From: Candidatus Zhuqueibacterota bacterium
GTDB lineage: Bacteria; Zhuqueibacterota; QNDG01; JABMRT01
Direction of reading: 5' to 3'
DNA length: 39,435 nt
NCBI GenBank assembly: GCA_013202295.1
Contig: JABMRT010000098.1
Span: 1-39,435 of the forward strand
Part shown: positions 1 to 39,435 of the stretch, in pieces
How the letters are laid out: each line of letters starts with the position of its first letter
Numbering within the stretch: the first letter of the stretch is position 1
The notes under the pieces: model-generated
The model's input: only the letters and a program-made list of their open reading frames with translations
The model's database searches: none
Told to the model about the DNA's origin: nothing
Made by a program: the position numbers and the translations under genes

Positions 1-75
1 AACATCAAATACAAACCGCCGAGTAGTACCAATGTGCATCAATACGGGCTATTCTAAGGTTTAACCGGACACTAA
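1..75. mobile_element. possible end of an insertion sequence (tentative)
   Basis: All three forward frames stop within the first 78 bases, and the dockerin gene downstream begins abruptly without its N-terminal half. Read on the minus strand, the sequence near 62-75 is AGTGTCCGGTTAA, which resembles the terminal inverted repeat of some transposons. That resemblance is from memory and is not proof. No transposase domain is visible because the window begins here. A frameshift or an assembly junction would explain the same facts. Confidence 0.22.
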
Positions 76-96
76 TGACCCGAAGTAAATAACACA

Positions 97-774
97 TTGG
101 GCGAATATGCAATTATTGATATGATGCTTGATGATAATTGTAACTTTGAGTTTAAAGTAAAATCGCTTGAAGATTTAGAGGTTAATGAGGCAGCTGATTT
201 TGCTGCGATATTCGGCTTTATCGATGAGGACAACTACTATTATGTTATGTTTAATACAATGCATATGCAAACCGCCGTTTATCGTGTAACACCTACAGAA
301 CGCCAGCTTGTTCAGAAGCGGTACGGGAGTTGGATCACTGACAATGAATATCATACAGTTCAGTTGACATGCGACAGTAGTAATGTTTGGGTCTATCTTG
401 ATTCGACGGCTGTGTTTTATTGTGACAGCCTGGAAACCGGTGGCAAGGTCGGATTCGGTTCATTTAATGATGCGGCCATGTTCGATGATGTTATTATTCG
501 AACCGAGCCTCAGCAGGAGGAAGGCGTACTGGGTGATGTTAATGATGATGGAATAGTGAACTCAACTGATGCACTCATTATTCTCTCCTGTGATGTGGGA
601 ATGGATGTCACTGCATATTGCCCCATGCCCTGCGGTGATGTGAACTTGGATGGCGCTGTCAACTCCACTGATGCACTAATTATCCTATCCTGTGAGACAG
701 GAATAGAGGTGCCATATCCTGTCGGTGAGCCCGGCTGCCCTGAGAATCCCACACCATGTTTGGGGTGTGATTAA
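97..774 (+). CDS. C-terminal part of a secreted dockerin type I protein, 5' end lost
   Basis: The reading frame opens after a TGA at 76-78 and its first usable start is a TTG at 97 with no ribosome binding site and no signal peptide, so the product is probably a truncated piece. Residues 1 to about 138 look like the C-terminal half of a concanavalin-like beta-sandwich (the motifs DNYYYVMFN and GKVGFGSFNDAAMFDD are typical of such carbohydrate-binding or LamG/DUF1080-like folds). Two dockerin type I calcium loops follow at about residues 146 and 180, each GDVNxDGxVNSTDALI. The tail after them is rich in Cys and Pro. Dockerins bind cohesins or anchor extracellular enzymes. The intact protein was probably exported, but the exporting part is missing here. 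It precedes a TolB-like lipoprotein by 27 bases. Confidence 0.7.
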   Translation: MGEYAIIDMMLDDNCNFEFKVKSLEDLEVNEAADFAAIFGFIDEDNYYYVMFNTMHMQTAVYRVTPTERQLVQKRYGSWITDNEYHTVQLTCDSSNVWVYLDSTAVFYCDSLETGGKVGFGSFNDAAMFDDVIIRTEPQQEEGVLGDVNDDGIVNSTDALIILSCDVGMDVTAYCPMPCGDVNLDGAVNSTDALIILSCETGIEVPYPVGEPGCPENPTPCLGCD

Positions 775-801
775 TCTTCAAAGTATAAAGCAGGAGATAT
801 A

Positions 802-1854
802 ATGAAAAGGACCATCTCCATCCTTTGTGTACTTCTACTTGTGTTTGCCGTATCATGCATTCGAGTGAAAGATATTAATGCACCCTGTTCGAATAACGAA
901 CTCGAGTGGGGCAATGATCTTGGTCCCCAATTCTCGCCTGATGGACAAACCCTTTATTTTTATTCATGGCGTGAAGGTCGCCAAGATGATATCTATAAAA
1001 TAAGAACGGATGGTAGTGATTTTACCAAGTTAACAGATAATCCAGAAGATGATTCCATGTTTGACATTTCACCAAATGGCTCATTCCTGGCATATGTCTC
1101 ATCTTACCTAGATAGACGTAATATTTGGTTAATGAATTCGGATGGAAGTAATAAAACGAGATTAACATATGGAGGAATGGAAGCAAATCCTAAAATATCA
1201 CCTGATGGCTCACAAATTCTTTTTCAATCATATGGGTACGATTACTATGGGAATTGGAAAATTTTCACTATGGACGTGGATGGACAGAATCAAGTACAAT
1301 TAACGGATAGTTTCAGTAGTGATCATTTTCCTCAATATTCTCCAGATGGTATGAAGATATGTTTTGATTCTGCAAGATCAGGGGAATTTGAGATTTATAT
1401 AATGAACACAGATGGCAGTGGGCTGGTTCAATTGACCGATGACGAGGTGATTAATCGTGAACCAATATTTTCTCCTGATGGATCGCAAATTGTATTCTTG
1501 AGATCATATTATGGTGAGGGCAGTACTTATGTTGCGATAATAGATGTTGATGGGAATAATTTGGCTGAACTGGCTGAAGGCTATCATGGGGGTGAGACAG
1601 ACAGCTTCTCTCCTGATGGGACAAAGTTGTTATATTCCAGTCTTGGTTGGCAAGAGTATATTTATATTATCGATAGGGATGGGAAAAATAAACAAAACCT
1701 TACTCCTGAACTATATGATAGTTGCTGTCCAGCATTTTCCCCGGATGGATTAAAAATCGCTTTTTGCACTGGGGCGGAAGATGAATATTTGAGAATTGCA
1801 ATCATGGATGCAGACGGGAGCAATAAACAGATATTGACAGATTTTGAGTTTTAA
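802..1854 (+). CDS. TolB-like beta-propeller lipoprotein
   Basis: This 350-residue protein starts with a lipoprotein signal peptide whose lipobox ends AVSC, making Cys19 the likely lipidation site. Seven PD40/WD40-like repeats follow, with the core [FYI]SPDG or SPNG at about residues 44, 89, 132, 179, 223, 269 and 312. Most are followed by an [IM]xxDGxxxxxLT strand, as in the TolB propeller. It lacks the TolB N-terminal domain, so it is a TolB-like propeller and not TolB itself. Such proteins sit on the periplasmic or outer face and are thought to bind proteins or glycans; the ligand here is unknown. The ATG at 802 has AGGAGA five bases upstream. It touches the next gene without a gap. Confidence 0.85.
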   Translation: MKRTISILCVLLLVFAVSCIRVKDINAPCSNNELEWGNDLGPQFSPDGQTLYFYSWREGRQDDIYKIRTDGSDFTKLTDNPEDDSMFDISPNGSFLAYVSSYLDRRNIWLMNSDGSNKTRLTYGGMEANPKISPDGSQILFQSYGYDYYGNWKIFTMDVDGQNQVQLTDSFSSDHFPQYSPDGMKICFDSARSGEFEIYIMNTDGSGLVQLTDDEVINREPIFSPDGSQIVFLRSYYGEGSTYVAIIDVDGNNLAELAEGYHGGETDSFSPDGTKLLYSSLGWQEYIYIIDRDGKNKQNLTPELYDSCCPAFSPDGLKIAFCTGAEDEYLRIAIMDADGSNKQILTDFEF

Positions 1855-2169
1855 ATGAAAAAACAACTCAGCGAAACTTACTCCAAGATTTATGATGCGA
1901 TAAAGTGCATTCCTTACGGCAAAGTGGCTACCTACGGCCAGATCGCGGAGGTTGCTGGTTTGCAAGGTCAGGCGCGTCTTGTTGGGTATGCCTTGTTTTC
2001 ATTGCCTGAAGATATGGATATTCCCTGGCATCGGGTGATCAATGCCAAGGGTGAGATCAGCGGATTGCCGGACCCCGATTGGAGGAATATCCAAAAAGGG
2101 CTGCTCGAAGCCGAAGACATCCAATTTAATAAAGATGGACGGGTGGATCTGAAGGTCTATCGATGGTAG
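1855..2169 (+). CDS. alkyltransferase-like protein (ATL, MGMT-fold, no active Cys)
   Basis: This 104-residue protein has the DNA-binding domain of O6-alkylguanine-DNA alkyltransferases, including the helix-turn-helix region YGKVATYGQIAEVAG (residues about 20 to 34). The usual catalytic PCHRV is PWHRV here, so the methyl-accepting Cys is replaced by Trp. That is the hallmark of alkyltransferase-like proteins such as YbaZ and Atl1, which bind O6-alkylguanine lesions and recruit nucleotide excision repair without repairing the base. The ATG directly follows the TAA of the propeller gene, so translation may be coupled, although the functions look unrelated. No separate ribosome binding site is clear. 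Confidence 0.85.
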   Translation: MKKQLSETYSKIYDAIKCIPYGKVATYGQIAEVAGLQGQARLVGYALFSLPEDMDIPWHRVINAKGEISGLPDPDWRNIQKGLLEAEDIQFNKDGRVDLKVYRW

Positions 2170-2325
2170 TCAACTTTATCAAAATAATGAGATTCTTTTT
2201 TATTAATTCCCTGTAATACTTCACTTTACTCTTTCAATTGTGTCTTCCATTTTTTACCTTTTCATGTCTTTCTTCTTCAGAAAATACGGAGAAGTGTTGC
2301 TGTTATTTATTTAAGGAAAGATCCA

Positions 2326-3480
2326 ATGCAAAGCTTTACATTTTATAACACCACAAAAATTGTTTTCGGTAAAGGCCAGATTTCTGAGCTGTCCAACCTG
2401 ATTTCTAAAGATCAGAAAATCATGATGATCGCAGGTGGGGGCTCAATTAACAAGAACGGTGTGTATGATCAGGTGATGTCCGCTCTTGAGGGATATAAGG
2501 TCATCGAGTTCTGGGGCCTTCAGCCCAATCCCGAATATGAGAAGTGCATGGAGGCCGTCCAACTGGCAAAAGAAGAAAAGGTAGATTTCCTTCTTTCCGT
2601 GGGTGGTGGATCTGTGCTGGACGCAACCAAGTTTATTGCGGCGGCGCTGCATTATGAGGGGGATGATCCCTGGGCGTTTCTGGACAGCGGCGAGGAAATC
2701 AAATCCATGATGCCGGTCGGGTGCATCCTGACATTGCCTGCGACTGGATCAGAATCCAACGGAAACGCAGTGATTTCACGAAGCGAGCGGAATCAGAAAC
2801 TGGCCTTTTCAAATCCGAAAGCCATGCCGGTATTTTCGATCCTAGATCCCGAAACCACACTCACTCTGGATGACCGTCAAACCGCGAATGGCATTGTGGA
2901 CGCGTTTATCCACGTCATGGAACAATATATGACTTATGATGTAAATACACCGCTTCAGGACCGGCAGGCTGAAGCCATCCTCAAAACTCTGATCGAACAG
3001 GCGCCCAAGGTGAAGGCCAATCCCAATGATTATAATACGCGTGCAAATATCATGTGGTGCGCCACACAGGCACTGAACACGCTGATCGGATCGGGTGTGG
3101 TGCAGGATTGGTCCACACATATGATCGGACATGAACTGACTGTGCTTCATGGTTTGGATCACGCGCAGACCCTGGCGATTGTGTTGCCCGCATTGCTCAA
3201 ACATCAGCGCAAGCAGAAGGGCGGCAAACTGGTACAGTTCGGCCGCCGCGTGTGGGATATTCAGGATACGGGTGAAGATAGTGTCATTCAAAAAGCAATT
3301 GAAAAAATGGCAGGATTCTTTGAAGAGGCTGGTAATCCAACACAACTCAGCGCATATGACATAAAGGTTGATGACTGTCTGATCGCGGCGAAACGTTTAT
3401 TCGAAAGGGAGGGGAAGATCGGAGAACGGGGTGACATCGGTCAGGCCGAGATTGAGGCGATCCTGAGACTGGCAGAGTAG
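2326..3480 (+). CDS. yqhD: iron-containing alcohol dehydrogenase, YqhD/BdhA type
   Basis: This 384-residue protein follows the E. coli aldehyde reductase YqhD along its whole length. The nucleotide-binding motif GGGSVLDATKF lies near residue 93. The metal ligands are predicted as Asp192, His196, His265 and His279, with the same spacing as the zinc ligands of YqhD. YqhD uses NADPH to reduce short aldehydes, including those formed by lipid peroxidation; the related BdhA enzymes use NADH for butanol. Cofactor and substrate cannot be fixed from sequence here. The start is an ATG with AAGGAAAG five bases upstream. It stands alone, with 156 AT-rich bases before it and no recognisable promoter in them. 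Confidence 0.92.
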   Translation: MQSFTFYNTTKIVFGKGQISELSNLISKDQKIMMIAGGGSINKNGVYDQVMSALEGYKVIEFWGLQPNPEYEKCMEAVQLAKEEKVDFLLSVGGGSVLDATKFIAAALHYEGDDPWAFLDSGEEIKSMMPVGCILTLPATGSESNGNAVISRSERNQKLAFSNPKAMPVFSILDPETTLTLDDRQTANGIVDAFIHVMEQYMTYDVNTPLQDRQAEAILKTLIEQAPKVKANPNDYNTRANIMWCATQALNTLIGSGVVQDWSTHMIGHELTVLHGLDHAQTLAIVLPALLKHQRKQKGGKLVQFGRRVWDIQDTGEDSVIQKAIEKMAGFFEEAGNPTQLSAYDIKVDDCLIAAKRLFEREGKIGERGDIGQAEIEAILRLAE

Positions 3481-3531
3481 GTTTTTCTCCAAGTAAAACA
3501 ACATTAGAAATATTTACTGTAGAGGTACATC

Positions 3532-5316
3532 ATGAAACGGCATCTTTGGATTTGCATTACGGTGTGTATCCTGCTTCTCCTTCTCGCAGGGTGCTCCAAT
3601 CCTAAAATCACAGGCGATCACAAAGTTTGGCATCCACTCACGCTCACATTTAAAGGCCCATCACTGTCCGAGAAGGGTGAGGAGAACCCTTTCCTGGATT
3701 ATTGCTTGATGGTTCGATTTTCCAATGGCGACAGGGTTTACGATGTCCCAGGCTATTTTGCCGCAGATGGCAAGGCGGGTGAATCCGGAGCAACAAGTGG
3801 TAACAAATGGCGCGTGCATTTTACACCGGATGCAGCAGGAGAGTGGTCCTATCTCGCGTCATTCAGAAAAGGTGAAGCAATCGCTGTCTCGGAAGATCCA
3901 ATTGCCGGTGATCCGGTACCCCTCGACAGTGCAGCAGGTGTCTTTCAAATTGATCTGAATGACAAAGATGATCCTGGATTTTATTCCAAAGGCCGGCTTG
4001 AGGTTAAGGGTGGGCACTTCCTCCGCTTCGCCGGAACAGGCGAACCGTTTCTCAAAGGCGGAGCAGACAGTCCCGAGAACTTTCTGGCCTTTCATGAATT
4101 TGATCAAACCCCGCCATCACATCAATACAATCCGCATGTGAAGGATTGGAAACCGGGCGATCCGCTTTGGCACAAGGAAAAGGGCAAAGGGATTATTGGA
4201 GCACTGAATTATCTTGCCTCAAAGGGTTTGAATACAGTGTATATGATTACTATGAATGTGTATGGCGATGGCAAGGATGTCTGGCCGTGGGTGGCGCCTC
4301 ATGAACGGCTCCGTTATGATTGCAGTAAGCTCGATCAGTGGGAGATTGTGTTTTCGCACATGGATCGCTTGGGGTTGATGATCCACATAGTGACACAGGA
4401 AACGGAAAATGAGCTGCTGCTCGACAATGGATATACAGACATCCAGCGGAAGTTGTACTATCGCGAACTAATTGCCCGATTTGGTCATCATCTTGGTATC
4501 ACATGGAATCTCGGTGAGGAAAACGGTCCGGCTGATTTCTCACCCTCCGGTCAAACCGATCAAATGCGCAAGGATATGGCTGCGGCGATTAAGTCCATTG
4601 ATCCCTATGATCATCCGGTGGTTGTGCACACCCATGCGGCTCAGAAATACAGAGATCTGATCCTGCAGGAACTGTTGGGATATGCCCACATTGACGGGCC
4701 ATCCCTGCAGATTGATGATCCTAGAAACGTGCATCGGTTTACCAGACAATGGATTCAATCCTCAGATAAAGCGGGGAAGCCCTGGATCTGTTTTCTCGAT
4801 GAAATCGGTCATTACACCACGGGCGTGATGCCGGATGCCGATGATCCCGATCATGACGATGTTCGCAAATACGCATTGTGGGGTAATCTGACCGCTGGCG
4901 GCGCGGGATGCGAATGGTATTTTGGATACAAATATCCCCACGCAGATCTGACCTGCGAGGACTGGCGCACACGGGATGCCATGTGGGATCAGACGCGAAT
5001 CGCGATTGAGTTCTTCCAGGTAAACCTGCCCTATGCAGAAATGAAACCGGCTGATACGATCGTTTCAGATCGATCTGCCTGGTGCCTTGCCAAAGAACGC
5101 GAAGCCTATCTGATCTATCTGAGAGAGGGTGGAACCACGAAGCTCAATTTGCGTAATGATCAGGGCATGTATCGCGTGCAGTGGTTTGATCCTAAAAAGG
5201 GCGGCGACCTTCAAGTGGGTACGGTTTATGAGATTGCTGGTTCGGGATGGAAATCGATTGGTTACGCTCCCTCAGATCGAAATAAGGATTGGGCGGTGCT
5301 TGTAAAAAGGCAATAA
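3532..5316 (+). CDS. DUF5060-type glycoside hydrolase lipoprotein
   Basis: This 594-residue protein has a lipoprotein signal ending LAGC (Cys21). The N-terminal part (about 30 to 150) looks like the DUF5060 beta-sandwich, with a W-x-V-x-F-TPD-x-x-GEWSY signature. A barrel-type catalytic part spans about 150 to 480, and the C-terminal end resembles the putative collagen-binding domain found in the same family. Candidate catalytic acids are Glu329/Glu330 in NLGEENG and Glu424 in FLDEIGHY; this is inference from barrel glycosidase logic. Family members are surface or periplasmic glycosidases of poorly known substrate. AGAGGT lies five bases before the ATG. With the dockerin protein it suggests polysaccharide use by this organism. 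Confidence 0.8.
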   Translation: MKRHLWICITVCILLLLLAGCSNPKITGDHKVWHPLTLTFKGPSLSEKGEENPFLDYCLMVRFSNGDRVYDVPGYFAADGKAGESGATSGNKWRVHFTPDAAGEWSYLASFRKGEAIAVSEDPIAGDPVPLDSAAGVFQIDLNDKDDPGFYSKGRLEVKGGHFLRFAGTGEPFLKGGADSPENFLAFHEFDQTPPSHQYNPHVKDWKPGDPLWHKEKGKGIIGALNYLASKGLNTVYMITMNVYGDGKDVWPWVAPHERLRYDCSKLDQWEIVFSHMDRLGLMIHIVTQETENELLLDNGYTDIQRKLYYRELIARFGHHLGITWNLGEENGPADFSPSGQTDQMRKDMAAAIKSIDPYDHPVVVHTHAAQKYRDLILQELLGYAHIDGPSLQIDDPRNVHRFTRQWIQSSDKAGKPWICFLDEIGHYTTGVMPDADDPDHDDVRKYALWGNLTAGGAGCEWYFGYKYPHADLTCEDWRTRDAMWDQTRIAIEFFQVNLPYAEMKPADTIVSDRSAWCLAKEREAYLIYLREGGTTKLNLRNDQGMYRVQWFDPKKGGDLQVGTVYEIAGSGWKSIGYAPSDRNKDWAVLVKRQ

Positions 5317-5324
5317 AAGATTAA

Positions 5325-5396
5325 TCCGCCTACGCTAAAGAGCAGCTACGGCGAGACAAGTCCACCTACGCTAAAGAGCAGCTACGGCGAGACAAG
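5325..5396 (+). repeat. tandem pair of a 36-bp interspersed palindromic element
   Basis: Two copies of 36 bases (5325-5360 and 5361-5396) follow each other and differ at a single base (TCCGCC against TCCACC). Each has the form TCCGCC-TACGCT-AAAGAGC-AGCTACGGCG, able to fold as a hairpin with a small internal loop, and ends in GAGACAAG. Related copies occur at 11095-11128 and 11985-12020. The whole stretch 5317-5655 has no gene: after the repeat and a purine-rich tract at 5397-5430 nothing is recognisable up to the next start. Confidence 0.85.
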
Positions 5397-5655
5397 CAGG
5401 GAAAAAGGGAATGGTGAATGGGGAATGAAGTCCGGGATTTTTATCCAATCCAATGAATCCACATTGGACGTGTTTTCTTATCCTCAAAAAATAATCTGCT
5501 GACCAATTCCGATATACATCGTAAGAGTTTCTCCTACAAAACATATCCGTTATTTCCTACAGCAGAATCAGCATTTCATGGATACTATTCCTCATGTAAA
5601 TTCTTTAAACTAAAAACAATGTATTTGCAGTATGTTGGATAAATGGAGATGTTCT

Positions 5656-5886
5656 ATGTCTGAACGGATAGAAATTGATTGTCAGGGAATGAAATGTCAC
5701 CAGCCCATTGCTGAAATCGCCAAGGCTGCTCGCACATATCCACCGGCGACGATTTTGGTCGTCAAAGCCATAGATGATGAGTTTGAGAGTGATGTAAGGG
5801 CCTGGGCCGGTACTGCAAAGGCAACGATTATTCGAATAGATAAGAAGGGATCAGAAACTGTTATTGAACTTCAATTGCCCGGATGA
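5656..5886 (+). CDS. TusA-family sulfur carrier-like protein
   Basis: With the start at 5656 (GGAG seven bases upstream) the product has 76 residues, the usual size of TusA. An in-frame ATG at 5632 lacks a ribosome binding site. The fold signature is DCQGMKCHQPIAEI near residues 8 to 21. Cys14 matches the persulfide-carrying Cys, but the classic CPxP is CHxP here. TusA proteins relay sulfur for tRNA thiolation, molybdenum cofactor or sulfur oxidation. No desulfurase, DsrE or rhodanese gene is adjacent, so the partner is unknown. The gene is monocistronic, closed by a terminator at 5921-5957. Confidence 0.85.
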   Translation: MSERIEIDCQGMKCHQPIAEIAKAARTYPPATILVVKAIDDEFESDVRAWAGTAKATIIRIDKKGSETVIELQLPG

Positions 5887-5920
5887 TGGGCCTTTTATAA
5901 TCTCAAAAATCTAATACTGA

Positions 5921-5957
5921 AGTGCGATGCGAATTGATAATACGTCGCACTTTTTTT
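5921..5957 (+). terminator. rho-independent terminator after the TusA-like gene
   Basis: AGTGCGA pairs with TCGCACT over a loop of about 17 bases, with the stem extendable by a T-G and a G-C pair, and seven T residues follow. The T tract overlaps the stop codon of the convergent minus-strand ATPase gene. Confidence 0.75.
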
Positions 5958-6666
5958 ATACGCGATGATTTGATATTAACAGTGTTTTCGGATCGAGTTT
6001 GAGTCGAAGTTTGTCCAAATTTTGATTGTCATGGTCTTTCAGTAATTTCATATCAATATAATCTGGCTGGGGTTCGAGCATGATGATTACATCGAATAAA
6101 TCCGCAAACTGTTTTACAGGTGCAGGGATTCCGGTATCATCCAATTGCAGATCATCTCTGTGAAGTACAGCCGCGAACCAGATAACCGCATCCTGGTTTT
6201 TGGCGAATTCTTTCCATCCCGATAAATTTTCGAGTGTCATATTCTCGAAATCCCGACCATCCACAATCATTAGATCCGGCATGAAATCCGATCCGCCTTC
6301 GATCTGTTTGATGTGCTCTCGAATCTTGTCAAAGGTGATCTCATCCTGCTTGAAATGGATAATCATACGATTGCGAATCACTTCATCATAAATGTCGTAT
6401 GCGTTCTCAAGTTTGTAAGTATTAGAGATTTCGTCGAAAACCTGACGATACCACGATTCGACATGCTTTGGGTCATCCGCGAAAGAGATGTGCAGTAATT
6501 TTTGTCCCTGCAACATTTTATCGATTGCCATATGAGCGAGACAGGCAGTTTTGCCTACTCCTTTTCGCGCGGTGATCACACCAAGATTTCCTTTATCCAC
6601 TCCGCCGTGAATCGATTTCTCCATTACACGCAACGGGCTTCGTTGTATCAATTCTTCTTTTAACAT
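5956..6666 (-). CDS. RecA-fold ATPase of unknown role
   Basis: The product is 236 residues from the ATG at 6666, which has GGAGG nine bases upstream; an alternative ATG at 6708 would overlap fusA by 26 bases. The Walker A is ARKGVGKT (residues 33 to 40, first Gly replaced by Ala) after ITARKG. A Walker B with the form PDLMIVDG follows near residue 144. This order resembles RecA/DnaB/KaiC-like single-domain ATPases such as RadA-type proteins. No DNA-binding or protease domain is visible. It lies 16 bases downstream of fusA and is probably cotranscribed with it. I recall similar uncharacterised proteins in deltaproteobacteria, but I assign no function. Confidence 0.75.
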   Translation of the reverse strand: MLKEELIQRSPLRVMEKSIHGGVDKGNLGVITARKGVGKTACLAHMAIDKMLQGQKLLHISFADDPKHVESWYRQVFDEISNTYKLENAYDIYDEVIRNRMIIHFKQDEITFDKIREHIKQIEGGSDFMPDLMIVDGRDFENMTLENLSGWKEFAKNQDAVIWFAAVLHRDDLQLDDTGIPAPVKQFADLFDVIIMLEPQPDYIDMKLLKDHDNQNLDKLRLKLDPKTLLISNHRV

Positions 6667-6682
6667 CTCTCCGGGCCTCCCC

Positions 6683-8764
6683 TTACTTCTTTTTATTCTT
6701 TTCAGCAAATTCCTTTTTCAGTTCCTCGGAGATGGATTCTGGTACTTTGCGATAGACCGAGAACTCCATCGTGAATTCCGCCTTGCCCTGTGTAGCAGAC
6801 CGCAGGATTGTGGAATAACCAAACATCTCTTTAAGCGGCACCTCCGCTTCAATCACTGTGAAAGCTTTATCTTCTGTCGCGCTATGAATCATGCCACGGC
6901 GCTGGTTGATTGTGGCAAGAATGGCTCCCTGAAATTCAGAGGGCCCTTCGACAGCCACGCGCATGATCGGTTCCAGAATCACAGGTTTGCATTTATTATA
7001 GACATTGCGAAATGCACCAATACCGGCCGCATGAAACGCGTTGTCTGAACTGTCTACAGCATGGTAGCTGCCATCAAGCAGGATTACTTTTACACCAACA
7101 ATAGGAAATCCGATCAAGGATCCTTTTTCCAGGCAGGCTCTAAATCCTTTTTCGACACTGGGGATGTATTCAATTGGAATGTTGCCGCCTTTGACCTTGC
7201 TCTCAAATATAAAATCTTCATTATGGCAGGGTTCGACCGTACCTACAACCTTACCGAATTGTCCGGCACCACCTGTTTGTTTTTTATGCACATAGTCAAA
7301 TCTGGATGCCTGACTGATGGATTCACGATAGGCGACTTGCGGCTCACCGGTTTCCAAAACCACTTTGTATTCCCGTCGCATGCGCTCGATGTAGACATCC
7401 AGATGCAGTTCGCCCATGCCGCGGATGATGGTTTCGTTCGATTCCGGATCTACATGAGTCCGAAATGTTGGATCTTCCTTGGTGAAGCGGTTCAGCGCTT
7501 TTGACATGTTTTCAGAGGATTTGTTATCTTCTGGCATCAGCATGAGTGAGATTACCGGATTGGGCACATGCATAGAGGTCATCGAATACCGGATGCCCGC
7601 AGCTGTGAATGTGTCTCCAGACGCACAGTCCACGCCGAACATGGCCACAATATCACCAGGCGCGGCTTCTGTGATGTCTTCCATCTCGTCTGCATGCATT
7701 CGAATTAATCGGCCGACGCGCACTTTTCTACCTGAACGGATGTTGAAGATTTCATCGCCTTTTTTTAGCTGTCCTTGGTAAATTCGCACGTATGTCAACT
7801 GGCCGAACTGGGTGTCATCCAATTTAAATGCCAGCATAACAAGGGGTTTGCTTTCGTCGGCGACCAGTTTGACAACGGCTTCTTCATTTTCCAGATCCAG
7901 GGCCGAGTTTTCAATTTCATTGGGAGCCGGCAGGTAACTGATGACAGAATCCATGAGCGGCTGAACGCCTTTGTTCTTAACGGCCGATCCCATGAAAACG
8001 GGTGTGAGTTCGAGAGCCAGTGTGCCTGCTCGCACAGCACGAACGATCATTTTTTCCGTGACCGTATCCTCGAGATAGGCTTCCATCAGTTCATCATCGT
8101 ACATGGACGCGGCATCCAGCAGTACGTCGCGCTTCGCTTTGGCCTTGTCCAAATATGCCGTAGGAATGTCTTCTACCCGAATGGTTTCACCGGCATCGCC
8201 ATCAAAATATAACGCTTTCATCCTGACCAGATCGATGACACCCTCAAACTTGTCTTCAAGCCCAATCGGCAACTGCATCATCACTGCGTTGTGGTTCAGT
8301 TTATCCCTAAGCTGTTGCGTCACTTTTTCCGGATCTGCACCCATCCGGTCGCATTTGTTGACAAATGCCAATCGGGGTACATTGTACCGGTTCATCTGAC
8401 GATCCACAGTGATCGACTGAGATTGCACACCACCCGTGGCACAGAGCACCAGGATCGCACCATCCAGCACACGCAGGGCGCGCTCAACTTCCACCGTGAA
8501 ATCGACATGACCCGGTGTGTCGATGATGTTCACGTCATATTTTTTCCACGTGACATTCGTGGCGGCTGAAGTGATGGTGATGCCGCGTTCCCGCTCCAGC
8601 TCCATGGAATCCATTGTTGCACCCACACCGTCTTTTCCGCGTACTTCATGAATCCTTTGAATTTTCTCCGTATAGAAAAGAATCCGTTCTGTCAATGTCG
8701 TCTTGCCTGAATCGATGTGCGCGCTGATTCCGATGTTGCGCATGTTCTTTGTTTCTTTAGCCAT
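6683..8764 (-). CDS. fusA: elongation factor G, mitochondrial EFG1 / spirochaete-type
   Basis: This 693-residue GTPase has G1 AHIDSGKTT (residues 15 to 23), G3 DTPGHVDF and G4 NKCD, followed by the beta-barrel and domains III to V typical of EF-G. It drives tRNA-mRNA translocation on the ribosome. The G1 form HIDSGKTT and the following [15 protein letters not shown] stretch fit the spdEFG1/mtEFG1 branch rather than the usual AHVDAGKTT EF-G. In organisms with that branch a second EF-G normally performs ribosome recycling, so another copy is predicted elsewhere. The gene is not in a str operon: no rpsL, rpsG or tuf is beside it. A promoter is proposed at 8848-8876, with a hairpin in the leader. 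Confidence 0.95.
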
Positions 8765-8810
8765 TTTTCAATTCATTCCGCTTAAAATAAAAAGTGTTCA
8801 TTCCTTCAAG

Positions 8811-8841
8811 AAAAAACCTTCTGGAAGCTTATTCCAAAAGG
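8811..8841 (-). terminator. terminator-like hairpin in the fusA leader
   Basis: On the minus strand CCTTTTGGAA pairs with TTCCAGAAGG (one wobble) over a five-base loop, and six T residues follow at once. It lies between the proposed promoter and the fusA start, beginning at about the expected transcription start. It could attenuate or stabilise the fusA transcript, or stop transcripts coming from the ligA side. Confidence 0.5.
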
Positions 8842-8847
8842 CCGATT

Positions 8848-8876
8848 AATATACATGTTTGAGATTGAAAAGGCAA
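8848..8876 (-). promoter_or_regulatory. sigma70-type promoter for fusA
   Basis: The minus strand reads TTGCCT (8876-8871), 17 bases, then TATATT (8853-8848). Transcription would start near 8841, giving a leader of about 77 bases before the fusA ATG at 8764. Confidence 0.5.
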
Positions 8877-8989
8877 GTGGAAAATGATGGAAAATATGAA
8901 TTCGAATTAAAAATTGATAAAATCACAAAATATGGATTAGATGGCGTATAAAAATCTATTGCTTATTTCCTCCATTTATAATAATTTAA

Positions 8990-11086
<2,097 letters not shown>

Positions 11087-11094
11087 TATGGAGA

Positions 11095-11128
11095 TCCGCC
11101 TTCGCTAAAGAACAGCTTCGGCGGACAG
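11095..11128 (+). repeat. interspersed palindromic element, third copy
   Basis: This is a variant of the unit at 5325-5396, with TCCGCC and GGCGGA as perfect outer arms and TTCGCTAAAGAACAGCTTC between them. It lies nine bases after the ligA stop. It keeps the palindrome better than the other copies, whose right arm reads GGCGAG. Confidence 0.75.
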
Positions 11129-11130
11129 GC

Positions 11131-11200
11131 GGGGAACGATAGACGATTTACGATATACAACATACGGTTAAATGGAGGCAGGATACGGGAGTCGGGAGAC
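11131..11200 (+). repeat. degenerate short-unit repeat tract
   Basis: Imperfect runs such as CGATAGACGATTTACGATA are followed by GGATACGGGAGTCGGGAGA. No coding frame is convincing. Similar low-complexity tracts fill other gaps in the window (5397-5430, 12021-12080, 16945-17017, 17834-17936). Confidence 0.45.
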
Positions 11201-11219
11201 AGAGAAAAATACAAAGATA

Positions 11220-11333
11220 TGTCATTCTGATCCTGCCGGGGCGGGAGAAGAATCTTGTAGCCCAGCCCCGAAGATACTTCGTTCCGAATAATACGGGACT
11301 CCCCGGAAAGAACTCGGGACAGGCAGTATGACA
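11220..11333. repeat. short interspersed palindromic element with TGTCATTCTG ends
   Basis: The left end reads TGTCATTCTGA and the right end CAGTATGACA, an inverted match with one mismatch over 10 bases. Inside are GAAGAATCTTG and further GC-rich inverted segments. I recall this type of sequence as widespread between genes in many bacterial genomes. It has no coding frame. Confidence 0.65.
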
Positions 11334-11370
11334 ACCTTCCCTGCCGTATACCTAATAGACCCCCTCTCGA

Positions 11371-11394
11371 TCTCCCCCTTAACTAAGGGGGAGA
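11371..11394. repeat. perfect 10-bp hairpin, CTCCCCCTT type
   Basis: TCTCCCCCTT and AAGGGGGAGA are perfect inverted arms with a four-base loop. No T run follows on the plus strand, so it is more likely an interspersed repeat than a terminator. It completes a gap (11087-11478) filled by four kinds of repeat. Confidence 0.65.
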
Positions 11395-11478
11395 GGAAAC
11401 GAACATTGAAAATATTTACGAATGATGAATGGATCATCCAATACATTTAAAATTTTAATTGAGATTGGATAAAACAAT

Positions 11479-12000
11479 ATGAATCATTGTCTTCAGTGCA
11501 GCAAGCCGCTCTCTCCCAAAAAGGAAGACGGCTTTGACCGTTGGGTCTGCGAATCTTGCGGATGGACGTATTATAACAATCCGCGGCCGTGTGTGACTGC
11601 GGTGATCGGGCAGGAGGGCAAGGTGCTGCTTGCTAGCCGGGCGATGGAGCCGGCCAAGGGAAAGTGGGATTTGCCGGGAGGATTCATTGAGCCGGGTGAG
11701 CATCCTGAATGTGCGTTGGCGAGGGAGATTTGCGAAGAGCTGCAATGCGGTTTGAAATCTACGGACCTGCTGGGGTTTTACCCGGACATGTATGGACTGG
11801 AGGAGATTCCTATATTAAATATTGCGTTTTGCTGTCAAACCGAGGGTAAGATTGTGCCCTGTAAAAAGGAGTTTTCTGAGATCCGCTGGTTTGGGCTGGA
11901 TGAGCTGCCGTCCAAATTTGCATTTGCTTCAGTCCGCGCGATATTGGATGATTGTATTGAGAAGTTTGAGCTTTTGATGGGGAATCCGCCTACGCTATAG
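11479..12000 (+). CDS. Nudix hydrolase with N-terminal zinc ribbon
   Basis: This 173-residue protein begins with a zinc ribbon (CLQCSKPLSPK ... CESCGWTYYNNPRP, four Cys, residues about 4 to 35). The Nudix box GGFIEPGEHPECALAREICEE follows the family pattern Gx5Ex7REx2EE. Nudix enzymes cleave nucleoside diphosphate-X compounds; the zinc ribbon recalls NudC (NADH pyrophosphatase), but the protein is shorter and an ADP-ribose or sugar-nucleotide substrate is equally possible. There is no clear ribosome binding site. The last four codons and the TAG stop lie inside a copy of the 36-bp element at 11985-12020, so the natural C-terminus may have been altered by that insertion. Confidence 0.9.
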   Translation: MNHCLQCSKPLSPKKEDGFDRWVCESCGWTYYNNPRPCVTAVIGQEGKVLLASRAMEPAKGKWDLPGGFIEPGEHPECALAREICEELQCGLKSTDLLGFYPDMYGLEEIPILNIAFCCQTEGKIVPCKKEFSEIRWFGLDELPSKFAFASVRAILDDCIEKFELLMGNPPTL

Positions 12001-12020
12001 AGCAGATACGGCGAGACAAG
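11985..12020 (+). repeat. 36-bp interspersed palindromic element, fourth copy, overlapping the Nudix gene end
   Basis: The copy matches 5325-5360 closely, differing at CTATAG for CTAAAG and AGATAC for AGCTAC. The changed CTATAG gives the Nudix gene its TAG stop at 11998-12000. Confidence 0.8.
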
Positions 12021-12080
12021 TAGGGAAGGGTGAAGGGGGAAAGTCCAAGAACAGTAAACAGTATATAGTATACAGAAAAT
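12021..12080 (+). repeat. degenerate short-unit repeat tract before ispG
   Basis: A purine-rich run of the type GGGAAGGGTGAAGGGGGAAA is followed by imperfect repeats around ACAGTAAACAGTATATAGTA. It occupies most of the gap before ispG and is noncoding. Confidence 0.45.
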
Positions 12081-12104
12081 GAATAGGAACGGGATGGGGG
12101 GAAT

Positions 12105-13178
12105 TTGATACAATCCAACATAAAAAGAAAAAACACACAGGCGGTTCGGGTTGGGAATGTGGTGATCGGGGGCGGGGCGCCAATTTCTGTGCAGTCGATG
12201 ACGTGCACGAAAACGGAAGATGTGGCCGAAACTGTGGCACAGATTCTCAGGCTTGAGGATGCAGGATGTGAGATTGTGCGTGTCGCAGTGCCATCCAAGG
12301 AAGCCGCAGATGCGGTGGGGCTGATCCGTGAGGCGATTCAGATCCCGTTGGTCGCGGATATTCATTTTGATTATAAACTGGCTTTGCGGGTGATCGAACT
12401 GGGTGTGGACAAGGTGCGCATTAATCCGGGGAATATCGGTTCAAGGAAACGTATCGAGAAGGTACTGTACGCCGCGAAGGAGCGGGGCATTCCCATCCGG
12501 ATCGGGGTGAACAGCGGCTCGCTTGAAAAAGATCTCCTCAAACAATATGGAGGCGTGACCCCCGCCGCCCTGGCCGAGAGTGCGCTTCGCCATGTTCGTA
12601 TCTGTGAAGAATTTAATTTTGAAGATATTGTGATTTCCGTGAAGGCGTCTGATGTGCCGATGATGATCGAGACCAACCGGATTCTCGCTGAGAAAGTCAG
12701 CTATCCTCTGCATCTCGGTGTCACAGAAGCGGGCACTCCGCGAACCGGCGCGCTACGATCCGCGGTGGGAATTGGTGCTTTGCTTGCGGAAGGCATTGGA
12801 GATACGATCCGTGTGTCATTGACCGGTGATCCGGTTGAAGAAGTCAAGGCCGGATTTGAGATTCTTAAATCCCTGCATCTCCGTGAACATGGTGTGACGA
12901 TCATCTCATGCCCCACGTGCGGACGGACCCAGACATCGATGTTCACGCTGGCCGAAGAGGTGGAGAAGGCACTGACGAATGAGAAAAAATCCCTCACCGT
13001 CGCGATTATGGGATGCGCGGTGAACGGGCCGGGTGAGGCGAAGGAAGCGGATCTCGGTGTGGCTTGCGGCAAAGGGTCCGCCCTGTTGTTCAGGAAGGGA
13101 AAGACGATCCGAAAGATTCGTGAGGATGAGATTGTGGAGACATTGGTCCGCGAAGTTCAAGAGTGGACTGAAGATTGA
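12105..13178 (+). CDS. ispG: 4-hydroxy-3-methylbut-2-enyl diphosphate synthase IspG (GcpE)
   Basis: This 357-residue enzyme converts MEcPP to HMBPP in the non-mevalonate isoprenoid pathway using a [4Fe-4S] cluster. The predicted cluster ligands are Cys269 and Cys272 in SCPTCGRTQ, Cys304 in MGCAVNGPGE, and Glu311, matching E. coli Cys270, Cys273, Cys305 and Glu312. The TIM-barrel motif SVQSMTCTKTED is at the N-terminus. The start is a TTG at 12105 with a GGGGG run just upstream; the nearby ATG codons are out of frame. It is the short bacterial form without the insert domain. The cell therefore probably uses the MEP route. Confidence 0.97.
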   Translation: MIQSNIKRKNTQAVRVGNVVIGGGAPISVQSMTCTKTEDVAETVAQILRLEDAGCEIVRVAVPSKEAADAVGLIREAIQIPLVADIHFDYKLALRVIELGVDKVRINPGNIGSRKRIEKVLYAAKERGIPIRIGVNSGSLEKDLLKQYGGVTPAALAESALRHVRICEEFNFEDIVISVKASDVPMMIETNRILAEKVSYPLHLGVTEAGTPRTGALRSAVGIGALLAEGIGDTIRVSLTGDPVEEVKAGFEILKSLHLREHGVTIISCPTCGRTQTSMFTLAEEVEKALTNEKKSLTVAIMGCAVNGPGEAKEADLGVACGKGSALLFRKGKTIRKIREDEIVETLVREVQEWTED

Positions 13179-13237
13179 TTTTCGTATATTGTAGGTCGTA
13201 TGTCGAAGGGGACAGGATTGAGGTTGAAGGATTTTAT

Positions 13238-13849
13238 ATGAAGTATCCTTTCCATTGGCTGGGACATTCGGGTATTCGCATTGACGGGTCAAAGCGTGTT
13301 TATATCGATCCCTATCAGATCGGTTGTGATGATCCGGCGGATGTGATTTTAATTACGCATGAGCATTACGACCATTTTTCTAAAGTGGACATACTAAAAA
13401 TTTCTACTGTGGATACGATCCTCGTCAAGCCGGGAATGTCGCGTAACGAGCTATCCGTCGAGCAACGAACTGTCATCCCCGGACAGCAATTTGAATTGCA
13501 GGGTGTATCGATTCAGACAGTGCCCTCATACAATATCGGGAAACCGTTTCATCCTTCAGATTCTCATAATGTGGGTTATGTGTTTTCCCTGGATGACGTG
13601 ACGTATTATCACGCGGGTGATACGGATCTGATCCCGGAGATGACCGCGATTCAATGTGATGTGGCGTTTCTTCCAGTAGGCGGAACGTACACCATGAACC
13701 CAGAGGAAGCGGCCAAAGCTGCTGAGATCTTACGTCCCAAAATGGCGGTGCCGATTCATTGGGGTAGCGTGGTTGGTACACGGCGGGACGCAGAAACGTT
13801 CTCCAAATTATGTTCATGTGATGTGAACGTTCCAGAGTTGTATCCCTAA
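13238..13849 (+). CDS. metallo-beta-lactamase-fold hydrolase
   Basis: The product has 203 residues from the ATG at 13238, which has GAAGGA six bases upstream; an in-frame TTG at 13175 overlapping the ispG stop is less likely. It shows LGHSGIRI, the metal motif THEHYDHFS (HxHxDH), a further ligand region HAGDTD, and a late PIHWG His. This pattern fits the UPF0173/UlaG-like group of hydrolases. These enzymes bind two metal ions; the substrate is unknown. Fifty-nine bases separate it from ispG, so the two may share a transcript. Confidence 0.85.
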   Translation: MKYPFHWLGHSGIRIDGSKRVYIDPYQIGCDDPADVILITHEHYDHFSKVDILKISTVDTILVKPGMSRNELSVEQRTVIPGQQFELQGVSIQTVPSYNIGKPFHPSDSHNVGYVFSLDDVTYYHAGDTDLIPEMTAIQCDVAFLPVGGTYTMNPEEAAKAAEILRPKMAVPIHWGSVVGTRRDAETFSKLCSCDVNVPELYP

Positions 13850-13898
13850 AAAGCGGCTCTATATCAAATCGAGTGTGTAGATAAAAGAAGCTGACTCG

Positions 13899-13927
13899 CC
13901 ACAGATTAACACAGATGAAACACGGAT
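13899..13927 (+). repeat. left inverted repeat of ACAGATTAACACAGAT type
   Basis: The sequence begins CCACAGATTAACACAGATGA and is built from short units of the form ATTAACACAGAT. The same unit lies inverted at 14066-14095, enclosing a decayed gene. Confidence 0.7.
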
Positions 13928-13940
13928 ATAATGAAGGTAA

Positions 13941-14067
13941 AAACATGAAGAAATAACAGAGTCTATAATAGGCTCTGCTTCATGAATTAACGGCAACTGA
14001 AGTGAAAGTTGGGCTGCTCATAAATTTTGGAAAAGAAAAACTTGAGTTTAAACGTTTTGTTTATTAA
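13941..14067 (+). pseudogene. remnant of a GxxExxY (PDDEXK_3) gene with the middle deleted
   Basis: Two pieces of one gene are readable in two frames. At 13941-13982 the translation is KHEEITESIIGSAS, like the start of GxxExxY proteins, where EVHxxLGxG would follow. At 13984-14067 another frame reads ELTATEVKVGLLINFG and then KEKLEFKRFVY with a stop, which is the characteristic C-terminus (usually LLNYLKATxxxVGLLINFG). About 70 to 80 central residues are missing and the frames do not join, so it cannot be functional. The family has a PD-(D/E)XK nuclease-like fold of unknown role. Both halves were recognised from family memory, not from a search. Confidence 0.75.
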
Positions 14068-14095
14068 ATCTGTGTTAATCGGTGAAAATCAGTGG
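14066..14095 (-). repeat. right inverted repeat of ACAGATTAACACAGAT type
   Basis: The plus strand reads AAATCTGTGTTAATCGGTGA and continues to CAGTGG, so the minus strand carries CCACTGATTTTCACCGATTA, the same unit as at 13899-13927. It begins at the stop codon of the remnant gene. Confidence 0.7.
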
Positions 14096-14160
14096 CTAAA
14101 TCATTTGATATTGATCTCGAACCGTATAAAACAAAATAGAACCTAAATAGTGCCAATATT

Positions 14161-16215
14161 GTGAGACAACTATTGACGAGTCACATTGTAAAACCAAAAC
14201 AATTTTTCCTTCCTTTCCTTTTCCTTTTAATCCATAATATATCTGCGCAGGATTTGATCTGGCCCACGAACGCGAGTCAATTGCTGACTGCGACGTTCGG
14301 CGAGTACCGATCCGATCATTTTCACGCCGGGATCGATATCAAAACATGGGGCCGTGAAGGATATCCCGTATACGCGGTCGAAGACGGCTCTGTCGTTCGT
14401 GTTTTGGTTTCGCCAAATGGATACGGCCGTGCGGTTTATTTTCAGACACAATCCGGTCAAACGGTAGTCTTTGGTCACTTGTCCCAGTTCAATGATCAGA
14501 TCGAAGAACGTATCCGAAAAGAGCAAAACCGACTGGGCCGATATCGTGTTCAAATGTATTTTAAGGGGGGGGAACTCCCTTTCCAAAAAGGTGAAATCCT
14601 GGCCTATTCCGGCAGCACGGGAATCGGCGTGCCTCATCTGCATTTTGAGATCCGGGATTCGCTGAACCGGCCCGTGAATCCTCTCAATTTTAATTTTCCG
14701 ATTGTGGATACGATCGCGCCTGAAATCCAGGCGGTGGCTCTGTCGCATCTCACGGCAGGATCGCATGTGAATGGCGATTTTAAACCAGCGATTCTCAATG
14801 TCACAAAGACGGGTTCCAATCTATATCAAATTGATGAACCGTTTACCGCTCATGGCAGGTTGGGCGTTTCGGTGGCGGCAATCGATCTTGCCAATGGCGC
14901 GACGAATCCGCTCGCTTTTTATCAAGTTGAATTATGGATAGACGGCACATGTATTTATCAATTCCAGAATGATTTGTTTTCTTATGATGAAACGGATCTG
15001 GCCGAACTGATTTATAATACGAGGCTCCAGTCGCACTCCGATTTACGTTTTTTCAATCTGTTCCGCGAAAAGGGAAATGATCTGGCGTGTTATCCTCCGG
15101 CAACGCCGCAAATTGGCGTGATTCGATCCGGAGAGGATGAGAGGCGTGAGGATGGATCGATTTATTTGTCTGAAGGAACCCACTCACTCTGGATTGTCGT
15201 GTGTGATTATTTCGGAAATCAAAGCGACCTATTCGGGGATTTCACGGTCAGCGCAATGTCCGTTCCCGAACCTCAGGCCACAATGCAATGGATGCAAAAC
15301 GGGGAGACTCAGCCAGCCCCATCCGGATTGGGTGGAATTTTATCCATACGCTTTCTGAGAGATTATCTGTATTTCAGTGTGGATGCTTCCATACAATCGA
15401 TGAATCACCCCTCCTTAATCATTGAGAGCGGATTGAATCAGCAGCAAACTGTTCCCTTGATTCAGATTGAACCCGATAGGTTTGCCGGATATTTTCCCTT
15501 ATCCTTAATCCAGAAGGATGTCCTACAAATTTCCCTCACAGACGGGCCTTATGTTGACCGTGTCCTCGACCGAATAACTGTGCCCGTGTTCCACATCCGC
15601 CCGGATGAACCGGTCACTGTAGTCTCCACAGACGAACAATTCTCTGTTTATTTCTCACGGCAGTCTGTGTATGAATCCTTATGGTGTACAGTCGAGGTTT
15701 CCTCCAATCCGATCACCTATCATGTGCTGCCCGACGATGTACCCCTGAAAAAACAGGTGCGTATTTCAGTTCATGTTCCTGAGTCATCCAATAACAAGAT
15801 CCAGCTGGCCCTGTATCAAATAGATGAGGATGGGGAATATCAGTTTGCCGGTAACCAGTGGGATGTGGATGATCTCACAGCTCGCGTCAGCCGGTTAGGT
15901 CGGTTCACTGTGCTGCGGGATTCAGTGCCGCCGGAAATTCTGTCCATTTATCCAAGAAACGGAGCCACGTCGCGGGATCAGACGCCCAGAATCCAGATTG
16001 CATTCAAAGATTCACTTTCCGGCATAGGAGAAGAGGATGATTATATTGTCCACCTCAATGGAAAACGGTTGATTATGGAATATGATCCGGAAGAGGATGT
16101 GGCATTTCATCAGTTGATTTCGCCGATCCAGCCGGGGGAACATGTGATAGAAATTGCACTCCAGGATCGCTGCTGGAATAGAGTTCAACACACATCGAGA
16201 TTTACGATTCAGTAA
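14161..16215 (+). CDS. exported M23-family metallopeptidase with long C-terminal region
   Basis: This 684-residue protein starts at a GTG. It has a Sec signal with a hydrophobic stretch at 15 to 28 and likely cleavage near Ala29. The LytM/M23 zinc site is His55 and Asp59 (HFHAGIDI) with His159-x-His161 (HLHFEIRD). An insertion of about 40 residues with charged helices lies between the two halves. Residues from about 200 to 684 are beta-rich and end in a segment like an Ig-type domain (PPEILSIYPRNGA onward, near 580). M23 enzymes cut peptidoglycan cross-links or, when degenerate, activate amidases. All zinc ligands are present here, so it is probably active in the periplasm. The rhomboid gene follows after 12 bases. 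Confidence 0.88.
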   Translation: MRQLLTSHIVKPKQFFLPFLFLLIHNISAQDLIWPTNASQLLTATFGEYRSDHFHAGIDIKTWGREGYPVYAVEDGSVVRVLVSPNGYGRAVYFQTQSGQTVVFGHLSQFNDQIEERIRKEQNRLGRYRVQMYFKGGELPFQKGEILAYSGSTGIGVPHLHFEIRDSLNRPVNPLNFNFPIVDTIAPEIQAVALSHLTAGSHVNGDFKPAILNVTKTGSNLYQIDEPFTAHGRLGVSVAAIDLANGATNPLAFYQVELWIDGTCIYQFQNDLFSYDETDLAELIYNTRLQSHSDLRFFNLFREKGNDLACYPPATPQIGVIRSGEDERREDGSIYLSEGTHSLWIVVCDYFGNQSDLFGDFTVSAMSVPEPQATMQWMQNGETQPAPSGLGGILSIRFLRDYLYFSVDASIQSMNHPSLIIESGLNQQQTVPLIQIEPDRFAGYFPLSLIQKDVLQISLTDGPYVDRVLDRITVPVFHIRPDEPVTVVSTDEQFSVYFSRQSVYESLWCTVEVSSNPITYHVLPDDVPLKKQVRISVHVPESSNNKIQLALYQIDEDGEYQFAGNQWDVDDLTARVSRLGRFTVLRDSVPPEILSIYPRNGATSRDQTPRIQIAFKDSLSGIGEEDDYIVHLNGKRLIMEYDPEEDVAFHQLISPIQPGEHVIEIALQDRCWNRVQHTSRFTIQ

Positions 16216-16227
16216 CAGGACAAGAGC

Positions 16228-16944
16228 ATGATACCGATTCGCGACAGTCATGTGAAAATGAAAACCACACCGATTTTTACGGTGCTTCTGATCCTGGGCA
16301 ATATAGCCGTGTTTGTGTATCAATTTCTGCTGGGCCCGGATGTTGAGCCGTTTCTTTACAAGTTCGGCGCAATCCCCTGGGAGATCAGCCATTTTCAGGA
16401 TTTGCCAGGACTTGAATTCACACATCAGTCTCCTATGCCCAACTTTCTGACTCTGTTTACGGCGATGTTCCTACATGGCGGCATTCTGCATCTGGCGGGT
16501 AACATGCTCTATCTCTGGATTTTCGGTGACAATGTGGAAGCGCTCACCGGGCATCTTCGCTTCCCCGTCTTTTATCTGACCTGTGGATTGGTGGCTGCCA
16601 TGACTCATGTCGTTCTTGATCCAGGTTCGCATATTCCCATGATCGGGGCGAGTGGGGCGGTGTCCGGGATTCTGGGCGCGTATTTCATTCGGTTTCCCAA
16701 GGCGAAGGTGCATATGCTGGTCTTTTTTCCGTTTGTGATCTTTCGCACGTTTCAGATACCTGCTGTGGTTGTGCTGGGCATCTGGTTCATTCTACAGGTG
16801 CTGAACGGATTGGGTTCTCTGGGCTATCCCGGCGCGGGCGGTGTGGCCTGGTTCGCGCATATCGGCGGATTTATCGCGGGTATGATTCTCATCTTTTTTT
16901 TCCAGAAGAAAGGGAAAAAGCGTGCAGAAGCGAGGTGGATTTAA
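16228..16944 (+). CDS. rhomboid-family intramembrane serine protease
   Basis: This 238-residue membrane protein has about six hydrophobic segments. The catalytic dyad is Ser142 in GASGAVSGILGAY and His211 in WFAHIGGFIAG, and the family Asn is present in HLAGNMLYLW. Rhomboids cut transmembrane helices of other proteins within the membrane. Substrates cannot be deduced. AGGA precedes the ATG. It lies 12 bases after the M23 peptidase gene, so the two are probably one transcript, perhaps sharing an envelope role. Confidence 0.93.
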   Translation: MIPIRDSHVKMKTTPIFTVLLILGNIAVFVYQFLLGPDVEPFLYKFGAIPWEISHFQDLPGLEFTHQSPMPNFLTLFTAMFLHGGILHLAGNMLYLWIFGDNVEALTGHLRFPVFYLTCGLVAAMTHVVLDPGSHIPMIGASGAVSGILGAYFIRFPKAKVHMLVFFPFVIFRTFQIPAVVVLGIWFILQVLNGLGSLGYPGAGGVAWFAHIGGFIAGMILIFFFQKKGKKRAEARWI

Positions 16945-17017
16945 CCAAACGGTAAACGTGGAACGGGGAAGGTGAAAGGAAATTATGAATTATGAATGTA
17001 GAATTTTGAATTGTGAG
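16945..17017 (+). repeat. degenerate short-unit repeat tract
   Basis: Runs like AACGGTAAACGTGGAACGG and AATTATGAATTATGAATG fill the gap between the rhomboid and methyltransferase genes. The period is about 7 bases and imperfect. It is noncoding. Confidence 0.5.
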
Positions 17018-17025
17018 GTGATTGT

Positions 17026-17832
17026 TTGAGTAAATATGTGCATGGATATTCGAAACGTGAGGCGCAACGGTTGAAGGAACAATCCGAGATTCTGGAGCGG
17101 TTACTGCATGATGGGAATCATTTTCCTGCAGGGGCGAATGTGCTCGAGGCGGGATGTGGCGTGGGCGCACAGTCGGTTATTTTGGCGAAGCAGTCCCCGG
17201 AAGCGCGATTTACATCCATTGATATTTCACCGGAATCATTGGAAAAAGCTGAAGCTGCTGTCCATGTGCAGGGGCATTCCCATTTCACTTTTCAGCAGGC
17301 GGATATCTTGCATCTGTCTTTTGAGGACAATCATTTCGATTTCATATTCGTCTGCTTTGTGCTTGAACATTTGGACGATCCCGATTCCGCTTTGCTAGAG
17401 CTGAAACGCGTGCTCAAATCGGGCGGAGAAATTACGGTCATTGAGGGCGATCACGGATCGTGTTTTTGGCATACTGAAACCGAAGCCTCCTTAAAAGTTT
17501 GGGAGTGCATGATTCGGGCGCAGGCAGTTCACGGGCATGACGCGAATATCGGGCGGCGGATTTATCCGCTGCTTCACAAGGCCGGATTTGATGTTCACAC
17601 TTCTGAACCCAAATGGGTCTATGGCGACGGGGTCCATGCCCAATTGCTGGACGGCATGGTCAATCAGATTATTGTGCCCATGGTACAGACGGCGAAAGTG
17701 CGGTCCATTGAAGCCGGATGGGTGGATGAGGCTACCTGGGCACAGGGCATCCGGGAGCTGGAGGCGTCGGGCGATCCGCCGGAGGGGACTTTTTTTTATA
17801 CGTGGTTCAAAGCTAAAGCGGTGAAAAGCTAG
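17026..17832 (+). CDS. class I SAM-dependent methyltransferase
   Basis: This 268-residue protein begins at a TTG with GAGGTG seven bases upstream. The start MSKYVHGYSKREAQRL is typical of a methyltransferase group I recognise. SAM motif I is VLEAGCGVGAQS (about residues 38 to 50), the acidic residue of motif II is in TSIDIS, and the post-motif VCFVLEHLDDP follows. The substrate is unknown; small-molecule methylation is the usual role. A repeat tract lies on each side, and it has no obvious partner gene. Confidence 0.88.
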   Translation: MSKYVHGYSKREAQRLKEQSEILERLLHDGNHFPAGANVLEAGCGVGAQSVILAKQSPEARFTSIDISPESLEKAEAAVHVQGHSHFTFQQADILHLSFEDNHFDFIFVCFVLEHLDDPDSALLELKRVLKSGGEITVIEGDHGSCFWHTETEASLKVWECMIRAQAVHGHDANIGRRIYPLLHKAGFDVHTSEPKWVYGDGVHAQLLDGMVNQIIVPMVQTAKVRSIEAGWVDEATWAQGIRELEASGDPPEGTFFYTWFKAKAVKS

Positions 17833-17833
17833 G

Positions 17834-17936
17834 AGATGGGAATCCGGAGACAGGAAAGGGTGAAAGGTTAATGGGAAATGGTGAATTATTAATTAGATTA
17901 TATTTCCTGTCGCCAATATCCGATTGCCGATTGCCA
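17834..17936 (+). repeat. degenerate short-unit repeat tracts
   Basis: A purine-rich tract (GGAAAGGGTGAAAGG, then GGGAAATGGTGAATTA) is followed by a second run reading CCGATTGCCGATTGCC near 17920-17935. The two parts have similar imperfect 7-base periodicity. No coding potential is visible. Confidence 0.5.
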
Positions 17937-17972
17937 TAATTGTGTATCCCAAAAAATGCATAGGAGGGTGCT

Positions 17973-18281
17973 ATGTTTATCGTGCATGTGTTTGTTCATG
18001 TGAAGGATGATCAAGTGGCTGCATTCAGAGAGGCATCCATCGAGAATGCAAAGAACAGCATTCAGGAACCGGGTGTGGCCCGGTTTGACGTAATTCAGCA
18101 GCAGGATGATCCGACCCGCTTTGTACTGGTCGAAGTATATCGCACGCCGGAAGATCCGGCGAAGCATAAAGAGACCGAGCATTATCAAATCTGGCGGGAT
18201 ACAGTGGCGGACATGATGGCTGAACCCCGGTCGAGCATCAAGTATGATAATTTGTATCCTGACGAATCGGGGTGGGGATGA
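17973..18281 (+). CDS. antibiotic biosynthesis monooxygenase (ABM)-domain protein
   Basis: This 102-residue protein has the ABM dimeric alpha-beta barrel fold: a first strand [13 protein letters not shown], then a helix [12 protein letters not shown], then [25 protein letters not shown] and a KETEHYQIW helix. It resembles YgiN/LsrG-like quinol monooxygenases and isomerases of small phenols or autoinducers. AGGAGGG precedes the ATG. Its stop overlaps the ATG of the next gene as ATGA, so it is translated together with an iron alcohol dehydrogenase, which suggests a joint role in handling a small reactive metabolite. Confidence 0.85.
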
Positions 18282-19438
18282 GTGTAACCTTTGAATTCGC
18301 CACGGCCAACCGGATTGTGTTCGGAGATGGATCGCTTCAGAAAATGATCCCAGAAATCGCGGCGATGGGAAAACGGGCATTCATCCTGACCGGGCGGGAT
18401 CAAAAGCGGGCAGAGCCGCTTGTCCTTTCTCTCCATAAGCATAATGTCCAGACAGAGATTTTCTTCATCTCAGGAGAACCGACTACCGATCTTGTGATGG
18501 AAGGTGCTGAAGCCGCGAGAAAATCTAATGTGGACCTGGTGATTAGTATGGGTGGGGGGAGTGTAATAGATGCGGGAAAAGCGATCGCGGCTCTTGTGAC
18601 AAATCCTGGGCATGTGATGGATTATCTTGAGGTGATTGGAAATGGGAAACAACTCACAATCCATCCGGTGCTTTATATCGCGATTCCCACAACGGCGGGC
18701 ACGGGTTCCGAGGTGACGCGGAACGCGGTTGTGAAATCCATTGAACATGATGTCAAGGTCAGCATGCGCAGCGCCCGAATGATCCCAGATATCGCGATTG
18801 TGGATCCCATGCTGACTCATTCGATGTCACCCGAAGTGACTGCCTCCACAGGCATGGATGCATTGACACAGCTCATCGAGCCGTTTGTATCCAACAAGGC
18901 CAATCCCATGACAGACAGTTTGTGCAGGGAAGGCATACAACGTGTCGCTCGATCATTGAAAGTATCCTTTACAGATGGCGAAGATTCTGAAGCACGTGCC
19001 GACATGGCTCTGGTCAGTTTGTTTGGTGGATTGGCCCTGGCCAATGCCAAGCTGGGTGCGGTGCATGGTATTGCCGGCCCTATGGGCGGGATGTTTCCCG
19101 TACCACATGGTGTGGCGTGTGCGCGTCTTCTGCCGCCGGTCATGGAGGCAAATGTTCATGCGATTGAGAAACGCGGTTTGGGATGTCCGTACCTTGAGCG
19201 GTTCAGGGAAGTGGGCCGGTTACTGACTGGAAATCCCAATGCAAATGCCTCTGACGGTGTGCAATGGATTCATGATCTTGCCGAGTTTCTGCATTTGCCC
19301 CATCTATCCGATTTCGGACTTCGGCAGGATGCATTCCGCGATTTAATCCAAAAATCACAGCAGGCCAGCAGCATGAAGGGCAATCCGATTTCTCTGACGG
19401 ATGAGGAACTGGAAAAGATATTAATGGATGTTCTGTAA
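18278..19438 (+). CDS. iron-containing alcohol dehydrogenase, Gln-ligand subtype
   Basis: The ATG at 18278 gives 386 residues and overlaps the previous stop as ATGA. The nucleotide motif [13 protein letters not shown] and the specificity motif [14 protein letters not shown] mark a group III alcohol dehydrogenase. The metal ligands by family position are Asp194, residue 198, His263 and His277. Position 198 is Gln ([10 protein letters not shown]) where FucO has His. The surrounding sequence suggests a subfamily in which Gln is normal, so activity may remain, perhaps with other metal preference. It would interconvert an aldehyde or ketone and an alcohol. It is distant from the YqhD-type enzyme at 2326. 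Confidence 0.88.
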
Positions 19439-19471
19439 ATCCGACATTTAAAATAAAGGAGCATGTGACGG

Positions 19472-19906
19472 ATGCAACTTCCAAACTCCAAATCATGTTT
19501 TGTGTGCGGAACACATAATCCGAATGGATTGCAGTTAACGTTTCATGCGGAAGAAGATCGTGTCTGGGCCGAGTTTGAACCGAAAAGCTGGATGGTCGGA
19601 TATGAGAATGTGATTCATGGAGGATTGATATCCACTGTGCTTGATGAGATTGTGATTTGGACTGCGTACCATGCTATGGGAAGATTCGCAGTCACAGCAG
19701 AGCTGAATGTCCGGTTCCGGCAACCCTTGCGTTTGGGAGATCGTGTAACGGTTGAGGGTCACTTCCAAGAAGATCGAGGCCGGATGTGGATGGTGTCGGC
19801 TGAAATGATCCGGTCGGACGGACGAAAATTGGCTGAAGGCACGGCCAAACTGATACCAATGACTTTGGAGGCATCCTCTCAATTTGAAGCGGCATTGAAA
19901 AGATAA
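19472..19906 (+). CDS. PaaI-type hotdog-fold thioesterase
   Basis: This 144-residue protein opens with a CFVCGTHNPNGLQL motif common in a subgroup of PaaI-like thioesterases. The hotdog helix carries VIHGGLISTVLDEI, with His and Asp/Glu at catalytic positions. Later strands fit the fold (AELNVRFRQPLRLGDRVTVEG). Such enzymes hydrolyse acyl-CoA or aryl-CoA thioesters. It follows the iron alcohol dehydrogenase by 33 bases with AAGGAG upstream, so it is probably the last gene of that small unit. The sequence does not show the acyl group used. Confidence 0.87.
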   Translation: MQLPNSKSCFVCGTHNPNGLQLTFHAEEDRVWAEFEPKSWMVGYENVIHGGLISTVLDEIVIWTAYHAMGRFAVTAELNVRFRQPLRLGDRVTVEGHFQEDRGRMWMVSAEMIRSDGRKLAEGTAKLIPMTLEASSQFEAALKR

Positions 19907-19926
19907 TCCCATTTAGAATTAACTAC

Positions 19927-19956
19927 TTGACAGAGTGATATAAAATTTGTTATAAT
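19927..19956 (+). promoter_or_regulatory. consensus sigma70 promoter
   Basis: TTGACA (19927-19932) and TATAAT (19951-19956) both match the consensus exactly, with an 18-base spacer. The start of transcription would be near 19963, about 36 bases before the ATG at 19999. No other promoter in the window is as close to consensus. Confidence 0.75.
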
Positions 19957-19998
19957 AAGTATTCAAACTATAATCCAAATTAATAATCAGGTGATAGA

Positions 19999-20217
19999 AT
20001 GGCTGATTGTGAATGCTTGCCCCAATGTCCATTTTTTAATAATAAAATGGAAGGCAAAACCATCACAGTCGAGTTGATGAAAAGCCAATACTGCCGTGAT
20101 GATTTTGAAAGTTGTGCCCGACACATGATATATGTTAAACTGGACAGCGAGAAAGTCCCCGCAGAATTATTTCCGAATCAGGTTGATCGTGCGAAAAATA
20201 TTCTTGGTGCTGGATAA
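19999..20217 (+). CDS. small Cys-rich conserved protein
   Basis: The product has 72 residues and five Cys (4, 6, 10, 32 and 39), arranged CECLPQC and YCRDDFESCARH. I recognise the pattern from uncharacterised proteins in other bacteria with the same ends (MADCECLPxC and VPAxLFPNQ). Metal or iron-sulfur binding is possible from the Cys spacing but unproven. No signal peptide is present. AGGTGA stands four bases before the ATG, and a consensus promoter lies directly upstream, so it may be strongly expressed. A second small gene follows 45 bases later. Confidence 0.75.
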   Translation: MADCECLPQCPFFNNKMEGKTITVELMKSQYCRDDFESCARHMIYVKLDSEKVPAELFPNQVDRAKNILGAG

Positions 20218-20262
20218 TTCATTTTATCTGTAAATCTTTTACATTGATAGAAGGGAAAAACC

Positions 20263-20586
20263 ATGACCCATACTTATCATGAATTGAAGCATATGAAAGT
20301 TACCGAACTGCGAGAGATCGCAGCTGGCATGGAGGATGATGCCGTTCAGGGGCATACACAGATGCATAAGGACCATCTGCTTGAAGCCATCTGCAACGTT
20401 CTGCATATTGATATGCATGAGCATCATGAAGTGGTCGGAGTGGATAAGGCTACGATCAAAAGTCAAATAAAAGCGGCAAAGCAGAAGCGGGATGAAGCCC
20501 TTCAAAAGAAAGATAAAGAATCATTAATTTCTTCACGGGTCGAGATTAAGAAATTAAAACACACTTTAAGGAGGGCCACTGTTTAA
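20263..20586 (+). CDS. small protein with Rho N-terminal-like domain
   Basis: This 107-residue protein has the motif LKHMKVTELREIAAG, followed by a stretch ending MHKDHLLEAIC (residues about 6 to 45), like the SAP-type fold in the N-terminal domain of Rho. His residues cluster at 50 to 58 (HIDMHEHHE). The rest is a charged helix with many Lys and Glu. Nucleic-acid binding is inferred from the fold, not shown. It is probably cotranscribed with the Cys-rich protein before it. A terminator closes the unit at 20623-20656. Confidence 0.75.
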   Translation: MTHTYHELKHMKVTELREIAAGMEDDAVQGHTQMHKDHLLEAICNVLHIDMHEHHEVVGVDKATIKSQIKAAKQKRDEALQKKDKESLISSRVEIKKLKHTLRRATV

Positions 20587-20622
20587 TCGCAGTTTCCATC
20601 CGGATTGACCCAATTGAAAACT

Positions 20623-20656
20623 ATGCATGGTGAACTCTGATTCATCATGCATTTTT
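20623..20656 (+). terminator. rho-independent terminator after the small-protein pair
   Basis: ATGCATGGTGA pairs with TCATCATGCAT over an eight-base loop, with one G-T wobble, and five T residues end the structure. It separates this unit from the transglutaminase gene. Confidence 0.75.
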
Positions 20657-20680
20657 ATTTTGCACTAACCAATTTTTCAG

Positions 20681-20709
20681 TTGAATTGCTTGACATCCCT
20701 TTTTATATT
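20681..20709 (+). promoter_or_regulatory. possible promoter of the transglutaminase gene
   Basis: TTGAAT (20681-20686), 17 bases, TATATT (20704-20709). It lies after the terminator at 20623-20656 and about 120 bases before the ATG at 20831. A TTGACA at 20690 has no matching -10 at the usual distance. Confidence 0.35.
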
Positions 20710-20830
20710 CGAACACACAGCTTTTTTGGATTAGAAGAATTCCAACAATTTTTTATCCGGCATAAGTAACATCATGCAGGTGTCGCTGGATTTGACTATT
20801 TATTTCAGGGCAGGTTTCTTTGGAGGGCGT

Positions 20831-22525
20831 ATGAAAACATGTCTCATTGGTTTATGCATCCTGTGCGTCGGAAGTGTCATGGCAGAAAATTATCTGTTGA
20901 ATGGCGGGCAGCTATCTGATATTCAATACACCATGGAACAAGAATTTGTGCCGGTTCCGGGTATACAGAGTCTGAGCATCGGGTATGTGATTCCGGAAGA
21001 TTTCAGTTCTCCGAGTTATAATCAGGATATTCAAAAATTTGATGTGTGGTATTCTGTCAAGCCATCCTCGAGTAAGGAGCGGATTGACGCGAGGGGCAAT
21101 AAGGTAGTTAAGGTTAGCTGGAAAAATCCTCAAAAACCAATAAAACTCAGAACTACAATCCTTACTCAGAATCGGACTGAGCTGAAAACTATTGAGACCG
21201 ACGCGGAGTTTCCACCTGTGAATCTCCCGCGGGATGTACGGGTTTATCTTCGACCGACGCGTCAGGTGCCGTCCGATCATCCTGAGATTAAAAGAAAAGC
21301 GGCTGAGATTACATCGTCCTGTGACACACAATTTGACGCGGTGCAGCAAATCCTGTCCTGGATCGTGGATCGTGTGAATTACGTGCTCCTGCCAGAGGAT
21401 TACGGCGCGATTCATTCCATTCGTACAGGCAGGGGCAATTGTCAGAATTACAGTCATCTCGCGGCCACGTTTATGCGGGCGGTGGGCATTCCCGTCCGGA
21501 TTGTCAATGGCCTGACTTTACAGCAGCCTTACAATATTCAACTTTCCGGCGGGTATATGACCATGCGCATGGCGCAGGGACGGCATTCTTGGATTGAAGT
21601 GTATTTTCCGGATTTGGGCTGGGTGCCGTTTGATCCGCAAAACATGCAGCTCTTTGTCAGCAACCGGTTCATTCGTATTGAAGCAGGACTGGACAATAAT
21701 GAAACGATTAACGATGGAAGTATCCGTTATCGGAGGAGTACCCGGTCTGGAAAGAAACCGCGGTTTGAAGAGGTGATTAACGCAGAGTTTACCCACGATC
21801 AAGTACAATTGCATGCGGAAAAGCAGGGATATGGCCCGATGAAAATGCTCTTCTCACCGCCGGTTGAAGCGGCGTTTACGCAGGTTGTCTATGAAGCGTC
21901 CGTTGCGCTGCCTCATATTATACCGCCCATGGAAATGGCGACCAAGAAATTCTCAATACCTGATACAATGGGCAATCTCGACTATCCCGAATCTGTGGAT
22001 TTCCTGAGTGCGCGTACCCTCACCGAAGATGCTAACACGGATGAGATGGTGCTCCAGAAAAATTTCCTCGTTGAAACCGCCGAGTATGTCACCACTGAAG
22101 GAAAACGGTATGCTCAGACATTTATCCTGAAAGAGCCCATGGAGTTGTCCCAAATTGGTTTGGCGCTGCATGCGTTTGGCGGGAGCGGCAGTCTGTGGCT
22201 CGAACTGCATCAAGATGATGGCCACGGGAAACCGGGTAAACTGATTTCCACAAGTGAGATGAGAGCGATTGATACACTACCGCGTGGTTCCGGATATAAA
22301 TGGATTGATTTTCAATATCCCGACAAGGAGATCAAGCTGAATGCCGGCCGGTACTGGATCGCTCTGGCTTACACTGGCAGCCCCATCCTGAACTGGTTTT
22401 TCACATACGGCAAGCCTGTAGGCCCGTCAGATGGTACACGGTATAACACGCTTTTTGACGCCACGTGGAGTCACAGCCTTTCCTATGAATTTAATTACCG
22501 TGTCATCGGGATGCGATCCAGATAG
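20831..22525 (+). CDS. exported transglutaminase-like protein
   Basis: The ATG at 20831 (GGAGG upstream) gives 564 residues with a Sec signal cut after about VMA (residue 18); an ATG at 20774 would hide it. The transglutaminase/protease core shows the triad Cys204 (GRGNCQNYS), His252 (GRHSWIEV) and Asp268 (VPFDPQNMQ). Residues 20 to 190 form a beta-rich region before the core. The end from about 420 onward looks like a jelly-roll anchor-type domain (LSQIGLALHAFGGSGSLWLEL). Such exported enzymes are usually periplasmic proteases or cross-linking enzymes. The target is not known. Confidence 0.87.
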   Translation: MKTCLIGLCILCVGSVMAENYLLNGGQLSDIQYTMEQEFVPVPGIQSLSIGYVIPEDFSSPSYNQDIQKFDVWYSVKPSSSKERIDARGNKVVKVSWKNPQKPIKLRTTILTQNRTELKTIETDAEFPPVNLPRDVRVYLRPTRQVPSDHPEIKRKAAEITSSCDTQFDAVQQILSWIVDRVNYVLLPEDYGAIHSIRTGRGNCQNYSHLAATFMRAVGIPVRIVNGLTLQQPYNIQLSGGYMTMRMAQGRHSWIEVYFPDLGWVPFDPQNMQLFVSNRFIRIEAGLDNNETINDGSIRYRRSTRSGKKPRFEEVINAEFTHDQVQLHAEKQGYGPMKMLFSPPVEAAFTQVVYEASVALPHIIPPMEMATKKFSIPDTMGNLDYPESVDFLSARTLTEDANTDEMVLQKNFLVETAEYVTTEGKRYAQTFILKEPMELSQIGLALHAFGGSGSLWLELHQDDGHGKPGKLISTSEMRAIDTLPRGSGYKWIDFQYPDKEIKLNAGRYWIALAYTGSPILNWFFTYGKPVGPSDGTRYNTLFDATWSHSLSYEFNYRVIGMRSR

Positions 22526-22556
22526 TAATCTAATAAACATCTCGTGGAGGATGAAT

Positions 22557-23042
22557 ATGAAATTCAATCCATGCCATTCGAAGTTGGTTTGCGTTTTCAT
22601 CCTAATGTTGTTTTTCATGCACTGCCGCGGCTTGCTGACCCACCAAGATGAAGTAGACAAGGCGCAGATAAAAAAGCTGCATTCTACAGAGCGAGACGCG
22701 ATCAAAGATCAGGATTATGAAACCCTTCAATCTTTATGGATGGAGGACGGTGTGATGCTTCCTCCAGATAACTCACCCATCCGGGGGATCAAGGCTATTA
22801 CCGAGTGGAATCATGCGCACAAACCAGAACCCTCCATGGTTGAGTTGATTCAGCTTGATCAGGATATTCAGGAATCTCAGCGATTTGGGACATGGGCGTT
22901 CGAGTGGGGAATCTACGAAAGTACTGTCCAAATGATCGAAACCGGCGATACGCTTCGATCCAGTGGAAAGATGATGCGTATCCTACAAAAAGATACTGAT
23001 GGGACCTGGAAAATTGCCCGTTCGATGTGGAATGAGAATTAA
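22557..23042 (+). CDS. exported SnoaL/DUF4440-like (NTF2-fold) protein
   Basis: The ATG at 22557 has GGAGG six bases upstream and gives 161 residues; the ATG at 22551 directly abuts that site. A hydrophobic N-terminus ends FMHC (Cys23), possibly a non-canonical lipobox. The rest has the NTF2-like pattern of DUF4440: a helix ERDAIKDQDYETLQSLWMEDG, then MLPPDNSPIRGIKAI, and an end DGTWKIARSMWNEN. Such proteins are small binding or isomerase-type folds of uncertain role. It follows the transglutaminase gene by 31 bases and is probably cotranscribed with it. Confidence 0.78.
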   Translation: MKFNPCHSKLVCVFILMLFFMHCRGLLTHQDEVDKAQIKKLHSTERDAIKDQDYETLQSLWMEDGVMLPPDNSPIRGIKAITEWNHAHKPEPSMVELIQLDQDIQESQRFGTWAFEWGIYESTVQMIETGDTLRSSGKMMRILQKDTDGTWKIARSMWNEN

Positions 23043-23139
23043 ATGCAGGGATTCATTATTACTGCGATGTGTGATTTATTCTTGTTTTAAACAAACAGGT
23101 CATATATCCTCAATCTATCACCCAAATTATAGAGATTGA

Positions 23140-24003
23140 ATGAAAAATTCTCCTCCATCGGTTCTTATTGTTGGCTCAGCCACTATTGATACCATAGTAC
23201 AGGAAAATCAAAAAACACGAAAAATTGGTGGTGCAGTAACTTACGCCGGCCTGACTTTCAAGAAACTTGGGCTGGATGTTACCGTACTTTCCAATATTGG
23301 TCTTAGAGATAGATCTATTATTGATCTTTATAGAAGGTCAGGAATTCGGTTGATACGCGGGAAGACGATTTCAACAACCAGATTCGTGAACCATCTTAAA
23401 GATGGAAATAGAACACAGGAGATGCCAAGAAAGGCGCGACGAATTGATCCGAGCAAGTATTATCCTGTAATTAAAACCTTTGATCATATTCTTCTGGGGC
23501 CACTGCATCCGGAAGATTTTCATCCAGATTTCCTGTCCTATTTATCCTTTTCCAACAAGCTAGTTACGTTGGACCTTCAAGGGTATATTCGGAGAATTCA
23601 GCATGGCCGTGTTACAACCGGTGTATCCAAACATCTTCACTCTGCACTGTATGCGGCGGATGTGGTTAAATCTAGCATTCGCGAACTGGAGACTGTGCTG
23701 GCTAAATACAAGATGGAAGCTGAGGACCTTGTCCAGGAATTCAAACTGAGTGAACTGATTGTGACATCGGGTCAGAATGGTGGATTTTTACTGGCTTCCA
23801 CAGGTGATAAAATTGAGTTTACAGCAAAGAAGATAGAAGCAGAACGTGATCCCACCGGCGCAGGAGACGTGTTCTTCTCGGCGTATCTGTTCCATCGCTT
23901 CCATCAAGAACAATCCATTGCCGCATCGCTGGAGCAGGCAAGCATTATCGCGGCTGATCAAGTGCTGGGGAAGTCTATCCCGTTCGATTCACTCACCATC
24001 TAA
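23140..24003 (+). CDS. PfkB-family carbohydrate kinase
   Basis: This 287-residue protein opens VLIVGSATIDTI, with a GGAVTYAG motif near residue 31. The ATP and catalytic motif DPTGAGDVFFSAYLF near residue 237 carries the catalytic base Asp243. This fits ribokinase-type kinases that phosphorylate sugars or nucleosides, but the family is broad and the substrate is open. The protein is slightly short and lacks the lid features of ribokinase itself. It starts a new unit after a 97-base gap. A methyltransferase gene follows after about 25 bases. Confidence 0.85.
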   Translation: MKNSPPSVLIVGSATIDTIVQENQKTRKIGGAVTYAGLTFKKLGLDVTVLSNIGLRDRSIIDLYRRSGIRLIRGKTISTTRFVNHLKDGNRTQEMPRKARRIDPSKYYPVIKTFDHILLGPLHPEDFHPDFLSYLSFSNKLVTLDLQGYIRRIQHGRVTTGVSKHLHSALYAADVVKSSIRELETVLAKYKMEAEDLVQEFKLSELIVTSGQNGGFLLASTGDKIEFTAKKIEAERDPTGAGDVFFSAYLFHRFHQEQSIAASLEQASIIAADQVLGKSIPFDSLTI

Positions 24004-24028
24004 TAAAAACATGAAAGAGCATCCAAAA

Positions 24029-24787
24029 ATGAGACAATGGTACGAAACCTTATTCGAGAATTATGCAAAAACCTATGATCAGGAGTCTTTTACAAAAGGG
24101 ACGCTCGGGGAGGTGGATTTTATCGAGAAGGAGCTTGATGCTGACAAGACCCTCCGGATACTCGATGTGGGTTGCGGAACGGGCCGTCACGCGATTGAAT
24201 TGGCCAAGCGTGGGTATTCGGTCACAGGCGTGGATCTGTCCGAGTCCCAATTGAACAGAGCAAAAGAGAAAGCTGCGGCTGCAAATGTCCAGATCGATTT
24301 TCAGAAGGCCGATGCCCGTGAGCTGACGTTTCAAACTGAATTTGACGCTGTCCTCATCATTTGCGAGGGGGCTTTCTCTCTCATGGAAACGGATGCCATG
24401 AATTTTAAAATCCTTGAAAATGTGACACGGGCATTGAAGCCGGGTGGTAAGTTTATCTTGACTACGTTGAGCGCACTTTATCCGCTTTATCATTCGGTTA
24501 AGGACATGATCAATGCTGAAGACAATAATATGAAATATGAAAAATATTCGTTTGATCTGATGACGTTTCGTGAGCGTACCACCATGACCATCACAGATGA
24601 TTCGGGCACCCAAAAAACTTTTGAGACAAATGAACGTTTTTATACACCTTCAGAAATTCGATGGATGCTGGAACAATTGAAATTCCAAAACATCGCAATT
24701 CACGGATGCAAAATCGGAGCATTCAGCCGCGAAGACACCTTGACAACCGAAGATTTTGAAATGCTGGTGATCGCAGAAAAACAATAA
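24029..24787 (+). CDS. class I SAM-dependent methyltransferase
   Basis: Start choice: MRQWYETLFENYA at 24029 matches the family N-terminus as I recall it and gives 252 residues; an ATG at 24011 adds six residues. Motif I is ILDVGCGTGRHAIELA, motif II is VTGVDLS, and the later FYTPSEIRWMLEQL helix is typical of ubiquinone/menaquinone-like small methyltransferases. The substrate is unknown. It follows the PfkB gene by a short gap and precedes the C1B peptidase by 10 bases, so it may share their transcript. Confidence 0.87.
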   Translation: MRQWYETLFENYAKTYDQESFTKGTLGEVDFIEKELDADKTLRILDVGCGTGRHAIELAKRGYSVTGVDLSESQLNRAKEKAAAANVQIDFQKADARELTFQTEFDAVLIICEGAFSLMETDAMNFKILENVTRALKPGGKFILTTLSALYPLYHSVKDMINAEDNNMKYEKYSFDLMTFRERTTMTITDDSGTQKTFETNERFYTPSEIRWMLEQLKFQNIAIHGCKIGAFSREDTLTTEDFEMLVIAEKQ

Positions 24788-24797
24788 GGATAAAACC

Positions 24798-25952
24798 ATG
24801 GGCTTCCTCAAAAGAATCTGGATTGGTTTATTCGTGGTTGCATTACTCCACGCACAAACTGAGTCAGATTCCACACAAGCCGGATTTGAATTCACGGATC
24901 AGATTAGACTCCCAACGACCTCGGTCAAGCATCAGGGACGGACTGGTACTTGCTGGATTTTCAGCACGATTTCCTTCTTTGAATCCGAGGTACTTCGCGC
25001 AGGCGGCGATAGTCTGGATCTGTCTGAGATGTATATTGCACGTCGGACTTATCCGCTCAAAGCGGAAAGTTATGTACGGTTGCATGGCAAGGCCAATTTC
25101 GAGGAGGGCGGGCTGGCACATGACGTGATCCGTGTTATGCAAAAGGAGGGTCTGGTCCCGGAGTCTGCATATCCCGGTAAATACGTCGAAGATGAAAAGC
25201 ACAATCATCGTGAGATGATTGAGGTGCTTCAGGGTTCGCTGGACGCGATTGTTCGGAACAGAGCGAAAACACTCAGTCCGGTCTGGCCGCAGGTCATCGA
25301 AGGAATACTCAATGTATATTTCGGTGAATTGCCAGAAACGTTTCTCCAAAATAATGAGTCATTTTCTCCAAAATCATTCGCACACTCCCTAAATTTAAAT
25401 CCCGATGATTATCTGGAATTTACATCATATACGCATCATCCTTTTTATGAATCATTCGTGCTGGAAGTGCCAGACAACTGGTCGCGGGGAGCTTTCATCA
25501 ATATCCCTTTGGTTGAATTTATGCAGGTCATCCAACATGCATTGAATAAGGGCTATACCCTGGTCTGGGACGGGGATGTGAGCGAGAAGGAGTATTTTTG
25601 GAAAAAAGGAGTGGCGCTGCTTCCTGAAAAGTTGTGGGATGACAAGACTGAGGATAAACAGGACAGCACAGGCCTTGCTCCTGAATCAGAAATTATTGTC
25701 ACCCCAGAGATCCGTCAGACCTATTTTAATAATTACAGTTCCACGGATGATCATCTCATGCATTTGATCGGGCTTGCGAATGATCAGGATGGAACCCGGT
25801 ATTATATTTTGAAGGATTCGGCGTCCGAAAAAGAAAATCCGTTTGATGGGTATGTGTATATCTCTGAGTCCTACATGCGCGCCAAGACGGTTTCAATTAT
25901 GGTGCATCACAATGGTGTGCCGAAAAAAGTGAAGAAAGAAATCGGATTATAA
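24798..25952 (+). CDS. exported C1B (bleomycin hydrolase-like) cysteine peptidase with altered site
   Basis: This 384-residue protein starts with a hydrophobic signal-like segment (FLKRIWIGLFVVALLHAQ). The papain-type oxyanion Gln46 and catalytic Cys52 lie in KHQGRTGTCWIFS, and His322 lies in DDHLMHLIGLAND, as in PepC and bleomycin hydrolases. The third residue is unusual: the family NSWG is DSAS here (LKDSASEKEN), so Asn is Asp340 and the next Trp is lost. PepC enzymes are normally cytosolic aminopeptidases; an exported form with a changed Asn is not typical. The role may be peptide trimming or binding. The next gene begins seven bases after the stop. Confidence 0.82.
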   Translation: MGFLKRIWIGLFVVALLHAQTESDSTQAGFEFTDQIRLPTTSVKHQGRTGTCWIFSTISFFESEVLRAGGDSLDLSEMYIARRTYPLKAESYVRLHGKANFEEGGLAHDVIRVMQKEGLVPESAYPGKYVEDEKHNHREMIEVLQGSLDAIVRNRAKTLSPVWPQVIEGILNVYFGELPETFLQNNESFSPKSFAHSLNLNPDDYLEFTSYTHHPFYESFVLEVPDNWSRGAFINIPLVEFMQVIQHALNKGYTLVWDGDVSEKEYFWKKGVALLPEKLWDDKTEDKQDSTGLAPESEIIVTPEIRQTYFNNYSSTDDHLMHLIGLANDQDGTRYYILKDSASEKENPFDGYVYISESYMRAKTVSIMVHHNGVPKKVKKEIGL

Positions 25953-25959
25953 AAATTCT

Positions 25960-26577
25960 ATGAAAAAATTTCAAAGGCAGTTGCAGCATCCTTCCGGATT
26001 CTTCGGACGAACGTTATTGCCCCGATTGTGGAACCGATGGAATCAAGAGCTCCATAAAGTGGCATTCCAGGCACTTGATGTTCAGCCTTCGGATCGGGTC
26101 CTGGAAATTGGTTTTGGCGGTGGATCGCTTTTGAAACGGGTGTATCCCATAATCCACACAGGAATCATGGTGGGTGTGGATCATTCTTTGGCGGTGTGTC
26201 AACATTGCAGCAAACAGTTTAAGAATCCACTCCAATCAGGACAAATGGGATTGGGACAGAGTCGTGCTGAAACTTTACCATTTGTCCGTGAATCTTTTGA
26301 CACGGTTTACTCCGTGAATTCTGTTTTCTTTTGGAGCGACATCCCTGTGGCCTTTCAAGAGATTGCGCGTGTTTTGAAACAGAGTGGTAAACATGTTGTG
26401 GTTTTTACTGATTCAAAATCTTTGAAAGAGCACTCGGCCTTGCGGGATGCATTTAATCCTGTGATGCCTTCCGAAATCAGTGAGATGTTGTCCAATTCAG
26501 GATTTGTGGTGACTCAGGTCACAGAACATGGAGATCGGTATCGCCAGTTTCATTGTGTCATCTCCCAAAAACGTTAA
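25960..26577 (+). CDS. class I SAM-dependent methyltransferase
   Basis: This 205-residue protein has motif I VLEIGFGGGSLLKR, with Gly-Gly-Gly in the binding loop, then VGVDHS and a VYSVNSVFFWSD segment, followed by ARVLKQSGK. This is the UbiE/Methyltransf_11 pattern for small molecules. The substrate is unknown. The ATG lies seven bases after the peptidase stop without a clear ribosome binding site, so translation is probably coupled. It is the third methyltransferase in the window, and the three are not close copies. Confidence 0.87.
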   Translation: MKKFQRQLQHPSGFFGRTLLPRLWNRWNQELHKVAFQALDVQPSDRVLEIGFGGGSLLKRVYPIIHTGIMVGVDHSLAVCQHCSKQFKNPLQSGQMGLGQSRAETLPFVRESFDTVYSVNSVFFWSDIPVAFQEIARVLKQSGKHVVVFTDSKSLKEHSALRDAFNPVMPSEISEMLSNSGFVVTQVTEHGDRYRQFHCVISQKR

Positions 26578-26612
26578 TCATTCATTTTGTGCGAAGATAG
26601 GAAAGAAAAATT

Positions 26613-27053
26613 ATGCAGAAGTTGGAAAAACGTCCATCATTCGAAGAAATTTACATGACCTTTGCCGAACAGATCGCGCGGCGATCCACGTGCAAGCGGC
26701 TTCAGGTTGGTACGGTTATCACATCCACGGATTATCGAAAAGTTCTGTCCATCGGATATAATGGCAATGCCACCGGGCTGCCCAACTCATGTGATCGAGA
26801 AGAACCTGGCAATTGCGGCTGTCTGCATTCTGAGGAAAACGCGGTGATCAATTGCGATGCGCCTCGTTACGTTGAAAAATATGTATTCGTCACGCATCTG
26901 CCATGCGTCCAATGTGCGAAACGATTGATCAATCTAGGTAATGTCCGTCGGGTAGTTTATAAAGAAGATTATCGCATTCGAGATTCCGTCCAGGTTTTCA
27001 ACCAGGCAGGGATTGAAATCAGGCAGTTTATTTCCACTGAGGAACAGACATGA
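26613..27053 (+). CDS. deoxycytidylate (dCMP) deaminase
   Basis: This 146-residue protein shows the zinc site HSEENAV (His and catalytic Glu) and PCVQC (two Cys ligands), plus the ComEB-like region SCDREEPGNCGCLH. dCMP deaminase turns dCMP into dUMP for thymidylate synthesis. AGGAAAG stands upstream of the ATG. The stop overlaps the start of the next gene as ATGA, so they are translated together. It is the size of ComEB-type enzymes, though no competence genes are near. Confidence 0.92.
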   Translation: MQKLEKRPSFEEIYMTFAEQIARRSTCKRLQVGTVITSTDYRKVLSIGYNGNATGLPNSCDREEPGNCGCLHSEENAVINCDAPRYVEKYVFVTHLPCVQCAKRLINLGNVRRVVYKEDYRIRDSVQVFNQAGIEIRQFISTEEQT

Positions 27054-27346
27054 AAATTCTTGCACTTGAGAAAGAAATCCCAAACACGAAGGATTCCGAT
27101 TATCAGCCTCATCTCAAAGCTGAGGCGTATCGTGTCTGGGAACTGAATCAGGATAACATCATCCGTGAAATTTATTTCCGCGAAGATTTCTCCGCGGCGG
27201 TGCTGATGCTTGAGTGTCCGAATGTCCAGGAGGCTGAGAAACACCTACAAACATTGCCTCTGGTGAAGGCCGGATTGATTGAATTCGAGTTGATTCCGCT
27301 CAAACCATATCCCGGATTTGAAAGACTGTTCGCCCAACCCAAATAA
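27050..27346 (+). CDS. small dimeric alpha-beta barrel protein, muconolactone isomerase-like
   Basis: This 98-residue protein has the pattern of a small ferredoxin-like barrel (KILALEKEI; IREIYFREDFSAAVLMLEC; AEKHLQTLPLVKAGLIEFEL). It resembles the muconolactone delta-isomerase/YCII-type families, mostly of uncertain function. Isomerase activity is not demonstrated, and an aromatic pathway is absent here. Its ATG overlaps the dCMP deaminase stop by four bases. Confidence 0.75.
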   Translation: MKILALEKEIPNTKDSDYQPHLKAEAYRVWELNQDNIIREIYFREDFSAAVLMLECPNVQEAEKHLQTLPLVKAGLIEFELIPLKPYPGFERLFAQPK

Positions 27347-27507
27347 TCCATACGGAAATAATTACGTTTGCATAGATTGGTCGATCCGAATCCCAATATA
27401 CCATTGTGGCTACTGGAACAATTGCTTTTCGATCAGCCTTTTTTTATGTATATTGTCGATATATTTTGAGGCTGTAACATCTCTAATAATCCAGATGGTC
27501 TCGACTG

Positions 27508-28296
27508 ATGATTTCAATGAAAGATATGCACTTACAAATTGCCTGTGAAGCGGCTCAGGCTGCCCGTGAGATTATCCAAACCGGATTTGGACAGGTGCAT
27601 TCTGTGAATATAAAAGCAGATCAATCAATTGTGACCGCATCTGACGAAGCTGCCGAAAAAGCCATCCTCGATATATTGCGATCCAGAACGGATTACTCCA
27701 TTCTGAGTGAAGAATGCGGTTTGATAGACACGGACTCTCCTTTTCGCTGGGTAATTGATCCCATTGATGGGACGACCAATTTCTCTCGCGGTCAGTCTAT
27801 TTGCGCCGTTTCAATCGCGCTTATGCGGGAGGACGAGTTGATCACAGGCGTGATTGATTTACCGATCCAAAAGGAACGGTATACAGCGGTTCATGAGCAT
27901 GGTGCATTTCTCAATGACAGCCGAATTCATGTTTCAAAAATATCTCATCCATCCAAGGCAATCTTATGTGTCGAGCATGGGCGAGCTCCCGAAGACGGTC
28001 AGATAATGGCAGCGTTGATGGGTCGGCTTAATCCGACTTATGATTTGCGATTGATGGGATCTACCGCATATGAGATGGCATCGGTCGCCAGCGGGCAGGC
28101 TGATGCGTTTATCAGTTGCGGTGATAAATTATGGGATTATGCTGCTGGGTTGCTGATCATTCGCGAAGCAGGTGGCAAGATCATGGATTGGCAAGGTCAG
28201 AATTGGCAGAATAAAAATGATTTTATCTTTGCTTCCAATGGACTTGTTGACAATGATATTCTTCCTACACTTTCCGATTTACAGTCCGACAATTAA
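27508..28296 (+). CDS. inositol monophosphatase-family phosphatase
   Basis: This 262-residue protein carries the two metal motifs of the family: WVIDPIDGTTNFSRG (near residue 87), LSEECG before it, and WDYAAGLLIIREAGG near residue 210. These are lithium-sensitive, magnesium-dependent phosphatases. Substrates range from inositol phosphate to fructose bisphosphate and PAP; the bacterial type here is open. The start is the ATG at 27508 with no strong ribosome binding site, and nearby in-frame ATG codons are alternatives. A deacetylase gene follows after 27 bases. Confidence 0.9.
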   Translation: MISMKDMHLQIACEAAQAAREIIQTGFGQVHSVNIKADQSIVTASDEAAEKAILDILRSRTDYSILSEECGLIDTDSPFRWVIDPIDGTTNFSRGQSICAVSIALMREDELITGVIDLPIQKERYTAVHEHGAFLNDSRIHVSKISHPSKAILCVEHGRAPEDGQIMAALMGRLNPTYDLRLMGSTAYEMASVASGQADAFISCGDKLWDYAAGLLIIREAGGKIMDWQGQNWQNKNDFIFASNGLVDNDILPTLSDLQSDN

Positions 28297-28323
28297 GTGA
28301 TACATTCAGAGGGAACAATAGTT

Positions 28324-29382
28324 ATGGAATCCGGATCACAACATTTGCAATCAAACAAGACAGGATGGGTTTATGATCCTCTCTTTCTTGATCATTACAA
28401 ACCGGGGCATCCGGAACGGCCGGAGCGGTTGCGGGCGGTTCATAACGCATTGATCCAGACTGGAATGGATGAACAATTGGTCCGGGTCCCAACACGGCCG
28501 GCGACTGAGGATGAGCTCCAATTGGTTCACCATTCTGATTACATTCGAACCGTGCGAGATACAGCTGAAAAAGGGGGCGGGCAGCTCGATCCTGATACCT
28601 ATGTGAACACCCATTCCTATCAGGCTGCGATTCGCGCTGTTGGTGGATTGATCGACCTGTCCAAAGCCGTGTATCAGGGTGAACTTCAAAACGGATTCGC
28701 GCTGGTTCGGCCGCCTGGACATCATGCCCTGCCGGACCGGGCCATGGGCTTCTGTCTTTTTAATAATGTAGCTCTTGCCGCGAAAGCACTCCTCCAGGAA
28801 AAAGATATTGATCGAATCGCGATTGTGGATTTTGATGTGCATCATGGCAATGGTACACAAGCCGCATTTGATTCCGATCCCTCGGTGCTATATATCTCCA
28901 CCCATCAAATGCCTCATTATCCGGGAACCGGTTCCTGGGAGGAATCCGGTCTTGGGGAAGCCAAAGGATCCATTGTAAATATTCCGCTTTCCTGTGGGAT
29001 GGGGGACAAAGCTATTCTGAAATGTTATGAGTCTATTGTCCTTCCCAAACTCGAAATCTATCGTCCCCAAATGATTCTCGTATCAGAGGGGTATGACGCG
29101 CACTGGCATGATCCTCTTGCTGGCCTGATGTTGTCTTCTATGGGACAGGCACGTCTCTCGGCCCTGTTGATTGAAACCGCATCCTCCCTATGCGGAGGAC
29201 GAATCGTGTTTACCCTGGAAGGCGGTTACGATCTGGATGTGATGCAGCAGGGTGTGGTTAACACCATCCGTGCTCTTTTAGGGTGTGATGATTTTACCGA
29301 TTCGCTGGGGTCCGCACCTCATGATTTGCCCATGGATGAAGGGCTGCTTGAAAAAATACGAAAGCTTCACTCTCTTGAATGA
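28324..29382 (+). CDS. histone deacetylase-family (AcuC-like) amidohydrolase
   Basis: The ATG at 28324 gives 352 residues with GAGGG upstream; a GTG at 28297 directly after the previous stop would add nine residues. The class II deacetylase signature is present: RPPGHHAL (paired His), FDVHHGNGTQ (Asp and His zinc ligands) and SEGYDAHWHDPL (third ligand). The likely role is removing acetyl groups from proteins or acetylated small molecules, such as acetylpolyamines. The N-terminal YDPLFLDHYKPGHPERPERL is the family start. It is probably in one transcript with the phosphatase gene upstream. Confidence 0.93.
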   Translation: MESGSQHLQSNKTGWVYDPLFLDHYKPGHPERPERLRAVHNALIQTGMDEQLVRVPTRPATEDELQLVHHSDYIRTVRDTAEKGGGQLDPDTYVNTHSYQAAIRAVGGLIDLSKAVYQGELQNGFALVRPPGHHALPDRAMGFCLFNNVALAAKALLQEKDIDRIAIVDFDVHHGNGTQAAFDSDPSVLYISTHQMPHYPGTGSWEESGLGEAKGSIVNIPLSCGMGDKAILKCYESIVLPKLEIYRPQMILVSEGYDAHWHDPLAGLMLSSMGQARLSALLIETASSLCGGRIVFTLEGGYDLDVMQQGVVNTIRALLGCDDFTDSLGSAPHDLPMDEGLLEKIRKLHSLE

Positions 29383-29403
29383 TCTGCTCATACGGAGTGT
29401 TTT

Positions 29404-30213
29404 ATGAATTATGAATTAGCCACAGGATTTAAGGAAAAACAAACCATCCTTCAATCGTATGGCGGGTCGTTGGCAGATGTGCTCCTCCTTTTAAAACGGA
29501 TCGAAGATCTCCAGCCCGATGCTCTTGTGACAAGAGGATCGGAGTTAAAAATCATGAATTATTCACCAGGGCGTTTTTTGGTGAGCTGGCAAAATACTGA
29601 ATTTCTCTGTGAGTTAAGTGGCGAAGGTGAAACGGCTTCTCTGCGATTGCTGGATATTGCACAATACGTCGAGATGCCACAATTCTCACATGTGCTTCCA
29701 CAGAAAGATCCTAGAATGCGCGATGAAATAAATCCACATAACAATCTGGAGATAAATCCTTTGCTGAACACAGATTTGAATCCCCATGTCAATGTGGATC
29801 TAAATCCCTGTGTCAACACTGACCTGAATCCGAAAGTGAATTCTGATTTGAATCCTATGTGTAATTACTCTATTAACTACAGGCATGATCCTGCTCTCCA
29901 TCCGAGGTCGAATGATCTATTGAATCCCAATATCAATAAATTTATCAATCCCAAACTTAATCGGTTGTTCGATGGACTCTTTGTCTTTGATCTCAACAAC
30001 GATCAAATCGAATTCACAGTAAAGGCAAATGAGCAGGTGACTCTATATTTTGATGATGAAATGGAGTTTATTGCGATGGGTGTTCACAATCAATCCGGTG
30101 GGGAAACCTTGTTCGATCTCGAATTCGATTGGACCGGATTTACTGTACCTGATGGTCAGGGTGGGTACCTTCGCTTTGATCTGGAGGCCGAGTGGAACGG
30201 GTATCTTGTGTAG
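29404..30213 (+). CDS. octapeptide-repeat protein of unknown function
   Basis: I do not recognise this 269-residue protein. Its clear feature is residues 109 to 188: ten consecutive eight-residue units, most of the form [IL]NPxxNxD (for example LNPHVNVD, LNPCVNTD, LNPKVNSD). The seventh unit is diverged (INYRHDPA) and the eighth is LHPRSNDL. At DNA level the 24-base units are quite different, so the pattern seems kept by protein selection. An N-terminal part (1 to 108) has a helix LADVLLLLKRIEDL, and the C-terminal part (189 to 269) is acidic and beta-rich. There is no signal peptide. GGAGTG precedes the ATG. It follows the deacetylase gene by 21 bases, so the two may be coexpressed. Confidence 0.7.
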   Translation: MNYELATGFKEKQTILQSYGGSLADVLLLLKRIEDLQPDALVTRGSELKIMNYSPGRFLVSWQNTEFLCELSGEGETASLRLLDIAQYVEMPQFSHVLPQKDPRMRDEINPHNNLEINPLLNTDLNPHVNVDLNPCVNTDLNPKVNSDLNPMCNYSINYRHDPALHPRSNDLLNPNINKFINPKLNRLFDGLFVFDLNNDQIEFTVKANEQVTLYFDDEMEFIAMGVHNQSGGETLFDLEFDWTGFTVPDGQGGYLRFDLEAEWNGYLV

Positions 30214-30335
30214 TATTCTTTTAGTATCGGTAAGTCAGGAGTCCCCGAGGCGTATGTTTTCTCCTTGCACAGATCAGCCAGGATTTATATATTGATCCTT
30301 TGAAATCACATTTTTTATTCAGTGTTGGAATGTTC

Positions 30336-31178
30336 ATGCGGGAAATAAAAACCGATCAAATTGTTCAGACAGTTCGAAGTCTCTGCATCGAAGCCAATAT
30401 CCATCTTCGACAGGATGTGATCGACCGGATTCAATCCTGCCGGGATCAGGAAACGTCCACAATTGGCCGGCAAGTGTTGGGTCAAATTCTGGAGAATGCA
30501 GATGTTGCCCGTACTTCCGCCATGCCAATATGTCAAGACACGGGTGCGACAGTCGTTCTTCTTAAGGTTGGGCAAGACGTGCATATCACAGGCGGATCTC
30601 TTTCTGAAGCCATTCACGAGGGAGTGCGGCAAGGGTATGAAGAGGGTTTTCTCAGAAAATCAATTGTGCAGGATCCGTTTCGCAGAACCAATACAGGTGA
30701 CAATACACCGGCCTTTATCCACACAGAAATCGTTCCGGGAGATCAATTAAAGATCACTATAATTCCCAAAGGGGGTGGCAGTGAGAATATGAGCGAGGCG
30801 CGTATGCTGACGCCGTCACAAGGTCTTGAAGGGGTAAAACAGTTCGTGATTAACCGGGTACGAATATCCGGCGGCAATCCCTGCCCACCCGTGATCGTAG
30901 GAGTTGGAATTGGTGGTACACTTGAGGTGTGCACGTTTCTGGCTAAAAAGGCCATTATTCGTCCCATAGGTCAAAGACATCCGGACTCCTTTTACGCTGA
31001 ATTAGAAACCTCACTCCTCAATGAAATCAATCAGCTCGGCATTGGTCCGCAGGCATTCGGAGGGCGCTGTACGGCACTCGAAGTCTTCGTGGAAGTCCGG
31101 CCATGCCATATTGCCAGTCTTCCAGTGGCGGTGAACATGCAATGTCATGCGGCCCGACACGGAGAGGCCGTTCTATGA
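30336..31178 (+). CDS. class I fumarate hydratase, alpha subunit
   Basis: The ATG at 30336 gives 280 residues starting MREIKTDQI, the family start; upstream TTG (30300) and ATG (30330) codons are less likely. It carries CQDTGATVVLLKVG, NTGDNTPAFIHTEI and PKGGGSENMS, the iron-sulfur-containing alpha part of the two-subunit fumarase. The enzyme interconverts fumarate and malate with a [4Fe-4S] cluster. The beta gene overlaps by four bases (ATGA), as usual for this pair. Tartrate dehydratase is related and cannot be fully excluded. Confidence 0.92.
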   Translation: MREIKTDQIVQTVRSLCIEANIHLRQDVIDRIQSCRDQETSTIGRQVLGQILENADVARTSAMPICQDTGATVVLLKVGQDVHITGGSLSEAIHEGVRQGYEEGFLRKSIVQDPFRRTNTGDNTPAFIHTEIVPGDQLKITIIPKGGGSENMSEARMLTPSQGLEGVKQFVINRVRISGGNPCPPVIVGVGIGGTLEVCTFLAKKAIIRPIGQRHPDSFYAELETSLLNEINQLGIGPQAFGGRCTALEVFVEVRPCHIASLPVAVNMQCHAARHGEAVL

Positions 31179-31729
31179 GCATACATAAAATCCAAACTCC
31201 CTTGAAGGATTCTGAACTCCAAAAACTAAAAATCGGGGATTCCGTTCTTCTTTCCGGCACCATTTATACAGCCAGAGATTCCGCACACCAACGATTGATC
31301 CAAATGTTGAAAGCGAAGGAAACTCTCCCTTTTGATCTGAAAGATCAGGTTCTGTTCTATGCCGGGCCGGCGCCCGCACCTCCGGGTAAACCAGTGGGAT
31401 CCATCGGTCCGACCACCGCTTGCCGGATGGACAGTTATACACTTCCATTGCTTGATATCGGTTTAAAAGGGATGATCGGGAAAGGGGCGCGCAATCAAAC
31501 TGTCCGAATGGCCATGCAAAAACATAGTGCTGTATATTTTGCTGCGATTGGCGGCATTGCGGCTTTGCTGGCTCGATGCATAAAAAGCTCTAAAATCATC
31601 GCGTTTGAAGATCTTGGCCCGGAAGCCATTCGCCAACTCGAAGTGGTTAACTTACCTGTGATTGTTGTAAACGATGTACTGGGTGGAGATCTCTATGAAG
31701 AAGGGGTCTTTAAATTCAAAAAAAATTAA
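31175..31729 (+). CDS. class I fumarate hydratase, beta subunit
   Basis: The ATG at 31175 overlaps the alpha stop and gives 184 residues starting MSIHKIQTPL. The motifs VLLSGTIYTARD, GPTTACRMDSYT and GLKGMIGKGARN belong to the beta subunit. It forms the active enzyme with the alpha subunit. Upstream in-frame start codons lie within the alpha gene and are not likely. An 86-base gap follows before the stop of the unit is separated from the fatty-acid cluster. Confidence 0.93.
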   Translation: MSIHKIQTPLKDSELQKLKIGDSVLLSGTIYTARDSAHQRLIQMLKAKETLPFDLKDQVLFYAGPAPAPPGKPVGSIGPTTACRMDSYTLPLLDIGLKGMIGKGARNQTVRMAMQKHSAVYFAAIGGIAALLARCIKSSKIIAFEDLGPEAIRQLEVVNLPVIVVNDVLGGDLYEEGVFKFKKN

Positions 31730-31780
31730 ATTGCTTCAATCAAAATTTATGCGGAAATTAAGGTTGAATTGATGCAATTT
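31728..31780. promoter_or_regulatory. inverted repeat in the gap before the fatty-acid cluster
   Basis: AAATTGCTTCAAT (31728-31740) and ATTGATGCAATTT (31768-31780) are inverted with one mismatch over 13 bases, 27 bases apart. No T run follows, so a terminator is less likely than an operator or a long-loop structure. Regulators of fatty-acid genes are often found at such positions, but I do not match it to a known site. Confidence 0.35.
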
Positions 31781-31848
31781 CTGGGATAATTGTTATCCAA
31801 GTCGATGGCTATTTTTTGGCTTGCTTCTTAGAGGAGAATTATTTAAAT

Positions 31849-32376
31849 TTGCGTTCGCTTGATTTTGCGGAATTGCGTATTCCCCTGACATCGATCAGGA
31901 CAGGACAGTCTGAATTTAACTTTGAGACAAAAAATCCTGAGCTTGAACCAGGGGTAGGAAGGCGTTTCCCGGATGTCATTCGAATAGCTGCAAAAGTCAC
32001 GACTGTCGGAAATGACTTTTTACTCGACCTACAGGTTAATAGTCTGGGCGAGTTCAACTGTGACCGATGCGGTACTCTGTTTCATCAGAAAATTCAGGGT
32101 AAAATACATACTTTGTTTACATTTCAGGCTGATGAGGCTGATGTTGAAGATGACGATGTGCGTTTACTGGAGCGGGGGACGGTTGAGATTGATCTTCAGA
32201 GAGACGTGATTGATGCTCTGGTTCTGGCTGTTCCAGCAAAGACAATCTGTCAGAAATCCTGCAAGGGATTATGCCCGCAATGCGGTGTGAATCTTAATGA
32301 AGTAACTTGCCAGTGCAAGACGGAGGAAAACGATCCAAGATGGGACGCTTTGCGTCAATTAAAACCAGATAATTGA
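31849..32376 (+). CDS. yceD: DUF177 (YceD) family protein
   Basis: The likely start is the TTG at 31849, giving about 175 residues, with GAGGAG a little far upstream; a TTG at 31816 is the other option and lacks a ribosome binding site. The middle carries CDRCGTLFHQ and the end has CQKSCKGLCPQCGVNLNEV with CQCK, the Cys-rich tail of the family. YceD proteins are found beside rpmF in many bacteria and are implicated in 23S rRNA processing. The gene sits before rpmF and plsX, the standard order, which supports the call. Confidence 0.88.
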   Translation: MRSLDFAELRIPLTSIRTGQSEFNFETKNPELEPGVGRRFPDVIRIAAKVTTVGNDFLLDLQVNSLGEFNCDRCGTLFHQKIQGKIHTLFTFQADEADVEDDDVRLLERGTVEIDLQRDVIDALVLAVPAKTICQKSCKGLCPQCGVNLNEVTCQCKTEENDPRWDALRQLKPDN

Positions 32377-32395
32377 AATTTTCCGTTTTTGCGTG

Positions 32396-32430
32396 ATTGT
32401 TCGGGGGATGTTTTTTATCCGACAATTTTT
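32396..32430 (+). terminator. terminator-like hairpin between yceD and rpmF
   Basis: ATTGTTCGGGGGAT and ATCCGACAAT can pair imperfectly (the right arm would be fully matched by ATTGTCGGAT), and a T-rich tail follows. A weak structure like this may cause partial termination rather than a full stop. Confidence 0.4.
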
Positions 32431-32486
32431 AAGTTAAAAGGCACATTGAACTGAAAGTAGTTTTATATAGAATCAAGGAGTAGACG

Positions 32487-32669
32487 GTGGCATTACCAAA
32501 AAGAAAAATCTCGAAATCTCGGCGAAATAAACGAAGAACCCATTGGAAGCTCACATCACCCAATGTTTCAGAGTGTTCCCATTGTCATCAGCCCAAACTA
32601 CCCCATCGTGCATGCCCCAGTTGCGGGTATTATGGTGGACGGATGGTTGTTGTACCTAAAGAGGCTTAG
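32487..32669 (+). CDS. rpmF: 50S ribosomal protein L32
   Basis: The product has 60 residues and starts MALPKRKISKSRRNKRR. A GTG at 32487 is used, with AAGGAG six bases upstream. The four-Cys zinc site is present (Cys30, Cys33, Cys43, Cys46), so this is the zinc-containing form. L32 stabilises the large subunit near the peptidyl transferase centre. It is followed by plsX, as in many bacteria. Confidence 0.96.
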   Translation: MALPKRKISKSRRNKRRTHWKLTSPNVSECSHCHQPKLPHRACPSCGYYGGRMVVVPKEA

Positions 32670-32742
32670 ATCCAATTTGCGGCTGCCCGATTTTATTCGG
32701 GATGGCAACTGAGATTTTGTGCAACTTAGGAGTATTGATCTC

Positions 32743-33756
32743 GTGATACGAATTGCAGTCGATGCAATGGGTGGCGACAAGGCCCCAGAGGCGATAGTCA
32801 GTGGCGCTATTGAAGCTGCTCGAATCGCCAAGGGCCGGTTTGAAGTCGTTCTTGTGGGAGATGAAGAGAAAATTGAAGCGTGTTTGCAGCAGCATCGCTT
32901 TGTGAAGGGATGTCCGGTTTCCGTTGCACACGCTTCAGAGTGTATTGAGATGAATGAATCTCCCGCCAAAGCGCTCCGAAAAAAACCGGATTCCTCAATT
33001 GCTGTGGCGATGGGGATGCATAGCCAAGGCAAGGTAAATGCCGTCGTCAGTGCCGGCAATACCGGCGCAGTTCTGGGTTCGGCGTTATTTACATTAAAGC
33101 GGATTGAAGGTGTACTTCGGCCTGCAGTCGGTTCATTTCTACCACATGAAGACGGCGTCTGTTTTTTGATAGATGCTGGATCGAATGTAGATTGCAAACC
33201 CGAGCAGCTGGTACAATTTGGCATCATGGGATCCATTTTTTTTAAGCATGTAATGGATATTGAAATGCCCCGTGTGGGATTGTTGAATATCGGTGAAGAA
33301 CCGGGCAAGGGGAATGAACAGGTACAGGCAGCCTATCCCTTATTTGAAAAGACATCCATGAACTTTGTGGGAAATATCGAAGGGCGTGATATCCTTAGTG
33401 GCCAAGCCGACGTGATTGTGTGTGATGGATTTGTGGGCAATACGCTAATCAAATTTGGCGAGAGTCTGGCCCGAATGCTCCCGTTTCGTCTAAGACGAAC
33501 CATAGGCACGAACATCGCAGGTCTGGTTGGGCATTTCCTCATCCAACCTAAATTTTCTAAAATGCTGAAAATATTTGATTATCAGGAATATGGCGGAGCA
33601 CCGCTTTTGGGTGTGAAAGGCAATTGCATTATCGCCCATGGTCGTTCAACACCTCGTGCTATACGCACAGCGATCGCTGAAGCTTGGAAAATGGTGAATG
33701 AAAATGTTGCGAGTCATATTGCAGAACAGATACACAATTTGAAGGGGGATGAGTGA
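32743..33756 (+). CDS. plsX: phosphate acyltransferase PlsX
   Basis: The GTG at 32743 has AGGAG ten bases upstream and gives 337 residues with the start VIRIAVDAMGGDKAPEAIV, the family N-terminus. PlsX converts acyl-ACP to acyl-phosphate for phosphatidic acid synthesis, linking the fab genes here to phospholipid formation. Other motifs are SAGNTGAVLGSAL and NIGEEPGKGNEQ. Its stop overlaps the fabH start as GTGA. Confidence 0.96.
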   Translation: MIRIAVDAMGGDKAPEAIVSGAIEAARIAKGRFEVVLVGDEEKIEACLQQHRFVKGCPVSVAHASECIEMNESPAKALRKKPDSSIAVAMGMHSQGKVNAVVSAGNTGAVLGSALFTLKRIEGVLRPAVGSFLPHEDGVCFLIDAGSNVDCKPEQLVQFGIMGSIFFKHVMDIEMPRVGLLNIGEEPGKGNEQVQAAYPLFEKTSMNFVGNIEGRDILSGQADVIVCDGFVGNTLIKFGESLARMLPFRLRRTIGTNIAGLVGHFLIQPKFSKMLKIFDYQEYGGAPLLGVKGNCIIAHGRSTPRAIRTAIAEAWKMVNENVASHIAEQIHNLKGDE

Positions 33757-34739
33757 CGCTTCTAAAAAGTATGGTGATTGGGACCGGTTCTTATGCATCA
33801 GACAAAGTACTTACCAATCATGACCTCGAAAAAATGGTTGATACATCTGATGAATGGATTAAGGGTCGTACCGGAATTGAGCGTCGGCATATCCTTGAAG
33901 AGGGTCGGACCAATTCTGATCAAGCAGCCGAGGCAGCGAAACGTGCATTGAAGGATGCGGGACTCAGTGCCAAGGATATTGATTGTATTTTTGTCGGAAC
34001 CATTACACCGGATTCGTCCTTTCCCTCAACAGCCTGTCAAATACAAGCAAAGATTGGCGCCCATAATGCCGCAGCCATGGATGTCGCCGCAGCGTGTTCA
34101 GGATTTTTATATGGCCTTATTTTAGCCGATACGCTGATCGGCAGTGGGGTGTACAAGCATATCCTGGTCATTGGTTCCGAGGTGCTTTCCAGGTTTGTGA
34201 ACTGGGATGACAGGACCACGGCGGTTCTCTTTGGCGATGGTGCGGGAGCGGTTGTTCTCGGTCCTTCCGATGGGGAAAAAGGATTGCTCAGCAGATATAT
34301 GAAGAGTGATGGCCGTCTTGGCAATCTGCTGTACATTCCCGGTGGAGGCTCCACATGCCCTGCCACACATGAATCTGTGGATCAGCATCTGCATACCATT
34401 CACATGGCAGGCCGTGAGGTTTTTAAGCATGCTGTTCGTACCATGGTTGATGCGGCCTTGCATGGATTAAAGGAAGCGAATGTCAAACCAGAAGAAATTG
34501 ATCTTCTCATCACACATCAGGCAAATATGCGAATTATCAATGCGGTGAAACATCGGCTCAAGCTTCCCGATGAAAAAGTCTTCATCAATTTAAATGAGTA
34601 TGGAAACACATCAGCAGCTTCCATCCCGATTGCTCTTGATCAGGCAAAGCGCGAGGGCAGATTAAAAGAGGGTGACAAATTACTGCTCGTAGCTTTTGGC
34701 GGTGGATTCACATGGGCTGCCAGTGTTATCCAGTTTTAG
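33753..34739 (+). CDS. fabH: 3-oxoacyl-ACP synthase III
   Basis: This 328-residue enzyme starts at the GTG overlapping the plsX stop. The thiolase-fold triad is Cys115 (AAACSGFLYG), His255 (LITHQANMRI) and Asn285 (NEYGNTSAAS). It condenses acetyl-CoA or a branched starter with malonyl-ACP to begin fatty-acid synthesis. The N-terminal MVIGTGSYASDKVLTN is typical. The choice of starter cannot be told from sequence. fabD begins 16 bases later. Confidence 0.97.
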   Translation: MTLLKSMVIGTGSYASDKVLTNHDLEKMVDTSDEWIKGRTGIERRHILEEGRTNSDQAAEAAKRALKDAGLSAKDIDCIFVGTITPDSSFPSTACQIQAKIGAHNAAAMDVAAACSGFLYGLILADTLIGSGVYKHILVIGSEVLSRFVNWDDRTTAVLFGDGAGAVVLGPSDGEKGLLSRYMKSDGRLGNLLYIPGGGSTCPATHESVDQHLHTIHMAGREVFKHAVRTMVDAALHGLKEANVKPEEIDLLITHQANMRIINAVKHRLKLPDEKVFINLNEYGNTSAASIPIALDQAKREGRLKEGDKLLLVAFGGGFTWAASVIQF

Positions 34740-34755
34740 TTTTATGGAGGGTGAT

Positions 34756-35685
34756 TTGAGTCAAACCGCGTTTATTTTTCCAGGTCAGGGATCTCAGTTT
34801 GTGGGCATGGGGAAAGATTTGTATGAAACCTATCCCTCGGTTCAGGTCCTTTATCAAACGGCTGGAGAAATACTGGGATTTGATCTCAGTGAGATTTGTT
34901 TCCAAGGTCCGGAAGAGAAACTGAAGCAAACACAATTTACTCAACCTGCACTTTACGTGCACAGCGCTGCGGTGACAGAATTGCTCCAGAAAAATGGAAT
35001 TCAAGCCACAGCAGTTGCAGGTCATAGTCTGGGTGAGTTTTCTGCACTGGCTTATGCCCGTGCATACTCTTTCGCAGATGGATTAAAACTGGTGCAAAAA
35101 CGGGCGGAATTGATGCAGGAAGCCGCCAGTCAAAATCCAGGTACCATGGCTGCCATCATCGGTCTGGATACTGAAGAGGTGGTCGCACTGTGTGAGGAAG
35201 TGAGTCAAACAGATTTGGTTCAACCCGCCAATTTTAACTCGCCGGGCCAGATCGTGATCTCCGGCACCCAGGCGGGCATTGATAAGGCCATCCAATTAGC
35301 TAAAGAAAAAGGAGCCAAGCGGGCATTGCCCTTGCCGGTAAGCGGAGGATTTCATTCTCCCCTGATGCAGCCGGCTGCAGAGTCCATGCAGGATATTTTA
35401 AATGCCATTCCGTTTACTCAAACTCGAATACCGGTATGGACCAATGTTACAGCTGAAGCAGTACAGGATCCTGACTCTATCCGTGATTTATTAGTGAAAC
35501 AGATAACCCATTCCGTTCAATGGGTGAAGACTATAGAGAATATGATTGATTCCGGCGTGAGCCGATTTATTGAGGTCGGGCCGAACAAAGTCCTTTCCGG
35601 ACTGATCAAACGAATCAGCCGGGAGGTGACGGTCCTCCCTTGTGGAACAGTAGAAGACCTCTCCGGTTTAACCGGCGCGGCTTGA
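34756..35685 (+). CDS. fabD: malonyl-CoA:ACP transacylase
   Basis: The TTG at 34756 has GGAGG five bases before it and gives 309 residues; an ATG at 34744 would add four. The nucleophile is Ser91 in the GHSLGEFSAL elbow, and the N-terminal FPGQGSQFVGMGK is the usual start. It loads malonyl groups onto ACP for chain extension. A His in SGGFHSPLM near residue 197 is the second catalytic residue. The following fabG starts 41 bases downstream. Confidence 0.96.
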   Translation: MSQTAFIFPGQGSQFVGMGKDLYETYPSVQVLYQTAGEILGFDLSEICFQGPEEKLKQTQFTQPALYVHSAAVTELLQKNGIQATAVAGHSLGEFSALAYARAYSFADGLKLVQKRAELMQEAASQNPGTMAAIIGLDTEEVVALCEEVSQTDLVQPANFNSPGQIVISGTQAGIDKAIQLAKEKGAKRALPLPVSGGFHSPLMQPAAESMQDILNAIPFTQTRIPVWTNVTAEAVQDPDSIRDLLVKQITHSVQWVKTIENMIDSGVSRFIEVGPNKVLSGLIKRISREVTVLPCGTVEDLSGLTGAA

Positions 35686-35726
35686 TTTATAAGTATGATA
35701 TTAGTAAGGTTTGTGAGAGGATCGCT

Positions 35727-36467
35727 ATGGATTTAAGCGGCAAGATTGCACTGGTTACTGGCGGCGCCCGTGGCATAGGCCAACGTATTGTACTGGCACT
35801 GGCGGAATCCGGATGCCATGTGATCGTTTCAGATATTGATTTTGAAGGTGCGAAACAAACCGCAGATGTGGTTCAACAAAAAGGTGTAAAATCCCTTGCG
35901 CTTCAAGCCGATGTCTCCAGCGCCGATGATGTCAGTGCCATGATTGATAAAAGTATTGAGATGTTTGGCCGGATTGATATCCTCGTAAATAATGCGGGTA
36001 TTACGCGGGATAATCTCTTGATACGCATGAAAGAAGAAGATTGGGATTTGGTGCTCCGAATCAATTTAAAGGGTGCTTTTCTCTGTACCAAGCAGGTGAT
36101 TCGTCCCATGATGAAACAGAGATCAGGTAAAGTCATCAATATCGCTTCCGTTGTGGGTGTCATGGGCAATGCCGGTCAAGCCAATTATTCCGCTTCAAAA
36201 GCCGGGATGATTGGACTTACCAAGAGCGCGGCCAAAGAAGTTGCAGGGAAGAACATACAGATCAACGCGATTGCACCGGGATTTATTCAGACCGAGATGA
36301 CTGACCATCTTAGGGAAGATGTCAAAGAGACTTATATGGCGAGTATACCCGCCAAAGTATTCGGTACACCGCAGGATGTCGCCAATGCAGTGCTGTTCCT
36401 GGCATCCCCGATGGCCGATTATATAACAGGACAGGTTGTTCACGTAGATGGCGGATTGGTGATGTAA
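35727..36467 (+). CDS. fabG: 3-oxoacyl-ACP reductase
   Basis: The ATG at 35727 gives 246 residues, with GAGAGG upstream. The Rossmann motif is TGGARGIGQ (residues about 12 to 20) and the catalytic Tyr154 and Lys158 are in YSASKAGM, as in short-chain dehydrogenases. It reduces 3-oxoacyl-ACP with NADPH in each elongation cycle. NNAGITRDN is also present. An in-frame ATG-like start at 35640 would overlap fabD and is not likely. Confidence 0.97.
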   Translation: MDLSGKIALVTGGARGIGQRIVLALAESGCHVIVSDIDFEGAKQTADVVQQKGVKSLALQADVSSADDVSAMIDKSIEMFGRIDILVNNAGITRDNLLIRMKEEDWDLVLRINLKGAFLCTKQVIRPMMKQRSGKVINIASVVGVMGNAGQANYSASKAGMIGLTKSAAKEVAGKNIQINAIAPGFIQTEMTDHLREDVKETYMASIPAKVFGTPQDVANAVLFLASPMADYITGQVVHVDGGLVM

Positions 36468-36503
36468 TTCAAAATACACAACTCAAGTTAATGAGGGAAT
36501 AAA

Positions 36504-36513
36504 AAAGGAGGTG
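36504..36513 (+). promoter_or_regulatory. full-length ribosome binding site of acpP
   Basis: AAGGAGGTGA matches the 3' end of 16S rRNA over ten bases, stronger than other sites in the window. It fits the high expression needed for acyl carrier protein. Confidence 0.8.
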
Positions 36514-36521
36514 AACAAAGC

Positions 36522-36758
36522 ATGATCGATGTTGAAAAATTCAAGGAAATTATTGTGGAGCGTTTGGGTGTGGATCCAAACGAGATTACAGCTGAGGCCT
36601 CTTTTGTAGATGATCTTGGCGCCGATTCTCTTGATACTGTAGAATTGGTCATGGCATTTGAAGAGGAATTTGATATTGAAATTCCCGACGAAGATGCTGA
36701 GAAACTGACCTCTGTAGGCAAAGCCCAAGAGTATCTCGAATCAAGACTGGCTGATTAA
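36522..36758 (+). CDS. acpP: acyl carrier protein
   Basis: The product has 78 residues, the usual length. The phosphopantetheine attachment site is Ser36 in [13 protein letters not shown]. It is acidic, with [16 protein letters not shown]. It carries growing acyl chains for the Fab enzymes here and hands them to PlsX. The ribosome binding site AAGGAGGTGA is very strong. A terminator at 36773-36804 follows, so acpP could be made at higher level than the genes after it. Confidence 0.98.
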
Positions 36759-36772
36759 GTCGATCGATTTTA

Positions 36773-36804
36773 GGCAGTCCCGAATGTTCGGGGCTGCCAT
36801 TTTT
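36773..36804 (+). terminator. hairpin terminator between acpP and fabF
   Basis: GGCAGTCCCGA pairs with TCGGGGCTGCC over a four-base loop, one G-T wobble, and a short T run follows. It would reduce read-through from acpP into fabF. Confidence 0.75.
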
Positions 36805-36852
36805 CCCAGTTTATGTTCGATTCAAATTCAGGATAAATAAATTATCCATATC

Positions 36853-36870
36853 AATCAGTTTTGACTGATT
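36853..36870. promoter_or_regulatory. short inverted repeat before fabF
   Basis: AATCAGT and ACTGATT are perfect seven-base inverted arms with a four-base loop, 34 bases before the fabF start. It could be an operator or a leader hairpin. It has no T run. Confidence 0.3.
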
Positions 36871-36903
36871 TGTTGGAGTTAAAGACTTTTTGGAGGACTA
36901 CGT

Positions 36904-38148
36904 ATGCGCGATCGCCGGGTTGTAGTTACCGGTCTGGGTGCTATAACACCAATTGGAAATGATATTGCATCCTTTTGGGAAGGACTTTCTACAGGTAAAA
37001 GTGGTGTTGGCCCAGTTACAAAATTTGATGCGTCCAGACTTACCTCGCAGATTGCGGGAGAAGTGAAAGATTTTGATATTTCCCGGTATGTGGATATCAA
37101 AGAAGCAAGGCGCATGGATGTGTTTACGCATTATGCGATTGCTGCCGCAGAAGAAGCTATTCAAAATAGTGACGTCAATTCAGGTCAAGTCGATCCAACT
37201 CGTGTCGGTGTGATCGTTGGTGTAGGGATCGGTGGAATGACCATCCATCATATTGAACACACTAAACTTATTGAGCAAGGTCCGCGACGCGTGAGCCCCT
37301 TCTTCATTCCGATGATGATTCCCGATATTGCGGCCGGACATGTTTCTATCCGGCATGGATATCGCGGACCAAATTATGCGTCGGTATCTGCCTGTGCCTC
37401 AGGCGCACATGCCTTGGGATTGGCTTTAATGCACATCCAGCGTGGTGATGCGGATGTAATGATTGCCGGTGGTACGGAGGGCACGATCACTGAAATGGCC
37501 TTTGCCGGATTCTGTAGCGCAAAAACCCTGTCATGCCGAAATGATGAGCCGACTCGCGCGAGCCGGCCCTTTGATAAAGATCGTAATGGTTTTGTGATGG
37601 GTGAGGGTGCCGGAATTGTTGTTTTGGAAGAACTGTCCCATGCGAAAAAGCGTGGTGCCAAAATACTTGCTGAATTTTCTGGAATCGGTTTTACGGGAGA
37701 TGCCTATCATATCACAGCACCACACGAAACTGGCAATGGAGCTGTCCGGGCCATGCAAGCGGCCATTCAAGACGCAGGTGTCAACTTGAATGAGATTGAC
37801 TATATCAATGCACATGGCACATCCACTGCCCTGAATGATAAGATTGAAACACTTGCCATAAAGACTGTGTTTGGTGACCAGGTAAATCATGTTGCGATTA
37901 GCTCAAATAAATCCATGTCCGGGCATCTTCTTGGAGCAACAGGATCTGTCGAATTTGTTGCAACAATTCTGGCTATCCAGAACGAGCTCATCCCACCAAC
38001 GATTAATTATGAAACCCCTGATCCCGATTGCGATCTGGATTACGTGCCCAATCAGGCGCGGGAGAAAAAAATTAAAACAGCGATCTCAAACTCATTTGGC
38101 TTTGGCGGTCATAATGCCTGTCTTTGCCTGAAAGCATTTGAGGAATGA
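36904..38148 (+). CDS. fabF: 3-oxoacyl-ACP synthase II
   Basis: This 414-residue condensing enzyme has the triad Cys164 (SACASGAHALG), His304 (NAHGTSTALND) and His341 (SGHLLGATG), matching FabF numbering within one residue. It elongates acyl-ACP with malonyl-ACP. GGAGG stands seven bases before the ATG. The last four bases overlap the rnc start as ATGA. A terminator at 36773-36804 lies before it, so it may have its own promoter in the gap. Confidence 0.97.
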   Translation: MRDRRVVVTGLGAITPIGNDIASFWEGLSTGKSGVGPVTKFDASRLTSQIAGEVKDFDISRYVDIKEARRMDVFTHYAIAAAEEAIQNSDVNSGQVDPTRVGVIVGVGIGGMTIHHIEHTKLIEQGPRRVSPFFIPMMIPDIAAGHVSIRHGYRGPNYASVSACASGAHALGLALMHIQRGDADVMIAGGTEGTITEMAFAGFCSAKTLSCRNDEPTRASRPFDKDRNGFVMGEGAGIVVLEELSHAKKRGAKILAEFSGIGFTGDAYHITAPHETGNGAVRAMQAAIQDAGVNLNEIDYINAHGTSTALNDKIETLAIKTVFGDQVNHVAISSNKSMSGHLLGATGSVEFVATILAIQNELIPPTINYETPDPDCDLDYVPNQAREKKIKTAISNSFGFGGHNACLCLKAFEE

Positions 38149-38927
38149 CGCGTTCAGCTCGTTCCATGTTCAATAAGATAGCTATCACTCTGCGCACATT
38201 GTTCAAATGGCGCATGGATAAAAGAAGGGAATCCGTTGAATTGGATTCCCTTTATCGTACGATAGGTTATCGATTCGAAAATCGGGATTTGCTGGAGCAG
38301 GCAATGACACACAGATCCTCCCTACTGTATCGGGGTCGATGGATGTCAAATGAAAGATTAGAATTTTTGGGTGATTCAGTTCTTGGCTTTCTTGTGACGG
38401 ATGAGCTCTATAAAAAATTCCCGGAAGGCAATGAGGGGGATTTAACCAAGGCCAAATCCATTCTTGTCAGCCGGGAAGCGCTGGCGCAGCAGGCGCGAAA
38501 AATTGATCTTGGACAATATTTAATTCTAGGACGGGGAGAGGAACGGTCGGGTGGTCGCACACGCCGCTCCATCCTTTCAAACGCTTATGAAGCTTTAATC
38601 GGAGCCATGTATCTTGACGGCGGTGTTGATGTGGTTCGACGGCTGATCCGTCGCGATCTGTGTCAGAAACTTGACCGGTTGGTGGCGAATCGATTTCACC
38701 ATAATTATAAAAGCTGGCTTCTCGAATTTATGCAGGCACGAGGTGAGAAGAGTCCGATTTATCGGGTGATGGAAGAGACAGGACCTGATCACAACAAGCA
38801 ATTTACTGTGCAGGTCATCGCGGGCAAAGAGGTGATGGGACAGGGTACCGGATTGAGTAAGAAGAGAGCTGAAAAAGCAGCTGCCCGGGAAGCCATTAAG
38901 AAACTGGGATTATTGGTTAACGAATAA
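38145..38927 (+). CDS. rnc: ribonuclease III
   Basis: The product has 260 residues. It contains the catalytic signature NERLEFLGDSVLG (near residue 68) and the second acidic motif NAYEALIGAMYLDGG. A double-stranded RNA-binding domain follows from about 187 (KSWLLEFMQARG to the end). An N-terminal extension of about 30 residues is longer than usual. It processes rRNA and double-stranded RNA. Its start overlaps fabF by four bases, the common gene order. Confidence 0.96.
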   Translation: MTRSARSMFNKIAITLRTLFKWRMDKRRESVELDSLYRTIGYRFENRDLLEQAMTHRSSLLYRGRWMSNERLEFLGDSVLGFLVTDELYKKFPEGNEGDLTKAKSILVSREALAQQARKIDLGQYLILGRGEERSGGRTRRSILSNAYEALIGAMYLDGGVDVVRRLIRRDLCQKLDRLVANRFHHNYKSWLLEFMQARGEKSPIYRVMEETGPDHNKQFTVQVIAGKEVMGQGTGLSKKRAEKAAAREAIKKLGLLVNE

Positions 38928-38951
38928 TATTGAACAAACAGGAGGAATTTG

Positions 38952-39435
38952 ATGGAGTATTTCCTGACTGAAGAACAAACCATGATACGGGATTTGGCCC
39001 AACAGATCGCACAGGAGAAAATCGCTCCCGTCGCGGCAAAGTATGATGAGTCAGGTGAATTTCCGTGGGATATCATGAAAATCCTTGCGGACAATGATTT
39101 TTTTAGAACTTTTATCCCTGAAGAATATGGTGGTCTGGGTATGGGTAGCATGGGGCTTGTTCTTGCTACCGAAGAACTATCCCGCGCTTGCGGCGGAATC
39201 GCACTCGGTTTTGCGGGTACGGCTCTTGGCGCTTTTCCGATAATTATTTCGGGATCAGAGGAGCAGAAAGCAAAATTCTTACCAGCCGTCGCAGATGGAA
39301 AATGCCTTGCTGCGTTTGGTTTGACCGAACCCAATGCCGGATCGGATGCGGGTGGCATTCAAACCACTGCTGTCAAAGATGGTGATGAATATATCCTGAA
39401 TGGCACCAAGCATTTTATTACCAATGGGGGTGTAG
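38952..39435 (+). CDS. acyl-CoA dehydrogenase, N-terminal part (cut by the window end)
   Basis: The frame starts MEYFLTEEQTMIRDLAQQIA at an ATG preceded by GGAGGA and stays open to the last base, so about 161 residues are visible. The N-terminal helical domain is complete and the FAD-binding middle domain begins, with FGLTEPNAGSDAGGIQT and LNGTKHFITNG. The enzyme oxidises acyl-CoA in fatty-acid or branched amino-acid breakdown with FAD, passing electrons to electron-transfer flavoprotein. The catalytic Glu lies beyond the window. It follows rnc by 24 bases. Confidence 0.93.
   Translation, partial: MEYFLTEEQTMIRDLAQQIAQEKIAPVAAKYDESGEFPWDIMKILADNDFFRTFIPEEYGGLGMGSMGLVLATEELSRACGGIALGFAGTALGAFPIIISGSEEQKAKFLPAVADGKCLAAFGLTEPNAGSDAGGIQTTAVKDGDEYILNGTKHFITNGGV

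Follow-up and report, generated by a model that had tools for sequence, protein, structure and literature searches.

A conserved octapeptide array followed by a predicted beta-flower-like domain in a previously unnamed, rare and mobile family of bacterial proteins

The contig JABMRT010000098.1 of a Candidatus Zhuqueibacterota bacterium, analysed here over its whole stretch of 39,435 nucleotides (the window), encodes a protein with a run of eight-residue units of the form [IL]NPxxNxD, which raises the question of what this protein is and what such an array might do. The gene is a 269-codon open frame (29404-30213, + strand) encoding a protein of 269 amino acids, P0001, with a Shine-Dalgarno-like GGAG read from the sequence 6 bases 5' of the ATG (29394-29397, + strand) and a GC content of 42% compared with 47% in the window. 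It is flanked by a histone-deacetylase-family gene and a fumarase subunit gene, with fatty-acid genes around them; these neighbours are core genes, and no mobile element, attC site or defence gene was seen near it. The adjacency to the deacetylase gene remarked on in the preliminary description of this DNA holds in the window but is not conserved, the deacetylase neighbourhood of relatives being different. Elsewhere in the window, two 36-base tandem copies (97% match) lie at 5325-5396, just 3' of the gene at 3532-5316. Neither P0001 nor its repeat matched an entry in Pfam, NCBIfam, PHROG, PADLOC or the PDB, in agreement with the earlier impression that the family was unrecognised.

The array was first delineated as exactly ten octapeptides spanning residues 109-188 (29728-29967), a division that holds. 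Alignment with homologues added KDPRMRDE (residues 101-108) as a further first unit, so that the periodicity is real but the array comprises eleven octapeptides rather than ten, covering residues 101-188 (29704-29967, + strand). Within these residues the lag-8 identity is 34, as opposed to no more than 22 at any lag from 2 to 16 in 20,000 shuffles. The 24-base DNA units have a mean identity of only 47%, and the conserved proline is encoded by all four of its codons; recent slippage is for these reasons an unlikely origin, as had been proposed from the divergence of the DNA units. Two consecutive units, INYRHDPA and LHPRSNDL (units 8 and 9; 29872-29919, + strand), are irregular, and among the long arrays that of P0001 is the most irregular overall, with an inter-unit protein identity of 0.36 compared with 0.51-0.82 in the homologues measured.

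Searches beyond the window identified eleven homologues, from Enterobacteriaceae, Marinobacteraceae, Betaproteobacteria, Planctomycetota and one prophage. A tblastn search of plasmids returned a protein from an Enterobacter hormaechei IncC plasmid that aligns without gaps to residues 100-266 of P0001 (30% identity over 167 residues). Scanning genome contigs with a profile yielded five homologues (Enterobacter genomosp. O, Marinobacter pelagius, a Planctomycetes MAG, a Betaproteobacteria MAG and Pseudoduganella), and whole-genome searches located homologues in genomes G407, G540, G845 and G1505. One further homologue, in a provirus, was recovered by searching IMG/VR for a DNA pattern of four units in a row; a control scan of viral sequences at the wrong period (23 bases) gave 7 matches as against 59 with the correct period, almost all of which were other repeats. 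Several candidates were rejected. Plasmid matches in Staphylococcus, Borrelia, Monoglobus and Pseudoalteromonas, and the matches in Erwinia and Chimaeribacter, were simple repeats, unrelated Pro/Asn-rich proteins or unannotated frames; repeat-only matches in G056, G062, G075, G081 and G308 were simple repeats, mostly with stops or outside an open frame and all lacking the C-terminal domain described below; and a match of the family profile to a pyridoxal kinase (PDB 6su9, E 8e-15) was a tetrapeptide low-complexity artefact. On a viral contig, a frame at L045:13371-13919 (+ strand) contains [IL]NPNSRxx about 17 times, lacks that domain and may encode a different repeat protein.

The family is rare as well as previously unnamed. 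P0001 is its sole copy in its own genome and across the phylum (1 of 82 genomes), true members occurred in four of about 1,550 genomes from five other samples (beyond the sample centres), and none was found in E. coli genomes or phage records. A distribution this patchy indicates horizontal transfer.

With the homologues in hand, the properties of the repeat could be separated from those of P0001. The consensus of approximately 110 units is I-N-P-(K/N/R)-(L/I)-(N/T)-S-S, or INPx(L)[NT]SS, with Asn2 and Pro3 conserved in 91% and 96% of units, respectively. At position 6, Asn (49%) and Thr (40%) are the main residues; at position 8, Ser makes up 69% and Asp 4%, so the Asp often seen at position 8 in P0001 is restricted to that copy. 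These frequencies bear on the suggestion that regularly spaced Asn and Asp side-chains form a ladder that binds metal ions. P0001 by itself, with its Asn2, Asn6 and Asp8, would suit such a ladder, but across the family alignment neither position 6 nor position 8 holds a fixed Asn or Asp ligand; since the position-8 Asp is peculiar to P0001, we dropped the metal ladder as a family trait and regard it as very improbable.

The eight-residue register, on the other hand, is a family trait. We looked among the homologues for loss of the periodicity and found it kept, and a comparison of copy number over the 12 proteins (P0001 included) gave 11 units in seven, 10 in two, and 8, 5 and 3 in the remaining ones. 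Between relatives, the repeat has a dN/dS of 0.05-0.15 (0.054/0.988, 0.073/0.808 and 0.038/0.263), with 0.15 for the Enterobacter pair and 0.05-0.09 for each of these against the Marinobacteraceae copy. Because these ratios are low, the repeat is translated and constrained; it is under purifying selection between relatives and is more than filler. The shared register and the dN/dS values bear out the earlier proposal that the repeat is old and kept at the protein level. Each lineage has its own flavour of unit (LTSS, INSS, YNSS or VTYS, and xNxD in P0001), and therefore units inside one protein evolved together. Unit-by-unit orthology is clear between close relatives (p 0.0001) and not significant between P0001 and distant homologues (p 0.05-0.76, the units of locus L087 being one residue out of register). 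The INY of unit 8 in P0001 recurs at unit 8 in an Enterobacter homologue and in one Marinobacteraceae homologue, which, given the lack of significant orthology at this distance, is no proof of positional descent.

How the octapeptides fold is less clear. Ice-nucleation proteins are also built of eight-residue, Ser/Thr-rich units, which are able to pair into 16-residue turns, and the octapeptides could by analogy form a regular solenoid, such as a beta-helix with two units per turn, that serves as a stiff rod or as a face for binding surfaces. The strict period is consistent with this, as are the 16-residue alternation of LTNS and LTSS seen in the provirus copy, a usual count of 11, steadier than a loose linker would be expected to show, and purifying selection that in some pairs is stronger on the repeat than on the C-terminal domain. 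However, the consensus differs from that of ice-nucleation proteins, two homologues have only 3-5 units, and AlphaFold2 gave no beta-helix: in the models of both P0001 and the Marinobacter homologue the repeat region lacked strands, with a pLDDT near 28 (25-36 across the two models), in runs based on shallow alignments (seven aligned family members for P0001). The solenoid put forward in the preliminary description thus found no regular structure behind it in either run, and we consider it unlikely.

The same models revealed a domain of about 80 residues directly after the repeat that had previously been overlooked (residues 189-269; 29968-30210, + strand), referred to here as the head. With the same seven family members aligned, residues 193-268 of P0001 were modelled as eight strands arranged in four hairpins (pLDDT 83-90), and the head of the Marinobacter homologue has the identical topology (pLDDT 85-94). 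In the P0001 model, petal 1 (residues 193-207; 29980-30024, + strand) consists of strands 193-195 and 201-207, petal 2 (residues 212-228; 30037-30087, + strand) of strands 212-217 and 222-228, petal 3 (residues 234-249; 30103-30150, + strand) of strands 234-238 and 243-249 with the motif DWTG at its tip, and petal 4 (residues 255-268; 30166-30207, + strand) of strands 255-259 and 264-268 with EWNG at its tip. The predicted architecture is beta-flower-like. The 4-fold beta-flower family (Pfam Bflower, PF21784; clan CL0395, shared with the Tubby C-terminal domain) is likewise characterised by eight short strands forming four hairpins of about 20 residues with [DNEQ]xxG at the hairpin tips, a motif described for beta-flowers in PMC10584680. 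The 11 head domains contain 48 [DNEQ]xxG motifs compared with 19.3 expected (shuffle maximum 31), although in P0001 only petals 3 and 4 have one at the tip.

Comparisons at the level of profile and fold point in the same direction more faintly. Bflower was the Pfam family most often matched by isolated head domains (3 of 10), and the head of the L110 protein alone scored 28.1 bits, above the gathering cut-off of 25, whereas the whole protein scored 16.9; it is the only family member to exceed the cut-off. Profile-profile alignment placed the petals in register with those of Bflower domains at low probability (8%, E 0.004), and Foldseek gave a weak match to 1zxu, a Tubby-like structure that has been compared with the beta-flower fold (PMC10584680), with no PDB fold match reaching E 0.001. 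The head of P0001 had no Bflower match at the 25-bit cut-off, and because it failed this score test we have kept P0001 out of PF21784. Besides most of the family scoring below the cut-off, the head differs from PF21784 in lacking the central C-terminal helix and in being preceded by the octapeptide array, which none of 16 Bflower loci from the G087 family showed.

Beta-flower proteins were named in 2023 from predicted structures, in a paper that assigns them no tested function (PMC10584680). They include proteins with lipoprotein motifs, and their fold has been likened to that of Tubby, relatives of which bind phosphoinositides or scramble phospholipids (PMC10584680). The lipoprotein motifs and the Tubby comparison would accord with a protein exported or displayed on the surface, with its beta-flower in contact with lipid or cell wall and no part in defence, as would the apparent signal peptides, recognised by eye, of three homologues (L089, L110 and L143). 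The signal-less forms, however, would then have to have lost the peptide or use another export route, and these are the majority: 9 of the 12 proteins start without one, among them P0001, for which this absence had been recorded at the outset. Cytoplasmic defence genes also adjoin several of the family loci, and we judge an exclusively exported role rather unlikely. Directly upstream of the exported L110 member is a SUKH-type (SMI1/KNR4) immunity-like frame (L110:6701-7018, - strand).

The N-termini of the family vary more widely than this. Most homologues begin at a conserved IPxSRNP immediately before the repeat. P0001 instead has an N-terminal domain (residues 1-100; 29404-29703, + strand), modelled with medium confidence as two helices followed by strands (pLDDT up to 74), for which no relative was found. 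Two long forms, from Marinobacter (L087) and Planctomycetota (L146), have in common an N-terminal domain of about 100 residues (30% identity) that is not detectably related to that of P0001. In both loci the long form is the second gene of a conserved two-gene operon (L087:5324-6516 and L146:691-1598), the first gene of which encodes a small membrane-type protein with 61% identity between gammaproteobacterium and planctomycete and overlaps the long-form gene by 4 bases (ATGA). Neither operon protein matched Pfam or PADLOC.

This conserved pairing speaks for a toxin-type two-gene system, in which the long form would combine a RelE-like N-terminal domain, the repeat and the head, with the small upstream protein as partner or effector. 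The helix-helix-strand-strand-strand order in the L087 model and a ParE toxin at rank 9 in the Foldseek list of P0001 would fit. Yet the resemblance of the long-form N-terminal domain to the RelE/ParE superfamily is weak and topological only, with no sequence match to RelE or any other family, and that domain was modelled poorly (pLDDT below 50). The domain is absent from most homologues, P0001 has neither a detectable relative of it nor the partner gene beside it, and a toxin-type system appears to us distinctly doubtful.

The genomic settings of the relatives are mobile in character. Two of the 11 homologues are integron cassettes. In L088, attC sites flank the family gene on both sides; in L143, a cassette array with a DHFR gene and short ORFs has every ORF followed by an attC-like inverted repeat (sites read by eye from the sequence and then folded). 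The latter, at L143:3800-9500, is an integron-like array in an Enterobacteriaceae-family genome, and several of its short ORFs are uncharacterised. Recent work describes integrons as reservoirs of defence genes (PMC12409362), and these two homologues likewise lie between attC sites, but a defence role for the family is putative and the P0001 gene, with no attC nearby, is not a cassette. The provirus copy sits at the very edge of the provirus as its first gene, beside what we take to be a P2-type portal gene. Two further observations concern such regions: the cassette preceding the family gene in L088 (L088:1100-1340) encodes a small protein with a repeat of its own (TTPELVQIAAA), so that two attC-separated repeat proteins stand consecutively, and L112:4343-9086 has the look of a mobile island, the family gene there standing between a group II intron-type reverse transcriptase directly upstream and a downstream RelE/HTH fusion.

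Defence genes recur beside the relatives. A gene for AbiV (abortive infection; HEPN, PF18728) lies directly downstream in both Enterobacter loci, inside a common 1463-bp segment, and a retron with PtuA is also near the IncC plasmid copy. In L090, an AAA ATPase close to PADLOC NsnB lies 21 bp downstream of the family gene; in L088, a PDC-S06 ATPase lies beyond an attC, and the two genes are therefore separate cassettes. The family protein itself is no AbiV, most family loci have no AbiV, and no PADLOC model matched the proteins of P0001, L087, L090 and L146. The AbiV and AAA ATPase neighbours suggest a sensor or regulator role. Since they were noted locus by locus without a matched background rate, we put the defence step forward as a hypothesis, and the three apparent signal peptides fit poorly with a cytoplasmic sensor.

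Taken together, we favour, at somewhat less than even confidence, a rare and horizontally spread accessory protein made of a stalk and a head, in which the head would bind a ligand and serve a distinct effector as its sensor or regulator, probably for phage defence. The stalk would be the NP-octapeptide run, usually of 11 units and held under selection, and its regular Pro-Asn array would hold off the head, a small four-hairpin beta-flower or Tubby-like domain, which most likely recognises a ligand, either a lipid surface or a partner protein. The place of action may be set by the N-terminus, which is missing in some forms and in others consists of a signal peptide or of an additional domain of about 100 residues; the output would come from the neighbouring gene. 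Of this picture, the data establish the repeat with its conserved register, the purifying selection, the order of domains and the mobile surroundings of relatives, whereas ligand binding, the stalk and the defence role are inferred. A role of the family in phage defence is plausible. The broader proposition, a class of mobile phage-defence components with an NP-octapeptide rod of set length, a beta-flower sensor head and effectors that vary by host (AbiV, AAA ATPases, the small membrane protein), strikes us as rather improbable. The family nevertheless presents a simple, strongly conserved octapeptide that current prediction cannot fold, and its small, mobile genes with predicted beta-flower-like heads, beside recognisable effectors, together with the conserved two-gene operon of the long form, make its function directly testable in E. 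coli.
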